A DNA stretch of 64,000 nt from positions 310,001-374,000 of the forward strand of contig NZ_JAQQXS010000002.1 of NCBI RefSeq assembly GCF_028595305.1, given 5' to 3'. Source of the stretch: Roseateles koreensis (GTDB taxonomy: Bacteria; Pseudomonadota; Gammaproteobacteria; Burkholderiales; Burkholderiaceae_C). The first letter of the stretch is position 1, and each line of letters begins with the position of its first letter. Shown here piece after piece: positions 1 through 64,000 of this stretch. The position numbers and the translations under genes were made by a program. The notes below the pieces were generated by a model that searched no databases, was not told the origin of the DNA, and saw only the letters and a program-made list of their open reading frames with translations.

Positions 1-149
1 GTCGCTGCATGGGTGGGTGTGGCCTCAGTCACACCGGCACCTGGGTTTGTCGTGGCGCAAGCCCCCAACAGAGCGACAGCGGCAGCCACCGTCGACAAGC
101 TCAGCGCACGGCGCGATCCGGCGGCCGCAAATTTGGCATCAAAACTCAT
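1..149 (-). CDS. lipoprotein, N-terminal part (runs off the left edge)
   Basis: Reading the minus strand from the ATG at 149 gives 49 codons without a stop up to the window edge. The product begins with a short basic stretch (GSRRAL), a hydrophobic segment and a lipobox LLGAC near residue 31, followed by a polar Ala/Thr-rich stretch, so it looks like an outer-membrane or periplasmic lipoprotein cleaved by signal peptidase II. A GAGGA ribosome-binding site lies 8 bases upstream of the ATG. The functional domain is outside the window, so no family can be named. It is divergent from the esterase gene at 388. Confidence 0.7.
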   Translation of the reverse strand, partial: MSFDAKFAAAGSRRALSLSTVAAAVALLGACATTNPGAGVTEATPTHAA

Positions 150-387
150 TCAAACCATCCTCGGACTGTTGGCGAAGCGACCTGCCCCCTCGCCCAAAAA
201 ACGCAAAGCACGGGGCACGGGTCGTAAAAAACGCAAGACTAACCGCAAAGCACCCGCCCTTCATCGAGACGGCGTGGCGGCAAAGCGGACAACTGTCTCC
301 TGCCCCATGGCCTGCGTCAATGCGGAAAACCGTCGCTCGCGCAGTTCAAACGCCAATTTGTCGCAAGCCTGCCTACACTCGCAAGCC

Positions 388-1014
388 ATGACGCCCAACA
401 CCTTCGCCCGCTGTACCCATTTTCTGTACCTGCACGGTTTTCGCTCCTCCCCCGGCTCGGCCAAGGCGCGGCGCATGGCCGAGTGGGTGCGCACCCATCG
501 ACCCGACCTGCACTTTGCTTGCCCTCAACTGCCACCCTCGCCGGCTGAAGCCTTCGCCCTGCTGCAGGCGCTGACGCAAGACTGGCCTGCTCAGGGCCGC
601 GCCTTGATGGGCAGCTCACTCGGCGGGTTCTACGCCACCGCGCTGGCGCACGAGCCCGGTTGGCTTGACAGCCCGGTGGTGGTGCTGAACCCAGCCGTTC
701 AACCGGCACGGGATCTAACGCGTTACATCGGCGAGCAAAGTTGCTGGCAAGATTCCACCCAGCGTTTTTTTGTGCGTGCCGAATTCATGCCGGAGCTGGA
801 AGCGCTGATGCCCGGTGAGCTGAAAAGCCCAGCGCGCTTTCTGGCCGTGATCGCCAAAGGCGACGAGGTACTGGATTGGCGCGAAATGCAAGCCCGCTAC
901 GCCCCGTGCCCCACCCTGCTGCTGGAAGGCTCAGACCACGGCTTGTCCGATTTCGACGACTATCTCTCGCAGTTGTGCACCTTTTTGAGGCTGGATGGTG
1001 CTGATCCAATTTGA
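388..1014 (+). CDS. YqiA/YcfP-family alpha/beta-hydrolase (esterase)
   Basis: The 208-residue product starts MTPNTFARC and continues FLYLHGFRSSPGSAK, the oxyanion-loop start typical of YqiA-type small alpha/beta hydrolases. The nucleophile elbow is GSSLGGFYA near residue 73, and the C-terminal GSDHGLSDF carries the catalytic His. YqiA relatives hydrolyse short acyl esters or thioesters in the cytoplasm; the natural substrate is usually unknown. The open frame continues upstream to position 13, but that extension is compositionally unlike a protein and overlaps the promoter side of the divergent lipoprotein gene, so the ATG at 388 is preferred. The FabI-like gene follows 83 bases downstream. 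Confidence 0.8.
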   Translation: MTPNTFARCTHFLYLHGFRSSPGSAKARRMAEWVRTHRPDLHFACPQLPPSPAEAFALLQALTQDWPAQGRALMGSSLGGFYATALAHEPGWLDSPVVVLNPAVQPARDLTRYIGEQSCWQDSTQRFFVRAEFMPELEALMPGELKSPARFLAVIAKGDEVLDWREMQARYAPCPTLLLEGSDHGLSDFDDYLSQLCTFLRLDGADPI

Positions 1015-1097
1015 CGCATGTCAAGTGCTGGCTTGATTCACGCCCCAGCAATGAAACAGGTCACCAATCAGACACGCCCTTGGGGCAAGCTGCGGGC

Positions 1098-1901
1098 ATG
1101 AACACCGCACTAACGACTTCTCTCGACGCCACATCGCTGCCAACCTCCCTGCAAGGCAAACGTGGCTTGATTCTTGGCCTGGCGGATGCGCACAGCATCG
1201 CCCTGGGTTGCGCGCAGGCGGCCCACTCAGCGGGGGCTCGCCTGACGCTGACCTGCCTGAACGAAAAAGCCCAGGTAGCAGTTGCCCCGCTTGCAGCCTC
1301 AGTCGGCGCGCAATTGATGGTCTGCAACGTCGAGGCCGAAGGCGCACTGGAAAGCACCGTGCAACAAGCCGCCACTCAAATGGGCGGGCTGGACTTTGTC
1401 ATTCATTCGATTGCCTGGGCGCCACTGGCTGAGTTGCACGGCCGCGTGGTAGATACCTCGGCCGCTGGCTTTCAGCGCGCCATGGAGGTGTCGTGCCACT
1501 CCTTCGCCCGCCTGGCGCGGTGTTGTGAGCCGCTGATGACGCAGGGCGGCAGCCTCATCACCATGAGCTACCTGGGGTCGCAGCAAGTGGTGCCCAACTA
1601 CGGGCTGATGGGCCCGGTCAAAGCAGCACTTGAATCGCTGGTGCGCTACCTTGCCATGGAGCTGGGGCCCCGCAATATCCGCGTGCATGCCGTGTCGCCC
1701 GGCCCAATTGCCACGCGAGCTGCCTCGGGGCTGGAAGACTTCGAAGCGCTGATGGAAGATGCCCGTGCGCGTTCGCCGTTAGGGCGCCTGGTGACGCTGG
1801 CTGAAATTGGCGCCTTGGCGGCATTCCTGGCCAGCCCCGCCGCCGCCGGCATGACCGGCCAAACTTTGTTTGTTGATGCCGGCCACCACGCCGCACACTG
1901 A
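1098..1901 (+). CDS. fabI: enoyl-[acyl-carrier-protein] reductase, FabI-like SDR
   Basis: The 267-residue product is a short-chain dehydrogenase of the FabI class, which reduces trans-2-enoyl-ACP with NAD(P)H in the last step of fatty-acid elongation. The cofactor loop reads GLADAHSIALGCA (FabI proteins usually have GVAN-x-x-SIA), and the active-site region SYLGSQQVVPNYGLMGPVK has the FabI spacing of Tyr and Lys. The C-terminus MTGQTLFVDAG is the usual SDR end. The frame is open back to 1011, but the ATG at 1098 matches the usual FabI N-terminus. It is followed after 8 bases by the MaoC-Pta fusion and then acetate kinase, a grouping known in Burkholderiales. The altered cofactor loop suggests a second, specialised FabI rather than the housekeeping copy; this is inference. 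Confidence 0.8.
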   Translation: MNTALTTSLDATSLPTSLQGKRGLILGLADAHSIALGCAQAAHSAGARLTLTCLNEKAQVAVAPLAASVGAQLMVCNVEAEGALESTVQQAATQMGGLDFVIHSIAWAPLAELHGRVVDTSAAGFQRAMEVSCHSFARLARCCEPLMTQGGSLITMSYLGSQQVVPNYGLMGPVKAALESLVRYLAMELGPRNIRVHAVSPGPIATRAASGLEDFEALMEDARARSPLGRLVTLAEIGALAAFLASPAAAGMTGQTLFVDAGHHAAH

Positions 1902-1909
1902 TTGATTGC

Positions 1910-3352
1910 ATGAACGCTCCTGAATTTCACCTCACCGCTGCCGCACAAAATCCCATGATGCACAACATCACCTTCGACGAGTTGACCCTGGGCCAAACCG
2001 CACGTCTGGTGCGCACGCTGTCGCAGACCGACATCCAGACCTTCGCCGCCGTCTCCGGCGACGTCAACCCCGCCCACCTGGATCCTGAGTACGCGCAGGG
2101 CACGCGCTTCCATGGCGTGATTGCCCATGGCATGTGGGGCGGCGCGCTGATCAGCTCGGTGCTGGGCAATGAGTTCCCCGGGCCGGGCACCATCTACCTT
2201 GAACAGACGCTGAAGTTCAAGCGCCCGGTGCGCATCGGCGACACCCTCACCATCGTGCTGACGGTCACCGACAAGCAAGCCGAAACCGGCCAAGTGAAAC
2301 TGGACTGCGAAGCCGTCAACCAGAACGGTGAAACCGTGATCAGCGGCTTGGCCACCGTGCTCGCCCCCAAGCACAAGATCGAGCGGCCCCGCCCCGCCCT
2401 GCCCGAGGTGCAGTTGTTCGACCCCGAAGCCCGCCTGGGCGCCTGGCTCGACGGGCTCACGCTCGGCGCGCCCATGCCTTGTGCGGTGGTCCACCCCTGC
2501 GACATCGAATCGCTGCAAGGCGCTTTGCTGGCGGCCAAACGCGGCCTCATCACGCCCATCCTGGTGGGCCCTGAAGCCCGAATCCAAGCGCTGGCCCAGC
2601 AACACGGCCTGGACATTTCTGCCTATCGCCTTGAAGCCGCGCCCCACAGCCACGCAGCGGCCGAGCGGGCAGTGGCCCTGGCCGTCAGTGGCGAAGCCCG
2701 CATGCTGATGAAGGGCAGCCTGCATACCGATGAGTTGATGCACGCGGTGATCAAAGAGCCGGCCCTGCGCACGGGACGGCGGCTCTCGCATGTGTTCCGC
2801 TTCGACATCCCGAGCTACCCCAAGCCCTTGCTGCTGACCGATGCGGCCATCAACATCGCCCCCGGGCTGGAGGACAAAGCCGACATCGTGCGCAATGTGA
2901 TCGAGCTGGCGCATGCGCTGGGCGTGCCCTGCCCCAAGATCGCCCTGCTCTCCGCCGTTGAAACCGTGACGGAAAAAATCGCCTCCACCCTGGACGCCGC
3001 AGCCTTGTGCAAGATGGCCCAGCGGGGTCAGATCACCGGCGGCTTGCTCGATGGTCCCCTGGCCTTTGACAACGCGGTGTCGCTAGAGGCGGCGCGCATC
3101 AAGGGCATCGACTCGCCGGTGGCGGGTGATGCCGATGTGTTGGTGGTGCCCGATCTGGAGTCCGGCAATATGCTTGCCAAGCTGCTGCAGTACATGGCCG
3201 GCGCATCCACTTGCGGATTGGTGGTGGGCGCCCGCGTGCCGATTGCCCTAACGAGCCGGGCCGACGGTGCCAATTCCCGCATGGCCTCGGCCGCGTTAGG
3301 CGTCGTGCTGGCACTCGCGCAAGCCGCGCGACAAAACCCCTCGCTGGTCTGA
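1910..3352 (+). CDS. bifunctional enoyl-CoA hydratase (MaoC) / phosphate acetyltransferase
   Basis: The 480-residue product fuses two enzymes. Residues about 20-160 are a MaoC-type hot-dog hydratase with the catalytic-loop pattern FAAVSGDVNPAHLD and the following GMWGGAL helix. Residues about 180-475 are a phosphate acetyl/butyryltransferase domain (blocks GALLAAKRGLITPILVG, DAAINIAPGLEDKADI and ending MASAALGVVLA). The N-terminal part hydrates short enoyl-CoA; the C-terminal part exchanges acyl-CoA and acyl-phosphate. The acetate kinase gene starts about 30 bases downstream, so the pair can convert acyl-CoA to acyl-phosphate to acid plus ATP. This fusion is a known architecture in Proteobacteria. 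The order with fabI suggests co-transcription. Confidence 0.88.
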   Translation: MNAPEFHLTAAAQNPMMHNITFDELTLGQTARLVRTLSQTDIQTFAAVSGDVNPAHLDPEYAQGTRFHGVIAHGMWGGALISSVLGNEFPGPGTIYLEQTLKFKRPVRIGDTLTIVLTVTDKQAETGQVKLDCEAVNQNGETVISGLATVLAPKHKIERPRPALPEVQLFDPEARLGAWLDGLTLGAPMPCAVVHPCDIESLQGALLAAKRGLITPILVGPEARIQALAQQHGLDISAYRLEAAPHSHAAAERAVALAVSGEARMLMKGSLHTDELMHAVIKEPALRTGRRLSHVFRFDIPSYPKPLLLTDAAINIAPGLEDKADIVRNVIELAHALGVPCPKIALLSAVETVTEKIASTLDAAALCKMAQRGQITGGLLDGPLAFDNAVSLEAARIKGIDSPVAGDADVLVVPDLESGNMLAKLLQYMAGASTCGLVVGARVPIALTSRADGANSRMASAALGVVLALAQAARQNPSLV

Positions 3353-3383
3353 ACCGGCCCGGATGAACCCAGGCCCCTCTCCC

Positions 3384-4604
3384 ATGAACGCGCACAACAC
3401 CCCACCCTCCCGCGATGAAATTCTGGCGGTCAACGCCGGCTCGTCCTCCCTGAAGTTCGGCCTCTACCACTGCGCCAAAGCCGGCAGTGAGCAACACGCC
3501 CATCTGAGTGGCTGCTTTGACGGCCTGGAGCCCGGCGGCAAGCCTCGGCTGCGCCTGAGCGACCGGGCGGATGAGGCCTTGCAAGTCGGCCCCGGCCAGA
3601 ACGCTTTTGAGCAGGCACTGCGGCGGCTTCAAGCCTTGCTGCGCGACAGCGCGCCGTCGCTGCGGGCTGTGGCGCATCGGGTGGTGCACGGTGGGGGCGT
3701 CTTTGAAGGCCCAGTGCGGGTGGATGCAACAGTCATGGCGCAATTGCGGCGCTTTGAAAAACTCGCCCCCTTGCACCAACCGCACAACCTCGACGGCGTG
3801 CAGGCCTTCGCCCAGGTTTGGCCCGAGTTGCCGCAGATCGCTTGTTTTGACACCGCCTTCCACGCGCAACTCCCAGCGCTGGAGCAACGCTTCGCGCTGC
3901 CCGAGATCCCCGCGCTCGAAGGGGTCCGGCGCTACGGCTTTCACGGCCTTTCCTACGACTATTTAAACCAACGCCTGCACGAGCGCTCCACGCGGGCCCA
4001 GCTGCCCGGCACCCGCGCGCTGCTGGCCCATCTGGGCAACGGCGCCAGCCTGTGCGCCACGCTGAGTGGGCAAAGCGTGGCCACCTCCATGGGGTTTTCA
4101 GCACTGGACGGTTTGATGATGGGCACGCGCAGCGGCAGTGTGGATCCCGGCCTGCTGCTGCACCTTTTGCAGCAAGGTTGGAGCGCCGAGCAAATCGAAA
4201 CGCTGCTGTACCGGCAGTCGGGCCTGCGCGGCGTGTCGGGCATCAGCGCCGACATGCGCACCCTGCGCGCCAGTGACGCGTCCCAGGCACAAGAGGCAAT
4301 CCGGCTGTTCGCCTACCGGCTGCGGCGTGAAGCGGGCGCCTTGATTGCAGTCTTGGGCGGGCTGGACATTCTGGCCTTCACCGGTGGCATCGGCGAACAC
4401 GACGCCGCGCTGCGCGCCGACCTGTGCGCCGGTCTGAGCTTTATGGGCGTTAGCCTCGACACTGCGGCAAATGCCCGCGCGGTCGGCGACACCCTGTACG
4501 CGATTCATGCACCCGGCAGCCAGGTTGAAGTCTGGGTGGTGCCGACCGACGAAGGATCGGTGGCCGCGGCACAGGCGGCCGCGTTGTTGCGCAACGGAGG
4601 CTAA
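3384..4604 (+). CDS. ackA: acetate kinase
   Basis: The product (406 residues from this ATG; a second in-frame ATG lies at 3363) is an acetokinase: N-terminal phosphate loop ILAVNAGSSSLKFGLYH, then AHRVVHGGG, CFDTAFHAQLP, YGFHGLSYDY, LLAHLGNGASL, MGTRSGSVDPG and FTGGIGEHDA, all in the order and spacing of AckA. It makes ATP from ADP and acetyl-phosphate, or the reverse, and pairs with the phosphotransacetylase domain encoded just upstream. No strong Shine-Dalgarno is visible for either start; the shorter one was chosen because family members begin close to the NAGSSS loop. Its stop codon overlaps the end of the convergent acetyltransferase gene by 4 bases. Confidence 0.92.
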   Translation: MNAHNTPPSRDEILAVNAGSSSLKFGLYHCAKAGSEQHAHLSGCFDGLEPGGKPRLRLSDRADEALQVGPGQNAFEQALRRLQALLRDSAPSLRAVAHRVVHGGGVFEGPVRVDATVMAQLRRFEKLAPLHQPHNLDGVQAFAQVWPELPQIACFDTAFHAQLPALEQRFALPEIPALEGVRRYGFHGLSYDYLNQRLHERSTRAQLPGTRALLAHLGNGASLCATLSGQSVATSMGFSALDGLMMGTRSGSVDPGLLLHLLQQGWSAEQIETLLYRQSGLRGVSGISADMRTLRASDASQAQEAIRLFAYRLRREAGALIAVLGGLDILAFTGGIGEHDAALRADLCAGLSFMGVSLDTAANARAVGDTLYAIHAPGSQVEVWVVPTDEGSVAAAQAAALLRNGG

Positions 4605-5137
4605 AAAGCCTTGGCGTGGCGCTCGAAATGCAGCAGGTCATGCCAGACCCCGTTCAACTCGAAGCTGCGGCGTGAATGCCCGAATTGGTCAAAGCCATTG
4701 CTGCGCAAAACACCCAGCGAGCCGGGGTTGTCTGACCGTGCTGTGGCCTCAACGCGCGCCAGGCCCAGGGTCTGGAACGCATGGGCCAGCACCTGCGCCA
4801 CAGCCGCCTTGGCGAAGCCACGCCCTTGGTGAGCCTGCCCAATCCGATAGCCCAGCATGGCCGCATGAAAATGCTGCCGGCGGACTTGGCTCAGGTTGAC
4901 GCGTCCCACCAACACCCCGGATTCATCGCGCAGCAAAAACTGATAGCTGCGGTCGGTTTGCGCGTCGTCCTGCGCCGCCGCAATCCCTGCGCGGACGCCC
5001 TCGGCGCTGTAGTAGTCCGCAGGCCGGGCGTTGATCATGGATTCGAAAAAGGCTCGGTTGTCCAGCTCAAAAGCGAGCAGTTCGTCAACGTCTGCCAATT
5101 CAGGTGCGCTCAATGAAACCGTTATTGCTGGGGCCAT
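4601..5137 (-). CDS. GNAT-family N-acetyltransferase (RimJ/RimL type)
   Basis: The 178-residue product has the GNAT core: the acetyl-CoA loop GYRIGQAHQGRGFAKAAV (Q/R-x-x-G-x-G/A pattern) near residues 95-112, followed by ARVEATARSDNPGSLGVLRSNGF, typical of the RimJ/RimL/YdaF subgroup that acetylates protein N-termini or small amines. The start was placed at the ATG at 5137, 8 bases after AAGGAG; a GTG immediately before it at 5140 is an alternative. It lies 77 bases downstream of the giant repeat gene on the same strand, so it could be read from the same transcript, but there is no functional reason to link them. Substrate unknown. Confidence 0.85.
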   Translation of the reverse strand: MAPAITVSLSAPELADVDELLAFELDNRAFFESMINARPADYYSAEGVRAGIAAAQDDAQTDRSYQFLLRDESGVLVGRVNLSQVRRQHFHAAMLGYRIGQAHQGRGFAKAAVAQVLAHAFQTLGLARVEATARSDNPGSLGVLRSNGFDQFGHSRRSFELNGVWHDLLHFERHAKAF

Positions 5138-5217
5138 CACAGGGTCTCCTTCGGGGCATTGTCAGTCAGGGCTGGCGGTGCAGTGTCAAGACCCTGCGCT
5201 CCAAGGCTTGCGGCGCG

Positions 5218-8200
5218 TCAAATCAACCAGCGCCCAGCCGCATGCAACTCCTCTTCGGCTTGTCGGCGGTGGCTGGCCACCCAGGCCAGGTTCAGCAAGG
5301 GGTCGGTGACGACCGCTGTGTGCACGTCGTGCGTTGGCAAATCGCTCACTGTGGTGCTAACGGCCGTGGGCAGGGGTGCGGCGGCTGATTGCAGTAAATC
5401 AGTCAGATGAGGTATTGCGTCATGTGCCGTGCCGCCCGGCGTGGTGGCGCCTTGCGCGAACCACACGTCGGCCAATTCATGCGTGGTACCGTCTTGCGTC
5501 TTGTAGCTGCTGTCGAGGCCGATCAGGTTGCCGTTCTGAACGGTGTGGGTGGTGGTGGCGCCCAAGTCCAACTCCACAATGCCCAAATCAGTCAGGCTGA
5601 CCAGTTGCCCAGTCTGCCCGGCGTTGCCGCTGTTGATCCACACTTTGAGGTGGCTGAACTCGGCGTCGGCAGCGTTGATCTTGCCGTCGTGGTTGCTGTC
5701 CAGCGCCGCCAGAGCCTGGAAGCCGTTGTCCGCCAGATGGCCGTTGGCCAGCTTGGTGGCGGTGCCGAACAGCTCGCTGCCGTTGTCGATCTTGCCGTTG
5801 CCATTGAGGTCCAGCGCCAACAAGCCCGACCCCGACCCCACCCAGCCGATTTGCGAGGCATGGCCGGTGTTGTTGATGTCGAAGGACGTGCCGTGCGCAG
5901 CAGAAACGGTTTGAACGCCGATGCCCGACAAATCCAGCACCAACGGTGACACGCCCGACAAGGCGCTCAGTTGCGCTGCGTTCATCGACTCACGCTGCGT
6001 GCCGGTGAAGGCCGCCACATGGGTCATGTCCATGGAGGCCAACTCGGCGGTGCTCATGGCGCCAATCTGCGCCTGCGTCAGTGCGCTGACATTGGCGGCG
6101 GCCATGGCATTGAGCTGCTCACCGGTCAAGACCGAAATTTCAGCCGTACCAAGCGCCGCCAATTGGGTGGTGCTGAACTGCGCAAAGTGGTTAGGCGCCA
6201 AGGCTTCCACCTGCTGAACGGTCAGGGCTGCAATCTGCACCGGCACCAGGGCTTGCAACTGTGCAGGCTCCAGCGCAACGATGTGCTGGGTGCTCAGCGA
6301 AGCAATCTCGGAGGGGTTGAGCGACGCAATCTGATTGGCCGTCAAGGCCGCCACCTGATCAGGCCGCAACTCGGCAAACTGGGTGGAGGACATGGCGTAG
6401 ATGGCATTCGCATTCAGCCCCGGCATTTGCGCGGGGGCGAGTGCGGCCATTTGATCTGCCGTCAGCGCCAGCACCTGGGCCACGTTCAAGCCACTGAGTT
6501 GATAGGCACTCAAGGACGTCAGCACCGTGGTGCTCAAGCCGCTCAGGTGATAGGGCGAAATGGCGGCCAGCTGGGCGGGGCTGAAGCTGGCCAGTTGCTC
6601 GCCATGCAAGGCCTGCAATTGAACGTTGTTCAAACTGGCGATCACCGCCGGGGTAAAGGCGGACATCTGCTGCGGCAGCAACTGGCTGAGTTGCGCACCG
6701 CTGAGCGACTCCAGCTGCACGCTGCTCATCTGCGCCAGCTGATCCATGTCCAGCGCCCGCAGGGCTTGCGGCGCAATGGCCTGCACTTGTAAAGGATCAA
6801 GCGAGGCGATCTGCGCTGTTGTCAGGGCACCCACTTGGGCCGCACTCAAGGCGCCAAACAAGGTGGGGTTGAGCGAATGCAGGGCCGCGGTGCTGAGCCC
6901 GGCCAGGCTGTCGGGCGACAAGGCTTGCAGCTGCCGGTCGTTGATGGCCTGGAATTGCAGGCTCTCAAACGCATGCACCTGCAAGGCCGACAGGGCCTGC
7001 ATGGCGTTGGTTGACAGCAACTGCATGTCCGTGGTGCTCAACATGGCCAGCTGAGCGGTGGTCAGCGCCCCGATCTGCTGGCCGCTGAAGGCGAGAAACT
7101 GGCCCGTGCTCAAGGCGCGCAAAGTGGTCGGCGTCAAGGCCTCCACCTGGGCGGCGGACAAGGACGCCAGCTCGACGGTGCTCAGCCCCGGTGCCTGCAC
7201 CACGGTCAAAGCGGCAATCTGGTCGGTGGCGAGCCCGGCCACCGGGGTGGCGGTGAACATGGCCAAAGCGCCGCTGCTCAAAGAAGAAAACACACCCGCA
7301 CTGAAAGACGCCACACCACCCGCGCCCAACACGGTGAGTTGATCGGTGGTGAGCGCGCCCACGGCGCCGCCGGTCAAGGCGTTCAGCTGTGCGGTGTTCA
7401 GCGACTCCAGCTGCGCATTGCTCATGGCGCCGAGTTGCGCGCCCGTCAGTGCTTGCATCTGGCCCGTGGTCATCGCGGCCAGTTGCGCGGTGCTCACCAT
7501 GCTGATCTCGCTAACGGCCAGCCCGCCAATGGCCACCGAGCTGAGCGCAGCAAATTGTGTCGGGCTCAGGGCCTGAAAGTCAGCGCCGCTAAAATTTTGC
7601 AACTGCGCTGCGGTCAAACTGCTCAACTGCACGGTACTCAGCAACGGAAGATCCGCACTCAAAGCCGGCCAAAGCCCGGCACCAAGTGCGGCAATCTGCG
7701 CGGTGCCCAGGGCCTGCACTTCAGCGCTGCTGAACTCCAGCACTTGGGCTGAGCCCAAACTGTGCAGCGTCTGCGTGGGCAGGGCCGCAATCTGCGCGGT
7801 GCTGAAACCCTGCATCTGCGTGCTGTTCAAACCCAGGAGTGCGCCGGCACCGAATTCGCTAACCTGGCCTGTGCTCATGCCGGCCAGTTGATCGGCAGTC
7901 AAACCACTCAGCTGGATGCTACTGAGGCTGGGCATGGCGCCGCTGGCCAGGGCGCCCACTTGGTCAACACGCAAGCCGTGCAACTGCGTGCTGCTCAGTT
8001 GAGCCAACTCGCTGCCGGAGAGCGCCGCCATCTGGGCAGTGCCAAAGGCGGCCCATTGGGCTGCGGTGGACGAGGTAATTTCAGCACTGCTCAGCGCCGC
8101 CATATCGGCGGTGCTCAAGGCTTGCAATTGCTGGCTGCCCATGGCGGCCCATTGCAAAGTACTCAGTCCAGCCACGGCGTTATTGGACAGATTGGCGGCC

Positions 8201-11200
8201 TGCGAACTGGTGAGCGCATTGATCTGCGCCGTACTCAGCCCTGCCATCTGCAAGCTGGTCATCGCACCCCATTGGGTGTCAGACAAAAGGCCCAGGTTGC
8301 CGGTGCCCAAACTGCGCATCTCAGCGCTTGACAAGCTGGCCACCTGTTGCGTGGTCAACGCCAGCAAATCGCTCGTGCCAAGGCTTAAGAACTGGCTGCT
8401 GGTCAAAGCCGCCAAAGCGGCCGTACCCAGGTTGGCGATTTGCGTGCTGTTGAAGGCCTGCAACTGGGCGGCCTGCAAGACGTGAATGGCTTGCGTCCCG
8501 ATGGCCTGCATGTCCCCCAAGGTCAATTGCGCCAGCTGCGCCGTTTGCAGCGCTGCCGCGTCAACAGCACTGAGATGCTGAATCGCGGTGGTGCTCAATG
8601 CGGTAACCTGCTCCGGCGACAGCAATTGAAACTGGTGGGTCGTCAAGCTATTGACTTGCGTGCTGGTCAAGGCGCCCATCTGCGGCGTGCTCAACGCCGC
8701 CAAGACCCGGTCATTCAAGGCATGCAACTGCGCGGCGCCAAAGCCCTGCAATTGGCTGGCCGACAAGGCAGCAATCTGGCTGGTGTTGATCATGGCCACT
8801 TGCGCCACCGGCAAGGCGCCCAGGGCCGCTGTGCTGAAAGCCGCCAGCTGTTCGCCGGACAAGGCGTTGAACTGCGTGCTGTTCAAGCCTTGCAGCTGTT
8901 TGGCGGTCAAGGCGCCAACCTGGTCCAGGCTCAAAGCCGCCACCCCGGCCGCGCTGAGCTTGCCGAACTGGGCCATGCTCAGTGCCGCCAATTGGGCCGC
9001 GCTCATCATGGCCACAGTGCCGGCGTCGAAGCTGGCAATCTGGCTGATCGTGAGTGCGGCGATGTCGGCTGTGCTCAGTGCGGCGAATTGGTCGGCATTC
9101 AGCGCATGCAGTTGCGCCGTTTGCAGGCTCATGATGGCGCTGCTGCTCATGGCCTGCACCTGCTCGGGCCGCAAAGACTGAATCTGCGCAACGCTCAGCG
9201 CAGACACTGCCCCGGCCCCGAGCGCGTGCAAGGCGGCGGTGCTCAGGGCGCCGATCTGGTCAAGATTCAACAACTGCACTTGGTGAGCGCCGAGGCCTGC
9301 AGCCTGCGCGGTGCTGAGGGCGGCCAACTGATCGATCGTGAGTGCGCCAAACGCAGCGTCCGACAGATTGCGCAACTGTGCGCCACTCAAGCCCGCCAAC
9401 TGCGCGGTGCTCAAGGCCATGATGTCATTGCCGGTCAGCGCCGCGAGCTGCGGGTTGCCGAGCACCGACAAAGCATTGCTGCCGATGAAGTTCAGCTGAT
9501 CGGGTGTCAGTGCCGCCACTTGCGCGGTGGTGATGCCGGCAAACTGCCGCGCACTGAGCGCGCTCAGCTGGTCGGCATTGAGCACAGCCAACTCGGCATT
9601 GCTCAAATGACTGAACTGGCTGCTGGTCATGGCGGCGATCTGCGCCGTCCCCATCGCCGCCACGTGGGCGGCATCCAGGGCCAGCATTTGCGTGGTCGTC
9701 AGCGCCGAGATTTGCGCTGTACCCAGTGCGGCGAACTGATCGGGCGACAGCACGGCCAAAGCGGCGGTCGACAAACCGTGAATCGCCTGCGTGCTGAGCG
9801 CATGGATTTGCTCCGCCGTCATGGCACCGAATTGCCCGGCGCTCAGGGCTGCCGCGCCGTTGCTGCCCAGGCCCGCAACGGCCGCAGTACTCAAAGCCGC
9901 CAATTGGTCGCCCGTGAGCAGCTGGATTTGATGCGAATTCAAGGAGCCAAGCTGCGCCGAGCTCATCTGCGTCAGCTCGTCCGTCGTCAGGGCCTGGAAC
10001 GCCGCGTCGTTCAAGCCGCGCAGCTGCGCACTGCCCAGCGCCTGGAACTGATTCATGCTCAAGGCAGCAAAGGCGGCTGCGCTCAGGCCCGCCATCTGGG
10101 CACTGCTGAGGGCATGCAGCGCCGTTGTTGACAGCACCGCCACCGCGTCGGGCGAAAGGGCAGCAATCTGCGCGCTGCTCAGGGCCAGCATCTGACGGCT
10201 GCCCAAGGCCGCAATTTGTTCAAGGCCCAAACCGGCCAGGGCGCTGCGGCTCAGTTGCGCAAACTGGGTGCTGGTGAAGGCGGCCAGTTGGCTGGGCAGG
10301 AGGCTGTCGGCCTCAGCGGCCGTCAGGCTGACAATCTGGGTGCCGCTCAGTGCCACGACTTGCGCGGTGGTGAGCGCGTCCAGTTGATCGGCACTCAAGG
10401 CATTCAGCTGCGCCGACTTGAGCGCGTGGATAGCTTGCGTGCTCATCGCGGCCCATTGCTGGGCTGTCAAATCACCCAGCTGGTCGGCCCGCAGATAGCC
10501 CACTTCAAGCGCGCTCAGGCCATGCAAGGCGGCTGTTCCCAGGGCGGCCATCTGGTCGGCGCTGAGCTGCTGAATCTGGTGGCTGTTCAGCGCATTGAGC
10601 TGCGCCGAGCTCAAGACACCAAGTTGCTCGGGCGTGAGGCTGGCCAGCGCGGTATCGCTCAAGCTGCGCATCTGAACCGTACCCAAACCTGCCATTTGAG
10701 CGGGGTCGAGCGAAGCGATTTGTTCAGCACTCAGGGCGGCGAGTTGAGCGGTGCTGATGGCACGCAAAGCCCCGCTGCCCAGCGCGTGGATCTGGCTATC
10801 CGACAAGGTGGCCAGCGTCTGCGCGCTCAAGCCCATCAACTGCCGGGAGCCCAGCGCCGCCATTTGCGTGTCACTCAACACGTCAACCGTGCTTGCCGCC
10901 AAGCTGGCGATCTGGGTGCTGCTCAAGGCCAGCAATTGCGCGTTGCTGAGGGCCTGAACTTCGTCAGTGCTGAGCGCGGCAAGCTGCGCCGTGGTCAGTG
11001 CGGCCACCTGCGCCGTCGTGAGCGACTGCACCTGATCGACGCTCAATGACTGCAGCTGCTGGGTGGACAGGGCCGCCACGGTTCGCGTGGTGAGTGCCGC
11101 CAGTTGATCGCCCCCCAAGATATCCAACTGGTTCGCGCTGATGCCCACCACCGCCTTGGTGCTCAGGCCCGACAGCGCCTGGGTGCTCAGGGATTGCAGC

Positions 11201-11883
11201 TGGTCATTGCTCAAGGCCGAGACCTGGCTGCTGCCCAAGGCCGCGGTTTGGGCGCTGACCAACGCACCGGCCTGCGCCAGTGTTAACGCCTGAATTTGCG
11301 ATGATGACAGCACACCCACCACGCCTGAACTCAACGCCTGCACTTGGTCGGTGCCCAGCGCTGCCACGGTTTCAGCGCTCACCGCCTGCACCTGAGCGCT
11401 GCCCAGCGCATGAACCTGCGCGGTGCTCATTTGCTGAAAATTGGTGGCCGAGATGCCGCCAACTTGCGCGCTGCCCAGCGCCACAATGGCCGACGTGCCA
11501 ATCGCCTGAATGTGCGGGGTATCCAGCGCACCCAAAACCACATCCGACAGCGCAGGCGCCTGCTTGCTGGTCAGGGCGTGCAGGCCCACTGTGCTCAAAG
11601 ACGCCAATTGATCGGCCTGCAATGCGCCAAACTGGGCGCTGCTGAGCAAGGGCATGGTCTTATCGGTCAGACCGGACACCGCCGCATCGCTCAGGGCCGC
11701 CACTTGCGCAGGCGCAATCGCCGTCCAGCCCGCCAAGGGAATGGCAGCCACCTGGGCGCTACTGAGCGCGGCCATCTGGTCGTTGGTAAACGCCTGCCAG
11801 TCCGCCAGCTTGAGTGCGGCAATTGCCGTCAAGCTGAGTTGAGCGATTTGGTCTGTGGGCAGACCGGTGATTGCTGATGCCAT
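5218..11883 (-). CDS. giant octapeptide-repeat protein with C-terminal calcium-binding region
   Basis: The product is 2221 residues. Residues 1-1975 consist of 247 consecutive octads with consensus [S/T/G]-[S/T]-A-Q-[I/V/L/M/F]-x-A-L, in register from the initiator Met (MASAITGL). One unit only, SADLPLL at residues 1409-1415, has seven residues. Residues 1976-2221 are not repetitive and contain LALDLNGNGKIDNGSELFG and LDSNHDGKINAADAEF, EF-hand-like calcium loops found near the C-termini of large secreted adhesin/RTX-type proteins, then ELADVWF, also typical of that region. There is no Sec signal peptide because repeats begin at Met1; if exported, a C-terminal type I signal is the natural route, but no T1SS genes are adjacent. 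S-x-x-Q is a classical helix N-cap box, so each octad may be one capped short helical turn; this is inference. A GGAG lies 7 bases before the ATG. Function unknown. Confidence 0.85.
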   Translation of the reverse strand: MASAITGLPTDQIAQLSLTAIAALKLADWQAFTNDQMAALSSAQVAAIPLAGWTAIAPAQVAALSDAAVSGLTDKTMPLLSSAQFGALQADQLASLSTVGLHALTSKQAPALSDVVLGALDTPHIQAIGTSAIVALGSAQVGGISATNFQQMSTAQVHALGSAQVQAVSAETVAALGTDQVQALSSGVVGVLSSSQIQALTLAQAGALVSAQTAALGSSQVSALSNDQLQSLSTQALSGLSTKAVVGISANQLDILGGDQLAALTTRTVAALSTQQLQSLSVDQVQSLTTAQVAALTTAQLAALSTDEVQALSNAQLLALSSTQIASLAASTVDVLSDTQMAALGSRQLMGLSAQTLATLSDSQIHALGSGALRAISTAQLAALSAEQIASLDPAQMAGLGTVQMRSLSDTALASLTPEQLGVLSSAQLNALNSHQIQQLSADQMAALGTAALHGLSALEVGYLRADQLGDLTAQQWAAMSTQAIHALKSAQLNALSADQLDALTTAQVVALSGTQIVSLTAAEADSLLPSQLAAFTSTQFAQLSRSALAGLGLEQIAALGSRQMLALSSAQIAALSPDAVAVLSTTALHALSSAQMAGLSAAAFAALSMNQFQALGSAQLRGLNDAAFQALTTDELTQMSSAQLGSLNSHQIQLLTGDQLAALSTAAVAGLGSNGAAALSAGQFGAMTAEQIHALSTQAIHGLSTAALAVLSPDQFAALGTAQISALTTTQMLALDAAHVAAMGTAQIAAMTSSQFSHLSNAELAVLNADQLSALSARQFAGITTAQVAALTPDQLNFIGSNALSVLGNPQLAALTGNDIMALSTAQLAGLSGAQLRNLSDAAFGALTIDQLAALSTAQAAGLGAHQVQLLNLDQIGALSTAALHALGAGAVSALSVAQIQSLRPEQVQAMSSSAIMSLQTAQLHALNADQFAALSTADIAALTISQIASFDAGTVAMMSAAQLAALSMAQFGKLSAAGVAALSLDQVGALTAKQLQGLNSTQFNALSGEQLAAFSTAALGALPVAQVAMINTSQIAALSASQLQGFGAAQLHALNDRVLAALSTPQMGALTSTQVNSLTTHQFQLLSPEQVTALSTTAIQHLSAVDAAALQTAQLAQLTLGDMQAIGTQAIHVLQAAQLQAFNSTQIANLGTAALAALTSSQFLSLGTSDLLALTTQQVASLSSAEMRSLGTGNLGLLSDTQWGAMTSLQMAGLSTAQINALTSSQAANLSNNAVAGLSTLQWAAMGSQQLQALSTADMAALSSAEITSSTAAQWAAFGTAQMAALSGSELAQLSSTQLHGLRVDQVGALASGAMPSLSSIQLSGLTADQLAGMSTGQVSEFGAGALLGLNSTQMQGFSTAQIAALPTQTLHSLGSAQVLEFSSAEVQALGTAQIAALGAGLWPALSADLPLLSTVQLSSLTAAQLQNFSGADFQALSPTQFAALSSVAIGGLAVSEISMVSTAQLAAMTTGQMQALTGAQLGAMSNAQLESLNTAQLNALTGGAVGALTTDQLTVLGAGGVASFSAGVFSSLSSGALAMFTATPVAGLATDQIAALTVVQAPGLSTVELASLSAAQVEALTPTTLRALSTGQFLAFSGQQIGALTTAQLAMLSTTDMQLLSTNAMQALSALQVHAFESLQFQAINDRQLQALSPDSLAGLSTAALHSLNPTLFGALSAAQVGALTTAQIASLDPLQVQAIAPQALRALDMDQLAQMSSVQLESLSGAQLSQLLPQQMSAFTPAVIASLNNVQLQALHGEQLASFSPAQLAAISPYHLSGLSTTVLTSLSAYQLSGLNVAQVLALTADQMAALAPAQMPGLNANAIYAMSSTQFAELRPDQVAALTANQIASLNPSEIASLSTQHIVALEPAQLQALVPVQIAALTVQQVEALAPNHFAQFSTTQLAALGTAEISVLTGEQLNAMAAANVSALTQAQIGAMSTAELASMDMTHVAAFTGTQRESMNAAQLSALSGVSPLVLDLSGIGVQTVSAAHGTSFDINNTGHASQIGWVGSGSGLLALDLNGNGKIDNGSELFGTATKLANGHLADNGFQALAALDSNHDGKINAADAEFSHLKVWINSGNAGQTGQLVSLTDLGIVELDLGATTTHTVQNGNLIGLDSSYKTQDGTTHELADVWFAQGATTPGGTAHDAIPHLTDLLQSAAAPLPTAVSTTVSDLPTHDVHTAVVTDPLLNLAWVASHRRQAEEELHAAGRWLI
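5959..11883 (-). repeat. nested repeat: 24-bp octad units inside a 648-bp super-repeat
   Basis: Counting octads by hand shows that the variant units recur every 27 octads. Super-repeat 1 spans 11883-11236, 2 spans 11235-10588, 3 spans 10587-9940, 4 spans 9939-9292, 5 spans 9291-8644, 6 spans 8643-7996, 7 spans 7995-7351 (one codon short), 8 spans 7350-6703, 9 spans 6702-6055, and four further octads fill 6054-5959. Copies 3, 4, 5 and 6 start with NSHQIQQL, NSHQIQLL, GAHQVQLL and TTHQFQLL. Within each, position 3 lacks the Gln (GTAALHGL, STAAVAGL, STAALHAL, STTAIQHL), and positions 7, 20 and 25 are also often Gln-less. The period is clearest in copies 2-6 and weaker in 1 and 7-9. Confidence 0.85.
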
Positions 11884-12435
11884 TTAGAAACTCCGTGCAA
11901 TAGCCCTAAAGTTCGGGCCACGCTGTCCGATGAATCTAAATGGAGAGCAGCCTCCGCCATGCCCCGAAAAGAGCGGGCAAGCCGGCCTTTGTACAAATTG
12001 GAAACAATTGGGATGGGCGAAAAAACACCGCTTGAGCGGTATTAAACCGGCGCTTAACGCGGGCTAACGAAATACATTGACGGCAGCCACCAACTGTCCC
12101 ATCTGCGGCCAAGTGTAAATAACGCCCAATTTCACCGCCGTTAGACACACATGACCCCTCGCATTCTTTTCGGCCCCGCTGTGGGCTTCCGCCAGACTGG
12201 TCTGACACAGCGCGAAGCGTGCCCCGTATGTCACCACGCGGTGGCATCGCTGAAGAAAAAGAGGCAAACTGGAACATCAATTGTTTCAATTTCAGTGCGT
12301 CTTGCAAGCCTTCGCGCCCGAGTCCATTCAACGCAGTTTGTTGTCACGGCATCCGGCCATCATCGCGGCACTGCAGACTGGGGCTGACCATTGAAGTGCG
12401 ATTGACCGGATCGTGTTGTATCTACGGAGGAAAAT
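11884..12435. other. 552-base intergenic region between divergent genes
   Basis: The region separates the giant repeat gene (minus) from the amide hydrolase gene (plus). It contains a strong minus-strand intrinsic terminator at 12020-12040 and the ribosome-binding site GGAGG of the hydrolase at 12426-12430. Open frames here (for example 11936-12331 on the minus strand) have no recognisable protein character. No clear sigma-70 promoter could be assigned with confidence for either flanking gene. Confidence 0.6.
12020..12040 (-). terminator. intrinsic terminator inside the leader of the giant repeat gene
   Basis: On the minus strand ACCGCT-CA-AGCGGT forms a perfect 6-bp stem followed by GTTTTTT. 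It lies about 137 bases upstream of the start codon of the repeat gene and reads in the same direction. It could end a short RNA transcribed from the 12.1-12.4 kb segment, or act as an attenuator of the giant gene. Confidence 0.6.
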
Positions 12436-13551
12436 ATGCCGACAACCAGCTTCTACAAAACCCCCTTGGCCGCGCTCATCGCGACAGTACTCGTTTCAGC
12501 AAGTCCGGTGTCAACCGAGGCCTGCACACGGGCACTTTACGTTGCCAAGGATGGCACGGCCATCGTGGGCCGCTCCATGGATTGGGGCGAGGACATGATG
12601 TCCAATATGTGGGTGTTGCCGCGCGGCATGAAACGCGATGGCAGGGGCGGCAAGAACACGATCTCGTGGGAGTCGAAATACGGCAGCTTGATCGTGTCGG
12701 CATATGACATCGGCACGGCTGACGGCATGAATGAGAAGGGGCTGGTGGTCAACGAGCTCGCCCTTGTCGAGTCAAATTACGGCAAGCCTCCGGAAAGCGC
12801 CAAGGTGATCTCACTGAGCACGTGGCCGCAGTACGTGCTGGACAACTTTGCCACCGTCGCTGAGGCAGTTGCCGACCTGCGCAAAGAAAATTTCCGAGTG
12901 CAGACCGTCGTACTGGGCACGGGCCGCCCCGCCAACATGCACCTCGTGGTCTCGGACGCCACCGGCGACTCGGCAGTGTTCGAGTACGTCGACGGCAAGT
13001 TGGTGATTCACCATGGCAAGCAGTACAAGGTCGTAACCAACTCGCCCACCTACGACAAGCAGTTGGCCATCATGGAGTATTGGAAGGAAGCCGGCGGTCT
13101 CGAGAAGTCCCTGCCCGGCACCTCCCGCGCCGCGGATCGCTTCGTCCGGGCGACGTACCTGCTCGATGCGCTCCCAGCCGAGGCATCCCCGAAGTACATC
13201 AGCGGCACGCCTCAACAGAACTTCAAGTTCCAGGCGCCCATGTCCGTCATGTCGTTGATGCGCAGTGTCGGTACCCCACTGGGCTTTTCTCTTGAAGAAC
13301 AGCCTTGGGTTTCTTCAACAATTTGGCGCACGGTGAGCGACAGCACCAACCGCGTCGTGATCTTCGACTCGGCCATGGCGCCAGCCACGTTCTGGGTAAA
13401 GCTCGATGAGCTAGACCTGAAGCCAGGAGCCGCCGTGAAGAAGCTCAAACTGGCTGGCGGCAACACCTATAGCGGAAATGCCCTGAGCCATTTCGTCGAC
13501 GCCAAGCTGTTCACCTTCCAAGACCTGACCGACGTAGCTCCGGCGAAGTAA
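12436..13551 (+). CDS. secreted linear amide C-N hydrolase (choloylglycine hydrolase / penicillin V acylase family)
   Basis: The 371-residue product has a signal peptide ending SPVSTEA and then Cys30 (ACTRALYVAKDGTAIVGRSMDWG). In this Ntn-hydrolase family the Cys exposed by processing is the catalytic nucleophile, and the following R and D of GRSMDW are active-site residues. Later blocks GTADGMNEKGLVVNELAL, the Asn/Arg region and TIWRTVSDSTNRV also fit the family. Gram-negative members act in the periplasm on amide bonds such as penicillin V, bile-salt amides or N-acyl homoserine lactones; which one applies here cannot be told from sequence. A GGAGG sequence lies 5 bases before the ATG. The gene appears monocistronic, followed by the convergent rnpB. 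Confidence 0.88.
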   Translation: MPTTSFYKTPLAALIATVLVSASPVSTEACTRALYVAKDGTAIVGRSMDWGEDMMSNMWVLPRGMKRDGRGGKNTISWESKYGSLIVSAYDIGTADGMNEKGLVVNELALVESNYGKPPESAKVISLSTWPQYVLDNFATVAEAVADLRKENFRVQTVVLGTGRPANMHLVVSDATGDSAVFEYVDGKLVIHHGKQYKVVTNSPTYDKQLAIMEYWKEAGGLEKSLPGTSRAADRFVRATYLLDALPAEASPKYISGTPQQNFKFQAPMSVMSLMRSVGTPLGFSLEEQPWVSSTIWRTVSDSTNRVVIFDSAMAPATFWVKLDELDLKPGAAVKKLKLAGGNTYSGNALSHFVDAKLFTFQDLTDVAPAK

Positions 13552-13670
13552 TACAGCCCTTCATCCAAAGGGGCGCGGTGTGCTATTTCCACACGATTGC
13601 CGCGTGAGGACTTGTCCGCTCAGGTCGAACCAAACCGGGCGCTCCACGGGCACCCCTTCATCCATAAAAA

Positions 13671-14045
13671 GTGAAGCAAGTCGATAGGCCGGATTCTGTG
13701 CAAGCCTGCCTTCTTTCGAAGCCAGGCCCGTGACCGCCATTCCTCTTGGCCGGACATCGCTGCCCGGCTCGGTGCCACCTACCCGCCAGCTCTGCGAGCC
13801 GCATCAATACTGGCCTACTTGGTGTTGCTGCGCGTAGAGATTGCCCGTTTCACCCGACCCCGGAGGCTGCGCTTCCGGTCCCGCAAGGCGTTGAAACCTT
13901 GCACGTTTGATCGACTCGTCTCTGTTGCTCTAATCCTCGGCTCACGCCGGACAGCCGTTAGCTGCTACGCCGCTCTATGCAGTCCGGACCTTCCTCCAGT
14001 GCCATGTTTCCATGCTTGCACCAGCGGCGGTCTGACTTGCTTCAC
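13671..14045 (-). ncRNA. rnpB: RNase P RNA, bacterial class A
   Basis: On the minus strand the gene starts GTGAAGCAAGTC and ends with its exact complement GACTTGCTTCAC, forming the terminal P1 helix. Near the 5' end GAGGAAGGTCCGGAC is the conserved P4/CR-I region, and near the 3' end ACAGAATCCGGCCTATCGAC is the conserved 3' strand of P4. The length of about 375 bases is normal for proteobacterial class A RNase P RNA, which cleaves 5' leaders from pre-tRNA together with RnpA. Its 5' end is only 19 bases from the start codon of the divergent alkB. Confidence 0.96.
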
Positions 14046-14051
14046 GGTAGC

Positions 14052-14057
14052 ATTATC
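14052..14057 (-). promoter_or_regulatory. probable -10 box of rnpB
   Basis: On the minus strand GATAAT lies six bases before the mapped P1 start of rnpB, the correct distance for a sigma-70 -10 element. No good -35 at 16-18 bases is visible; TTGAAC lies 21 bases upstream. The element sits between rnpB and the alkB start codon. Confidence 0.5.
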
Positions 14058-14064
14058 GCCCACC

Positions 14065-14703
14065 ATGACCTTGTCCTTGTTCAACGAACCTTCAGCGCAA
14101 GAAATTGCCCCCGGCGTCTGGTGGCTGCGCGCCTTCGCCCTGCCGACCCTAACGTCTTTGCAGGACGGTGTAAATGAGGTGCTCGCCGCCGCCCCGTGGC
14201 GCCAGATGCAAACCCCCGGCGGCCAGACCATGGCCGTGAGCATGAGCAACTGCGGCCCGCTAGGCTGGGTGTCTGACCGTGCAGGGTACCGCTACCAAAC
14301 CCACGATCCCCTGACCGGGCGCCCCTGGCCACCCATGCCCCAAACCTTGGCGAACCTTGCCTGCTTGGCCGCTGAACAAAGCGGTTATGTTCAGTTCAAA
14401 CCCGACGCCTGCCTGATCAACCGTTACCTGCCCGGCACGCGCCTATCCCTTCATCAAGACCGGGACGAGCAGGACTTTTCTCAACCGATTGTTTCGGTCT
14501 CACTCGGCTTACCTGCCGTGTTCTTGCTGGGTGGCATGGCCCGCAGCGACAAGACGTTTCGCCTGCCTTTGAGCCATGGCGACGTGCTGGTGTGGGGTGG
14601 CCCAGCGCGCCTGCGCTTCCATGGCGTGATGCCAGTGGCTGAGGGCGATCACCCCGCGCTGGGCCGCATGCGCATCAACCTGACCTTTCGCAAGGCGGCA
14701 TGA
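14065..14703 (+). CDS. alkB: alpha-ketoglutarate-dependent DNA dealkylase AlkB
   Basis: The 212-residue product has the AlkB iron site: His130-x-Asp132 in SLHQDRDEQDF and His186 in LRFHGVMP, almost the same numbering as E. coli AlkB (131, 133, 187). The C-terminal RMRINLTFR holds the 2-oxoglutarate-binding arginines, and NRYLPGTRLSLHQD is the signature block. It removes methyl groups from 1-methyladenine and 3-methylcytosine in DNA or RNA by oxidative demethylation. The open frame extends back into rnpB, but the ATG at 14065 gives the expected AlkB N-terminus. With rnpB starting 19 bases upstream on the other strand, the alkB promoter must lie within rnpB or transcripts must be nearly leaderless. 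Confidence 0.93.
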   Translation: MTLSLFNEPSAQEIAPGVWWLRAFALPTLTSLQDGVNEVLAAAPWRQMQTPGGQTMAVSMSNCGPLGWVSDRAGYRYQTHDPLTGRPWPPMPQTLANLACLAAEQSGYVQFKPDACLINRYLPGTRLSLHQDRDEQDFSQPIVSVSLGLPAVFLLGGMARSDKTFRLPLSHGDVLVWGGPARLRFHGVMPVAEGDHPALGRMRINLTFRKAA

Positions 14704-14735
14704 GGGGGTACTGACACGCTCAAAGCGGGGGCGAC

Positions 14736-15791
14736 TCAGTTCAGCGTGATCACCTCATCCTGAGCACCGGCTTGGCAGCCTGGGTCGATGGGGCGCCAGC
14801 CGCGATGAATCACGATGCGGTTCGCCGTCTGGCACAGCTCGACCCGGCTCGCGCCCGGCATCTGGGCTTGCACAAATGCCTCCAGCGAGGCCGGCATGCT
14901 GACCCGAAACTGCGGCTGCCGCAAATCCTCCAGCGGATGATCATCACTATGGATCCAGGGGATCAGCGCCCCCAGCCACATCAAGACGGGCCAGTCTGGG
15001 GCCATCACCGTGGGCTGGTAGTTATTCATGCTGAGCCAGCGCTGCGCGCGCGCACGGACCTCGGCACCCGGTCCTGCGCTTTGGCCCGTGCCGTCCCCTG
15101 CGTCAGACTTCACCGTCGAGTCCTCACCCGCCACACCGTCCCCGGCGGGTTCAGCCCAGGCCGAAGCCATCAGCTCCGCCACCCATTGATTGCAGTTTTG
15201 ATAACGCTGACTGAAGGGATAGGCGTTGGCACTGTAGCGGGGGCTGAGCAGTTGCAAAGACAGGCGCTTGTCCAGGGCCGCCCGCTCCAGCGGCAGGGCT
15301 TGCGCCTCGGGGAAGAAAACCAGCGACACATACGCCTCACGCGCGTCGTCAGCACCCAGTACAAAGCCGGCCAGCCCTTGGTCATAGAGGCGCGGCCGCT
15401 GCTCCTCGCAAGCGTAGTAGAGCTGTCGCACCGACCACGGCGCATTCCCGCTGCCCTGCAGGCTCAGGCCCGCATGCGAATAACGCAAGCCGAAGTGCGA
15501 CAAGTCCAGGCCCGAGCGGGACAACAACGCCACCCGCTGGCCCGACAGCGCCAACTCACGCCGCACCACGTCGGCCAAGCGCAAGAGATGGTCTTGGTCT
15601 CGCGCGTCAAGCGCTGCGGGTGTGCGGCAATAACCGATGATGTCAGCACACGCAGGTTGGACAACACACGAAAAAAAGGCGCTGAAAAACAGCGCCCTGA
15701 GCCAGCCTGAATTGGGCCGCCACATCCATATCAACGTCGATATCAACATCGGCCTCGAATCATCGCTAACCCCACAGCTCAACGGCCTCAC
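14736..15791 (-). CDS. DUF2145-family secreted protein
   Basis: The 351-residue product has an N-terminal signal segment (about residues 28-49, ending QPACAD) and then a stretch resembling DUF2145: YCRTPAALDARDQDHLLRLA, LSHFGLRYSHAGLSL and, later, QNCNQWVAELMASAW. The isolated His in SHAGLSL and Cys in NCNQW recall the His and Cys of NlpC/P60-like folds, but that is only a resemblance. The start is GTG at 15791, overlapping the stop of the upstream gene (GTGA), so the two are translationally coupled. An in-frame Met at residue 15 is another possible start. Function unknown; a periplasmic location is inferred. Confidence 0.65.
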   Translation of the reverse strand: MRPLSCGVSDDSRPMLISTLIWMWRPNSGWLRALFFSAFFSCVVQPACADIIGYCRTPAALDARDQDHLLRLADVVRRELALSGQRVALLSRSGLDLSHFGLRYSHAGLSLQGSGNAPWSVRQLYYACEEQRPRLYDQGLAGFVLGADDAREAYVSLVFFPEAQALPLERAALDKRLSLQLLSPRYSANAYPFSQRYQNCNQWVAELMASAWAEPAGDGVAGEDSTVKSDAGDGTGQSAGPGAEVRARAQRWLSMNNYQPTVMAPDWPVLMWLGALIPWIHSDDHPLEDLRQPQFRVSMPASLEAFVQAQMPGASRVELCQTANRIVIHRGWRPIDPGCQAGAQDEVITLN

Positions 15792-16285
15792 AAGGTAACC
15801 GGGTGGCTTTGAATCTCTTTGAACCAGGCGTCTTGCAGCACCAGAAAGAACGCTTGCTGATTTGCCGCATTGGCGAACTCGATACCATAAGCATGCTCAC
15901 GCGCGGTCACGGTGCCGCCGGCGCTCAGGCCGCTTTGCGCCAGGGCGGCCTGCGGCAGCAGCAGGTCGAATTGGGCGCGCTCCTCCGCCGACTGGCCTTG
16001 GGGAGCGGCAAGTGCCTGCAGCGTCAACCTGGCCAGCGCGGGCTTGCCCAGTTCGGCCATCACAGGGGTCACACCCAAAATTTTGTAGTCCCCGGCGGCC
16101 ACATTGTTGCCGCCCGTGGAGCTGCGGCTGGAGCCTTGAATGGAGTTCGACAAACTGCCCACCGAGGCGCCGACGCTCTCAGACGCCGATGAAGCCGCTG
16201 AACTGGTGGCCCAACCCGGCAAGCTGACAGCGCCCAGGCACAAAACAGCGGCAGCAAAAGCGGTGGTCTTGATGAAGGAAGGCAT
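15788..16285 (-). CDS. secreted protein of unknown function paired with the DUF2145 gene
   Basis: The 165-residue product has a clear Sec signal peptide (MPSFIKTTAFAAAVLCLGAV ... GWA) and then a Ser/Gly-rich linker (SSAASSASESVGASVGSLSN) before a small domain of about 90 residues containing DYKILGVTPVMAELGKPALA and ending NQQAFFLVLQDAWFKEIQSH. No enzyme motif or cysteine is seen in the mature part. The stop codon overlaps the GTG start of the DUF2145 gene, indicating one operon, so the two proteins probably work together in the periplasm. I do not recognise a named family. Confidence 0.7.
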   Translation of the reverse strand: MPSFIKTTAFAAAVLCLGAVSLPGWATSSAASSASESVGASVGSLSNSIQGSSRSSTGGNNVAAGDYKILGVTPVMAELGKPALARLTLQALAAPQGQSAEERAQFDLLLPQAALAQSGLSAGGTVTAREHAYGIEFANAANQQAFFLVLQDAWFKEIQSHPVTL

Positions 16286-16384
16286 GGTGATGAAACCTCA
16301 AATAGGAGAACGGCGCGGCAGTGTCCCGTCGCGCCGATATTAGCCCGCGCGACCAGCCTACACGGCTAACCGGCACGGCGCGGC

Positions 16385-18586
16385 TTATGGCTTGGGCGCA
16401 AAGGCGACATCACCAAATTGCCACAGGAAGAAGCTCCACACATCGGCGGCTTCATCCAAACGCTGAGACACACTGGAGCCCATACCGTGGCCGGCCTCAA
16501 AGTCCACCCGCAGCAGCGTCGGCCGGGTCTTGTAGCTCTCGGGGTTGGCGGCCTGCAGGCGGGCGGCAAACTTGGAGGGAATCCAAGCCTCCACACGCGG
16601 GTCATTGGCCCCGGTGGTGACGATCACGGCCGGGTAGGCGCGGCCGTCCTGCACGCGGTGGTACGGGCTCAACGCATACATGCTCTTGAAGTGCGCCGGG
16701 TTGGTGGTGGTGCCAAACTCAGCCACATTGGGGGCGCCATTGGGGGTGGTTTCCATGCGCAGCATGTCCGACAAACCGACCGAACTTTGTGCCGCAGCCA
16801 GTAGATCAGGCCGCTGCGTGATCGTGCCGCCAATGGTGATGCCGCCCGCACTGCCCCCGGTGCCGGCCAATTTGGCAGGCGAGGTGTACTTGTTGGCGAT
16901 CAACCATTCCGCGCAGGCGATGAAGTCAGACACTGTGTTCTGCTTGGTCGCGATGTACCCGCCCTGGTGCCACTCCTCCCCCAATTCACCGCCGCCACGC
17001 ACATGGCAGGTGGCGAGCACGCCACCGCGCTCGATCCAGGCCAGGCGCGTTGCGGCAAAACGAGGTTCCAGCGTGATGCCGTAAGCACCATAACCCGTCA
17101 ACACAGTGGGTCGTTGGCCGTCGAGCGCCACATCTTTTGGCGCCACGATGGACAGCGGCACCATCACACCGTCATGGCTCTTGACCATCACTCGGCGCGC
17201 CTGCATCAACGAGGTGTCCAGCGCCAGCGGCTTTTGAACGGGTACCGCTTGCGGCGCGGTGCCGGGCTTGTTTGGACTGAGCAGAACGCTTTGCGGCGCC
17301 TGGGTCCAACCCTCCTGCAAAACCAGCACCTGGCCGTTCTTCAAGGGCGCGATGTCTCGCAGCGTGCCATCAAAGGGCAAGGCCACCACGGTGCTCTTGC
17401 CGCTCTTGCGGTCCACCCGCCACAGCTTGCTCACACCCGCGTCCAAACCTTTCACATACACGGCATCGTCCGCCATTTGCAAGGTCTGCATCACGCTGTC
17501 GCTGGCCGGCAGAACGATCTTGAATTTGGCGCGGGGCTGACTCAAATCCAGGCTCACCAACTGGCGGCGGGACGCCGTCTTCTGGGTCAGCGCGTACAGC
17601 GTGTTCCCGGCCAAAGCGGCGGTGATGACGCGGTCCTCAGGCCGGATCACCCGGCGCCAAGGGGTGGCAGCACCCTTGAGTTGTTTGGCGGGTGCCGCCC
17701 AGAAGGAGTGATCCACCGCGTCGCCATGCAGCACCTCGGCCAGCGCCCAGGGCGAGTTCTTGCTCAGGTGCAGATAAGGCAAGTCCGGCAGCGCAAACAC
17801 GCGCTTCGGGTCGACCTGCCATCCAAACTGCGCGGTGTCTGCTGCCTCGCTTTGACCCAGCTTGTGCAGGTAGACCGCACTCTTGTTGTAGCGCTCGTCA
17901 GCGGGATGACGGTTGTAGGCAAAGCCCGACGAATCAGGCAGCCAGGCCAGGCCGTGCTCGTTCAGGCCGGTGCGGCTGATGGCCTCGCTGAGAAAGCGCC
18001 CGGTCGCCACGTCAAACACCCGCAGCACGCTGTTCTCGGAGCCGCCCTTGGACAGGCCGATCGCCACCCGCTTGCCATTAGGCGACGGGCTGTACCAGTC
18101 AATGGCGTGCTTGCCGGGTTCGCCGGGTAGATTGTTCGGGTCCAGCAGTTCGCGGTCGCAAGACGCGGCATCTGCGGCGCAAGTGAGGTCGGCTCGCAAC
18201 CACAGGCGCGCCTGGTTTTGACCCGCGCCACGCTTCAGGTAGAACAGCTGGCCGCCGGAAATGTCGTAGCCGCCCGTGGACTCTGCGGAATCTGAGAGCT
18301 TGCCCAAGCGCTCACGCAAGGCCGCACGTCCCGGCAAAGTCGCCAACACCTCGGCGGCGTAGGTGGATTGCGTCTTCAACCAACCCTGAAACTCGGCGGC
18401 CTTCATGTCCTCCATCCAGCGGTAAGGGTCGACCACCACGGTGCCGTGGTAGTTGTCCGTCACGGGCTTCTCGGGGGTCACTGGATAAGGTGCCGCCGCC
18501 TGAGCGCCGAGCGATACGCCCAAGCTGGCAACAGTCAATGACGCCAATATGCTGGCCGTGAAAGTGAGCGGAGTCTTGAGTTTCAT
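16385..18586 (-). CDS. periplasmic prolyl oligopeptidase (S9A family)
   Basis: The 733-residue product starts with a signal peptide (TASILASLTVASLGVSLGAQA) and the POP N-terminal motif DNYHGTVVVDPYRWMED. A seven-bladed propeller region follows, then the alpha/beta-hydrolase domain with GTGGSAGGITIGG (catalytic Ser), ANDPRVEAWIPSKFAARL (Asp) and EAGHGMGSS (His). S9A peptidases cut short peptides after proline. Export and the absence of transporters nearby suggest scavenging of periplasmic peptides. The gene stands alone, downstream of a relic ABC transporter fragment and upstream of the DUF2145 pair. Confidence 0.92.
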   Translation of the reverse strand: MKLKTPLTFTASILASLTVASLGVSLGAQAAAPYPVTPEKPVTDNYHGTVVVDPYRWMEDMKAAEFQGWLKTQSTYAAEVLATLPGRAALRERLGKLSDSAESTGGYDISGGQLFYLKRGAGQNQARLWLRADLTCAADAASCDRELLDPNNLPGEPGKHAIDWYSPSPNGKRVAIGLSKGGSENSVLRVFDVATGRFLSEAISRTGLNEHGLAWLPDSSGFAYNRHPADERYNKSAVYLHKLGQSEAADTAQFGWQVDPKRVFALPDLPYLHLSKNSPWALAEVLHGDAVDHSFWAAPAKQLKGAATPWRRVIRPEDRVITAALAGNTLYALTQKTASRRQLVSLDLSQPRAKFKIVLPASDSVMQTLQMADDAVYVKGLDAGVSKLWRVDRKSGKSTVVALPFDGTLRDIAPLKNGQVLVLQEGWTQAPQSVLLSPNKPGTAPQAVPVQKPLALDTSLMQARRVMVKSHDGVMVPLSIVAPKDVALDGQRPTVLTGYGAYGITLEPRFAATRLAWIERGGVLATCHVRGGGELGEEWHQGGYIATKQNTVSDFIACAEWLIANKYTSPAKLAGTGGSAGGITIGGTITQRPDLLAAAQSSVGLSDMLRMETTPNGAPNVAEFGTTTNPAHFKSMYALSPYHRVQDGRAYPAVIVTTGANDPRVEAWIPSKFAARLQAANPESYKTRPTLLRVDFEAGHGMGSSVSQRLDEAADVWSFFLWQFGDVAFAPKP

Positions 18587-18676
18587 GAACAGGCTTCCTT
18601 GGGTGCACGGGGTGGGTGCTTGCGTTTCGGTGCGACATCTTAGTGAATGTAGAAGCGCCGCCCACCCCTGCCCTCA

Positions 18677-18862
18677 GATGACGCCCGCCTGCGCAGGACT
18701 TTCCAGCGCTACGACAGCCCGTGCCAGCTGCACCGCCCATGCCTCCCGGACCAACTCCACTCGCCGAGCGCCAGCAATCGTTTCAGGCCGGTGGGCAATG
18801 ATCAAACGCGTCAACGCCATGCTGCCGAGTTCCACCGCTACAGCCCGCTCGTTCCCACTGAT
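18677..18862 (-). pseudogene. remnant of the C-terminus of a peptide-exporting ABC transporter
   Basis: On the minus strand the translated segment reads GNERAVAVELGSMALTRLII then AHRPETIAGARRVELV. This matches the region after Walker B and the switch His (AHRPETI) in the ATPase domain of C39-peptidase/bacteriocin-type ABC exporters, which carry GNERAVN and TR-I-I-x-AHRPETI in that order. The rest of the ATPase, including Walker A, the signature motif and the membrane domain, is absent: upstream on this strand the sequence changes to AT-rich DNA at about 18863. The fragment has no start codon of its own in the homologous part, so it is a gene relic. Confidence 0.6.
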
Positions 18863-19332
18863 TGGATTGCACGCCGAATAAACCCATTTTGACGTTCTGT
18901 GACCAATCAAAAATATCTCGCCCACCATCTCTACAACCAAACCAATTAACGCGTCAACCGATGCCCCACACCGTCAACTGCGACTACAAAACAAACTTTT
19001 ATGCAAACAGCTACGCAAACATAAAAGGGGACAGGAAGTCCCTTAGTTATTTCCATTACTTTTCATGCACATTAATTATCAAAATACAACCACAACGAGG
19101 ACACAAGTTGACGGGACCTTTCAAAACAGGCACTTCAATTCTAAAAATCCCGCAACAGACACAAAACAACCCTAATTACAATTCAAATATTTCAACCAAT
19201 AATTAAAAACGAAATCAACTCCGTATTTTATCGACTCCATTAACAATAAAACAATTATCACACCAACCAGAGAAATTAGACAACTAGGAAAGGCAGGAAT
19301 AGACGACACCCTCGCAATAAACTCAACACCAA
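18863..19332. other. AT-rich non-coding stretch, left part of a foreign-looking island
   Basis: This 470-base segment is strikingly AT-rich compared with its neighbours and has no credible gene; short frames on either strand (for example 18862-19206 plus) encode low-complexity Asn/Thr/Lys-rich peptides. It begins where the ABC transporter remnant breaks off and runs up to the AT-rich DMT transporter gene. No transposase, att-like direct repeat or tRNA was found at its edges. Confidence 0.6.
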
Positions 19333-20214
19333 ATGCCTCAACACGAAATTTCGGACAGCACCAAGGGAATTTTATTTGCAACCCTTGCTGCCGCTTTAAA
19401 TGGCACTATTGGCGTGCTTAGTAAATTTTTAATGGAAAGTGGACTGACTTCTGCCAGCATTGCATTTTTCAAAAGCTTGATTGGCTTCATCTGTTTACTA
19501 ATAGTAATTCGAGGGGAAGTTGAATCAACCACTGCCTATCTACGTGCTGGTGTATGTGCTTTTTTTGGGATTTTCATATTGTTTTACTTTGAAACAAGCG
19601 CCTATCATCACGAGCTTGCCGCCAATGTAGTCCTCACCTTAATGGCATTTGCAACTATTTCTGCCTTTATCTTGAGCTGGATTTTCATCGGAGACAAGCC
19701 CACCCCAACACGCTGGTTAGGTTTGGCGATTTGTGTTATTGGCTTGGCCGTATTTTTAGGCGTCTCTAGGCCCACAAATCTAACAGGTTTAATTTACGCC
19801 TCAATTGCTGGCCTTGGTTACGGTGCATTTTCAGTAATCGCTAAGGCGATGAAACTCGGAAGTGGCTTAGCGGTAACTCGTCGTTTATTGCTATTTGGAA
19901 GTATTTATTTGGCATTTCCATTCGTATCCAATGGCGCGATTTCTCCCGACTGGTCAATTGGCGCATGGACAGCGCTATTGACACTGGCTTTACTGCCCTC
20001 AATCGGAGGCTTTTACTGCACCACTCGCGCAATTGAATTAGCCACTCCTGCTCAAATTCAATTATTTGAATTAACTGAACCGTTGTTTGCCGCGCTGTTG
20101 GCAGTGCTATTTCTGAATGAATTTCCTGGCCTTAACACTTATTTGGGCGGGGCACTGGTAGTGATCGGATTGTTTGTATCGCAGCAGAATTTTGGAAAAA
20201 AATATTGCCATTGA
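19333..20214 (+). CDS. DMT-superfamily transporter (EamA domains)
   Basis: The 293-residue product is a ten-helix membrane protein with two EamA repeats. The first runs from FATLAAALNGTIGVLSKFLM to ICVIGLAVFLGV; the second starts LIYASIAGLGYGAFSVIAKA and ends with the EamA block ELTEPLFAALLAVLFLNEFP followed by GGALVVIGLFV. Such proteins export amino acids or other small metabolites; the substrate is not predictable. Codon use is clearly AT-richer than any other gene in the window (many TTA, AAT and ATT codons), so it was probably acquired from another lineage. No strong ribosome-binding site precedes the ATG. It stands alone between the AT-rich spacer and the RNB exonuclease gene. Confidence 0.85.
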   Translation: MPQHEISDSTKGILFATLAAALNGTIGVLSKFLMESGLTSASIAFFKSLIGFICLLIVIRGEVESTTAYLRAGVCAFFGIFILFYFETSAYHHELAANVVLTLMAFATISAFILSWIFIGDKPTPTRWLGLAICVIGLAVFLGVSRPTNLTGLIYASIAGLGYGAFSVIAKAMKLGSGLAVTRRLLLFGSIYLAFPFVSNGAISPDWSIGAWTALLTLALLPSIGGFYCTTRAIELATPAQIQLFELTEPLFAALLAVLFLNEFPGLNTYLGGALVVIGLFVSQQNFGKKYCH

Positions 20215-20428
20215 TCTGATGCACACCCAAGTCCTGCACCGTAATTGCGTTCGGTTGATACTCTTCAATGCACGTTCGGCCGTGGCCTGGACACCCTGTG
20301 CCGGACTTGCGCCGCCTGCGTAGGCCGTGATGCTTTGTTGGGCAAGGCATCGCCAGCCCAAAGCTTTTGCCCCCCCAACGAGCAGCGGACCTGAGCCCGC
20401 CCCGACAATCGGCGACAATCGCCTGCAT

Positions 20429-22486
20429 ATGTTTGCCCTGTTCGATGACGCCGGAAAATTCCTCGCCGGCCGTGTGATGTCTGAAGCCGATAGTTCGATG
20501 CAAATCGAACTGGAGTCAGGCAAGCGCGTCAAAGTGAAAGCCGCCAATGTGCTGCTCAAGTTCGATAAACCTGCTCCCGCCGAGTTGATCGCGGAGGGCT
20601 TGCGCTTGGCGCAGGAGATCGATCTTGATCTGGCCTGGGAGTTCGCGCCAGACAACGAGTTCGGTTTTGCCGACTTGGCGCGCGAATACTTCGATGCCAA
20701 GGCCAGCACCGCCCATCAGGTGGCCGCCTTGTTCCGCCTGTACGAGGCGCCGCACTATTTCCGCCGCGCAGGTAAGGGCCAGTTCAAAAAGGCCTCTGAA
20801 GAAATCGTCAAGGCGGCCTTGCTGGGCATTGAGCGCAAGCGCCTGCAAACCTTGCAGATTGAACAATGGGCCACTGAACTCGCTGCGGGCACCTGCCCGG
20901 CGCCCGTGGCTGATCAGATCTACAAGATCTTGTTCAAGCCCGACAAGAATGGGCCGGAATACAAGGCCGTGGTGGAAGCCACCCGGCGCTCGCACAAGGC
21001 GCCACTGGATTTGCTCAAGGCCGCAGGCGCCATTGCCAGCGCCTACCAGTTCCACTGGAAGCGTTTCTTGTTTGAAGAGTTCCCCAAGGGCGTGGGCTTT
21101 CCCGCGCTCACGGCGCCGGAAATCAAGGACGAGTTGCCGCTGTCCAGCGCGCAAGCCTTCTCTATCGACGACTCGGCCACCACCGAGATCGACGACGCGC
21201 TGTCGGTGCAGGGCCTGGGCACGGGCACCGTTGTTTTCGGCGTGCACATTGCTGCACCGGGCTTGGCCATTCAGCCTGATTCCGCCGTGGACAAAGTGGC
21301 GCGCGAGCGTTTGTCGACCGTCTACATGCCGGGCTGGAAGCTGACCATGCTCCCCGACGAGGTGGTGCAAGCCTATACCCTGATTGAAGGGCGCGACTGC
21401 CCGGCAGTCTCGATTTACTTCACGCTCGATGAAGCCACGCTGGCAGTGCAAAGTAGCGAGACCCGGCTGGAGCGGGTGGCCATCAAAGCCAATCTGCGGC
21501 ACGACAAGCTCGACGGCGTGATCACCGAGGCTACGTTGACCGGCGAGGCTGCGGCGGACTACGGCTTTGCGCCTGAATTGGCCTTCACCTTCCGCTTGGC
21601 CAAGGCCTTGAAGGCGCAGCGCGAGGTGGTGCGCGGCAAGCCGGAGAACTTCAACCGGCCCGACTACAACTTCCGCCTCGACAGCAACGGCGAACGGGAG
21701 CCCAACGGCCGTGAGATCGTCAGCATCAGCACTCGCGTACGGGGCTCGCCGCTGGACCTGATCGTGGCCGAGGCCATGATTCTGGCCAACTCCACCTGGG
21801 GCGGCTGGCTGAACGACCTGGGCCTGCCCGGCATCTACCGCAGCCAGGCCAGCATGGCGCCCGGCATCAAGGTACGCATGGGCACCCGAGCCCTGCCGCA
21901 CGCGGGCATGGGCGTAGCGCAATACACCTGGGCGACCAGTCCGCTGCGGCGTTATGTGGATCTGGTGAATCAATGGCAGATCATTGCCTGCGCCAAGAAT
22001 GGCCGCACGGCCGCCTTGGTTGCCCCCTTCAAGCCGAAGGACGCGCAGCTGTTCTCCATCATCTCCGGCTTTGATGCAGCCTATACGGCGTACAACGGCT
22101 TTCAAAATGGTATCGAGCGTTTCTGGACGCTGCGTTATCTGGTGCAAAACCAGATCACCGAATTGACGGCCACGGTCATGAAAGACGGTCTGGTGCGTGC
22201 GGATGAGCTGCCGCTGGTCTTCAAGGCGCTAGGCTGCGAACCGCTGGAGCGCGGTGCCCATGTGCGGGTGCGCATCACTGGCACCGATGAGATGACCCTG
22301 GATGTGCATGCCAGCTTGATCGAACGCCTGGACGGCACCGCTGCTGCTGATGAATCAAGCACCGCCGACGACGAAGGCGATGACGAGGACGCAGCCGGTA
22401 GCGGGCCACTCACCCTGGCGCTGGACTTGGCCCCGGACAATGAAGCGGCTGCCGACAACACCAACCCTGAGGTCGCAGTGACCTGA
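20429..22486 (+). CDS. RNB-domain exoribonuclease (RNase II type)
   Basis: The 685-residue product has the RNB catalytic motif FSIDDSATTEIDDALSV (clustered metal-binding Asp residues) near residue 250, then VAREVLSTVYMPGWKL-like and ETRLERVAIKANLRHDKL blocks, and YTWATSPLRRYVDLVNQWQI, the conserved SPLRRY(x)D element of RNase II/R. It degrades RNA 3' to 5'. The N-terminal region is not a clear cold-shock pair, and the C-terminal S1-like part is followed by an acidic Asp/Glu/Ala-rich tail. The frame is open to 20327, but the ATG at 20429 matches family starts. It heads a run of six genes with gaps of 11 bases or less or overlaps (to 26280). Confidence 0.88.
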   Translation: MFALFDDAGKFLAGRVMSEADSSMQIELESGKRVKVKAANVLLKFDKPAPAELIAEGLRLAQEIDLDLAWEFAPDNEFGFADLAREYFDAKASTAHQVAALFRLYEAPHYFRRAGKGQFKKASEEIVKAALLGIERKRLQTLQIEQWATELAAGTCPAPVADQIYKILFKPDKNGPEYKAVVEATRRSHKAPLDLLKAAGAIASAYQFHWKRFLFEEFPKGVGFPALTAPEIKDELPLSSAQAFSIDDSATTEIDDALSVQGLGTGTVVFGVHIAAPGLAIQPDSAVDKVARERLSTVYMPGWKLTMLPDEVVQAYTLIEGRDCPAVSIYFTLDEATLAVQSSETRLERVAIKANLRHDKLDGVITEATLTGEAAADYGFAPELAFTFRLAKALKAQREVVRGKPENFNRPDYNFRLDSNGEREPNGREIVSISTRVRGSPLDLIVAEAMILANSTWGGWLNDLGLPGIYRSQASMAPGIKVRMGTRALPHAGMGVAQYTWATSPLRRYVDLVNQWQIIACAKNGRTAALVAPFKPKDAQLFSIISGFDAAYTAYNGFQNGIERFWTLRYLVQNQITELTATVMKDGLVRADELPLVFKALGCEPLERGAHVRVRITGTDEMTLDVHASLIERLDGTAAADESSTADDEGDDEDAAGSGPLTLALDLAPDNEAAADNTNPEVAVT

Positions 22487-22488
22487 CG

Positions 22489-23355
22489 ATGCGGCGCCGG
22501 CTCAGTCCTCTTTCTGTTGCGTTGCTGCTATCGCTGGGCCTCCACGGGGCCCTGTTGACGCTTCGTTTGGTGGATCCGGCGGGCTTTGAACGCATCTTTC
22601 AAGACACCCCCCTGGAGGTGGTGCTGGTCAACGCAAAGAGCAAAACCCCGCCGACCAAGGCGCAAGCCCTGGCTCAAGCCAACTTGAGTGGCGGCGGGGA
22701 AGCAACGGCCGGGCGCGCCACCTTGCCCCTGCCCCCGGCCAAAAACCAGGAGGCGGGCGAAGCCGTTGAAGCCCAGCACGCGCAGATTGCACAATTGAAG
22801 GAGCAGGAGCAACTGCTGCTGGCGCAAGTACGACGCGAGCTGGCCATGATGCCCCCACCCGACCCGCGTCGCGACAAAGGCTCGGAAGCCGCCCGCGAAC
22901 AAGCCGAACGCCGCCGAGCCCTGGTGCAATTGCTGGCCGAAATTGAAAAGCGCGTCAACGAAGAAAACGCCCGGCCGCGCAAGCGCTACATCAGCCCCGC
23001 CACGCGCGAGGTGGTTTACGCGGCGTATTACGACAAGCTGCGGCACCGTATCGAAGAACGCGGCACCCGGGATTTTCCAGAGCACCGGGGGCACAAGCTC
23101 TACGGCGAGCTCACCATGAACATCCATGTGGACCAACACGGCCGCGTGATCGACACCGACATTGTCATGCCCTCGGGCGACCCCAACCTCGACCGCCGGG
23201 CCGTGGCCATTGTGCGGGCGGCGGCGCCATTCGGCCCCTTCAGCGCCGCCATGCGCCAAGGCGCCGAAGTACTGGTGATTACCTCCCGATTCAGATTCAC
23301 CCGTGACGACGGCCTGGAGGCCAGCATGAGCGGCAGCCCACAATCAGCACCATGA
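22489..23355 (+). CDS. TonB-family energy transducer
   Basis: The 288-residue product has one N-terminal membrane anchor ([19 protein letters not shown]), a periplasmic Ala/Gln/Glu-rich, partly coiled-coil segment (about 70-160, [17 protein letters not shown]) and a C-terminal TonB-like domain from about residue 185: [20 protein letters not shown] and [18 protein letters not shown]. TonB proteins couple proton motive force through ExbBD to outer-membrane receptors; no exbBD is present here. It starts 2 bases after the RNB gene stop and overlaps aroE by 4 bases, so it is part of one operon. It could serve the TonB-dependent receptor at 52.5 kb, but this is not implied by position. Confidence 0.82.
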
Positions 23356-24233
23356 CCCAAGACATTGCCCCTGATAGCGCCCAAGGCGTCGCACGTTATG
23401 CCGTGGCCGGCAACCCCGTGGCGCACAGCCAATCCCCTTGGATCCACGGTGCGTTTGCACTGCAGACGGGGCAATCGCTCAACTATGAACGCTTGTTGTG
23501 CCCGCTGGACGATTTCCGCCGCACTGTGCAGCGCTTTGCCAGCGAAGGGGGCCGCGGTTGCAACGTGACCGTGCCTTTTAAATTTGAGGCCTATGCCTTG
23601 GCCGCACGCTTGAGCGAACGCGCCGAGTTGGCGCAGGCCGTCAACACCCTGCGCTTTGACCCCGCCGAGGCAGGCGGCTGGTACGGTGACAACACCGACG
23701 GCGCCGGCCTGGTGCGAGACATCCAAAACAACGCCGGCCGCCAATTCGCCGGCGCCCGCATTTTGCTGCTGGGCGCAGGTGGTGCCTCGGCCGGTGTGCT
23801 GGGCAGCCTGATTGCACAAGGGCCGGCGGCCATCACGCTCGCCAATCGCAGCGCTGACAAGGCGCAAGCGTTGGTTGAACAGCACCGGAACTGGGCCGGC
23901 CAGCACGGCGTCCCGGTGCAGGCCTGCGGGCTGGCGGATTGCGGCTCGGGCTACGACATCCTCATCAACGCCACCAGTGCCAGCCTGGCCGGGGCGGGAG
24001 TTCCGGTGGCTTCCACCGTGCTGGCACCCGGCGCCCTGGCGCTCGACATGATGTACGGCCCCGCCGCTGCCCCCTTCCTGGATTGGGCCCGCACGCACGG
24101 CGCCGAGGCGCGAGACGGCCTGGGCATGCTGGTCGAGCAAGCGGCCGAGGCCTTCGAGCTGTGGCGCGGTGTCAAACCCGACACCGCCGAAGTTTTGGCC
24201 ACCTTGCGCGCCAAGCTTGCGGCCAAGTCCTGA
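23352..24233 (+). CDS. aroE: shikimate dehydrogenase
   Basis: The 293-residue product reduces 3-dehydroshikimate to shikimate with NADPH in the aromatic amino-acid pathway. Diagnostic blocks are [20 protein letters not shown] (shikimate site), [15 protein letters not shown] (catalytic Lys), [11 protein letters not shown], the cofactor loop [16 protein letters not shown] and the C-terminal [19 protein letters not shown]. Length is normal. The ATG overlaps the end of tonB (ATGA), and mtgA follows after 11 bases. Another shikimate-pathway gene, aroQ, lies 2.2 kb downstream in a separate group. Confidence 0.95.
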
Positions 24234-24244
24234 AGCCTGCATAC

Positions 24245-25033
24245 ATGAAGCCCCTGCTTCGCTCCTTGGCTCGCCTGGGCCTGCTGCTCGCGCTGAGCGT
24301 GCTCGCGCTGCAAATCTACTTTGCGGCCCGCATTGCCATGATGGCCTGGACAGCGCCACAGTCCACCAGCTTCGAACGCTCCGAAGCCTGGCGGCTTGCT
24401 GTGGAAAAACATGAGATCGCCTGGAGCCAGCAATGGGTGGATGGCGACGGGCTGTCGCGCCAGCTCAAACGCGCGGTGATTGCCAGTGAAGACGCAAGCT
24501 TTGTCGACCACAGCGGCGTGGACTGGGACGCACTTGAAAAGGCCTGGGAAAAAAATCAACGCGCCCAAATTTTGGCCGACAAACGCTCTGCACAACTTAG
24601 CGCCAAGGCCGTCAAAAGCCAAAACACCGCCAAACCCCTGGCAACCTCGGTGATGCCGCAGGCCAAAATCGTCGGCGGCTCCACCATCACCCAGCAGTTG
24701 GCCAAAAACCTGTTCCTGAGCGGCGAGCGCCATCTGCTGCGCAAAGGGCAGGAGTTTTTGATCACCTTCATGCTGGAAGGCCTGCTGGGCAAAGAGCGGA
24801 TTTTGGATATCTACCTGAACCATGTGGAATGGGGCGAAGGCGTATTCGGTGCCCAAGCGGCGGCGCGACACTACTTTCGCGTCAACGCCAACCAACTCAG
24901 CAGCAGCCAGGCGGCGCGGCTGGCGGTGATGTTGCCCGCGCCCAAACGATTCGAAAAGCGCCCCTCCTCGCCCTACGTGCTGTCCCGCGCCGCGACCATC
25001 GAAGCCCGCATGCCCGCGGTCGAACTGCCCTGA
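24245..25033 (+). CDS. mtgA: monofunctional biosynthetic peptidoglycan transglycosylase
   Basis: The 262-residue product is a single-domain GT51 enzyme. It has one N-terminal membrane helix (LARLGLLLALSVLALQIYF), the catalytic motif ASEDASFVDHSGVDWDALEKA (Glu of the EDxxFxxHxG motif), GGSTITQQLAKNLFLSGER and ILDIYLNHVEWGEGVFGAQAAARHYF. It polymerises lipid II into glycan strands at the inner membrane without a transpeptidase domain. An insert of about 45 residues between the EDxxF and GGSTITQQ motifs (Lys/Ala/Ser-rich, around 24540-24650) is longer than in E. coli MtgA. The start at 24245 is preferred to upstream in-frame codons that lie inside aroE. Confidence 0.94.
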   Translation: MKPLLRSLARLGLLLALSVLALQIYFAARIAMMAWTAPQSTSFERSEAWRLAVEKHEIAWSQQWVDGDGLSRQLKRAVIASEDASFVDHSGVDWDALEKAWEKNQRAQILADKRSAQLSAKAVKSQNTAKPLATSVMPQAKIVGGSTITQQLAKNLFLSGERHLLRKGQEFLITFMLEGLLGKERILDIYLNHVEWGEGVFGAQAAARHYFRVNANQLSSSQAARLAVMLPAPKRFEKRPSSPYVLSRAATIEARMPAVELP

Positions 25034-25039
25034 GCCCCC

Positions 25040-25678
25040 ATGCCCAAAGAGCACAGCATCAGCACCGAAATTGCCGCCACCGCTGCCCGGTTGGTGGTTG
25101 AAGAAGGCCTGGAATACGGTCCCGCCAAACAACGCGCCCTCAAAGCCCTGGGCCTGGCGCGCAACACCCGCGCAGCGCTCCCCAGCAATGAAGAGTTAGA
25201 GGAGGAGGTACGCGACTACCTTGCCCTCTTCTGCGCCGACACCCAGCCGCAAGAGTTGCGCGCATTGCGTGAACTGGCGGCCCAGTGGATGGCTCGATTG
25301 GCGGAGTTTCGTCCTCATTTGTGCGGCGCCGTCTGGCGTGGCACGGCGACACGGCTGTCCAATATCCATTTGCAGCTGTTCTGCGACGACAGCAAATCCG
25401 CCGAAATCGCCCTGATCAATATGCAGGTGGACTACGAAGTCGGCGCCACCTCCGGTCCACGCGGCCGAGACGTGGACGTGTTGAGCCTTGCCGCCCGGTG
25501 CCCGGCCTTGAACGAGTGGGTGACGCTGCACCTGAGCATTCTGGATTTTGACGATATGCGTGGCGCACTCAAAAGCGACTCCCGGGGCCGCACCGAACGA
25601 GGCGACCTGGCCGCCCTGGAAAAACTGTTGGCCGAAGCAAGTCTCGGCACAGCCCCTGATGAAAGAGCAAGCCCGTGA
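25040..25678 (+). CDS. conserved protein of unknown function
   Basis: The 212-residue product begins with a helical segment (EIAATAARLVVEEGLEYGPAKQRALKALG) and continues with NEELEEEVRDYLALFCADTQ and a mixed region, WRGTATRLSNIHLQLFCDDS, INMQVDYEVG. The middle part faintly recalls small nucleotidyltransferase-like domains, but no catalytic motif can be defended. No signal peptide or membrane helix is seen, so it is cytoplasmic. It starts 6 bases after mtgA and its stop overlaps the GTG start of the TlpA-like gene, so it is firmly inside the operon. Similar proteins occur next to mtgA in related Burkholderiales as far as I recall; function unknown. Confidence 0.75.
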   Translation: MPKEHSISTEIAATAARLVVEEGLEYGPAKQRALKALGLARNTRAALPSNEELEEEVRDYLALFCADTQPQELRALRELAAQWMARLAEFRPHLCGAVWRGTATRLSNIHLQLFCDDSKSAEIALINMQVDYEVGATSGPRGRDVDVLSLAARCPALNEWVTLHLSILDFDDMRGALKSDSRGRTERGDLAALEKLLAEASLGTAPDERASP

Positions 25679-26280
25679 CCGATCCCGCCGATTCCCCCCC
25701 CACCCATCCGGCCAAGCCTAACCAGCGCCGCCATCTGCTGGTGGCTGCCGCAGGCCTGGGCGCAGCCGCGCTGGGTGCCGGGCTGGCTTGGCGGGCAGGC
25801 TCACCAAAGCCTGCCCTGGCCGAGGCCGAACAAGCCTTCTGGGCGGCCCGTTTCGAGCGCCCCCTGGCGGAAGAAGCGGCCTCCACCAGCGCAAGCTCGA
25901 CCTGGGTGGCTGCGGCAGACTTTCGCGGCAAACCCTTGTTGCTGAACTTCTGGGCCACCTGGTGTGCGCCTTGCGTGAAAGAACTGCCCGAGTTGGCCCA
26001 GTTCCACCGGGAATTCAAAAACCAGGGCTGGCAAGTCCTCGGGCTGGCGGTGGATTCACCGGCCGCCGTGCAGGCCTTCTTGAAGAAGTTGCCTGTCGAT
26101 TTCCCGCAAGCCATGGCGGGCACGACCGGTACCACCCTCACACGCAGCTTGGGCAATGCGCAAGGAGGCCTGCCCTTCAGCGTCGCCTTTGACGCAGATG
26201 GGCGGATAATCTGGCGAAAATTGGGCGCCACAAATGCCGAAGAACTCCGGCTTTTGGGCAGCAGCCACCGGCCCGGCTGA
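25675..26280 (+). CDS. TlpA-like membrane-anchored thioredoxin
   Basis: The 201-residue product has an N-terminal twin-Arg-like basic stretch (NQRRHLLVAAAGLGAAALGA) giving a membrane anchor or signal, then a thioredoxin fold with LLLNFWATWCAPCVKELPEL. Cys97 and Cys100 form the redox-active WCAPC motif. The pattern GWQVLGLAVDSPAAVQAFL and GLPFSVAFDADGRI is TlpA/ResA-like. Such proteins reduce disulphides in the periplasm, for example during cytochrome c maturation. GTG is the start, overlapping the preceding stop. It is the last gene of the operon that begins with the RNB gene. Confidence 0.9.
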   Translation: MTDPADSPPTHPAKPNQRRHLLVAAAGLGAAALGAGLAWRAGSPKPALAEAEQAFWAARFERPLAEEAASTSASSTWVAAADFRGKPLLLNFWATWCAPCVKELPELAQFHREFKNQGWQVLGLAVDSPAAVQAFLKKLPVDFPQAMAGTTGTTLTRSLGNAQGGLPFSVAFDADGRIIWRKLGATNAEELRLLGSSHRPG

Positions 26281-26281
26281 G

Positions 26282-26321
26282 CCTCAATGTGAAAAATGCC
26301 TGGCGCAAAGGATCATTGAGG
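26282..26321. promoter_or_regulatory. inverted repeat upstream of aroQ-accBC
   Basis: CCTCAATG at 26282-26289 and its exact complement CATTGAGG at 26314-26321 flank 24 bases directly after the TlpA-like stop codon. A second small hairpin (ACGCTT-CAAA-AAGCGT) is at 26356-26371. Neither has a U-tract. They may be regulatory or termination structures ahead of aroQ. Confidence 0.35.
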
Positions 26322-26431
26322 TCAAGCACTTTATTTCATGACAAGACGCTGGATCACGCTTCAAAAAGCGTAAAGTCCGGCCTTCTTCGCTTCTAGTGCG
26401 CCGGCTCTAAACGGCAGACCACAGATCAACG

Positions 26432-26890
26432 ATGTCGCAGAAACAGATACTTGTCCTCCACGGCCCCAACCTCAACATGCTCGGCACGCGTGAACCCGGA
26501 ATTTACGGTTCACTCACTTTGGCGCAGATCGACGCAGATCTCAGCACATTGGCTGCCAAAGAAGGTGTTGCGTTAAAATCCTTCCAAAGCAACCACGAAG
26601 GTGTCTTGGTCGACCGAGTTCAGGCCGCGCGCGGCGACGGCACGCAGTTCATCATCATCAACCCCGCCGCCTACACCCATACCAGTGTGGCCCTGCGGGA
26701 TGCTTTGGCAGCTGTTGCCCTGCCGTTTGTTGAAGTGCATTTGTCGAATATTCACAAACGCGAAGCCTTCAGGCAGCACAGTTATTTCTCGGACCTGGCA
26801 GAAGGTGTGATCTGCGGTCTGGGCGCGCAGGGCTACTCGTTGGCCCTGCAATTTGCGGTGGCTCGGCTTAATCCGCCGGTGCCTCGCTGA
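26432..26890 (+). CDS. aroQ: type II 3-dehydroquinate dehydratase
   Basis: The 152-residue product is a type II dehydroquinase, forming 3-dehydroshikimate in the shikimate pathway. The N-terminus [20 protein letters not shown] carries the conserved Asn/Arg and the lid Tyr; [16 protein letters not shown] and [18 protein letters not shown] supply the substrate-binding and catalytic His residues. Length is typical. It precedes accB and accC in the usual Burkholderiales order, 104 bases upstream of accB, and may be co-transcribed with them. Confidence 0.96.
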
Positions 26891-26994
26891 TCAAGCAAGA
26901 GCGGCGCTCATCGCTTCGCCGGCCCTGCGCCGCGAAGGCCTGAACGCCCTCTTTTTTCCTCAAAACACAATAATCACCTCGCTGGAGAAACCTT

Positions 26995-27456
26995 ATGGAC
27001 CTGCGCAAGCTCAAGACCCTGATCGACCTGGTGTCCGAGTCGAATATCTCTGAACTTGAAATCACCGAAGCGGACGGCAAGGTGCGCATCGTCAAATCAG
27101 AAGGCGCCGTGGCGGTGCCGATGATGGTCCCCGCGATGCCCGCCGGCCAAGTGGCCACCGCCGCCCCCCTGGCCGCCGCCGCGCCAGTGGCCGCTCCCGT
27201 TGCAGCACCCGTCGTCGAAACCGGCCAGGTCATCACCTCGCCCATGGTGGGCACCTTCTACCGCGCCTCCGGCCCCAATGCCAAGGCCTTTGCCGAGGTG
27301 GGCCAGCAGATCAAGGAAGGCGACCCCGTCTGCATCATCGAAGCCATGAAGATCATGAACGAGATCGACGCCGAAATCAGCGGCACGATCACCAAGATCC
27401 TGTGCGAGAACGGCCAACCGGTTGAATTCGGTCAACCCTTGTTCTTGGTTGAATAA
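26995..27456 (+). CDS. accB: biotin carboxyl carrier protein of acetyl-CoA carboxylase
   Basis: The 153-residue product carries the biotin on Lys119 in the motif [12 protein letters not shown]. The N-terminal segment ([20 protein letters not shown]) contacts biotin carboxylase, and an Ala/Pro/Val-rich flexible linker (about residues 37-75) joins it to the biotinyl domain beginning [13 protein letters not shown]. It shuttles carboxyl groups to the AccAD transferase, the first committed step of fatty-acid synthesis. GGAG precedes the ATG. accC starts 10 bases after the stop. Confidence 0.97.
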
Positions 27457-27466
27457 GGCCCAGGCA

Positions 27467-28816
27467 ATGTTCAAAAAAATTCTGATCGCCAATCGAGGCG
27501 AAATCGCCCTGCGGATTCAACGCGCGTGTCGCGAGCTGGGCGTCAAATCGGTGGTCGTTTACTCCGAAGCGGACCGCGAAGCCAAGTATGTGAAGTTGGC
27601 CGATGAGGCTGTCTGCATTGGCCCGGCCGCATCCTCGCAAAGTTACCTCAGCATGCCGGCCATCATCGCCACGGCGGAAGTCACCGACGCCGAAGCGATT
27701 CACCCCGGCTACGGCTTCCTGAGCGAGAACGCCGACTTCGCCGAGCGCGTTGAGCGCAGCGGCTTCACCTTCATTGGCCCGACCCCCGAGTCCATCCGCA
27801 TGATGGGTGACAAGGTGTCGGCCAAGCAAGCCATGATCCGTGCCGGCGTGCCCTGTGTGCCCGGCTCTGAAGGCGCACTGCCCGACGATCCGCGTGAAAT
27901 CGTCAAGATCGCCCGGGCCGTGGGCTACCCCGTCATCATCAAGGCGGCGGGCGGCGGCGGCGGGCGCGGGATGCGCGTGGTGCACACCGAAGCAGCTCTG
28001 GTGAACGCGGTGCAAACCACCAAAGCGGAAGCCGGTGCAGCCTTCGGCAATCCCGAGGTCTATATGGAGAAGTTCCTCGAGAACCCGCGCCATATCGAGA
28101 TCCAGGTGCTGGCCGATACCCACAAGAGCGCCGTCTGGCTGGGCGAGCGCGACTGCTCCATGCAGCGCCGCCACCAGAAGATCCTGGAAGAAGCGCCGGC
28201 CCCCGGCATTCCGCGCCGCGTCATCGAGAAAATCGGTGACCGTTGCGCGGCAGCCTGCCGCAAGATGGGCTACCGCGGCGCTGGCACGTTTGAGTTTCTG
28301 TACGAAAATGGCGAGTTCTACTTTATCGAGATGAACACCCGCGTGCAGGTGGAACACCCGGTGACGGAGATGGTCACGGGCATCGACATCGTGCAGATGC
28401 AGATTCGCGTAGCGGCTGGCGAGAAGCTGCCCTTCACGCAGCGCAACATCATGATGCGCGGCCACGCGATCGAGTGCCGCATCAACGCCGAAGACCCGTT
28501 CAAGTTCACCCCCTCCCCCGGCCGCATCACCATGTGGCATGCGCCGGGCGGCCCGGGCGTGCGCGTGGACTCGCATGTCTACACCAACTACTTCGTGCCG
28601 CCGCATTACGACTCGATGATCGGCAAAATCATCGTGCACGGCGACACCCGCGAACAGGCCCTGGCGCGCATGCGCATCGCCCTGTCCGAGACCGTGGTGG
28701 AAGGTATTCAGACCAATATCCCGCTGCACCGCGAACTGATGGTGGACGCCAAGTTTGTCGAAGGCGGCACCAACATCCATTACCTTGAGGGCTGGATGAG
28801 CCAGCACAAGCGATGA
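27467..28816 (+). CDS. accC: biotin carboxylase subunit of acetyl-CoA carboxylase
   Basis: The 449-residue product has the ATP-grasp organisation of AccC: N-terminal [20 protein letters not shown], the glycine-rich lid [34 protein letters not shown], and [18 protein letters not shown] with the bicarbonate- and biotin-site residues. It carboxylates the biotin of AccB using ATP and bicarbonate. Length equals E. coli AccC. The ATG at 27467 follows an AGGC-type weak ribosome site and fits the family; codons before it overlap accB. The stop overlaps the prmA start (ATGA). Confidence 0.97.
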
Positions 28817-29760
28817 GTGAAGCCATCACCCCCGACGCGCAAGATGAACCCAACCCGGCCACGCTGCACGAGTTGCTGCTGATCTGCGGCGAGGACGACG
28901 TCGAGATCGTCAGCGACGCGCTGATGGAACTCGACGCCCTGGCCGTTTCGGTGGAGGACGCCGATGCAGACACCGACGCCGAGAACGCCCTGTTCGGCGA
29001 GCCCGGCATGCCCGCGCCGCGCGGTGGCTGGCAGCGCTCGGTGGTCAAGGCGCTGTTCCCGGACGAAGCGGAAGCCACCGAATGCGCTACCCTCATCCTC
29101 AGCCAGGACTGGGCCGCTGACGTGCATGTGCAAGGCATTCAGGCCGTGGCCGAGCAAGACTGGGTGCGCTTGACGCAATCCCAATTCCAGCCGGTGGAGA
29201 TCACGCCCGAGTTCTGGATCGTGCCTTCGTGGCACGAGGCGCCGCCGCAAGCCCGCAAGGTCATGCGGCTCGACCCCGGTCTGGCCTTTGGCACCGGCAC
29301 GCACCCCACCACACGCATGTGCCTGCGTTGGATTGCCCATCACCAGACGTTGGCCCCCACCTGGCAACGCGTGCTGGACTACGGCTGTGGCTCCGGCATT
29401 TTGGCCATCGGTGCGGCCCTGCATGGCGCGCTGAACATCGACGCGGTGGACATCGACCCCGCCGCCATTGTGGCCAGCCAAGCCAATGCCGAGGCCAACA
29501 AGGTCACGCTGCAGGCCGCCATGCCCGACGCTGCCAAGGGCGAATATCCTCTGGTGATCGCCAACATCCTGGCCACGCCGCTGAAGCTGCTTGCACCCTT
29601 GCTCTGCGCGCATCTGGCACCGGGTGGCCACCTGATCCTGGCCGGCATCCTGGAGCGTCAGGCCGACGATCTGAAAGAGGCTTATGCGCCCTGGTTGCAA
29701 CTGGACGTGAGCGACAGCCAAGAGGGCTGGATCCTGATGCACGCGCAGCGCAGCGCCTGA
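28813..29760 (+). CDS. prmA: ribosomal protein L11 methyltransferase
   Basis: The 315-residue product has an N-terminal recognition domain and a C-terminal class I SAM methyltransferase domain: [20 protein letters not shown], the SAM motif [19 protein letters not shown], then [15 protein letters not shown] and [15 protein letters not shown] (NIL/PAN catalytic block). PrmA trimethylates several amino groups of ribosomal protein L11. The N-terminal domain includes an acidic stretch ([15 protein letters not shown]-like), giving a slightly longer protein than E. coli PrmA. It is translationally coupled to accC through a 4-base overlap. Confidence 0.95.
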
Positions 29761-29854
29761 TGGGCGAGCCAAGCCTTCGGTTTATCCCTTGGTTTGGCGC
29801 TTTCAAGGCGCCAGTGCGGCCTGAAATGGCAAAAACTCATGGCATCATTCCGCC

Positions 29855-31192
29855 ATGAGTCTCGCCACCCGTTGTACCGCTTGCGGCACCATCTTTCGGG
29901 TGGTGCAAGATCAACTCCGTGTGTCCGAAGGTTGGGTGCGCTGCGGCCGTTGCGCCGAGGTGTTTGACGCCCGCGAACAACTCTTCGACATCGACCGTGA
30001 AGCCCCGCCACCGTGGCCCGCACCGGCCGAGGCGTTGGACGTAACCAACACACCCAACACAGAGTCCGTCGAAGATAACTGGCAGTTTGATGAGACTCCG
30101 ACGACTCATGCAGATCAGCACAACAGCGGTTTTTCTGAACCCGAGCACGTGCAGGCATTTGTGCCGCCTCCCGAACTTGCCGCGGACGCCGCCCCCGAAA
30201 TCGACGTCGAACAGGACCACGCGGCTCCCCAAGCGACAGCGCCCTATGTGAGCGCCGGCGGGCAGCAACGCCAAGAGCCCCGCTGGGTCGATGATGCACC
30301 GCCAGACAACGTGGATGAAGAGCCGCGGCCCAAGCCCGCTGGCGTCGCCAAGGCACCGAAGGTCACGCCAGTCACTGCAGCGCCCGCCGAGCCGCTCGTT
30401 GATGACAAGCCCGATGTCCTGCTCTCCAAGAGCCTGGAGGCGGCCGCCCAAGCCGCAGCCAAATCCGCAGTATCAGCAGCATCGCCATCTGCAAAGTCGG
30501 TGCCAGGGAAAAGCGGCCGTGTCGGCAAAAGCGCAGCCGACGCGACAAACCAAGCAGCCGTACCCTCCTTCATGCGCAAGCCAGCCGATGGCCAGCACAT
30601 CTGGCAGCGCGGCACCGTGCGGGCAGCACTTGGGCTGGGTGTTTTGCTGTCGATGCTGCTGCTGGGCACGCAAGTGCTGTTCTATGCCCACGACGCCATG
30701 GCGGCCACCTGGCCACAAACCCGCCCAGCGCTGATGAGCTTTTGCAAACTCGCCGGCTGCGAGCTGCGCCCATGGCAACGCATTGAGCACGTGGCAGTTG
30801 AGAGCACCGCCCTGAGCCAGATGAGCCCCGGTAGCGCCAGTGCCCGGTATCAACTGGCCATCAGCTTGCGCAACAAGGGCCACGTCGAGTTGGCCACGCC
30901 CTGGGTTGAACTCAGCCTCACCGACGCCAGCGGTGCTTTGGTCAGCCGCCGACTGCTGGCGCCCAACGAGTTTCGATCGGCCGCCATGCCCCTTCAGTCG
31001 GCGCAAGCAACCGTAGCGGCCGCATCGGCGCCACCAGCGCCGTCCAGCACAACGGCATCAACACAGACAGCAACACGCGACAGCGCCGCACTTCCTGTCA
31101 TGGCGGCTGGCGCAGAACTCCCCTTGCAGGTGGTGCTATCCACCGGCGCACAGCGCATCAGCGGCTACAGCGTCGAAATCTTCTACCCCTGA
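29855..31192 (+). CDS. zinc-ribbon membrane protein with DUF3426 domain
   Basis: The 445-residue product starts with an MJ0042-type zinc ribbon, TRCTACGTIFRVVQDQLRVS and CGRCAEVFDA (two CxxC pairs). A long low-complexity Ala/Pro/Glu-rich region follows (about 45-245), then one membrane helix (ALGLGVLLSMLLLGTQVLFY, about 255-275) and a C-terminal DUF3426 domain with a conserved Cys pair region (FCKLAGCELRPWQRIEHV) and the SLTDASGALVSRRLLAP block. It is a standard gene downstream of prmA in Burkholderiales. The role is unknown; a cytoplasmic metal-binding end and an extracytoplasmic C-terminal domain are inferred. Confidence 0.85.
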   Translation: MSLATRCTACGTIFRVVQDQLRVSEGWVRCGRCAEVFDAREQLFDIDREAPPPWPAPAEALDVTNTPNTESVEDNWQFDETPTTHADQHNSGFSEPEHVQAFVPPPELAADAAPEIDVEQDHAAPQATAPYVSAGGQQRQEPRWVDDAPPDNVDEEPRPKPAGVAKAPKVTPVTAAPAEPLVDDKPDVLLSKSLEAAAQAAAKSAVSAASPSAKSVPGKSGRVGKSAADATNQAAVPSFMRKPADGQHIWQRGTVRAALGLGVLLSMLLLGTQVLFYAHDAMAATWPQTRPALMSFCKLAGCELRPWQRIEHVAVESTALSQMSPGSASARYQLAISLRNKGHVELATPWVELSLTDASGALVSRRLLAPNEFRSAAMPLQSAQATVAAASAPPAPSSTTASTQTATRDSAALPVMAAGAELPLQVVLSTGAQRISGYSVEIFYP

Positions 31193-31195
31193 ATG

Positions 31196-31220
31196 AAAAA
31201 ACCCGGCCGAGGCCGGGTTT
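31196..31220 (-). terminator. intrinsic terminator of the histone-like gene (partly bidirectional)
   Basis: AAACCCGGCC-GA-GGCCGGGTTT is a perfect inverted repeat. Read on the minus strand it is followed by a run of T, so it ends the histone-like transcript 40 bases after that gene's stop. On the plus strand it begins only seven bases after the DUF3426 stop, with a shorter T run, and may also end that transcript. Confidence 0.85.
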
Positions 31221-31259
31221 GCAATGGGGCAAAACCGGCTTTCACCGGCCATGCACGCC

Positions 31260-31916
31260 TCAGGGCTTGTTGCCTGTCGGGAAGGGCCATGCAGCTTGCG
31301 GGCTCAGCGCCGTCTTGGCCGTGGGAGCAGCGGCAGCCGGCTTGGCAGCGGGCTTCTTCGGAGCAGCAGCAGGCTTGGCGGGCGCAGCAGCCTTCTTCGG
31401 TGCAGCAGCAGGCTTGGCAGCCTTTGCAGGTGCAGCGGCCTTCTTCGCAGGTGCGGCAACCTTCTTGGCCGGGGCAGCAACCTTCTTCGCAGGTGCAGCA
31501 GCCTTCTTGGCCGGAGCAGCAACCTTCTTCGCAGGTGCAGCAGCCTTCTTGGCCGGAGCAGCAGCCTTCTTCGCAGGTGCAGCAGCCTTCTTCGCAGGCA
31601 CGGCAGCCTTCTTCGCAGGTGCAGCAGCCTTCTTGGCCGGAGCAGCAACCTTCTTCGCAGGTGCAGCAGCCTTCTTGGCCGGAGCAGCAACCTTCTTCGC
31701 AGGTGCAGCGGCCTTCTTGGTCGGAGCAGCAACCTTCTTCGCAGGTGCAGCAGCCTTCTTGGCCGGAGCAGCAACCTTCTTCGCAGGTGCAGCAGCCTTC
31801 TTGGCCGGAGCAGCAGCCTTCTTCGCAGGTGCAGCGGCCTTCTTCACTGCGGGAGCAGCAGCCTTCTTCGCGGGTGCAGCGGCTTTCTTTGCCGGCGCTT
31901 TCTTTGCAGTTGCCAT
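31260..31916 (-). CDS. histone H1-like, Lys/Ala/Pro-repeat DNA-binding protein
   Basis: The 218-residue product is almost wholly KKAAAPA-type heptads (MATAKKAPAKKAAAPAKK ...), with alternating KKAAAPA and KKVAAPA units, and a C-terminal segment with KPAAAPKK and KPAAKPAAAAP. This composition is that of eukaryotic H1 tails and of bacterial AlgP/HC1/PhaF-type proteins, which bind nucleic acid through the Lys pairs and condense the nucleoid. There is no globular domain. An AAGGAG ribosome site precedes the ATG. The gene is monocistronic, with its terminator at 31196-31220. The repeats make its length prone to change by slippage. Confidence 0.85.
   Translation of the reverse strand: MATAKKAPAKKAAAPAKKAAAPAVKKAAAPAKKAAAPAKKAAAPAKKVAAPAKKAAAPAKKVAAPTKKAAAPAKKVAAPAKKAAAPAKKVAAPAKKAAAPAKKAAVPAKKAAAPAKKAAAPAKKAAAPAKKVAAPAKKAAAPAKKVAAPAKKVAAPAKKAAAPAKAAKPAAAPKKAAAPAKPAAAPKKPAAKPAAAAPTAKTALSPQAAWPFPTGNKP
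31300..31910 (-). repeat. 21-bp / 42-bp tandem coding repeats in the histone-like gene
   Basis: The heptad KKAAAPA is encoded by 21-base units; long stretches alternate as KKAAAPA-KKVAAPA, giving a 42-base period. The near identity of adjacent copies at DNA level (recurring blocks around 31480-31800) is typical of a variable-number tandem repeat. Confidence 0.8.
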
Positions 31917-32222
31917 TTCAGTTCTCCTTGATCAAGTGGAAAAAGCACTGCGTGCAGACAGCGGGGATCAGACCGCGGCTGCGTCGCAGTTATTCAACGC
32001 CCAGATGTCGCTTAGGAGAGCGCCCCGGTGCGAAGAATTGGGTTTCGATAACCCCGTCTCGGCTTCAGCGGCCAAGCAGGTGGTCCTCGACAAATTTCTC
32101 TATCAACTTGAGCGAAAACTGAAACGCATGAGGTTCAAACCGTCTCCATCGAGACAAAACCCACATCGGCCAAACGGCCACTGCATCCATGACAGGCGAC
32201 ACCGCCTGTCATGCCTGCGATT
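31917..32222. other. 306-base intergenic region between the histone-like gene and nrdB
   Basis: The segment holds the histone-gene ribosome-binding site (minus-strand AAGGAG near 31926) and, at its right end, a strong hairpin downstream of nrdB (32189-32212). Plus-strand frames through here are continuations of shadow frames of the histone gene. No further gene is supported. Confidence 0.6.
32189..32212 (-). terminator. hairpin downstream of nrdB (no U-tract)
   Basis: ATGACAGGCG-ACAC-CGCCTGTCAT is a perfect 10-bp stem with a four-base loop, 11 bases beyond the nrdB stop codon. Position and stability suggest a transcript end or a 3' protecting structure for nrdB mRNA. The absence of a T run argues against a classical intrinsic terminator. 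Confidence 0.5.
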
Positions 32223-33392
32223 TCAGTCCCAGCTCAACGCGCCACCGGATTGGTATTCGATGACACGGGTTTCAAAAAAGTTGCGTTCCTTTTTAAGGTC
32301 AATCATTTCGCTCATCCAGGGGAAGGGGTTTTCCTCGTTGGGGAACAACTCTTCCAGCCCGATTTGCGTAGCGCGGCGATTGGCGATGTAGCGCAGATAG
32401 CCCTTGAACATGGAAGCGTTCAGGCCCAGCACGCCGCGCGGCATGGTGTCTTCGGCATAGGCGTATTCAAGCTCCACGGCCCGCATGAACAGGGCCTTGA
32501 TCTCAGCCTTGAATTCAGCGGTCCAGAGCTGCGGGTTTTCCAGTTTGATCTGGTTGATCAGGTCGATACCGAAATTGCAGTGCATCGACTCGTCGCGCAA
32601 GATGTATTGGTACTGCTCGGCAGCACCCGTCATCTTGTTCTGCCGACCCATCGCCAGAATCTGCGTGAAGCCCACGTAGAAGAACAAACCTTCCATCAAG
32701 CAGGCGAACACGATCAGGCTTTTCAGCAATGTCTGGTCGGTGGCTACGGTGCCAGTGTGAAAGTTCGGGTCCATGATCGCCTCGATAAAGGGGATCAGGA
32801 ACTCGTCTTTGTCGCGGATGGATTTGACTTCGTTGTAGGCGTTGAAGATCTCGGACTCATCCAGACCCAGCGACTCCACGATGTACTGGTAGGCATGCGT
32901 ATGGATGGCCTCTTCAAAGGCTTGGCGCAGCAAAAACTGGCGGCACTCGGGCGCAGTGATGTGGCGGTAGGTGCCCAACACGATGTTGTTGGCGGCCAGC
33001 GAATCGGCCGTCACGAAGAAGCCCAGATTGCGCTTGATGATGCGGCGCTCATCCTCAGTCAGACCGTTAGGGTCTTTCCAGAGAGCGATGTCGCGCGACA
33101 TGTTCACCTCTTGCGGCATCCAGTGATTGGCGCACGTGGCGAGGTACTTTTCCCACGCCCATTTGTATTTGAATGGCACCAACTGGTTGACGTCGGTCTG
33201 GCCGTTGATGATGCGTTTGTCAGCAGCTTTCACGCGGCGCTCGGCGGCGGTGGCCGAGCTCTCAGCGGGCGCTGCAACATGAGGAGTCGAGCCTTGGGGG
33301 GTGGCGTTTGCACCCGCGTTCGCAGCTGGGCCGGTCGCGGTATTTGCAGTTGCTTTTTCAGCAGGCTTCAGGTCTTCTTCCCAAACCAACAT
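32223..33392 (-). CDS. nrdB: class Ia ribonucleotide reductase, beta (radical) subunit
   Basis: The 389-residue product carries the diiron/tyrosyl-radical site: [20 protein letters not shown] (Asp), [14 protein letters not shown] (Glu-His), EGLFFYVGF and [14 protein letters not shown] (Glu-His). The enzyme supplies the radical for NrdA to reduce ribonucleoside diphosphates. The start at 33392 ([10 protein letters not shown]) has AGGAAGG upstream; in-frame codons to 33443 are not needed. Residues about 10-50 form an Ala/Thr/Pro-rich linker not found in E. coli NrdB. It lies downstream of nrdA, separated by 359 bases, so it may have its own promoter as well. Confidence 0.95.
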
Positions 33393-33751
33393 GGTGGCCT
33401 TCCTATCGAATCGAATTATCAGAGTGTTGCGTTCAAACACCAAGGACTTCTTGACATTGCGATGCGAACTGCGTTGCTCGCGTGCATCGCATCGCGGCCG
33501 ATTTCAACGCACCCAGTGCGTTTGATCGATCGCTGCTGCCAATAAGTGAATCGAGTTTGAGCCGATGAACACGGGGATCGCAGGCACCTCTGGTTTCAGA
33601 CCCGCCTTGTGCGCGAGCTTTGACGTACCGCTGAGATGCTGCGTTCTCTTTACAAATTTATTGCGCCGTACTTTGTAGCAATCTCGCACATCACCGACGA
33701 CTGCAGGTGATGTGCTGACCCTGTACAAGCACTGACAGTGCCGGCCAACCT
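33393..33751. other. 359-base spacer between nrdA and nrdB
   Basis: It contains the nrdB ribosome-binding site (minus-strand AGGAAGG, about 33399-33405) and a hairpin just downstream of nrdA (33686-33715). A minus-strand frame from 33770 to 33504 has no recognisable protein features. No NrdR-like tandem boxes comparable to those before nrdA were found in this spacer. Confidence 0.55.
33686..33715 (-). terminator. hairpin 37 bases after the nrdA stop
   Basis: GCACATCACC and GGTGATGTGC form a perfect 10-bp stem around a 10-base loop. There is no T run after it on the minus strand. It may attenuate transcription between nrdA and nrdB or protect a processed nrdA 3' end. Confidence 0.45.
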
Positions 33752-36646
33752 TTACTGACAAGCCTCGCAATCGGGGTTGTCGATTGAGCAGAACTTCATG
33801 TCGGTGGCTGGCAATTCATCCACCGGCACGACAGCCGCAGGGGCCGCCGGGGCCGACATCATCGAAGACGCACCGCCCGACGACACCGCATTGAGTTGCC
33901 CCTGGGTCACCGTACTCTTCTCAGCCGAAGAGGCGCTCATGGTGCGCAGGTAGTAGGTCGTCTTCAAACCACGCAACCAGGCCAGTTTGTAGGTTTCATC
34001 GAGCTTCTTGCCCGACGCACCGGCCATGTAGATGTTGAGCGACTGCGCTTGGTCGATCCACTTCTGGCGACGCGCGGCGGCCTCGACCAGCCAATGCGTC
34101 TCGACTTCAAACGCCGTGGCGTACAGCGCCTTCAACTCGTCCGGCACGCGGTCGATGCGACGCAGCGACCCGTCGAAGTGTTTCAGGTCCATGACCATCA
34201 CGTCGTCCCACAGGCCCAAGGTCTTCAGGTCGCGCACCAGCGATTCGTTGATGACAGTGAACTCGCCCGACAGGTTGGACTTGACCGACAGATTGCCGAA
34301 GCACGGCTCGATCGAGGCATCCACGCCAATGATGTTGGAAATGGTGGCCGTGGGCGCAATCGCCACGCAGTTGCTGTTGCGCATGCCGTGTTGCTGGATG
34401 CGGGCACGCAGGGTGTCCCAGTCCATCGAAGTGCTGCGGTCCACTTCCACATAACCGCCACGGGCCTTGGCCAGCAGATCGAGCGAGTCAATCGGCAAGA
34501 TGCCTTGGTCCCACAGCGAACCGCGGTAGCTGGAGTAACGGCCACGTTCAGCGGCCAACTCGGTCGAGGCTTCGTAGGCGTAGTAGCAGATGGCTTCCAT
34601 CGAGCGGTCGGCAAATTCAACCGCAGCGTCAGAAGCGTAAGGCGTACGCAGCGCATACAGCGCGTCCTGGAAGCCCATCAGGCCCAGGCCGACGGGGCGG
34701 TGACGCAGGTTGGAGTCGCGCGCCTTCTTGACGGCGTAATAGTTGATGTCGATCACGTTGTCCAGCATGCGCATGGCGGTCGAGATCGTCTTCTTCAGCT
34801 TGGCGTGGTCCACGCCGCCGTCCTTCAAGTGCTGAACCAGATTGACCGAACCCAGGTTGCAGACGGCGATTTCGCTGTCGTTGGTGTTCAGCGTGATCTC
34901 GGTGCACAGATTGCTGGAGTGCACGACGCCCACATGCTGCTGGGGCGAACGCACATTGCAAGCGTCCTTGAAAGTGATCCAGGGGTGGCCGGTTTCGAAC
35001 AACATCGAGAGCATCTTGCGCCACAGGTCCTTGGCGGGCATGCGCTTGAAGAGCTTGATCTCGCCACGGTCGGCCTTGGCCTCGTACTCGACGTAGGCCT
35101 TCTCGAAGGCAGCGCCGAACAGGTCATGCAGATCAGGCGTGCTGGAGGGGCTGAACAGGGTCCAGTCACCACCGTCCATGACACGGCGCATGAACAGATC
35201 GGGGATCCAGTTCGCGGTGTTCATGTCGTGCGTGCGGCGGCGGTCGTCGCCGGTGTTCTTGCGCAGCTCCAGGAACTCTTCGATGTCCAGGTGCCAGCTT
35301 TCCAGATAAGCGCAGACGGCGCCCTTGCGCTTGCCGCCCTGGTTCACCGCCACGGCGGTGTCATTGACAACCTTCAGGAAGGGCACGACGCCTTGGCTCT
35401 TGCCATTGGTGCCCTTGATGTGCGAGCCCAGGGCGCGTACAGGTGTCCAGTCATTGCCCAGGCCGCCGGCGAACTTGCTCAGTAGCGCGTTCTCTTTGAG
35501 CGCCTCGTAGATGCCATCGAGATCGTCGGCCACGGTGGTCAGGTAGCAACTGGACAGCTGCGAGCGGCGCGTGCCGGAGTTGAACAAGGTGGGCGTCGAG
35601 CTCATGAAATCGAAGCTGGACAGCACTTCGTAGAACTCGATGGCGCGCGCCTCGCGGTCGATCTCGTTCAGCGCCAGGCCCATAGCCACGCGCATGAAGA
35701 AGGCCTGCGGCATCTCGATGCGCTGGTCATCGATGTGCTGGAAGTAGCGGTCATACAGCGTCTGCAGCCCCAGGTAGTCGAACTGCAGATCGCGCTCAGC
35801 CTTCAGCGCGGCGCCCAGGCGAGCCAGGTCGTACTGACCCAAACGCTCGTCCAGCAACTCAGCCTTGACGCCCTTCTTGATGTAGCCAGGGAAGTACTCT
35901 GCGTAGCGGGTTTGCATCTGCTCTTGCGTGATTTCACCGCCAATCACTTCGCGGCGGATCGTGTGCAGCAGCAAGCGGGCAGTGGCACGGCTATAGCCCG
36001 GGTCTTTTTCGATCAAGGTGCGGGCGGCCAGGATCGAGGCCTTGTACACCTCATCGATGGCCACGCCGTCGTACAGATTGCGCTTGGTCTCGGCCAGGAT
36101 GGGGTCAGGCTTCACGTCGGCGCCCAGGTTGGCGCAGGCGGACACAATCAGGCTTTGCAGATGCGCCAGGTCCAGCGGAACGCGCTGGCCGCCGTCAATC
36201 ACGGTCAAGGCAGCAGCCGCCACCGGCGTCTTCAGCTCGCCCTGGCGGGCGCGCTCTTGATTGCGGCGCTCGCGATACAGCACATAGGCACGGGCCACTT
36301 CATGATGGCCACCGCGCATCAGGCCCAGTTCAACTTGGTCTTGCACGTCTTCAATATGAAAGGTGCCGCCGCTGGGGCGTGAACGCACCAGGGCGCGCAC
36401 CACGGCTTCGGTCAGGCCGTCCACCGTTTCGCGCACGCTGGCCGAGGCCGCGCCGGTCGTGCCGTGCACGGCCAGAAATGCCTTCATCAAAGCCACGGCA
36501 ATCTTGCTGGGCTCGAAGGACACCACGGCGCCGTTGCGACGCAAGATGTGATACGCCAGATACGCCGAAGCGTGGCCCTGTCCGGCCGTCGTTACGGTGG
36601 GATGGGCGACGCCTTCGGGCGCGGCATGATCGACATGAGTTTGCAT
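33752..36646 (-). CDS. nrdA: class Ia ribonucleotide reductase, alpha (catalytic) subunit
   Basis: The 964-residue product starts with an ATP-cone allosteric domain (AYHILRRNGAVVSFEPSKIAVALMKAFL), followed by the ten-stranded catalytic barrel with FNSGTRRSQLSSCYL (redox Cys), SNLCTEITLNT (active-site Cys-x-Glu) and NSNCVAIAPTATISNI. It ends with CSIDNPDCEACQ, the flexible C-terminal Cys pair that shuttles electrons from thioredoxin or glutaredoxin. The start MQTHVDHAAP at 36646 has AAAGGA about 9 bases upstream; a frame open to 36880 lies in the leader. Transcription probably starts near 36972 at an NrdR-controlled promoter, giving a leader of over 300 bases. Confidence 0.96.
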   Translation of the reverse strand: MQTHVDHAAPEGVAHPTVTTAGQGHASAYLAYHILRRNGAVVSFEPSKIAVALMKAFLAVHGTTGAASASVRETVDGLTEAVVRALVRSRPSGGTFHIEDVQDQVELGLMRGGHHEVARAYVLYRERRNQERARQGELKTPVAAAALTVIDGGQRVPLDLAHLQSLIVSACANLGADVKPDPILAETKRNLYDGVAIDEVYKASILAARTLIEKDPGYSRATARLLLHTIRREVIGGEITQEQMQTRYAEYFPGYIKKGVKAELLDERLGQYDLARLGAALKAERDLQFDYLGLQTLYDRYFQHIDDQRIEMPQAFFMRVAMGLALNEIDREARAIEFYEVLSSFDFMSSTPTLFNSGTRRSQLSSCYLTTVADDLDGIYEALKENALLSKFAGGLGNDWTPVRALGSHIKGTNGKSQGVVPFLKVVNDTAVAVNQGGKRKGAVCAYLESWHLDIEEFLELRKNTGDDRRRTHDMNTANWIPDLFMRRVMDGGDWTLFSPSSTPDLHDLFGAAFEKAYVEYEAKADRGEIKLFKRMPAKDLWRKMLSMLFETGHPWITFKDACNVRSPQQHVGVVHSSNLCTEITLNTNDSEIAVCNLGSVNLVQHLKDGGVDHAKLKKTISTAMRMLDNVIDINYYAVKKARDSNLRHRPVGLGLMGFQDALYALRTPYASDAAVEFADRSMEAICYYAYEASTELAAERGRYSSYRGSLWDQGILPIDSLDLLAKARGGYVEVDRSTSMDWDTLRARIQQHGMRNSNCVAIAPTATISNIIGVDASIEPCFGNLSVKSNLSGEFTVINESLVRDLKTLGLWDDVMVMDLKHFDGSLRRIDRVPDELKALYATAFEVETHWLVEAAARRQKWIDQAQSLNIYMAGASGKKLDETYKLAWLRGLKTTYYLRTMSASSAEKSTVTQGQLNAVSSGGASSMMSAPAAPAAVVPVDELPATDMKFCSIDNPDCEACQ

Positions 36647-36976
36647 GAATGGAATCCTTTCCGGTGCTGCTGTTTTGTTTGAATCAGAATTCAAGGCGCG
36701 CCAATGGGCCATGAACATTCGTGGCCATTGCCAGACTTGCTTCTTCATTGATGGGGGTGCCTGAACCAGGCTGCGCGATCGAGGCCGCCCTTGCAAGTGC
36801 GTCCCACGGCATCCAAGCCGGGAGATCACCGCTTGCTTTAGACGGCAATGGGAGACGGTAGTGCGAGCGCGGCAAATCAAAAATGGCCGCCCGCTCCTGA
36901 AAATATGCCCAACCCGAACAATCGAAAAGTTGATTGCGCGTGGCGTTGAACTCAGGACGGAAGGATACCATGCCGC

Positions 36977-36992
36977 GCACTATATCTGGGGG
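36977..36992 (-). promoter_or_regulatory. NrdR box 1 (promoter-proximal), overlaps the nrdA -10
   Basis: On the minus strand CCCCCAGATATAGTGC fits the NrdR consensus ACACWATATATWGTGT at 11 of 16 positions by eye, with the ATATAGTG half intact. Its end lies 31 bases from the equivalent end of box 2, the three-helical-turn spacing expected for paired NrdR sites. It covers the -10 element. Confidence 0.7.
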
Positions 36993-37007
36993 TCAAATGC
37001 CATTCAA
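36979..37007 (-). promoter_or_regulatory. sigma-70 promoter of nrdA
   Basis: On the minus strand TTGAAT (37007-37002) and TATAGT (36984-36979) are separated by 17 bases. The -10 lies inside NrdR box 1 and the -35 directly follows box 2, so NrdR binding would occlude RNA polymerase. The start of transcription would be near 36972. Confidence 0.7.
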
Positions 37008-37023
37008 GCACTACCAATAGCGT
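37008..37023 (-). promoter_or_regulatory. NrdR box 2, immediately upstream of the nrdA -35
   Basis: On the minus strand ACGCTATTGGTAGTGC matches the NrdR consensus at 11 of 16 positions by eye, including CTAT and TAGTG. It abuts the -35 element and is spaced 31 bases from box 1, as in NrdR-repressed nrd promoters. Confidence 0.65.
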
Positions 37024-37128
37024 ATCTATACGCTTGACGCCGTTGATTTGAAACGCTAGGCCGGCTCCCGGAATTAACGCAATTCATGCACTGACCCGCG
37101 CCAACCCCGATGCCGACGAGGCCCGTCG

Positions 37129-37159
37129 GCGCAAGCCCGCATGACGACGGGCTTGGCGC
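37129..37159. other. stable hairpin downstream of pilR
   Basis: GCGCAAGCCCG (37129-37139) pairs with CGGGCTT-G-GCGC (37148-37159, one bulged base). A smaller stem, CCGAC/GTCGG, lies just beside it. They sit 170-200 bases beyond the pilR stop and may end pilSR transcription before the nrdA promoter; no T run is present. Confidence 0.4.
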
Positions 37160-37328
37160 GGCCCATCGCCCGCCAAGCCGCGCCAATGCTGGGGCTATTG
37201 AGGCGCACAAAGAAGGTGCATCGCGCGTGCAATCGCCGGCGGCCGGAACTCAGGCGCCCGGCGGAACCCGGAAAAGCGGGTAAATCCCAGGCTCGGCGAA
37301 GGTGAATTCGGCGCAGCCGCGAGGGATT

Positions 37329-38894
37329 TCAGCCGCCCTCGCCGGCCGTGATGTCGAGCCGGGCCATGCGATAACGAATCTGGCGCAATGAAAGCCCCAA
37401 GCTAGCACCTGCGGCCGTGCGGTTGAAGCGATGGCGGGCCAGGGCGCGCAGCAGAATTTCACGCTCGACTTCGTCCAAGTAACGCGCCAGGTCAGCGGGC
37501 ACCTCGTCTTCGGCCAAGGCCGGCAAACCAGCCCATTGAGGTGGCGTGCTGTCGACACCCAAGGGCATGCGAGCCCGTACACCCAGTGAGTCCAGCCCGT
37601 CCAATGACCCCATTTGAGAATCATCCAGCACGGAATCAGGCAGCCCCAGGTCCACGGCATCAATCCATTCGCCGCCCGCCATGGCCAGGGCGCGGTGAAG
37701 CAGATTCTCCAACTCCCGCACATTGCCGGGAAAGGCATAGCGAGCCAACTGCCCCAACGCCGCAGGTGTCAGGCGCGGCGTGGGCGACACCCCTGCATCC
37801 GCCGCAATGCGCGCCAGCACCGTCTCGCTGATCAGGGGCACATCTTCAATGCGCTCACGCAGCGGCGGCACCCGCAGCTGGATCACGTTCAGGCGGTAGA
37901 ACAAGTCTTGCCGAAAGCGCCCACCAGCCACCTCCGCGCTCAAATCTTTGTGGGTGGCGCTGACAATGCGCACGTTCACCGGCGCCTCCGCCACAGCGCC
38001 CACGGGCCGCACCGAGCGCTCTTGGATGGCGCGCAGTAACTTGCTTTGCATGGCCAGCGGCAAGTCGCCGATTTCATCCAAAAACAAGGTGCCACCATCT
38101 GCGGTTTGGAAAAACCCTTCTCGGTCTTCGTTCGCGCCAGTGAATGCACCTTTGCGGTAGCCAAAGAATTCAGCCTCCAGCAACTGCTCCGGGATGGCGC
38201 CGCAATTGACGGCCACGAATCGCTGGCGAGCCCGCACGCCGCTGTCATGGATGGCGCGCGCGACCAACTCTTTACCAGTGCCCGACTCGCCCTGCACCAA
38301 GACCGGCGCCATGCTGCGCGCCACCTTGTCGATGAGCGAATGAACCTCTAGCATCGCGGCAGACCGTCCCGCCAGGCGGCTCAGGGCGACCGGTACAGCC
38401 GGCGCTGCCACGGATTTGCCTGCGGTCGGTGCGACGCCAGCACGCAAAGGCTCAGGCATGCGCTGGCCCGCGCTGTCACGGCCGGGCATTGCCGGGGACG
38501 CGGCCGCTGCTTGCGGCATCCGCCCGAGTGCTGAGGCCACAACCTGGCGGAACTGCCGCAGATCCACGGGCTTGGTGAGGTAATCGTAGGCGCCGGCCTT
38601 CAAGGCCTCAACCGCATTTTCAGCGGAACCGTAGGCGGTGATGACCAGGGTCTTCTCGCGTCGGGCTTGCTGCTCCAGCCACTGCAAAATATCCAGCCCA
38701 CTGCCGTCAGGCAGGCGCATGTCGGTGATCACAGCGCTATAGGAGCGCGCCTGCAGGCGCGCCAAGGCATCGGCCACCGTGCCTGCCGTGTCCAGTTCAT
38801 ACCCTTCACGCAGCAAGGTCAGTTCATACAGCGTGCGCAGGTCGGGTTCATCGTCAACAACCAGCAGGCTGAATGTCGGGGTCGTAGGGCTCAT
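37329..38894 (-). CDS. pilR: sigma-54-dependent response regulator PilR
   Basis: The 521-residue product has three domains. The N-terminal receiver starts LLVVDDEPDLRTLYELTLL and has the phosphoacceptor Asp in VITDMRLPDG and Lys in YLTKPVD. The central AAA+ domain has VLVQGESGTGKELVARAIH (Walker A), GAFTGANEDREGFF (sigma-54 contact) and GGTLFLDEIGD (Walker B). The C-terminal Fis-type helix-turn-helix is RTAAGASLGLSLRQIRYRM. PilR activates pilin gene transcription by RpoN. The start is MSPTTPTF at 38894; the frame overlaps pilS only if the upstream codons were used. Pilin genes are not in the window. Confidence 0.93.
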   Translation of the reverse strand: MSPTTPTFSLLVVDDEPDLRTLYELTLLREGYELDTAGTVADALARLQARSYSAVITDMRLPDGSGLDILQWLEQQARREKTLVITAYGSAENAVEALKAGAYDYLTKPVDLRQFRQVVASALGRMPQAAAASPAMPGRDSAGQRMPEPLRAGVAPTAGKSVAAPAVPVALSRLAGRSAAMLEVHSLIDKVARSMAPVLVQGESGTGKELVARAIHDSGVRARQRFVAVNCGAIPEQLLEAEFFGYRKGAFTGANEDREGFFQTADGGTLFLDEIGDLPLAMQSKLLRAIQERSVRPVGAVAEAPVNVRIVSATHKDLSAEVAGGRFRQDLFYRLNVIQLRVPPLRERIEDVPLISETVLARIAADAGVSPTPRLTPAALGQLARYAFPGNVRELENLLHRALAMAGGEWIDAVDLGLPDSVLDDSQMGSLDGLDSLGVRARMPLGVDSTPPQWAGLPALAEDEVPADLARYLDEVEREILLRALARHRFNRTAAGASLGLSLRQIRYRMARLDITAGEGG

Positions 38895-38917
38895 GCGCTT
38901 TGTCGTCGGCCGAAAGA

Positions 38918-40843
38918 TCAATCAAATAAGGTTCGAGTGCCAGCACCCACGCCTACGCCCGAACCACCGGCGATCACTCGCAGCCGCAGACTGAACTCAT
39001 TGCCGGCTCGGCCTGCGGCTTCACGGCGTTGGTAGGTGATGCTGGCCTCATAGCGTTGGCACAACTCCCGGCAAATGTACAGGCCCAAACCCGAACCTCG
39101 GCTGCGGGTCGAGAAGAAAGGCTCGAACAGATGCTGCTCAACATCTGACGGGATAGGCGCACCCACGTTGAAGACACGCAAACAGGCCCAGCGCTGCGGA
39201 TCGCGAGGCAACTCGGGCTCCAGCGCCAGGGTCACCTCCACGCAAGACGGCCCCAGCTCCGCGTGACGCAAAGCGTTGTCCAGCAAATTGACCAGCACGC
39301 GGCGCAAATGCTCCGGATCGAAACCCACCACCAAAGCCTGCAAGGGCACCGTACAACTCAAGGGGTCCGAGGGGCCCGGCGCCAGCTGATTGGTGCGCGC
39401 CCAGTCCAGGCAGGTTTCACTCACCAGCAGCGCCGCGTCCACCGGAATGGCGGTTGAAGCCGCGCCTGGTGCCACCTCCAGCACGTCATCCACGATGCGC
39501 TTGAGACGCTGCACATTGGCCGCCACCATGCGGGTGAGTTGCTGGCCACGCGGGTCTAGAACGTCTTCGCACAACAGGGCATTCGCCTGGTCGATGGCCG
39601 CCAAGGGGTTGCGAATTTCATGCGCGATACCGGCGGAAACCCGACCCATGGCCGCCAGCTTGTCGTGTTGCATTCGGGCCTGCACCTGCCGGTTGTCTTC
39701 GACGAACAGGACGCACAAGTCTTCGCTGGTGTCGGACTCACGGCGGCGGGTGAAGCGCATGCGCAAACGCAGGCTGCGCTGCAGCCCACCGTCAAACTGC
39801 AAACCCACATCCCGCCCCGCCTCCGGCCACCCGCCTTGCGCAAACGACTGCTCCACGGCCATCACCAGCGGCTCCCAGGCATTCACGCCGCGCAGCTGAA
39901 AGGGCGCCGAGCGGCGCAGCGGACCGCGCTCGCCGCCGGCCAGCAAAGCACTGGCGGCAGGATTGGCCGCACGCACACGCCCCCTGCGGTCCACCACCAG
40001 CACGCCCTCCTGCATTTCATCGATCACCAGGCGGTTGAGCTCAGCCTGCTGACGGGCAAACTCCATGCTGCCGCGTGCGGCGCGCTCTTCTTTCGCCAAT
40101 CGGCTGGCCAACTCGCTGGCCAGCAAGGTGATGACAAAAAATCCGCTGCCCACCAGGCCCGCCTGCGTCATGCGCAACCCGACTTCCGCGCCGGTCAGCA
40201 CCGACCATCCCGCCACGCCCAGCATCAGCAATGCGGCCGCCGCTGCGGTAGCCAGGGCCAACGCGCGCGGTGTCAAGACCCCCGCCATCAATACCGGCAA
40301 AACCAACAAGGCGCCGTAATTGACAGTGCCGCCCTGATCGAAGGCATGCAGCACGCCGAACGCGATCAGGTCGAGCCCGATGCTGCTCCACCACTGCGGG
40401 CTTGAAACACGCGCCATGGTTTGCGCCGACACGCCCTTTTGCAAGGGCGGCCACAACCACAACACCGCGGCCTGCACGGCGTAAAGGCCGCACAGTGCAA
40501 TCGTCCAATGCGGCCCGAGCGCCCCAAGCCAGCCCGCAATCAACTGGGTGACCACCAAGGCCCATCCCAGTGCAGCGCGTGCGCCGAGAAACGCCCGGTA
40601 CAGCCGCGCAAAAGCACTGCCGCCCCGATTGACCGAACGCCGTGCCTGCCGAAAGAAAAACTGCGACTCATGCCCCGGTTCGCCCGCGCCGGCCGCCTCT
40701 GCAGCGGCGTCTTCGCCGGATCCATCGCTCAATAGATCGGCCAAGCTTTCCGCGGGCATGGTGTCAACACCCGTGGATGCATCAACACGCACGGTTGACT
40801 TTTCCGTGATGGAACCAAACCAGGTGTGCGGCGCTCCGCTCAT
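38918..40843 (-). CDS. pilS: sensor histidine kinase PilS
   Basis: The 641-residue product has a cytoplasmic N-terminus, six membrane helices (about residues 88-255), a PAS domain (LVIDEMQEGVLVVDRRGRVRAAN), the HisKA phosphoacceptor AHEIRNPLAAIDQANALL and an ATPase domain with NLLDNALRHA and GSGLGLYICRELCQRY. It phosphorylates PilR encoded 23 bases downstream. The ATG overlaps the stop of the small membrane-protein gene upstream (ATGA). The N-terminal extension before the first helix is about 85 residues, longer than in Pseudomonas PilS. Confidence 0.93.
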   Translation of the reverse strand: MSGAPHTWFGSITEKSTVRVDASTGVDTMPAESLADLLSDGSGEDAAAEAAGAGEPGHESQFFFRQARRSVNRGGSAFARLYRAFLGARAALGWALVVTQLIAGWLGALGPHWTIALCGLYAVQAAVLWLWPPLQKGVSAQTMARVSSPQWWSSIGLDLIAFGVLHAFDQGGTVNYGALLVLPVLMAGVLTPRALALATAAAAALLMLGVAGWSVLTGAEVGLRMTQAGLVGSGFFVITLLASELASRLAKEERAARGSMEFARQQAELNRLVIDEMQEGVLVVDRRGRVRAANPAASALLAGGERGPLRRSAPFQLRGVNAWEPLVMAVEQSFAQGGWPEAGRDVGLQFDGGLQRSLRLRMRFTRRRESDTSEDLCVLFVEDNRQVQARMQHDKLAAMGRVSAGIAHEIRNPLAAIDQANALLCEDVLDPRGQQLTRMVAANVQRLKRIVDDVLEVAPGAASTAIPVDAALLVSETCLDWARTNQLAPGPSDPLSCTVPLQALVVGFDPEHLRRVLVNLLDNALRHAELGPSCVEVTLALEPELPRDPQRWACLRVFNVGAPIPSDVEQHLFEPFFSTRSRGSGLGLYICRELCQRYEASITYQRREAAGRAGNEFSLRLRVIAGGSGVGVGAGTRTLFD

Positions 40844-41091
40844 GCGTTTCGGGCCTGCTCCGCCTCAAAAGCAGCGCGATGCGCCGCTGAGCAGAACATG
40901 CCGCCCTTGCCTGGCAACGCATCATCACTTGGCAAATGCACACCGCAACGGGCGCAGCTGACCATGGCCTGCGGCGGCACTGGGCCGGGCACAGGGCGAG
41001 CCGACCCCTCTGAACTCGGCGGCCGCGACTGCTTTTTGCCCAGCAAAAAGAACACCAAGGCCAGCAGGGCGATCAATAACAAAAACTTCAT
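40840..41091 (-). CDS. small membrane protein of the PP0621 type
   Basis: The 83-residue product starts MKFLLLIALLALVFFLLGKK, one membrane helix, followed by a Pro/Ser linker and a C-terminal Cys/His motif, MVSCARCGVHLPSDDALPG then MFCSAAHRAAFEAEQA, resembling a treble-clef/TRASH-like metal site. It is conserved directly upstream of pilS in many beta- and gammaproteobacteria (PP0621 family). Its stop overlaps the pilS start. The frame is open further upstream to 41250, but that part overlaps the neighbouring gene and is not protein-like. Function unknown. Confidence 0.85.
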   Translation of the reverse strand: MKFLLLIALLALVFFLLGKKQSRPPSSEGSARPVPGPVPPQAMVSCARCGVHLPSDDALPGKGGMFCSAAHRAAFEAEQARNA

Positions 41092-41128
41092 GGCAGCAAT
41101 CTCGGCGTCTAGGGATGTAGGGCTGGAT

Positions 41129-42022
41129 TCAATACGGCACCGGCCTTTGCAGCAAGACTTCCAGCACAAAGCGCGAGCCGGCATAGGACAGCAGTAACAG
41201 CATGGCGCCGAAATAGAGCCAACGCGTCGCCCGCCGCCCGCGCCAGCCAAACACCCGGCGTCCGGTGAGCAAGCCCGTTAGCACCAACCAGCCCAAAACT
41301 GCCAGCAGGTTTTTATGGTCCCAATGCCACTGCGGCGTGAACCACCAGCCCAGCAAAATTGCCACCGACAAAGCGGCCACGCCCGCGCCCACGAACTGGA
41401 AGGTCAGCCGCTCCAGGCGCAGCAAGGGCATGGCGGGCAACCCGGCGCCGGCACCATGAGGTGTCACGCCCGACTTGACGGTCCGCATCATGCGCTCCGC
41501 CCGGTTGAGCATCGCCGCGTGCAAGACCGCCACGCCAAACAAGCCATACGACGCCAAACCCAGCAACCAATGCAGCGGCGCCCAGGGCGAGGCCGCATGA
41601 GGCCGGCTCTCACCGGGAAAAACAATCGCCAGCAAAACCGCCGCCGCCGCCATCACCGCCAAGACACGGCGCACGCTGGGGAGGGGCAAAAAGCGACTTT
41701 CCACCATATAGACCGCAAGCACCAGCCACACAGTGGCAGACAGAGCCGGCGCAAAGCCGAATCGCGTACCCGGCTGCGGCTGCCCAAAGCCGGAGATGTC
41801 CAGCAGCAAGGCCAACAAATGCAAGCCCCAGGCTGTCAACAACAGCACCGGCAAACGCGCCACAGAAGACTCAGGCACCGCATCCTCTGGCGGGGCGACC
41901 GAGCCTGTGCCGGCGGGGGTGGCACGCCGAACAGCGACCACGATATAGGCCAACGCGGCCGACAAACTGGCGCCGGCCAACAGCAAATCGGAGCCCCCCG
42001 AAGATGCGACGGATAAAATCAT
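41129..42022 (-). CDS. cytochrome c assembly (CcsA/YpjD-type) membrane protein
   Basis: The 297-residue product has about eight membrane helices. The conserved part has ASPWAPLHWLLGLASYGLFG, then RLERLTFQFVGAGVAALSVAILLGWWF and HWDHKNLLAVLGWLVLTGLL, whose His and WDxK residues are typical of the CcsA/CcmC-like haem-handling family. E. coli ypjD is its counterpart and also lies next to ffh. Haem export or handling is likely but not established for this subfamily. The start is the ATG at 42022, only 49 bases from the ffh start on the other strand. Confidence 0.85.
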   Translation of the reverse strand: MILSVASSGGSDLLLAGASLSAALAYIVVAVRRATPAGTGSVAPPEDAVPESSVARLPVLLLTAWGLHLLALLLDISGFGQPQPGTRFGFAPALSATVWLVLAVYMVESRFLPLPSVRRVLAVMAAAAVLLAIVFPGESRPHAASPWAPLHWLLGLASYGLFGVAVLHAAMLNRAERMMRTVKSGVTPHGAGAGLPAMPLLRLERLTFQFVGAGVAALSVAILLGWWFTPQWHWDHKNLLAVLGWLVLTGLLTGRRVFGWRGRRATRWLYFGAMLLLLSYAGSRFVLEVLLQRPVPY

Positions 42023-42071
42023 CCCCACAGTGTACTTTTTGCGCACCGTCTTCCCGGCGGTGCCACCCCTC

Positions 42072-43460
42072 ATGGCTTCCAATTTGACCGACCGCCTCAG
42101 TCGCCTCGTGAAAACGATGCGCGGCCAAGCCCGCATCACCGAGAGCAATGTCCAGGAGATGCTGCGCGAAGTTCGCATGGCCCTGCTCGAAGCCGACGTG
42201 GCCCTGCCCGTAGTGCGCGACTTCATCGCTCGCGTCAAAGAGAAGGCCCTGGGCCAGGAGGTGGTGAGTTCGCTGAACCCCGGGCAAGTGCTGGTTTCCA
42301 TCGTCCACAAAGAGCTCAGCGCCACCATGGGCGAAGGCGTGGCGGACATCAACCTCGCCGCCCAGCCGCCCGCCGTCATCCTGATGGCCGGCCTGCAAGG
42401 TGCGGGCAAAACAACCACGACCGCCAAACTCGCCAAGCACCTGATCGAAAAGCGCAAGAAGAAGGTGCTAACGGTCTCTGCCGACGTCTACCGGCCCGCC
42501 GCTATCGAGCAGTTGAAGACGGTCACGGCACAGGCCGGCGCCGAGTGGTTCCCCTCCGCGCCGGACCAAAAGCCGCGTGACATCGCGCTGGCCGCCATCG
42601 ACTACGCCAAGAAGCACTACTTCGACGTGCTGCTGGTGGACACCGCCGGGCGCTTGGCCATCGACGAAGCGCTGATGGCCGAAATCCGCGACCTGCACAG
42701 CCTCTTGAATCCCGTTGAAACCCTGTTCGTCGTGGACGCGATGCAGGGTCAGGACGCCATCAACACCGCCCGCGCTTTCAAGGAGGCCCTGCCCCTGACC
42801 GGCGTGGTGCTGACCAAGTTGGACGGCGACTCACGCGGCGGTGCCGCCCTGTCGGTGCGCCAGATCACCGGCGCGCCGATCAAGTTTGCCGGCGTGTCAG
42901 AGAAGATTGACGGCCTGGAAGTGTTTGACGCCGAACGCCATGCCGGCCGCGTACTGGGCATGGGCGACATCGTGGCCTTGGTCGAAGAAGTGACCAAGGG
43001 TGTGGACGTGGCCGCTGCGCAAAAACTGGCAGAAAAGCTCAAGAGCGGCAGCGGTTTCGACCTGAACGACTTCCTGGCGCAGATTTCTCAGATGAAGAAA
43101 ATGGGCGGCCTCGCCGGGCTGATGGACAAATTGCCCACGCAAATGACCGCCAAGGCCGGCCCGCAAGACATGGACCGCGCCGAACGCGACATGAAACGCA
43201 TGGAAGGCATCTTGAACGCCATGACCGCCAAAGAGCGCCGCCAACCCAATCTGCTGCTGGACGGCAAAAGCAAGGCCAGCCGCAAGCGCCGCATCGCCAC
43301 CGGCGCCGGCGTCCAGATCCAGGACGTCAACCGCCTGCTGACCCAGTTCGATCAGATGCAGAGCATGATGAAGAAAATGAGCGGCGGCGGCATGATGAAG
43401 ATGATGAAGAAGCTTGGCGGGATGAAGGGCATGAAGGGCATGATGCCCCCCGGGATGTGA
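42072..43460 (+). CDS. ffh: signal recognition particle protein Ffh
   Basis: The 462-residue product has the N-domain (LTDRLSRLVKTMRGQARITE), the G-domain with MAGLQGAGKTTTTAKLAKHL, DTAGRLAIDEALMAE and LTKLDGDSRGGAALSV, and the Met-rich M-domain, ending MMKMMKKLGGMKGMKGMMPPG. With 4.5S RNA it delivers inner-membrane and secreted nascent chains to FtsY. Interestingly the receptor gene ftsY lies convergent just downstream. The frame is open to 42030, but ATG 42072 gives the family start. Confidence 0.97.
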   Translation: MASNLTDRLSRLVKTMRGQARITESNVQEMLREVRMALLEADVALPVVRDFIARVKEKALGQEVVSSLNPGQVLVSIVHKELSATMGEGVADINLAAQPPAVILMAGLQGAGKTTTTAKLAKHLIEKRKKKVLTVSADVYRPAAIEQLKTVTAQAGAEWFPSAPDQKPRDIALAAIDYAKKHYFDVLLVDTAGRLAIDEALMAEIRDLHSLLNPVETLFVVDAMQGQDAINTARAFKEALPLTGVVLTKLDGDSRGGAALSVRQITGAPIKFAGVSEKIDGLEVFDAERHAGRVLGMGDIVALVEEVTKGVDVAAAQKLAEKLKSGSGFDLNDFLAQISQMKKMGGLAGLMDKLPTQMTAKAGPQDMDRAERDMKRMEGILNAMTAKERRQPNLLLDGKSKASRKRRIATGAGVQIQDVNRLLTQFDQMQSMMKKMSGGGMMKMMKKLGGMKGMKGMMPPGM

Positions 43461-43474
43461 GCCCCCCGGCCTGC

Positions 43475-43496
43475 GGGCGCTGAATACACGGCGCCC
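43475..43496. other. hairpin between convergent ffh and ftsY
   Basis: GGGCGC (43475-43480) and GCGCCC (43491-43496) form a perfect stem around 10 bases in the 61-base gap between the two convergent genes. It may help end both transcripts; there is no T run. Confidence 0.4.
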
Positions 43497-43521
43497 TGCC
43501 GCCCGATCACGCTGCCCTGCC

Positions 43522-44700
43522 TTATTCCAGCAGGGCTTGCGCAAACTCCCGTGCGTTGAAGGTCTGCAGGTCTTCCAGCTTCTCGCCCACCCCGATGAAG
43601 TAGACCGGGATGGCGCGTTCGCGAGCGATGGCGGCCAACACGCCGCCTTTGGCGGTGCCGTCCAGTTTGGTGACGATCAAGCCGGTCAGGCCCAGGGCGT
43701 CGTCGAAGGACTTGACCTGGCTCAGGGCGTTCTGCCCGGTGTTGCCGTCCACCACCAGCAGCACTTCGTGTGGCGCGTCGGCCTGAGCCTTGGTGATCAC
43801 ACGCTTGATCTTCTTGAGCTCTTCCATCAGGTGCAACTGCGTAGGCAGACGGCCCGCCGTGTCGGCCAGCACCACGTCGCAAGCCCGTGCGCGACCCGCA
43901 TTGACTGCATCAAACGTGACTGAGGCGGGGTCTCCGCCCTCCTGGCTGACGATCTCCACCTGCGTGCGGTCGGCCCACACCGAGAGTTGCTCACGCGCCG
44001 CCGCCCGAAAGGTGTCCGCCGCGGCCAGCAAAACCTTCTGATTCGCCTCGGCAAGATGGCGGGTCAACTTGCCAATGCTGGTGGTCTTGCCCGCGCCATT
44101 GACGCCCACCACCATCATCACCGTGGGCGTGTGCACCCCTACCGCCAAAGACTTCTCCAGGGGTTTGAGCAAGGCCGCCAGCGACTCCACCAGCAAGCCA
44201 CGCACCGCCTGCGGCTCCGTCGTCTTGGTCTCTTTGACGCGGCGCTTCAAATCCTCCAACAAAAACTCGGTGGCCTTCACACCCGCATCGGCCATCAACA
44301 GCGCCGCCTCAAGCTCTTCATAGAGCGCATCATCAATGCGCGTGCCCGTGAACACCTGGGCAATGCTAGAGCTGGTTTTGCGCAAACCTTGGCGCAGCTT
44401 CTCCATCCAGCTGCGGCGAGGCTCCAAGGCAGGCGCGGGCGCTACGGCCGGCACAGGCACAGGAGCGGGTACCTCCACAGCATCATGCGACGCCGATGGT
44501 GCCCGTTCGACCGGTACGCTGGCCGGGGGAACCGGCACCAACTCAGGCGGCACAGCTGCCGCCACCTGGGCCGGAACCGGGTCTGGCGGGGCTGCGGGGA
44601 TCGGCGCCAGGGCCGGGACAGGCACCACCACGGGAACCGGCTCTGGCGCAGACGTTGGTGGAGGTGCCGCGCCGAATTTTTTCTTGAAAAAACTGAACAT
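43522..44700 (-). CDS. ftsY: signal recognition particle receptor FtsY
   Basis: The 392-residue product starts MFSFFKKKFG, a membrane-targeting amphipathic end, followed by a Pro/Val/Ala-rich A-domain (about 12-100) instead of the acidic one of E. coli. The NG-domain carries VVGVNGAGKTTSIGKLTRHL, ADTFRAAAREQL, DTAGRLPTQLHLMEEL and VTKLDGTAKGG. It is the GTPase docking partner of the Ffh-ribosome complex at the inner membrane. The ATG at 44700 was chosen because the MFSFF start is conserved; the frame is open to 44760. Confidence 0.96.
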   Translation of the reverse strand: MFSFFKKKFGAAPPPTSAPEPVPVVVPVPALAPIPAAPPDPVPAQVAAAVPPELVPVPPASVPVERAPSASHDAVEVPAPVPVPAVAPAPALEPRRSWMEKLRQGLRKTSSSIAQVFTGTRIDDALYEELEAALLMADAGVKATEFLLEDLKRRVKETKTTEPQAVRGLLVESLAALLKPLEKSLAVGVHTPTVMMVVGVNGAGKTTSIGKLTRHLAEANQKVLLAAADTFRAAAREQLSVWADRTQVEIVSQEGGDPASVTFDAVNAGRARACDVVLADTAGRLPTQLHLMEELKKIKRVITKAQADAPHEVLLVVDGNTGQNALSQVKSFDDALGLTGLIVTKLDGTAKGGVLAAIARERAIPVYFIGVGEKLEDLQTFNAREFAQALLE

Positions 44701-44864
44701 CTGAGTGCCTGAGATCCTGGGATCAGCCGCTCCGGAAAACCCGGTTCGGCGAGCGCCCACGCGGCCGGCGCTTGACGCCCCGACCCGAAGCCCCGAATCA
44801 TAATCGGCCTCCCCGAGCGGCCCGCCGCATCGCCCATCACATCCACCCCACTCCGCAGCCCAGC

Positions 44865-45773
44865 ATGCACATCCACGACGCCACTGCCACCGCCGCGCTG
44901 CTCCCCTTCGAGCGTTTGGTCCCCGCCATGGCGCAGGCCATGCAAGACTTGCACAGCGGCCTCATCCACGCCCGCCAGCGCACCGTGCTGCCGCTACCTG
45001 AAGGCGGCACCTACCTGGCCATGCCCTGTGCAGATGCCCGCTACGCCGTGACCAAACTGGTGGCCATCACCCCCGCCAACCGGCACCAAGGCCTGCCCAC
45101 GCTGCAAGGCCGCGTGATCGTGAACGACGCCCGGCATGGCACCCCTCTTGCGGTGCTGGACGGCCCCGAACTGACCGCCCGCCGCACCGCCGCCGTCACC
45201 CTGCTGGGCATCAACACCTTGACACGGCAAACCCCCACGCGCATTGCATTGGTCGGCACCGGTGCCCAGGCACGCATGCACGCCCTGGCCATGGCCGAGC
45301 TTTGGCCGGGCGTGGCGCTGCGTAGCGTCGGGCGCCCCCCCGCACAAAGCGAACAATTTGTGGCCCACCTTAAAGCACAACACCCCACGTTGAATATCTG
45401 CGCTCTGCCCCTGGAGCACGCCCTGCACGAGGCCTGCGTCGTCGTGACAGCCACCACCTCACTCAGCGCCGTGCTGCCAGAAGCGGCGGATGCGATTGAC
45501 CCTTCCACCCTGATCGTCGGCGTGGGCAGCTTCACCCCGCAAATGGCCGAACTGCCCGCCCGCGCCATTCAAACCCGCCAAGTCTGGGTAGACGACTGGG
45601 ACGGCGCGCAGCACGAAGCCGGCGACCTGCTGCAAGCCAAGGTCAATTGGCGCACCGTCCGCCCCCTGCATGAAGCCCTCGCCCAACCCCAACTGCCCCA
45701 AGCCCCCATGCTCCTGAAAACAGTGGGCCACGCCGCCTGGGACCTCGCCGCCGTTCGGGTCGCCCTGAACTGA
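44865..45773 (+). CDS. ornithine cyclodeaminase / delta1-pyrroline-2-carboxylate reductase family protein
   Basis: The 302-residue product has the family pattern: MAMPCADARYAVTKLVAITP and VIVNDARHGTPLAVLDGPELTARRTAA in the substrate region, then the NAD-binding fold RIALVGTGAQARMHALAMAEL, and later VVTATTSLSAVLPEA and IVGVGSFTPQMAELP. Members include ornithine cyclodeaminase, alanine dehydrogenase and pyrroline-2-carboxylate reductase; the sequence alone does not fix which. It is an isolated gene between ftsY (divergent) and the tRNA. The ATG at 44865 was chosen because the MHIHDATATAALL start fits the family. Confidence 0.85.
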   Translation: MHIHDATATAALLPFERLVPAMAQAMQDLHSGLIHARQRTVLPLPEGGTYLAMPCADARYAVTKLVAITPANRHQGLPTLQGRVIVNDARHGTPLAVLDGPELTARRTAAVTLLGINTLTRQTPTRIALVGTGAQARMHALAMAELWPGVALRSVGRPPAQSEQFVAHLKAQHPTLNICALPLEHALHEACVVVTATTSLSAVLPEAADAIDPSTLIVGVGSFTPQMAELPARAIQTRQVWVDDWDGAQHEAGDLLQAKVNWRTVRPLHEALAQPQLPQAPMLLKTVGHAAWDLAAVRVALN

Positions 45774-45849
45774 ACCCCTGCGTCCGACATCCAGCACCCG
45801 GAGCACAACGTCTTCAGCAAAGAGTTTTCAAAACAATTTCATAAAATTC

Positions 45850-45879
45850 TTGCGCCCGCAAAAATTTCGGTGCTATAGT
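45850..45879 (+). promoter_or_regulatory. promoter of the CAT-anticodon tRNA
   Basis: TTGCGC (45850-45855) and TATAGT (45874-45879) with an 18-base spacer lie upstream of the tRNA, with transcription expected to begin about five bases before the mature 5' end. The surrounding sequence is AT-rich on its upstream side. Confidence 0.65.
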
Positions 45880-45890
45880 AGAGGGCTTGA

Positions 45891-45967
<77 letters not shown>

Positions 45968-45976
45968 AAAAATGGA

Positions 45977-46009
45977 AGCCTTGTAAGTCAGCGACTTACA
46001 AGGCTTTTT
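45977..46009 (+). terminator. intrinsic terminator of the tRNA gene
   Basis: GCCTTGTAAGTC-AGC-GACTTACAAGGC is a perfect 12-bp stem followed by TTTTT, ten bases after the CCA end. Confidence 0.92.
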
Positions 46010-46193
46010 CATTTCCAGGGGTTCCGCTTAAGCCCCGTTAAGATACCGCGCCTCGCGTGATGCGAGGTGTAGCCGAACAGGCAATGCACGACAAGGCTGT
46101 TACTCGCTGCGCAGCAACCCCGACCATTCCACACCTCTGGGGATGCGCCCGCCACTCAATGGCTTTGTCGCAAGCGATGGCTTCTCAAACATG

Positions 46194-46544
46194 TCAATTG
46201 CTCAGGGCACACCCGTTTTCGCAGCCCTCACCGAAATAGTTAAGTACAGGTGCTTTCGAGTGAGTTTTTAACGCCGCCGGTTTTTGAAAATCCGGCTTCA
46301 TGTGTTTGCGTTTGAAGGCGGCACAATCAAAGGGTGAACCTTCCGAAGTTGGCGCGTCCATGCAATTCGCGTAGTTGGAGTTGTCTCGCAATGCGATGCC
46401 GGCTGATGGTGGGTTGCGTTCCAATTGCCGCTGAATTCGGAGTCCGGCAACATCATTGGGTGGTCTCGCCTGCGCGAAATGCACGCCTCCGAGGAAAACC
46501 AAAAGTGCAGTCAAAGCAAGAATCGAACGGCGAACTGCTTCCAT
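46194..46544 (-). CDS. small secreted protein, unknown function
   Basis: The 116-residue product starts MEAVRRSILALTALLVFLGG and has a signal peptide ending HFAQA. The mature part of about 90 residues is basic and has four Cys (in NYANCMDA, SPFDCAAF, FGEGCENGCAL), which could form two disulphide bonds in the periplasm. AGGAG stands 6 bases before the chosen ATG; an in-frame Met six codons upstream is less likely. No family was recognised. It lies between the tRNA terminator and the GH9 gene, on the GH9 strand, with 199 bases between them, so it may be read with or separately from GH9. Confidence 0.65.
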   Translation of the reverse strand: MEAVRRSILALTALLVFLGGVHFAQARPPNDVAGLRIQRQLERNPPSAGIALRDNSNYANCMDAPTSEGSPFDCAAFKRKHMKPDFQKPAALKTHSKAPVLNYFGEGCENGCALSN

Positions 46545-46743
46545 CGCAATCTCCTGATTCAACTGCTGGCACCAATCAGCGTCAGCATCGAACGAGAAAA
46601 TTCTCGATCAGGTTACCGTCGATGCACAGGTAACTAATTACACTTGATTTCGCTTGAGTGCTGACCAGTTGCATTCTTTGGGGCAGGAAGTGGCTTGGGT
46701 GCACAGAAATAGCGCTCAATCAGCGGCGGCAGCGGTACCCTCC

Positions 46744-48672
46744 TCACTGCGCCAGTGTCACAGCGGCTAGCAGAAACCAAGTCGAGTGAGGCAGCCATTG
46801 CTCGACCCAGCGCCATTGGTTTTCATCCGGCCCCGGCGCGAAGGTGATGCCTGCACCCGTCGCGCTTAGCGTGGCGCCAGTGATGCCGTTTGAGATGCCA
46901 CCCACCACCATCTCCCCTGCGCTCTCGGCACTGGGCGGGTTGTGCGAGCCAAAACCGTACAAGAGGGTGATGCCGTAAGGGTTTCGCCCCAACGTCCAGT
47001 CCATCTGGTTTTGCGCAAATTCGGCCAGCGCCTGACTTACGCCGAAGCTCCCCCGCGGCTCAGCGGCCACAAGGCGCCCACCCATCACGGCCGCAGCACT
47101 GAGCGAGGCCAGGCTCGCACTCTCCCCTTGCCACCAATACTGGGTCTCGTTGTCATGCGGCATGAAAAACCCTGTTTGCACCTTGGGCGAGAGCTGGCCC
47201 TTCTTGTAGGTGCTGAAGGTTTGCCGGGCGTAGTTATACGGGTTGGCTACACCTTGGTTCAAGGCCAATTGGTGTTTTAACGATGCAGCCACGGTCTGGC
47301 GTGCCTGCTGCACGTGCAGCACATCCGTTTCCAGCTCCAGATAGTTGACCAGGCTGATCACCGGCATGCCGGCTTCCACGCCATGGTAGTAAGGGCGCGA
47401 CCCGGCATCGCTAACGAACCAACCCTGCGGCGTCATGCGTTGATACAGATGCTGGGCGCGCAGGCGTGCGGCCTCCAGGTAGATGGGTTTTTCGGTGGCC
47501 CGAAGCAGCTCGGTGGCGGCGATCAGCGCGGTGTAGTCGTCAATGATGTTTTCGGTACCGTCTGCGCAGTACCGGGTGTTGTTGCGCTGCAGGTGATCAA
47601 AAGCACGCTCGGCGTCCGCCAAGTATTGCACCCCTGCAAATTCGCCCTGCTGCCCTGACTTCTGCGCAAGCATCGACGCCCGAGCCAACGCCGCAATAGC
47701 CGCCCCCCCACCGGCGCGGAAGGCCGCTTTGTAATTGCGGGTGTAATTGCCCTCCAGGCCTTCAAAGCCCGTCACCATGCGCTCAGCGTTGTCTGTGCCC
47801 CATTTATCAAACACGGTCAGGTAGAAATACCCCTCCGGGTCGAGGATGCGGTGCAAGTAGTCTGCACCCCAGAAGACTTCACGCAAAACCCGTGCATCAA
47901 GTTTCGCCTCGGCATACAGCGCCGGTGCGCTGTCATAGGTCTTGGCCAACACCCAGGTCACCAAGGGTGCCTGCTGCGGATTGAAGAAATTGGCATACGA
48001 CAAGTGCGAGAGGTACTTGCCCGTATCACCGCCCGCGTCCTTCCAGCCGCCCCAGACATCGACAAAACGGTCGGTGTCGAAAATGCGGATGTGCCGATCC
48101 CCTTCCCCTACATGGCGATTGGCATGAAAGTAGTCCAGCAGTTGAGCTGCAGTCGCCGCAAACAGGGCATGGACGCCCACCTTGACGGGCGCCGACACCG
48201 CCCGCCGCCCGCCAACAAATGCCTCCACGCGGTAGACCCCGTCTTCCGCCAGGGCGGAAAAATCGGCAGCGAAATAGCGCCTGCCTGGTCCCCAGGCCTG
48301 AAATGCCGGGAGGCGGGTCAGCGGCCCTTGCAGCACCACCGCACCGTCGCGGGTGAGTTTGAAATGGGCGCGTCCAGCGCCGGTCGCGTCCAGCGCCTCC
48401 GAGGCTTCCACCACCGCCACCTTGGGCCCCAGACGTTCAAGCGCAACCTCGTTGAGACGCACGACCAAGCCCGGCGCTGGGGGGCGACCAATCGTGACGA
48501 GCGAGGGAGTTGGCGCCATTGGTACAGCAGCGTGTGGCGACGCCTGCTCCGCTTCCCCGGCGCGGGCGCTGCCGGCGAGGCCTTGAGCGGCAATGGCGGC
48601 GGAGGCCGCACAGGCAAGCACCCACAAACCCTGAGCGGCTGTCGCCCGCATCCCGTTTAAATTTCGTGTCAT
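46744..48672 (-). CDS. glycoside hydrolase family 9 enzyme with N-terminal Ig-like domain
   Basis: The 642-residue product has a signal peptide (ACAASAAIAAQGLAGSARA), a CelD_N-type Ig-like domain (about 55-165, VVRLNEVALERLGPKVAVVE) and an (alpha/alpha)6 catalytic domain beginning LLDYFHANRH. The catalytic Asp region is VWGGWKDAGGDTGKYLSHL, like the GH9 GGWYDAGDxGKY motif but with an extra Gly, and the acid Glu is probably in RWVEQWLPHSTWFLLA. The block VVGGISNGITGATLS is typical of exo-acting GH9 proteins (cellodextrinase or exo-glucosaminidase-like). It should act in the periplasm or outside on beta-1,4-linked oligosaccharides. It is divergent from the ROK regulator and probably belongs to the same sugar locus. 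ATG 48672 was chosen because the signal peptide follows. Confidence 0.88.
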   Translation of the reverse strand: MTRNLNGMRATAAQGLWVLACAASAAIAAQGLAGSARAGEAEQASPHAAVPMAPTPSLVTIGRPPAPGLVVRLNEVALERLGPKVAVVEASEALDATGAGRAHFKLTRDGAVVLQGPLTRLPAFQAWGPGRRYFAADFSALAEDGVYRVEAFVGGRRAVSAPVKVGVHALFAATAAQLLDYFHANRHVGEGDRHIRIFDTDRFVDVWGGWKDAGGDTGKYLSHLSYANFFNPQQAPLVTWVLAKTYDSAPALYAEAKLDARVLREVFWGADYLHRILDPEGYFYLTVFDKWGTDNAERMVTGFEGLEGNYTRNYKAAFRAGGGAAIAALARASMLAQKSGQQGEFAGVQYLADAERAFDHLQRNNTRYCADGTENIIDDYTALIAATELLRATEKPIYLEAARLRAQHLYQRMTPQGWFVSDAGSRPYYHGVEAGMPVISLVNYLELETDVLHVQQARQTVAASLKHQLALNQGVANPYNYARQTFSTYKKGQLSPKVQTGFFMPHDNETQYWWQGESASLASLSAAAVMGGRLVAAEPRGSFGVSQALAEFAQNQMDWTLGRNPYGITLLYGFGSHNPPSAESAGEMVVGGISNGITGATLSATGAGITFAPGPDENQWRWVEQWLPHSTWFLLAAVTLAQ

Positions 48673-48706
48673 GGATTTCGGCTTTGGCGAACGTACAAGA
48701 TGGCGA

Positions 48707-48735
48707 CGATAAGCCGGCAGCCGACCCGCTGTCAA
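48707..48735 (-). promoter_or_regulatory. sigma-70 promoter of the GH9 gene
   Basis: On the minus strand TTGACA (48735-48730) is followed after 17 bases by TTATCG (48712-48707). Transcription would start about 30 bases before the GH9 ATG. The -35 is perfect, the -10 weaker. Confidence 0.55.
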
Positions 48736-48788
48736 TAAAAACAAACATCGGATGGAAATAATATCCAATCGCGAGCCACACCCTCAAT

Positions 48789-48806
48789 TTCCGGGTTTAC
48801 CCGGAA
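48789..48806. promoter_or_regulatory. palindrome in the GH9/ROK intergenic region, candidate operator
   Basis: TTCCGGGT-TT-ACCCGGAA is a perfect 18-base palindrome in the 215-base divergent region. It overlaps a possible -35 (GTTTAC) of the ROK gene, whose -10 could be TATCAT at 48817-48822. Autoregulation by the ROK protein is inferred only from position. Confidence 0.45.
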
Positions 48807-48887
48807 TCCACTCGCGTATCATCCGAAGCCACCGCGCCCTGCCCGGCGCCCCACCATGAACATGATGGACACAGGACCTCTCAAAGC

Positions 48888-50147
48888 ATGCAAACGGTGA
48901 ACCGCGGAACCACCCAGCAATCGAGCGCCCCCTACAACCGGCGCATCGTTCTTGATTTGATTCGACGCTTGGGCTCGATTTCCCGCAAAGAGATCGTCGA
49001 TATGGTGTCGCTCAGCCCGCAAACCGTGGCCAACATCACCAACGATCTGGAGTCCATCGGGCTGATCGTTTCGCGACGACTCAAGACCGAAAAGTCACGC
49101 GGCCAACCCCCCATAGCCTTCGAGTTGAACCCCAACGCCGGTTGCGCCATCGGCATCAGCCTGGAGCCCGGCCGCGCCAGTGCCGCGCTGGTGAATCTGG
49201 TGGGCGACGTGCTCAAACGCAGTGACGCCGAAGTCGATACCAGCGATCGCCGCAAGGTGCTGGCAGCCATGGTGAGCCTGGTCAAGGAACTGCTGGTCAA
49301 GCGCCCCGTGGCCGAGCGGCTTTGGGGGATTGGCGTGGCATTGCCTGGCCCGCTCGTGGCCACCGACATCAGCTTTGTCGGCCCGACGGCCATGGAGGGA
49401 TGGACCGATCTATCTGTGTTTGACGACCTCCGTGACGCCACCCGAATGCAGGTGTTCTACAGCGTCGACAGCGTGGCCGGCGCCCTTGGTGAAACCTTGT
49501 TCGGCGTGGCCAAGACGCTGGACAATTTTTTCTACCTCCACCTGGGCCTGGGCCTGGGTGGCGCCTTGGTGGTGAACCGCTCCACCTACCGCGGTGCGAA
49601 TGGCAATGCCACCGAAATTGGCCACATCCCCGTGGTGCCTGGCGGGCTCGCCTGCTACTGCGGAAACTCCGGTTGCCTGGAGCGTTATCTGTCACTGCAT
49701 TCACTCGGTGAGGCGCTGAATGTTGACGATCATCTGGTGCGCGAGATGGAGATCGTGTCTCGCCTGAGCGACCCCAGCGAGGAGGCCCTGCATGCCTGGT
49801 GCCGGCAGGCCGCGTTGCGCCTGCGCGATGCCGTGTGCATCATTGAAAACATGCTGGACCCGCGCACGATCGTGATCGGCGGATCCGCCCCCAAAGCCTT
49901 GGTCGAGCACCTGGTGAAACTGGCGCAACCGCTGCACCGCTCGGTCCGTGGCGGCGTTGCCCCCGACGGCGAGCGGATCGTCCTGTCCGAGCGCCAGGAA
50001 GACAGCTCTTTGCTGGGCGCCGCCGTGCTCCCCATCTACGACATGCTCTCCCCGAGGCTTGAAGTCTTGCAGCAAGACCGGCGCCCTGACGCCGATGTGG
50101 CGGAGCTTCTGGGGCAGCGGGACATGGGCCGGGTGGGTCGGCTTTAA
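48888..50147 (+). CDS. ROK-family transcriptional regulator
   Basis: The 419-residue product joins an N-terminal winged helix (IRRLGSISRKEIVDMVSLSP and QTVANITNDLESIGLIVSRR) to a ROK sugar-binding domain. The ROK zinc motif is present as CYCGNSGCLERY, and EIGHIPVVPGG holds the sugar-contact Glu and His. The ATP-binding DxGG motif of ROK kinases is absent (GISLEPGRASAAL), so it is a repressor rather than a kinase. It probably senses the sugar released and imported by the neighbouring GH9, kinase, MFS and TonB-dependent receptor genes. The MFS/kinase genes begin 64 bases downstream with their own promoter. Confidence 0.9.
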   Translation: MQTVNRGTTQQSSAPYNRRIVLDLIRRLGSISRKEIVDMVSLSPQTVANITNDLESIGLIVSRRLKTEKSRGQPPIAFELNPNAGCAIGISLEPGRASAALVNLVGDVLKRSDAEVDTSDRRKVLAAMVSLVKELLVKRPVAERLWGIGVALPGPLVATDISFVGPTAMEGWTDLSVFDDLRDATRMQVFYSVDSVAGALGETLFGVAKTLDNFFYLHLGLGLGGALVVNRSTYRGANGNATEIGHIPVVPGGLACYCGNSGCLERYLSLHSLGEALNVDDHLVREMEIVSRLSDPSEEALHAWCRQAALRLRDAVCIIENMLDPRTIVIGGSAPKALVEHLVKLAQPLHRSVRGGVAPDGERIVLSERQEDSSLLGAAVLPIYDMLSPRLEVLQQDRRPDADVAELLGQRDMGRVGRL

Positions 50148-50173
50148 ATATTTACATCCAGTTGATTTAATAA

Positions 50174-50203
50174 TTGACAAGGCATAAATCGCCGACCTAT
50201 AGT
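50174..50203 (+). promoter_or_regulatory. sigma-70 promoter of the sugar-kinase operon
   Basis: Perfect TTGACA (50174-50179) and TATAGT (50198-50203) with an 18-base spacer, preceded by an AT-rich stretch. Transcription would start about 50210, one or two bases before the ATG at 50212, so the kinase mRNA is probably leaderless. Confidence 0.75.
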
Positions 50204-50207
50204 CGGC
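50191..50207. promoter_or_regulatory. palindrome over the -10 of the kinase promoter, candidate operator
   Basis: GCCGAC-CTATA-GTCGGC is a perfect 6+5+6 palindrome that encloses the -10 box. A repressor bound here would block open-complex formation; the ROK protein encoded next door is the natural candidate. Its sequence differs from the palindrome at 48789-48806. Confidence 0.5.
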
Positions 50208-50211
50208 GCCC

Positions 50212-51186
50212 ATGCACACCCACACCGCACCACTTCTCATCGTTGGCGACATTGGCGTCGACCTGGTCATGGGGCCGATCGCGGCATGGCCCCAGATTGG
50301 CACCGAGTCCATCATGGAACGCAGCGAACTCCGTGCCGGAGGCTCGGCCGGCAATGCCGCCTTGGCGGTTCGCCACCTGGGTCGGCAGGCGCATCTGATC
50401 TCAGCCGTGGGACACGATGATTTCGGCAACTGGCTGGCGCAACAGTTCCACGGCTTGCAAACCTCCCTGCAGGTTTGCGACACCGGCACTACCGTGTCGG
50501 TCGGCATCATGCACGCCTGCGGCGAGCGCAGCTTCTTCACTACGCGCGGGCATCTGGAGCATTTGTCGGTGGCACATGTGCAGGCCAACTTGCCAGTGCC
50601 GCAGCCCACACCCACGCAGCCATTGGCGCTCTTGTCGGGTGTCTTTCTGGCGCCCGGCTTGCGTCCGCACTACCCGGCCCTGCTGGCCACGCTGAAAGCG
50701 GCGGGCTACCAAGTGGCGCTAGACACCGGCTGGCCCCCATCGTCTTGGGATGCGGCGCTGCGCGCTGAAGTCAGCGGCTGGCTCGCGCACTGCGATCATT
50801 TGCTGATCAACGAGCTTGAAGCCAAAAGCATTGCCGACATCGACGACCTGGACGCCGCGATGGCGCACCTCCGCACTCTGCTCGCCCCCTCCGCCAGCCT
50901 GGTCGTGAAAGCCGGGCCACGCGGTGCCATCGGGCTGGAACAAGGCGCGCCCATCGAGTGCAGTTCCCGCAGGGCGGCCATCTTCGACACCATCGGTGCC
51001 GGCGATGCCTTCAACGCCGGCTACCTGCTGGCCCGACAGTCCGGCGCGGCGCTGGCGCAGGCCATGCAAGCGGGCTGCGATGCGGCCTTCCATATTCTGT
51101 CCAGATTTCCGCGTGGGCAAATCAAGCCCGGCGAGTTGGCAGCTTGCGCGCAGCCCGCAAGCCTGAGCAGCACGGAGGCCGCATGA
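50212..51186 (+). CDS. PfkB-family carbohydrate kinase
   Basis: The 324-residue product is a ribokinase-fold enzyme. N-terminal block IVGDIGVDLVMGPIAAWPQI and GGSAGNAALAVRHLGRQAHL bind the sugar; LLINELEAKSI is the NxxE motif; and DTIGAGDAFNAGYLLA carries the catalytic Asp and the anion hole. It phosphorylates a sugar, sugar acid or nucleoside; the substrate is not predictable. The start codon lies about two bases from the likely transcription start, and no ribosome site is visible. The stop overlaps the MFS start (ATGA). Confidence 0.88.
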   Translation: MHTHTAPLLIVGDIGVDLVMGPIAAWPQIGTESIMERSELRAGGSAGNAALAVRHLGRQAHLISAVGHDDFGNWLAQQFHGLQTSLQVCDTGTTVSVGIMHACGERSFFTTRGHLEHLSVAHVQANLPVPQPTPTQPLALLSGVFLAPGLRPHYPALLATLKAAGYQVALDTGWPPSSWDAALRAEVSGWLAHCDHLLINELEAKSIADIDDLDAAMAHLRTLLAPSASLVVKAGPRGAIGLEQGAPIECSSRRAAIFDTIGAGDAFNAGYLLARQSGAALAQAMQAGCDAAFHILSRFPRGQIKPGELAACAQPASLSSTEAA

Positions 51187-52409
51187 ACGCACGCGCCCTC
51201 ACGATTGGCTACATCCTGCTGATTTGGTTCGTTATTTCCTTCGTCACCAACCTGATCGGGCCGCTGATGCCCATCATCATTCAGGACTTTCATCTCAGCC
51301 TGGGGCTGGCCGGCTTTCTGCCGTTTTCCTTCTTCCTGGCCTATGGCCTGGTGTCCATCCCAGCGGGCACCCTGGTGGAGGCGCGCGGCCCACGCACCAC
51401 GCTGCTTGCGGCCTTCGGCCTGAATCTGCTGGGCTCGCTGGCCATTGCCTTGAAGCCCGATTTCGTGAGCACCATGGGCGGCCTGTTCGTGATCGGGCTG
51501 GGCATGGCCATGCTCCAGGTTGTGATCAACCCGCTGATGCGCACGGCTGGCGGGGAGGCTCACTTTGCCTTCTATTCGGTGATGGGGCAGCTTGTCTTTG
51601 GCTTCGCCTCCTTCGTCAGCCCGCTGGTGTTTGAGCACTTGATGGCGCGGCCCGGTGCAAGCCAGGAGACGCTGGTTTGGGTGGCGTTCTATTGGGCCTT
51701 CACCATCCTGTTCATCGCGCTGATCGTTGGCACCGCCCGGCTGCCGCTCCCGGAGGTTGAACTCAAGGACGAAGAAAAAGCCGGTGGGCTGGACACCTAC
51801 AAGGCACTCATCCGGCAACGCGATGTCAGGCGCTTTTTCTTCGGCATCGTGGCCTATGTGGGCACCGAACAAACACTGGCCAACTGGATGTCTCAGTTCT
51901 TGAGCACCTATCACCAAATTTCACCCACCGCTGAAGGCGCGAGCGCGGTAGGCGCTTTCTGGGGCCTGATGTCTTTGGGGTGCTTGCTGGGCCTGCTCCT
52001 GCTCAAGCTGCTGGACGCCAAAGTGGTGCTGGGCCTGTTCGCAACCTTGGCTCTGGCCTGCGTGGCTGCGGCATTGTTCGGGCCCGCGCCGCTCGCCCTG
52101 TTTGCATTTCCGGCCAGCGGGTTTGCCTTGTCGGTGATGTTTTCAATCATCTTCTCGCTCGGCCTCAACTCGGTGCCCGACAACCACGGCGCCCTGTCTG
52201 GAATTCTCTGCACCGGCATCCTGGGCGGCGCCGTCGTGCCCCTGCTGGTGGGCTTGCTGGGCGACCAAGTCGGGCTACGCCCGGCGATGACGGTGGTCTT
52301 TCTCACGCTGGGTTTCATCTTGAGCATGGCTTGGTGGGCCCAGCCCCTGGTTCGCAATGAGACCGTGCGCGTGAGCGAGCTGTTCAAGCGCCGCCACGCC
52401 ACCCCCTAG
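51183..52409 (+). CDS. MFS sugar permease (FHS/FucP-like)
   Basis: The 408-residue product has twelve membrane helices. N-terminal helix 1 includes IWFVISFVTNLIGPLMPIII; the block GLGMAMLQVVINPLMRTAGG matches the LQ-x-x-x-NP-x-x-x-x-x-G element of the fucose/galactose/glucose:H+ symporter family. It should carry a monosaccharide or short oligosaccharide across the inner membrane. ATG overlaps the kinase stop, so uptake and phosphorylation are translationally coupled. The TonB-dependent receptor follows after about 100 bases. Confidence 0.88.
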   Translation: MNARALTIGYILLIWFVISFVTNLIGPLMPIIIQDFHLSLGLAGFLPFSFFLAYGLVSIPAGTLVEARGPRTTLLAAFGLNLLGSLAIALKPDFVSTMGGLFVIGLGMAMLQVVINPLMRTAGGEAHFAFYSVMGQLVFGFASFVSPLVFEHLMARPGASQETLVWVAFYWAFTILFIALIVGTARLPLPEVELKDEEKAGGLDTYKALIRQRDVRRFFFGIVAYVGTEQTLANWMSQFLSTYHQISPTAEGASAVGAFWGLMSLGCLLGLLLLKLLDAKVVLGLFATLALACVAAALFGPAPLALFAFPASGFALSVMFSIIFSLGLNSVPDNHGALSGILCTGILGGAVVPLLVGLLGDQVGLRPAMTVVFLTLGFILSMAWWAQPLVRNETVRVSELFKRRHATP

Positions 52410-52510
52410 CGCGAATAAGCGCGCGCCCCACCCTATTTTTTGCTGTCGAACGTCAACCCATCAACCCAGAGCGCCGCCGCGAACTCGCCCGGCCAGTGCA
52501 AGGAAATGCG

Positions 52511-55240
52511 ATGAACAATAAGCGACTCAAGCCCGTAGCCCTGGCCGTTGCCATGGCGCTGAATACCCTGTGCCTCGGCGCAAACGCGCAGTCCGCCGAC
52601 AGCGCGCCCAAGGCTGAAGCCGGCACAACACCGGCGCAGCTGGACCAAGTGATCGTCACCGGCATTCGGGCATCACGCCAAAACTCGCTGGTCAAAAAGC
52701 GGGACGCTGACTCGGTGATGGACGTGGTCACAGCCGAAGACATCGGCAAATTGCCTGATAAAAACGTGGCCGATGCGGTGCAGCGCGTGCCCGGTGTCAA
52801 CATCAGCTCCGGCTCGGGCGGGCAAGGCGGCTTCTCGGAGAACGATCGGGTCAGCATTCGCGGCACCAATCCCAGCCTGACGCAAACCACGGTCAACGGG
52901 CACACAATTTCCACCGGCGATTGGTACATCGGCGACCAGTCAGGCACGGTGGGGCGCAGCGTGAGCTTCACCCTGCTGCCCTCCGAGATCGTGAGTACGG
53001 TCGAGGTGCAGAAAAGCTCGCAGGCCGACTACATCGAAGGCGGCACCGCCGGCAATGTAAACATCGTGACCCGCTCGCCGCTGGACTTCAAAAAGCAATT
53101 GACCCTCGAGGCTACTGTTCAAGGACTGTATGCCGACCTGCCCGGCCAGTGGGACCCACAAATGAATGCCCTGGTGAACTGGAAAAACGACACCCAGACG
53201 ATGGGCGTGCTGTTTCAGGTGTTCTCTGAGTCCCGGCACGAGCGCCGGGACGGGCAGGAGGTGTTTTTGCTGGGCAAAGGCACGATCGGTGATCCCAGCG
53301 ACAACAGCAGCGCAGTTGTCGCCGCCCATCCCGACCTGAACGGCGTGAGCTATCCCACGCAGATCGGCTCCGCAGCGTTCACCCAGACCAGCAAGCGCGA
53401 AGGCGGTTTGATCGACGTGCAGCTCCGGCCCAGTCAATCGCTAACGCTGGATCTCAACGGCTTTTATTCCAGATTCAAAGGCACGAACCTGGACACCAAC
53501 TTCATGGCCAGCCCCAGCAATCTGCTGGGCCAGGGCATTTCACCCACCCGCTATACCGTGGTGAACAGCACGCTGGTGGCCGCCGACTTCCCGGCCACGA
53601 GCTACAACGCCAATGACCCTCAACCCGGCGGGACCCAGGCCTTTCCGGGCTTGCGCGACTCCATCTACCGGCCCAACGCGGGGTCTTCGTCAGCGTATCT
53701 GGACCTTGACGCCAAGTACAAACCAAACGACACACTCACACTGACCAGCAAAGTCGGCTACACCCGGGGTATCGGAGAAACGCCACACGACTACGGCTAC
53801 GAGGCCTACCTGATCAACTCGCCCATGAGCTACCAGCTGCACGGCACCAAGGGGCCGGGCGACGTGGCCTTCCCCGGCGTGGACACCACGCAGTTCAACA
53901 ATGCTGCCAACGTCACCAACGGCGGCAGTTGGTCAGGCTCGACCCAGGTGAAGGATGAAGAATCCTATGGCCAGGTCGATGCCCTGTTGATGGTGGACGA
54001 CGGCATCTGGGAGAGCGTGAAGTTCGGCCTGCGCTACGCCGACCACAAACGCAGCGCCTACAGCGTGAACTACAACTGCTCGGCCGACCCCAGCGCCCCC
54101 TGCATGAACAACCCAGGGCAGGCCTTGCCCATGCCGGCCTGGAGCGGCACCGTGTCGCCCGCCAACTTTGGATCGGGCTTGAACGCCGGACCCAATTTTC
54201 TGTCACGCTTTTGGACCTTGAACCCCAATGACATTGCCGCCTGGCAATCCACGTACAACAACGTGAACACCGGCCCCAACTACCAAAGCAATTTCACCAT
54301 CCGCGAGAAAGACACGGCGGCATATGCCATGGTGAACCTGTCGGGCGCCAAATGGCGCGGCAATGTCGGCCTGCGCGTGGTCAACACCCATCAAGAAGGA
54401 TCGGCCTACAGCGTCGAGGTCAACAGCGGCGACATCACGCCCATCAATGCCACGCATAACTACGTGAATGTGCTGCCCAGCGCCAACTTCAAATTCGACA
54501 TTTCCAAAGAATGGGTGGCACGGATCGCCGGCTCCGAGACCATGTCGCGCGCCGACTTTTCATCGCTCTCGCCAGCGGTCACGCTGAACAACATCAACTT
54601 GACCGGCTCAGGCGGCAATGCAGACCTGAAGCCCATTCGCTCCATCAACTACGAAGGTACGCTGGAGTGGTACTACGCGCCGCAGTCGCTTTTGTCGTTC
54701 GGTGTGTTCACCATGGACATGCCCTCTTACGTGGCCTTTCAGTACGCGCCCAAGCCCTATCTGAACACGGCCACCCAGCAGATCGACACCTTCATCGTCA
54801 CCTCGCCCTACAACGTGGCCGCAAAAAACAAGGGCTTTGAATTGGCGTGGCAGCAGCCGTTCTGGAAGAACTTCGGCGTGCTGGCCAACTACTCCTACGC
54901 GTCGGGCCATACGGCGGACGGCGCTGACCTGGTCGGCCTCTCCAAAAGCACCTACAACGCCGAGCTGTACTACGAGAATGAAGGCTTCAGCACCCGCGTG
55001 GCCTACACCTACCGCTCCTCCTTCCTGGTGGGCCTGGCCAACGTCACCCCGCAGTACGCAGCGGGTGTGGGCACACTGGCCGCCTCCATCAACTACAAGG
55101 TCAACGATCACCTGACCGTCGCCCTGGACGGCCTGAACCTGAACAACCCCGTCATCAAGTACTACTCCAATGCCGAACAACCCCAGGCGTTCTATACCAG
55201 CGGGCGGCAATTCTTCTTGGGCGTGAGGTTGTCGATGTAA
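52511..55240 (+). CDS. TonB-dependent outer-membrane receptor, carbohydrate-type
   Basis: The 909-residue product has a signal peptide (LKPVALAVAMALNTLCLGANA), a TonB box/N-terminal region VIVTGIRASRQNSLVKK, a plug domain (AEDIGKLPDKNVADAVQRVP, VSIRGTNPSLTQTTVNGHTI) and a 22-strand barrel ending with the aromatic-rich terminus FFLGVRLSM. The plug pattern is that of the sugar-responsive receptors common in Caulobacter and Xanthomonas. The ligand is likely an oligosaccharide produced by the GH9 enzyme. ATG 52511 has AAGGA upstream; a GTG at 52496 is less likely. A terminator follows at 55271. Confidence 0.92.
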   Translation: MNNKRLKPVALAVAMALNTLCLGANAQSADSAPKAEAGTTPAQLDQVIVTGIRASRQNSLVKKRDADSVMDVVTAEDIGKLPDKNVADAVQRVPGVNISSGSGGQGGFSENDRVSIRGTNPSLTQTTVNGHTISTGDWYIGDQSGTVGRSVSFTLLPSEIVSTVEVQKSSQADYIEGGTAGNVNIVTRSPLDFKKQLTLEATVQGLYADLPGQWDPQMNALVNWKNDTQTMGVLFQVFSESRHERRDGQEVFLLGKGTIGDPSDNSSAVVAAHPDLNGVSYPTQIGSAAFTQTSKREGGLIDVQLRPSQSLTLDLNGFYSRFKGTNLDTNFMASPSNLLGQGISPTRYTVVNSTLVAADFPATSYNANDPQPGGTQAFPGLRDSIYRPNAGSSSAYLDLDAKYKPNDTLTLTSKVGYTRGIGETPHDYGYEAYLINSPMSYQLHGTKGPGDVAFPGVDTTQFNNAANVTNGGSWSGSTQVKDEESYGQVDALLMVDDGIWESVKFGLRYADHKRSAYSVNYNCSADPSAPCMNNPGQALPMPAWSGTVSPANFGSGLNAGPNFLSRFWTLNPNDIAAWQSTYNNVNTGPNYQSNFTIREKDTAAYAMVNLSGAKWRGNVGLRVVNTHQEGSAYSVEVNSGDITPINATHNYVNVLPSANFKFDISKEWVARIAGSETMSRADFSSLSPAVTLNNINLTGSGGNADLKPIRSINYEGTLEWYYAPQSLLSFGVFTMDMPSYVAFQYAPKPYLNTATQQIDTFIVTSPYNVAAKNKGFELAWQQPFWKNFGVLANYSYASGHTADGADLVGLSKSTYNAELYYENEGFSTRVAYTYRSSFLVGLANVTPQYAAGVGTLAASINYKVNDHLTVALDGLNLNNPVIKYYSNAEQPQAFYTSGRQFFLGVRLSM

Positions 55241-55270
55241 ATCGGCATCGGCCAGCCGCTGATATCGAAC

Positions 55271-55300
55271 AAAACCCCTGCCCACCCGCAGGGGTTTTTT
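55271..55300 (+). terminator. intrinsic terminator after the TonB-dependent receptor gene
   Basis: AAAACCCCTGC-CCACCC-GCAGGGGTTTT is a perfect 11-bp stem-loop continuing into a T run, 30 bases after the receptor stop. It closes the kinase-permease-receptor transcript. Confidence 0.93.
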
Positions 55301-55530
55301 CGTTGGGGGGTGGTCTATTTATTGACGGCATGCCAGCAACGCTCCGCACGGACGGGCGCAAACTGCGGATCAAAGTTTTTGCCAAAACTTGGGCTTTTAC
55401 CGAAACCTCGGCTTTTTTTGGTTTGATCCCGCGATCCCCAAAGGTGAAAAGTGGCTAAATTAGCGCCTGGGCCCTGCCCAGCCTCCCCTGGCTTTGACCT
55501 TGTCCACCACGTTTGCTGTCAACGACATTC

Positions 55531-56037
55531 ATGACTTCTACCGATCTGGTTTCCCAATCTGGCATCCACGCGCTTCAGACCACCGGTCAAGCCCGGCCCC
55601 AATGCAGCCAATTCCTGACGTTTCGCGTCGGGGAGGAAGAGTACGGCCTGGACATCTTGCGTGTGCAGGAAATTCGCTCCTACGAAGCGCCCACCCGGGT
55701 GGCGAATGCACCGGACTTCATCAAAGGGGTGACGAATCTGCGCGGCGTGATCGTGCCGATTGTTGATTTGCGCATGCGCCTGGGCCAGGTGGGTGAGTAC
55801 AGCAGCTTCACGGTCACCATCGTGCTGCATGTCTGCCAGCGCATTGTGGGCATCGTGGTTGACTCGGTGTCGGACGTGCTGGAGCTGACCGCGGATCAAA
55901 TCAAGGCTCGCCCTGAAGTCGCCGCCGCTCTGGACGCACGCTTCATCACCGGCCTGGGCAAAATCGGCGAGCGCATGCTGATCTTGCTGGACATTGAAGC
56001 CATGGTCGCCAGCCCGGATTTCGGCCTGATCGACTGA
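55531..56037 (+). CDS. cheW: chemotaxis coupling protein CheW
   Basis: The 168-residue product is a single CheW domain: CSQFLTFRVGEEEYGLDILR, VQEIRSYEAPTRVANAPDFI, GVTNLRGVIVPIVDLRMRLG and VVDSVSDVLELTADQIKA follow the family order. It bridges CheA and chemoreceptors at the inner membrane. No other chemotaxis gene lies in the window, so this is an orphan copy away from the main che cluster. Between the receptor terminator and this gene are 230 bases with a small perfect hairpin (AAGTTTT-TGCC-AAAACTT, 55373-55390). Confidence 0.93.
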   Translation: MTSTDLVSQSGIHALQTTGQARPQCSQFLTFRVGEEEYGLDILRVQEIRSYEAPTRVANAPDFIKGVTNLRGVIVPIVDLRMRLGQVGEYSSFTVTIVLHVCQRIVGIVVDSVSDVLELTADQIKARPEVAAALDARFITGLGKIGERMLILLDIEAMVASPDFGLID

Positions 56038-56052
56038 AGACCATTCACGCAG

Positions 56053-56970
56053 CTACCAGCCCTTGGCGCGCGACTGCTGCTCGCGTGCCAGGGCGATAAA
56101 GGCCGTCACCACGTCGCGAATATGTGAGCCCCGGCGCCAGACCAGGCCCACGTCGATGCTGGGCAGCGCGTCGCGCAGGGTGCGCACCTCGATCCGATCG
56201 GCGTCCAGGGTCCAGGGGCGATAGAGAAAATCGGGCAGGATGGCGATGCCCGCACCGCGCCCGACGAGCGAGCGCACCGCCTCCAGCGAAGAGGTGCGCA
56301 GCAACACCTCGGGCAGCAAGCCGTGGCGCGCCCAAACGCCCTTCAACACCGCGTCGACCCGCGCAACCTCTAGCACCACCTGAGGCTGCGTTGCGCATTG
56401 CGCCAGCGACAACTCACTCTCCGCCGCCAGCACATGGGTGGAAGCCAGCCAGACCCGGTTGGTGGAATGGGTCAGCGGCTCGACCACCAAGGCCTGCGGG
56501 TCGCCCAACTCGTTTGAAATCATGATGGCCAGGTCCACCTCGCCATTCACCAACAAATGCTCCAGAAACTGCGGCGCGTCTTCCACCACCGACACCTTGA
56601 CCAAGGGATGCGCACGCTGAAAGCGTGTGAGCAAGTCGGCCAGGTAGTAGCCCGCCACCAGGCTGGTCACACCGATGGTGAGGCTGCCACGCATCTGGTG
56701 CTCATCTTCGCTGCCGACCATACCAGCCTCGGCCACAGCCTCCACCACCTTGAGTGCGCTGGCCTTGAATCGATAGCCGTCCTTGGTCAAGGCCATGCCG
56801 CGCGGGGTGCGGTCAAACAGCCGGCGCCCGACCGCTTCTTCCAGCTCCTGAATGCTCTTGGTCACCGCCGATTGCGCAATATTGAGCAAGCGCGCAGCGG
56901 CCGCAACCGACGCCGTGTCAGCAACAGCCAGAAAGTAGCGGAATTGTTTGAGGGTAATGCGCCGCAGCAT
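56053..56970 (-). CDS. LysR-family transcriptional regulator
   Basis: The 305-residue product has the LysR helix-turn-helix (AAARLLNIAQSAVTKSIQEL then EEAVGRRLFDRTPRGM) and a periplasmic-binding-like effector domain from about residue 95 (GSLTIGVTSLVAGYYLADLL to the C-terminus). It is divergent from the aminobutyraldehyde dehydrogenase gene, with 247 bases between, the usual layout for a LysR activator of the divergent operon. It therefore probably regulates putrescine uptake and catabolism. The effector may be putrescine or an aminobutyrate-type intermediate; this is inference. Confidence 0.9.
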   Translation of the reverse strand: MLRRITLKQFRYFLAVADTASVAAAARLLNIAQSAVTKSIQELEEAVGRRLFDRTPRGMALTKDGYRFKASALKVVEAVAEAGMVGSEDEHQMRGSLTIGVTSLVAGYYLADLLTRFQRAHPLVKVSVVEDAPQFLEHLLVNGEVDLAIMISNELGDPQALVVEPLTHSTNRVWLASTHVLAAESELSLAQCATQPQVVLEVARVDAVLKGVWARHGLLPEVLLRTSSLEAVRSLVGRGAGIAILPDFLYRPWTLDADRIEVRTLRDALPSIDVGLVWRRGSHIRDVVTAFIALAREQQSRAKGW

Positions 56971-57030
56971 GGCAATGAGTGAGCACTCTCGCTAAGAGAT
57001 ATCAATGGTCTCGAATCTAGGGCTAGACAA

Positions 57031-57055
57031 GGATTCAAACGCCATTCTTGAATCC
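57031..57055. promoter_or_regulatory. inverted repeat between lysR and the putrescine operon, candidate LysR site
   Basis: GGATTCAA (57031-57038) and TTGAATCC (57048-57055) form a perfect inverted repeat with a 9-base centre, located 60 bases from the lysR start and 160 from the dehydrogenase start. It contains the TTCAA-N9-TTGAA form expected for LysR dyads. A second, smaller dyad CTGATC-N8-GATCAG lies at 57189-57208, directly before the dehydrogenase start codon. Confidence 0.5.
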
Positions 57056-57217
57056 AATAAAGCCCAAAATCCTCGTAAAAACCCTTAAGGGCTGGCAACG
57101 ATATCACTTTTTTAGATAGCAAGGCTGTCAAATATTGAACTATGCGGTCCTGAATGGCAGACATAGAGTCCGGTCCATCAACATGCGGCTGATCCGAAAA
57201 TTGATCAGAAAACCTGA

Positions 57218-58672
57218 ATGACCACGCTCCGCGACCGCTCGGCCCCCTTTGCCACCCAACTGCTGATCGACCAGCAACTGGTGCGCGGTGAAGGTGCCGC
57301 AGAAACCATCGTCAACCCCGCTACCGGAGAAACGCTCTGCGACGTGCCTGAGGCCTCGCCCGAGCAAGTGCAGCGGGCCATCTCGGCGGCCAGCCGGGCC
57401 TGGGACGCCTGGTCGCAGACCACGCCGGCCGAGCGTGGCCGCCTGTTGTTGAAGCTGGCCGATGTGGTGGAAGCCCATGCAGACGCCTTCGCCACCCTCG
57501 AATCCCTCAACTGCGGCAAGCCCCTGGCGCCGGTGCGCAACGAAGAATTGCCAGCCATCGTGGATTGCCTGCGCTATTTCGCCGGTGCGGCGCGTTGCCT
57601 CAATGCGCCGGTGGCGGGTGAATATGCCGCCGGCTACACCAGCATGATCCGACGCGACGCCATCGGCGTGATTGGCGCCATCGTGCCCTGGAACTATCCG
57701 CTCATGATGGCCGTGTGGAAGCTCGCGCCCGCACTGGCCGCGGGCAACACCCTGGTGCTCAAGCCCAGCGAGCAGACGCCGCTGAGCGCCTTGTTGTTCG
57801 GCACGCTGGCGGCTGAAGTGCTGCCCAAGGGCGTGCTGAACATCGTGTGCGGGCGCGGCGCCAGCGTCGGGCAGCAATTGATCGACCACCCCCACGTGCG
57901 CATGGTGGCACTGACCGGTGATCTATCAACCGGCCGCAAGGTTTTGCAGGCAGCGGCGGGTTCACTCAAGCGCACGCACATGGAGCTGGGCGGCAAGGCA
58001 CCGGTGCTGGTGTTTGATGACGCCGACCTGAAAGCCGTCGTCGAAGGCATTCGCGTGGCCGGCTATTACAACGCCGGCCAGGACTGCACGGCGGCCTGCC
58101 GGATTTACGCCGGCCCCAAGATTTACGAAAAACTGGTGGCGGACCTCAGCAGCGCCATCGCCTCGCTCAAGATGGGTGTGCCGCAAGAGGCTGACGTTGA
58201 ACTCGGGCCGCTGATCTCGAGCCGCCAGCGCGAGCGCGTGGCCAGCTTTGTCGAACGTGCGCAGATGCAAGGCCATATGGAAGTGACCGCCGGCGGCAAG
58301 CTGCGGCGCGGCCCGGGCTTCTTCTACGAACCCACTGTCATTGCCGGCGCCCGGCAAGAAGACGAAATCGTGCAGCGCGAAGTCTTCGGGCCCGTGGTGT
58401 CCGTCACCCGCTTCACCGACACCGAGCAAGCCGTCAACTGGGCCAACGACTCCGACTACGGCCTGGCCTCCAGCGTCTGGACGCAAGACGTGGGCCGCGC
58501 CCTGTCGGTCGCCCGGCGCCTGCAGTACGGCTGCACCTGGGTCAATGCCCACGGCCTGTTCGTCAATGAAATGCCGCACGGCGGCACGAAGTCTTCGGGC
58601 TACGGCAAGGACATGTCCGTGCTCTCGCTGGAGGACTACACCGTCGCCCGCCATGTGATGGTCAAGCTCTGA
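57218..58672 (+). CDS. patD: gamma-aminobutyraldehyde dehydrogenase
   Basis: The 484-residue product is an NAD-dependent aldehyde dehydrogenase: [52 protein letters not shown] (general-base Glu) and [17 protein letters not shown] (catalytic Cys). The NAGQDCTA form and the neighbouring putrescine transporter fit the YdcW/PatD-type aminobutyraldehyde dehydrogenase, which oxidises 4-aminobutanal from putrescine to GABA. No putrescine transaminase gene is in the window. The ribosome site is weak. The potF-like gene follows after 66 bases. Confidence 0.82.
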
Positions 58673-58738
58673 ACGCGGCCGCCCCAGGCCGATCAACCCA
58701 CTCCGACCCCGCCAACCCTTACCTCCGGAAACCACACC

Positions 58739-59836
58739 ATGAAGTCTAAGACTCTGGGCGCCATCGCCCTTGCTCTGGGCGCGCTGACGGCAGCGCATGC
58801 TCAGGAAGAAAAAGTGCTGAACGTCTACAACTGGTCGGACTACATCGCCGAAGACACGTTGAAGAATTTCGAGAAAGAGACCGGCATCAAGGTCCGCTAC
58901 GACAACTTCGACAACCAGGAAATCGTCCACGCCAAGCTGGTGGCCGGCAAGACGGGTTATGACGTGGTGGTGTCCTCGGCCTTCTGGGCCAAGCTGCAGG
59001 CCGACGGCGGTTTGCTGCGCAAGCTCGACAAGAGCCAGATGCCCAACCTGAAGTACCTCGACCCCGCCGTGCAGACCCAGTTGGCCAAGCTCGATCCCGG
59101 CAACCAATACGGCGTGGACTGGCTGTGGGGTTACACCACGGTGGGCATCAACGTCGACAAGGTCAAGGCCGCGCTGGGCAGCACGCCCATGCCCGAGAAC
59201 GCCTGGGACCTGTTCTTCAAGCCCGAGTACATCTCCAAGCTCAAGAGCTGCGGCGTGAGCGTGCTGGACTCGTCCACGGAGTTGGTGCCTGCTGCCCTGC
59301 ACTATCTGGGCAAGCCCGCCTACAGCAAGAACATGGCCGACTACCAGGGCGTCACGCCCCTGCTCAAGGCCATCCGCCCGTATGTGAACCTGTTCAGCTC
59401 CTCCGGCTACATCAACGACATGGCCAACGGCTCGATCTGCCTGGCCTTGGGTTGGTCGGGTGACATCAACATCGCCCGCCAGCGCGCCATTGACGGCAAG
59501 ACCGGCCAGAACATCGAGGCGCTGATCCCCAGCACCGGCGGCATCCTGTTCTTCGACCTGATGGTCAGCCCGGTCGACGCGCCCCACCCGGCCAATGCCG
59601 AGAAGTTCATCAACTACATCATGCGCCCCGAAGTGCAGGCGGCCTTGACCAACAAGGTGTTCTACGCCAACCCCAATGCCGAGTCGAAAAAGCTCGTCAA
59701 GCCCGCCGTGGCGAACAACCCCACCGTCTTCCTGAGCGATGAAGCCATGAAGAAGATGGTGATGCCCGAGGCCATCAACAACGACATCCGTCGCACGATG
59801 ACCCGCATCTACACCAGCTTCAAGACCGGTCTTTGA
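58739..59836 (+). CDS. potF: putrescine ABC transporter, periplasmic binding protein
   Basis: The 365-residue product has a signal peptide (AIALALGALTAAHAQ) and the PotF/PotD-type start KVLNVYNWSDYIAEDTLKNF. VVVSSAFWAKLQADGGLLRK, GVDWLWGYTTVGINVDKVKA and WSGDINIARQRA are binding-protein blocks, and FFDLMVSPVDAPHPANAEKF matches the polyamine clade. It binds putrescine or a related polyamine in the periplasm and passes it to the membrane complex encoded by the next three genes. The aldehyde dehydrogenase upstream supports putrescine rather than spermidine. Confidence 0.9.
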   Translation: MKSKTLGAIALALGALTAAHAQEEKVLNVYNWSDYIAEDTLKNFEKETGIKVRYDNFDNQEIVHAKLVAGKTGYDVVVSSAFWAKLQADGGLLRKLDKSQMPNLKYLDPAVQTQLAKLDPGNQYGVDWLWGYTTVGINVDKVKAALGSTPMPENAWDLFFKPEYISKLKSCGVSVLDSSTELVPAALHYLGKPAYSKNMADYQGVTPLLKAIRPYVNLFSSSGYINDMANGSICLALGWSGDINIARQRAIDGKTGQNIEALIPSTGGILFFDLMVSPVDAPHPANAEKFINYIMRPEVQAALTNKVFYANPNAESKKLVKPAVANNPTVFLSDEAMKKMVMPEAINNDIRRTMTRIYTSFKTGL

Positions 59837-59865
59837 ACGTCCTCCTGCCCGAACAAGTAGCCCGC

Positions 59866-60969
59866 ATGAAAACGACCCAGGCCGCTGAGCCTTACCTGAA
59901 AATCGACAACGTCGTCAAAGACTTCGGCGGCGGCGCCATTGCCGTCAACCATGTCTCGATCGACATCGCCCAAGGCGAGATCTTTGCCCTGCTGGGGTCC
60001 TCGGGCTGCGGCAAGACCACGCTGCTGCGGATGTTGGGCGGCTTCGAGACGCCCACCTCGGGCCGCATCGTACTCAACGGGCAGGACCTGGCCGGTTTGC
60101 CGCCCTACGAGCGGCCGATCAATATGATGTTCCAGTCCTACGCGCTGTTCCCGCACCTCACGGTCTGGGACAACATCGCCTTCGGCCTGCGGCGCGACGG
60201 CATGCCCAAGGCGCAAATCGCCGAACGTGTGGACGCCATGCTCAAGCTCGTACAGCTCGGCAAGTTCGCCAAGCGCAAGCCCCACCAGTTGTCGGGCGGC
60301 CAACAGCAGCGCGTGGCCCTGGCCCGCAGCTTGGCCAAGCGCCCCCAGCTCTTGTTGCTGGATGAGCCGCTGGGCGCGCTGGACAAAAAACTGCGCGAGG
60401 AAACCCAGATCGAGCTGGTCAACATCATCCACGACGTGGGCGTGACCTGCGTGATGGTGACGCACGACCAAGAAGAAGCCATGACCATGGCCAGCCGCAT
60501 CGCCGTGATGAGCGAAGGCCGCATCCTGCAGGTCGGCACGCCCGGCGACATCTACGAGACACCGGCCACGCGCTTCGTCGCCGACTTCATCGGCAACGTC
60601 AATTTAATGGCAGGCACGTTGGCGCAAGACGCGCCCGACCACGCCGTGATCGAGTGCGCTGATTGCCGGCATTACGTCGGCCACGGCATCACTGGCCACG
60701 CAGGCATGGCGCTGAATGTGGCGGTGCGTCCTGAAAAGGTACGCCTCACCCGTGAGCAGCCCGTGGGCGAATTCAACACCGTGCGCGGCACGGTCAAAGA
60801 CCGCTCCTACTTCGGTGCCTACACGGTGTTCCACCTCGACCTGGCCAGCGGCGCCGTGCTCAAAGTGAGCCAAAGCAATAGCGAGCGCCACCGCGACAAC
60901 GAGCTGGACGTGGGCGATGTGGCCTGGGCGCAATGGACGGACACCGCGCAAGTGGTGCTGACGCAATGA
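59866..60969 (+). CDS. potG: putrescine ABC transporter, ATP-binding protein
   Basis: The 367-residue product has Walker A LLGSSGCGKTTLLRMLGGFE, the Q-loop MMFQSYALFPHLTVWDN, signature LSGGQQQRVALARSLAKRP, Walker B LLLLDEPLGALDKKL and the H-loop MVTHDQEEAMTMAS, then a C-terminal TOBE regulatory domain (VAVRPEKVRLTREQ and onward). It powers polyamine import. A TTG at 59833 overlaps the upstream stop, but the ATG at 59866 is the more likely start. The stop overlaps potH. Confidence 0.93.
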   Translation: MKTTQAAEPYLKIDNVVKDFGGGAIAVNHVSIDIAQGEIFALLGSSGCGKTTLLRMLGGFETPTSGRIVLNGQDLAGLPPYERPINMMFQSYALFPHLTVWDNIAFGLRRDGMPKAQIAERVDAMLKLVQLGKFAKRKPHQLSGGQQQRVALARSLAKRPQLLLLDEPLGALDKKLREETQIELVNIIHDVGVTCVMVTHDQEEAMTMASRIAVMSEGRILQVGTPGDIYETPATRFVADFIGNVNLMAGTLAQDAPDHAVIECADCRHYVGHGITGHAGMALNVAVRPEKVRLTREQPVGEFNTVRGTVKDRSYFGAYTVFHLDLASGAVLKVSQSNSERHRDNELDVGDVAWAQWTDTAQVVLTQ

Positions 60970-61889
60970 AGACCGCAATCCGTTGGCCCTCCTTTGGGCG
61001 CCAGGTGGTCATCGGCATCCCTTTCGCCTGGCTTGCGCTGTTCTTTGCGCTGCCCTTCCTGATCGTGCTGAAGATCAGCGTCTCCGAAATGGACAACGTG
61101 GTCTTCAAAGACCTGTTGACCTTGAGCGACGGCGTGCTGCAGATCACGATGCGCTTGAGCAACTACCTGACGGCCGCGCAGGACGCGCTGTACTTCACCG
61201 CCTACTTCGCCAGCCTCAAGTACGCCGCCATCACCACGGTGTTGTGCCTGGCCATCGGCTACCCCTTCGCCTACTTCATGGCGCGGGCCGAGCGCAGCGT
61301 GCAGCCGGTATTGTTGATGCTGGTGATGTTGCCGTTCTGGACCTCGTTCTTGCTGCGCGTCTACGCCTGGAAGGCCCTGCTCGGCGAGCATGGCTGGGTG
61401 GCTGATGCCTTGATCGCCCTGCACGTTGACCGCTTGCTGGCCGCCGCCGATCTGATCTCATCGCCGGGGATGCTGATGAACACGCCGTTCTCGCTCACCC
61501 TGGGCATGGTCTACACCTATCTGCCCTTCATGATCCTGCCGCTATACGGCAACCTGGCAAAGCTCGATGTGCGCTTTCTGGAAGCCGCCGCCGACCTCGG
61601 CGCCCACCCCTGGGTGACGTTCTGGAAGGTAACCGTGCCGCTGTCGAAAGAAGGCATCGTGGCGGGTTCGCTGCTGGTGTTCATCCCCTGTATCGGCGAG
61701 TTCGTGATCCCTGAACTGCTGGGCGGGCCACAGACCCTGATGATCGGCCGCGTGCTGTGGGACGAGTTCTTCAGCAACAACGACTGGCCCATGGCCTCCA
61801 CCGTCGCCGTGGCCCTCATCCTGATCATCATCGTGCCCCTGGCGCTGTTCAATAAGTACCAGGCGCAATCGCAGGAGAAGCGCGCATGA
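60966..61889 (+). CDS. potH: putrescine ABC transporter, permease 1
   Basis: The 307-residue product has six membrane helices and the BPD permease EAA loop: FLEAAADLGAHPWVTFWKVT then VPLSKEGIVAGSLLVFIPCI. The N-terminal helix is FAWLALFFALPFLIVLKISV. The PotB/PotH pattern is clear. It forms the membrane channel with PotI. Start overlaps potG and stop overlaps potI, so the permeases are translationally coupled. Confidence 0.93.
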   Translation: MKTAIRWPSFGRQVVIGIPFAWLALFFALPFLIVLKISVSEMDNVVFKDLLTLSDGVLQITMRLSNYLTAAQDALYFTAYFASLKYAAITTVLCLAIGYPFAYFMARAERSVQPVLLMLVMLPFWTSFLLRVYAWKALLGEHGWVADALIALHVDRLLAAADLISSPGMLMNTPFSLTLGMVYTYLPFMILPLYGNLAKLDVRFLEAAADLGAHPWVTFWKVTVPLSKEGIVAGSLLVFIPCIGEFVIPELLGGPQTLMIGRVLWDEFFSNNDWPMASTVAVALILIIIVPLALFNKYQAQSQEKRA

Positions 61890-62719
61890 AAAGCAATCAA
61901 ACCTTCAGCCGCGCATGGCTCGCCAGCGGCTACCTGTTCTTGTACCTGCCCATCGTTGCGCTGGTCATCTTCTCTTTCAACGACTCGCCGATTCCGAGCA
62001 TTCTGCGCGGCTTCACCTTCAAGTGGTACGCGGCACTGGCGAACGATGGCGAGATGCTCAGCGGCTTCGGCCTTTCCTTGAAGATCGCCCTGGCCACGGC
62101 CTTTGGTTCGGTCATTCTGGGTACGTTGGCCGCCTTTGCCTTGACCAAGTACAAGCGCTTTGCCGGGCGCACGCTGTTCGCCGGCATGGTCAGCGCGCCG
62201 CTGGTGATGCCCGAGGTGATTCTCGGCCTCTCACTGCTGCTGATGCTGGTCTCCCTGCAACGCCTGCTGGGCTGGCCCGAGCGCGGCATGATGACCATCT
62301 GGCTGGGCCACCTGCTGCTGGGCATGGCCTACGCCACCGTGGTGGTGCAGGCACGCCTGCAAGGCCTGCCCCCGCAACTGGAAGAAGCCGCCATGGACCT
62401 GGGCGCCAAGCCCGCGCAGCTGTTCCGCCTGGTGACACTGCCCATGATTGCGCAGAGCCTGCTGTCGGCTTGGTTGCTGACCTTCACCATCTCGCTGGAC
62501 GACGTCGTGATTTCCGCCTTCCTCTCGGGGCCGGGCGCCACCACCATGCCGCTGGTGATCTTCTCCCGTGCACGCCTGGGCCTCAACCCCAGCGTCAATG
62601 CCATGGCCACCATGATCATCGCGGTCGTGAGCCTGGGCGTCATCGCCGCCAGCACCTGGACCGTGCGCACCGAACGACGACGGCAGCGGGAAATGAGCGC
62701 CGCGCAGCGCGCGAACTGA
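61886..62719 (+). CDS. potI: putrescine ABC transporter, permease 2
   Basis: The 277-residue product has six membrane helices: start YLFLYLPIVALVIFSFNDSP, then MPEVILGLSLLLMLVSLQRL and the EAA loop EEAAMDLGAKPAQLFRLVTL. The PotI/PotC pattern of FNDS and LDDVVISAFLSGPGATTMP is present. It partners PotH. It is the last gene of the pot group; the DUF3138 gene begins 80 bases later and may share the transcript. Confidence 0.93.
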   Translation: MKSNQTFSRAWLASGYLFLYLPIVALVIFSFNDSPIPSILRGFTFKWYAALANDGEMLSGFGLSLKIALATAFGSVILGTLAAFALTKYKRFAGRTLFAGMVSAPLVMPEVILGLSLLLMLVSLQRLLGWPERGMMTIWLGHLLLGMAYATVVVQARLQGLPPQLEEAAMDLGAKPAQLFRLVTLPMIAQSLLSAWLLTFTISLDDVVISAFLSGPGATTMPLVIFSRARLGLNPSVNAMATMIIAVVSLGVIAASTWTVRTERRRQREMSAAQRAN

Positions 62720-62799
62720 CGAACTGAAGAAACACCGTCCACCCCCTCCTCTCTTCTTTCATTCATCGCAACTCCCGGGCCCGCCCCGGACAGAATTCC

Positions 62800-64000
62800 A
62801 TGAACCAATTCAAATTGAGCGCGCTCGCCCTGGGCGTCGCGATGGGCCTGCCTTTGCCTTCTTTCGCCCAGACGGCCCCGACCGACAACCCACTGCGCAA
62901 GGAATTGCTGGACCTGCAAGCCCGCATGGCCGAGTTGGAAAAGCGCCTGCAAAGCGCCGAGAGCAACAAGGGCATGACGCCGGAGCAGCAACAAGACTTC
63001 AACCGCATTGCCGTCAAGGCCGAAGCGCTGGAAGACAGCCGTGACTTCATGGGCATGAAGAACCTCAAGATCAGCGGCTACTTCGACCTTGCCTACGTCT
63101 ACAACCAGGCCCAGGACCGCGCTGGCTTCCAGTTCATCAACCCCGTGCAAAGCGGCGGCTATGGCTACGACAACTCCTACTTCGGCATGGCCATGCTCGA
63201 CTTCCTGAAGGAGACCGACAGCGGCACCCGCTGGCACCTGACACTGGCCCCCAACCGGGGCGCCGGCGCCATCATCGATGGCAGCTCCATCGTGCATGAA
63301 GCCAGCGTCTCGGTGCCGCTGACTGACCTGCAAACCCGCCTGATCGCGGGCCAGATTCCTGACTGGAGCGGCTACGAGTTCGTGCCCGCGCCGCAGACAA
63401 AACTGGTCTCCCACAACCTGCTGTTCGACTTCACACTGCCCGTGTCCTACACCGGCATCGGCGTGGACATCGTGCGTGGCAAATGGGAAACCAAGGCCCT
63501 GCTGGCCAATATGAACGCCAGCCTGCGCACACCGCATCAAAAGGCACCTGTGTTGGCCTACCGCGTGGACTACTCCAAGGGCGAGTTCGACGGCTTCGGC
63601 TTTGCCGGCGTGCATGGCAACGTGGCCAACTACGCTGATGGCGGCGGTAGCCAACTGCCGGACTCACGCCTTGACACCTTCGAGTTCGACGCCTACTTCA
63701 TCCGCGGGGACCTGACCTTGCAAGGGCAGATGAGCATCGGTCGCCAAAAGAACGCGGCCATCACGCTCGACCCCGTCACCGGTGAACACCGTGATGCGCA
63801 GTGGTGGGGTGCTTCGACCCTGATGGCCTACAAGTTCCAACCGACGCTTGAAGGCATCGTGCGGCTTGACTACCTGAACAACGAGAAGAACGGCGGCGGC
63901 CTGCTCGGTTACGCCAGCAGCGATGGCCGCAACGGCATCGGCCCGGGCTGGTCTTATGACAGCGCCGCCAGCGCCTGGACCCAGACCAACCCCGAGCGCG
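62800..64000 (+). CDS. DUF3138-family outer-membrane porin-like protein (truncated by window end)
   Basis: Four hundred codons are visible. The product has a signal peptide (LALGVAMGLPLPSFAQ), a coiled-coil segment (about 35-70, ELLDLQARMAELEKRLQSAE) and then a beta-barrel-like region with alternating aromatic residues (LKISGYFDLAYVYNQAQDRA, FDAYFIRGDLTLQGQMSIGR). This matches DUF3138 proteins of Burkholderiales, thought to be outer-membrane barrels with porin-like character. Placed directly after the putrescine importer, it could be the polyamine outer-membrane channel; this is inference. Confidence 0.75.
   Translation, partial: MNQFKLSALALGVAMGLPLPSFAQTAPTDNPLRKELLDLQARMAELEKRLQSAESNKGMTPEQQQDFNRIAVKAEALEDSRDFMGMKNLKISGYFDLAYVYNQAQDRAGFQFINPVQSGGYGYDNSYFGMAMLDFLKETDSGTRWHLTLAPNRGAGAIIDGSSIVHEASVSVPLTDLQTRLIAGQIPDWSGYEFVPAPQTKLVSHNLLFDFTLPVSYTGIGVDIVRGKWETKALLANMNASLRTPHQKAPVLAYRVDYSKGEFDGFGFAGVHGNVANYADGGGSQLPDSRLDTFEFDAYFIRGDLTLQGQMSIGRQKNAAITLDPVTGEHRDAQWWGASTLMAYKFQPTLEGIVRLDYLNNEKNGGGLLGYASSDGRNGIGPGWSYDSAASAWTQTNPER

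Follow-up and report, generated by a model that had tools for sequence, protein, structure and literature searches.

A giant ALTTAQ-repeat protein of Roseateles koreensis and an angular period of about 3.4 octads in related arrays

Leucine-rich repeats are built from a strand-containing unit of 20-30 residues, and the canonical RTX nonapeptide follows the pattern GGxGxDxUx. The ALTTAQ repeat is curated in Pfam (PF20080) as a model with a 38-residue window, and its Pfam output mentions neither an angular period nor a hierarchy of super-repeats. Among described folds, mesothelin is a right-handed solenoid of 24 short helices in a nine-layered coil (passages of PMC10035497), and bacterial ice nucleation proteins form, in an AlphaFold model, a long tandem-repeat solenoid with a C-terminal cap (passages of PMC9418140). 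The FrpC self-processing module (SPM; PDB 6sjw/6sjx) cleaves at Asp414-Pro415, and passages of PMC7078468 describe the reaction as specific for Asp-Pro and as proceeding via an aspartyl anhydride.

No paper on ALTTAQ, PF20080 or HeliScrew was found in the literature searched, subscription papers and preprints lying outside it. The same literature showed no described system of octad solenoids, superperiods or GT41 with type I secretion, and the word ALTTAQ is absent from the review PMC11514114. The window analysed here is a 64,000-nucleotide stretch of Roseateles koreensis DNA. Its preliminary description had named no function for the repeat; none was found in the literature, although the octad itself proved to be a curated Pfam family.

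The open reading frame, its octads and its relatives

The giant ALTTAQ-repeat ORF occupies positions 5218..11883 of the minus strand (2221 amino acids plus stop). The protein matches PF20080 with an E value of 6.1e-237 and 765.4 bits, against a curated cut-off of 26.4, over 60 stretches. CAAP1 (83 bits) and LRR_EndoS (37 bits) also scored above their own Pfam cut-offs, each with 0 stretches significant alone, and these matches were taken as compositional echoes. NCBIfam profiles gave no match for the protein, and a defence-system reading was rejected, being unsupported by any PADLOC match.

Tiling of the translation confirmed the octad phase proposed earlier, exact from Met1 to residue 1975 with a single seven-residue exception, and likewise the count of 247 octads and 246 C-terminal residues making 2221. 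The array (residues 1-1975, 5959..11883, minus strand) comprises 247 units, of which 246 are octads and one, SADLPLL, has 7 residues (residues 1409-1415, 7639..7659, minus strand). Six same-genus relatives likewise have one 7-residue unit each, and the Roseateles MAG locus L062 has two. Over the 247 units, S or T is preferred at position 1, Q at 4 (154/247), L/V/I/F/M at 5, A at 7 (132/247) and L at 8 (193/247), giving the consensus S/T-x-x-Q-h-x-A-L. The protein contains no Cys, and the net charge of its repeats is -70.

The 27-octad super-repeat was recovered by self-comparison. Residue lag 216 ranked top of lags 1-899 (identity 0.331), and 648 bp ranked top among multiples of 24 below 2700 in the DNA, both as had been anticipated. 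At octad lag 27, mean identity was 2.90 of 8 residues versus 2.35 (z 8.3), a value reached by 0/2000 octad-order shuffles; z was 6.4 at lag 54, 3.7 at lag 24 and 2.7 at lag 81. Octads without Gln (93/247) recur every 27 octads, as described before, with an autocorrelation of 0.364 that was top of lags 1-119 and was reached by 0/10000 permutations. Copies 2-5 are clear (residues 217-1080, 8644..11235, minus strand; pairwise z 3.4-6.0), and copy 6 is weaker (residues 1081-1296, 7996..8643, minus strand; z 1.3-3.0 versus copies 2-5). Copies 7 and 8 are marginal, with z no higher than 1.8, and copies 1 (at most 1.6) and 9 (at most 0.9) are unrecognisable. The earlier observation of octads and a 27-octad super-repeat largely holds, but the suggested copy number of at least five and probably nine was not confirmed: four copies are clear, the signal fades in copies 6 and 7, and nine copies are not supported. 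Nor is the hierarchy singular, 27 being one of several super-periods in the family, common to relatives in other genera.

An AF2 model of residues 217-648, built from 28 alignment rows, had a mean pLDDT of 91.8 and a pTM of 0.75. It placed one helix of 4-6 residues in each of the 54 modelled octads and contained no strands. Each helix is predicted to start after the Ser/Thr position, in agreement with the interpretation of S-x-x-Q as a helix N-cap. The lack of strands led to rejection of a leucine-rich repeat; several such chains match the array by sequence (best E 5.7e-11), and these matches were taken as compositional. Short units in long, Ser/Thr-rich arrays would also suit a solenoid that binds ice or otherwise acts through a regular surface, with the repeats themselves forming the active site, as in ice nucleation proteins with their octad and 48-residue hierarchy. 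This is a very improbable reading, since the array model is helical, not beta, and since position 3, which presumably is exposed, shows the least conservation across four pairs of relatives, in which position 4 is the most conserved and 8 is next in most.

Foldseek searches of the PDB with the array model gave credible matches to mesothelin, at E about 3e-5 and TM up to 0.33 on full-length targets. The designed crystal protein 8cws ranked first at TM 0.11 and was not credited. A viral origin was also rejected: among the best 50 of 540 viral matches, which included phage proteins, E reached 2.0e-7 but TM was at most 0.29. Viral contigs yielded no relative of the C-terminal domain in a scan reaching close relatives only. 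A scan of ideal backbones found about 2 to 5 octads per turn feasible in either hand and was non-discriminating, with 227/4824 accepted backbones at 3.3-3.5 octads per turn (28 right-handed, 199 left-handed).

The same genome holds further giant ALTTAQ ORFs, missed in the preliminary description: contig C9 carries one of 2563 codons, and two more, of 1955 and 1767 codons, are cut off by the ends of C9 and C3. The latter two (C9:93509 and C3:179428) carry the same 38-octad, nearly identical super-repeat and are possibly two ends of one gene split by assembly. Two giant C9 frames (L009 7653-15341 and 15640-18000) have an apparently letter-for-letter identical C-terminal domain, which suggests recent duplication or gene conversion.

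With its own genome counted, the ALTTAQ family was found in 17/18 genomes of the genus, in 53/200 genomes sampled from the window's family and, at a stricter E of 1e-10, in 3/274 genomes of a class sample; the C-terminal domain was found in 16/18 genus genomes. In six genus genomes the window gene has a close relative, with an open frame of 2071-2136 codons and 63-69% C-terminal identity. Lag 27 was the top lag in all six (z 3.7-5.1), four of them being measured on the first 118 octads, before a tiling break. Over the array, dN/dS was 0.11-0.13 (dS 0.9-1.2) in four pairs of related genes. Around 7 relatives of the gene, 0/7 neighbouring window genes were found at E 1e-15.

Angular period and whole-turn spacing

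Relatives were collected by a contig search with the C-terminal domain, which gave at least 590 stretches. The best 80 of 562 relatives were kept, and 70/80 of these loci had an array of at least 40 octads. The spectrum set comprised 87 non-redundant arrays, window gene included, drawn from 98 with at least 60 contiguous octads. Counts of arrays and loci are not independent, since the arrays are related to one another and the C-terminal domain served to find the named loci; arrays without that domain fall outside the sample.

The averaged spectrum of the 87 arrays peaks at 3.397 octads, or about 27 residues. The band at 3.34-3.48 octads was the strongest of 40 windows in 59/87 arrays and among the top two in 74/87, leaving 13/87 in which it ranked lower. 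Further large peaks, at 2.43, 5.67, 8.5, 2.12 and 4.25 octads, fit aliased harmonics of 3.397 and equally harmonics of 1/17, the commonest super-period. Six 24-octad arrays (L071, L075, L110, L113, L119 and L121) carry a strong extra component near 4.8 octads, unexplained by the 3.4-octad rule. The window gene's own paralogs have an angular period of 3.45-3.47 octads and super-periods such as 31 and 38. In some paralogs (L053, L056, L058, L059), spaced 3-residue insertions interrupt the octad phase and may be stutters of a screw.

Mean identity excess was positive at lags 7, 10, 17, 24, 27, 34 and 44 and negative at half turns, and over lags 1-60 it correlated with distance from a whole turn of 3.39 octads at r -0.76. 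The common super-periods, which have these same seven values, are near-whole numbers of turns, 27 octads being about 8 turns. In 77/81 arrays of at least 80 octads, the primary lag lay no more than 0.125 turn away from an integer number of 3.39-octad turns, corresponding to 9/13 distinct lag values; the off-rule lags 31, 38, 42 and 48 occurred in one array each. Size covariation of positions 5 and 8, used as a contact test, gave no signal at lags 1-12 (|r| at most 0.064).

A solenoid, as suggested in the preliminary description, is likely, with the qualification that the 216-residue unit would make about eight turns, not one. A unit that closes a single turn or ring would account for 216 as the strongest lag. 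This was rejected and is most improbable, given that the super-period varies among relatives (17, 24, 38, 44) while arrays with these other super-periods share the 3.4-octad period.

Permutation tests were carried out on 74 of the 81 arrays by shuffling units inside the super-repeat, so that copies and duplication history were kept. In the window protein, the eighth harmonic (3.375 octads) ranked first of 13 and was reached by 37/10000 permutations, or by 407/10000 when any harmonic was allowed to win, a modest result. In 17-octad arrays the 3.4-octad harmonic ranked first of 8 in 43/49, and in 27-octad arrays it ranked first of 13 in 10/19 and second in 6/19. The observed share was reached by at most 5/500 permutations in 33/49 17-octad, 12/19 27-octad, 2/4 24-octad and 2/2 44-octad arrays.

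Octad alignments of relatives gave scattered small gaps in a first run, and higher gap costs were used; L043 was tiled, not paired. Three settings or pairs deviated: under one setting the window-L047 comparison yielded 3 and 13 where 10 was expected from the others, the N-terminus of L062-L042 was misaligned (42), and the lower-cost run of L062-L046 produced gaps that compensate each other (19/16 and 13/13). Octad by octad, the window gene and its relatives are collinear apart from three sites. Near octad 25, the window gene exceeds five same-genus relatives by 10 octads and L062 by 7, and L062 in turn exceeds four of those five by 3. Near octad 158, 10 octads are common to the window gene and L062, and near octads 235-243, L062 has 24 extra octads. 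The differences of 3, 7, 10 and 24 octads amount to 0.9, 2.1, 2.95 and 7.1 turns of 3.39, and none equals 27. In a wider set (68 of 78 aligned pairs kept), 29/44 net indels were in phase within 0.15 turn versus about 30% expected, the pairs not being independent, and 15/44 were off phase.

The main rival explanation is that the super-periods are only history, the arrays having grown by duplication of ancestral 7- and 10-octad modules with no structural filter. The primary lags are indeed sums of 7 and 10, with 48 (2x24) and 42 (6x7) fitting as multiples, and in many paralogs the super-repeat copies are nearly identical, i.e. recent. Against such a history, relatives of the period-27 protein differ by 10 and 24 octads, and the module lengths 7 and 10 come close to 2 and 3 turns in their own right. 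Identity excess also has structure below any module length, being slightly positive at lag 4 and negative at lags 1, 2 and 5, though it is slightly negative at lag 3 too (-0.016), a point that counts against the screw. Among the permutation-tested arrays, power tends to drop with the harmonic order of one angle, a further point against growth by modules alone. History without a filter is considered rather unlikely, though well ahead of the other rivals.

C-terminal domain and neighbouring genes

Residues 1980-2143 (5455..5946, minus strand) resemble the FrpC module in sequence and fold, a relationship absent from the preliminary description. The phmmer match to 6sjw had an E value of 5.1e-35, and the Foldseek match to the same entry had an E value of 2.7e-14 and a TM of 0.79 on target. 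The motif with the invariant Pro was matched in 101/121 ORFs, some of them duplicates; the preceding residue is Thr in 64/101, Ser in 37/101 and Asp in 0/101, and it is Ser in the window protein. By alignment to the four FrpC calcium sites (taken from passages of PMC7078468), the window copy appears to keep two loops and to lack acidic residues at two of the four sites. Several paralogs keep more of these residues.

Clear SPM homology and the invariant Pro might indicate a rod whose clip-and-link domain is active, cutting at Ser/Thr-Pro and forming crosslinks as FrpC does. The SPM homologues tested in print were all cleaved (PMC12538545), the passages concerned leaving unstated whether any had Ser/Thr-Pro. 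Such activity is nevertheless quite improbable here, given the complete lack of Asp before Pro, the Asp-Pro specificity and anhydride chemistry of FrpC noted above, and the two calcium sites apparently without acidic residues. Without the scissile Asp, the domain is probably a calcium-binding cap that does not cut itself.

Residues 2196-2221 (5221..5298, minus strand), a predicted helix with a terminal WLI, form a candidate type I secretion signal. The AF2 model of the C-terminus places a helix at model residues 416-435, with pLDDT mostly below 50. The last three residues are PLI in 46/101 ORFs, often behind an acidic stretch, and an acidic-then-hydrophobic C-terminus of this kind is a probable type I secretion signal.

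Secretion and glycosyltransferase genes, also missed earlier, lie beside the sister giants. The order on C9 is GT41, ABC transporter, HlyD, outer membrane OEP and GT2, followed on the other strand by GT2, GT4 and the giants. When the C9 genes were used in tblastn searches of 100 loci (L042-L141), ABC was found in 21, HlyD in 17, OEP in 11 and GT41 in 17, and ABC and HlyD together in 16/100; these counts include partial and low-identity matches, the flanks were short and the sole control was the window. GT41-like genes were seen within a few kb of SPM-like giants in Geobacteraceae, Duganella, Pseudomonas and Methylomonas (L103, L107, L111, L120, L126, L130). The window gene itself lies between an acetate kinase gene and a choloylglycine-hydrolase-like gene, and no secretion operon was found near it, the 64 kb containing one partial ABC match. 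Being away from a secretion operon, it would use a transporter in trans. Elsewhere in the window, positions 31422-31895 hold a 21/42-bp tandem repeat whose minus strand appears by eye to encode lysine/alanine-rich, histone-H1-like units.

Proposed secreted screw and comparison with known systems

It is moderately probable that the protein is a secreted giant solenoid rod whose octads wind as a screw of about 3.4 octads per turn, with indels filtered by whole turns. This reading builds on the repeat, the angular period present in the sequences, the SPM homology and the gene linkage of the sister genes. Each octad would form a single short helix whose residues 5 and 8 probably point inward, and the helices would wind at about 3.4 octads (27 residues) per turn. 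Neighbours one turn up or down would be units i+3/i+4, and the face shown by an octad would be set by its angular phase. Unequal crossing-over would be tolerated mainly when the DNA gained or lost is close to a whole number of turns, and such a filter would yield super-repeats of 7, 10, 17, 24, 27 and 44 octads. That 27 units come to almost exactly eight turns of the screw may be why the 27-octad repeat exists. The array would comprise about 73 turns, roughly 70 nm if a pitch near 10 A is assumed.

Export would proceed via the C-terminal type I signal, and the FrpC-SPM-like cap would begin folding outside the cell, probably binding calcium without self-cutting. With its many Ser/Thr residues, the array is a candidate substrate for O-glycosylation by the GT41 linked to the sister genes. 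A likely role is that of a long surface or matrix adhesin or spacer.

A more general proposal, held with about equal belief and doubt, is that ALTTAQ arrays are quasi-periodic molecular screws in which a non-integer turn of about 3.39 octads filters duplications. Super-repeats would follow the approximants 7, 10, 17, 27 and 44, in which every term is the sum of its two predecessors, and the geometry would be readable from sequence alone, like the heptad from coiled coils. Should the phase rule hold, a single geometric number would account for a hierarchy of repeat lengths and offer a test for any solenoid whose turn is not a whole number of units. It would also point to a group of giant rods, probably secreted and perhaps glycosylated, whose cap is an FrpC SPM relative without the cleavage site.

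HeliScrew4 (PDB 9zem) shares TPEQIAAL-type octads with the window array, aligned in octad register (E 3.5e-23), but has 120 residues; the word 'screw' is absent from the solenoid-design paper PMC12775518. Mesothelin differs from the array in being an irregular, 285-residue human chain without an octad rule. Bacterial ice nucleation proteins resemble the window protein as long tandem-repeat solenoids with a C-terminal cap, whereas theirs is a beta-solenoid of 16-residue coils. The window protein is large, acidic and free of Cys like giant RTX exoproteins of type I secretion, and its sister genes share with them a neighbouring secretion operon, but GGxGxD is nearly absent here (1/121 ORFs of the set; none in the window protein). 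In contrast to FrpC, the window domain has Ser for the scissile Asp and closes an octad array without RTX nonapeptides. PF20080 describes the same octad as that of the window protein; the ALTTAQ octad was thus known before as a Pfam family, and what is new is one angular period of about 3.4 octads across 87 non-redundant arrays.
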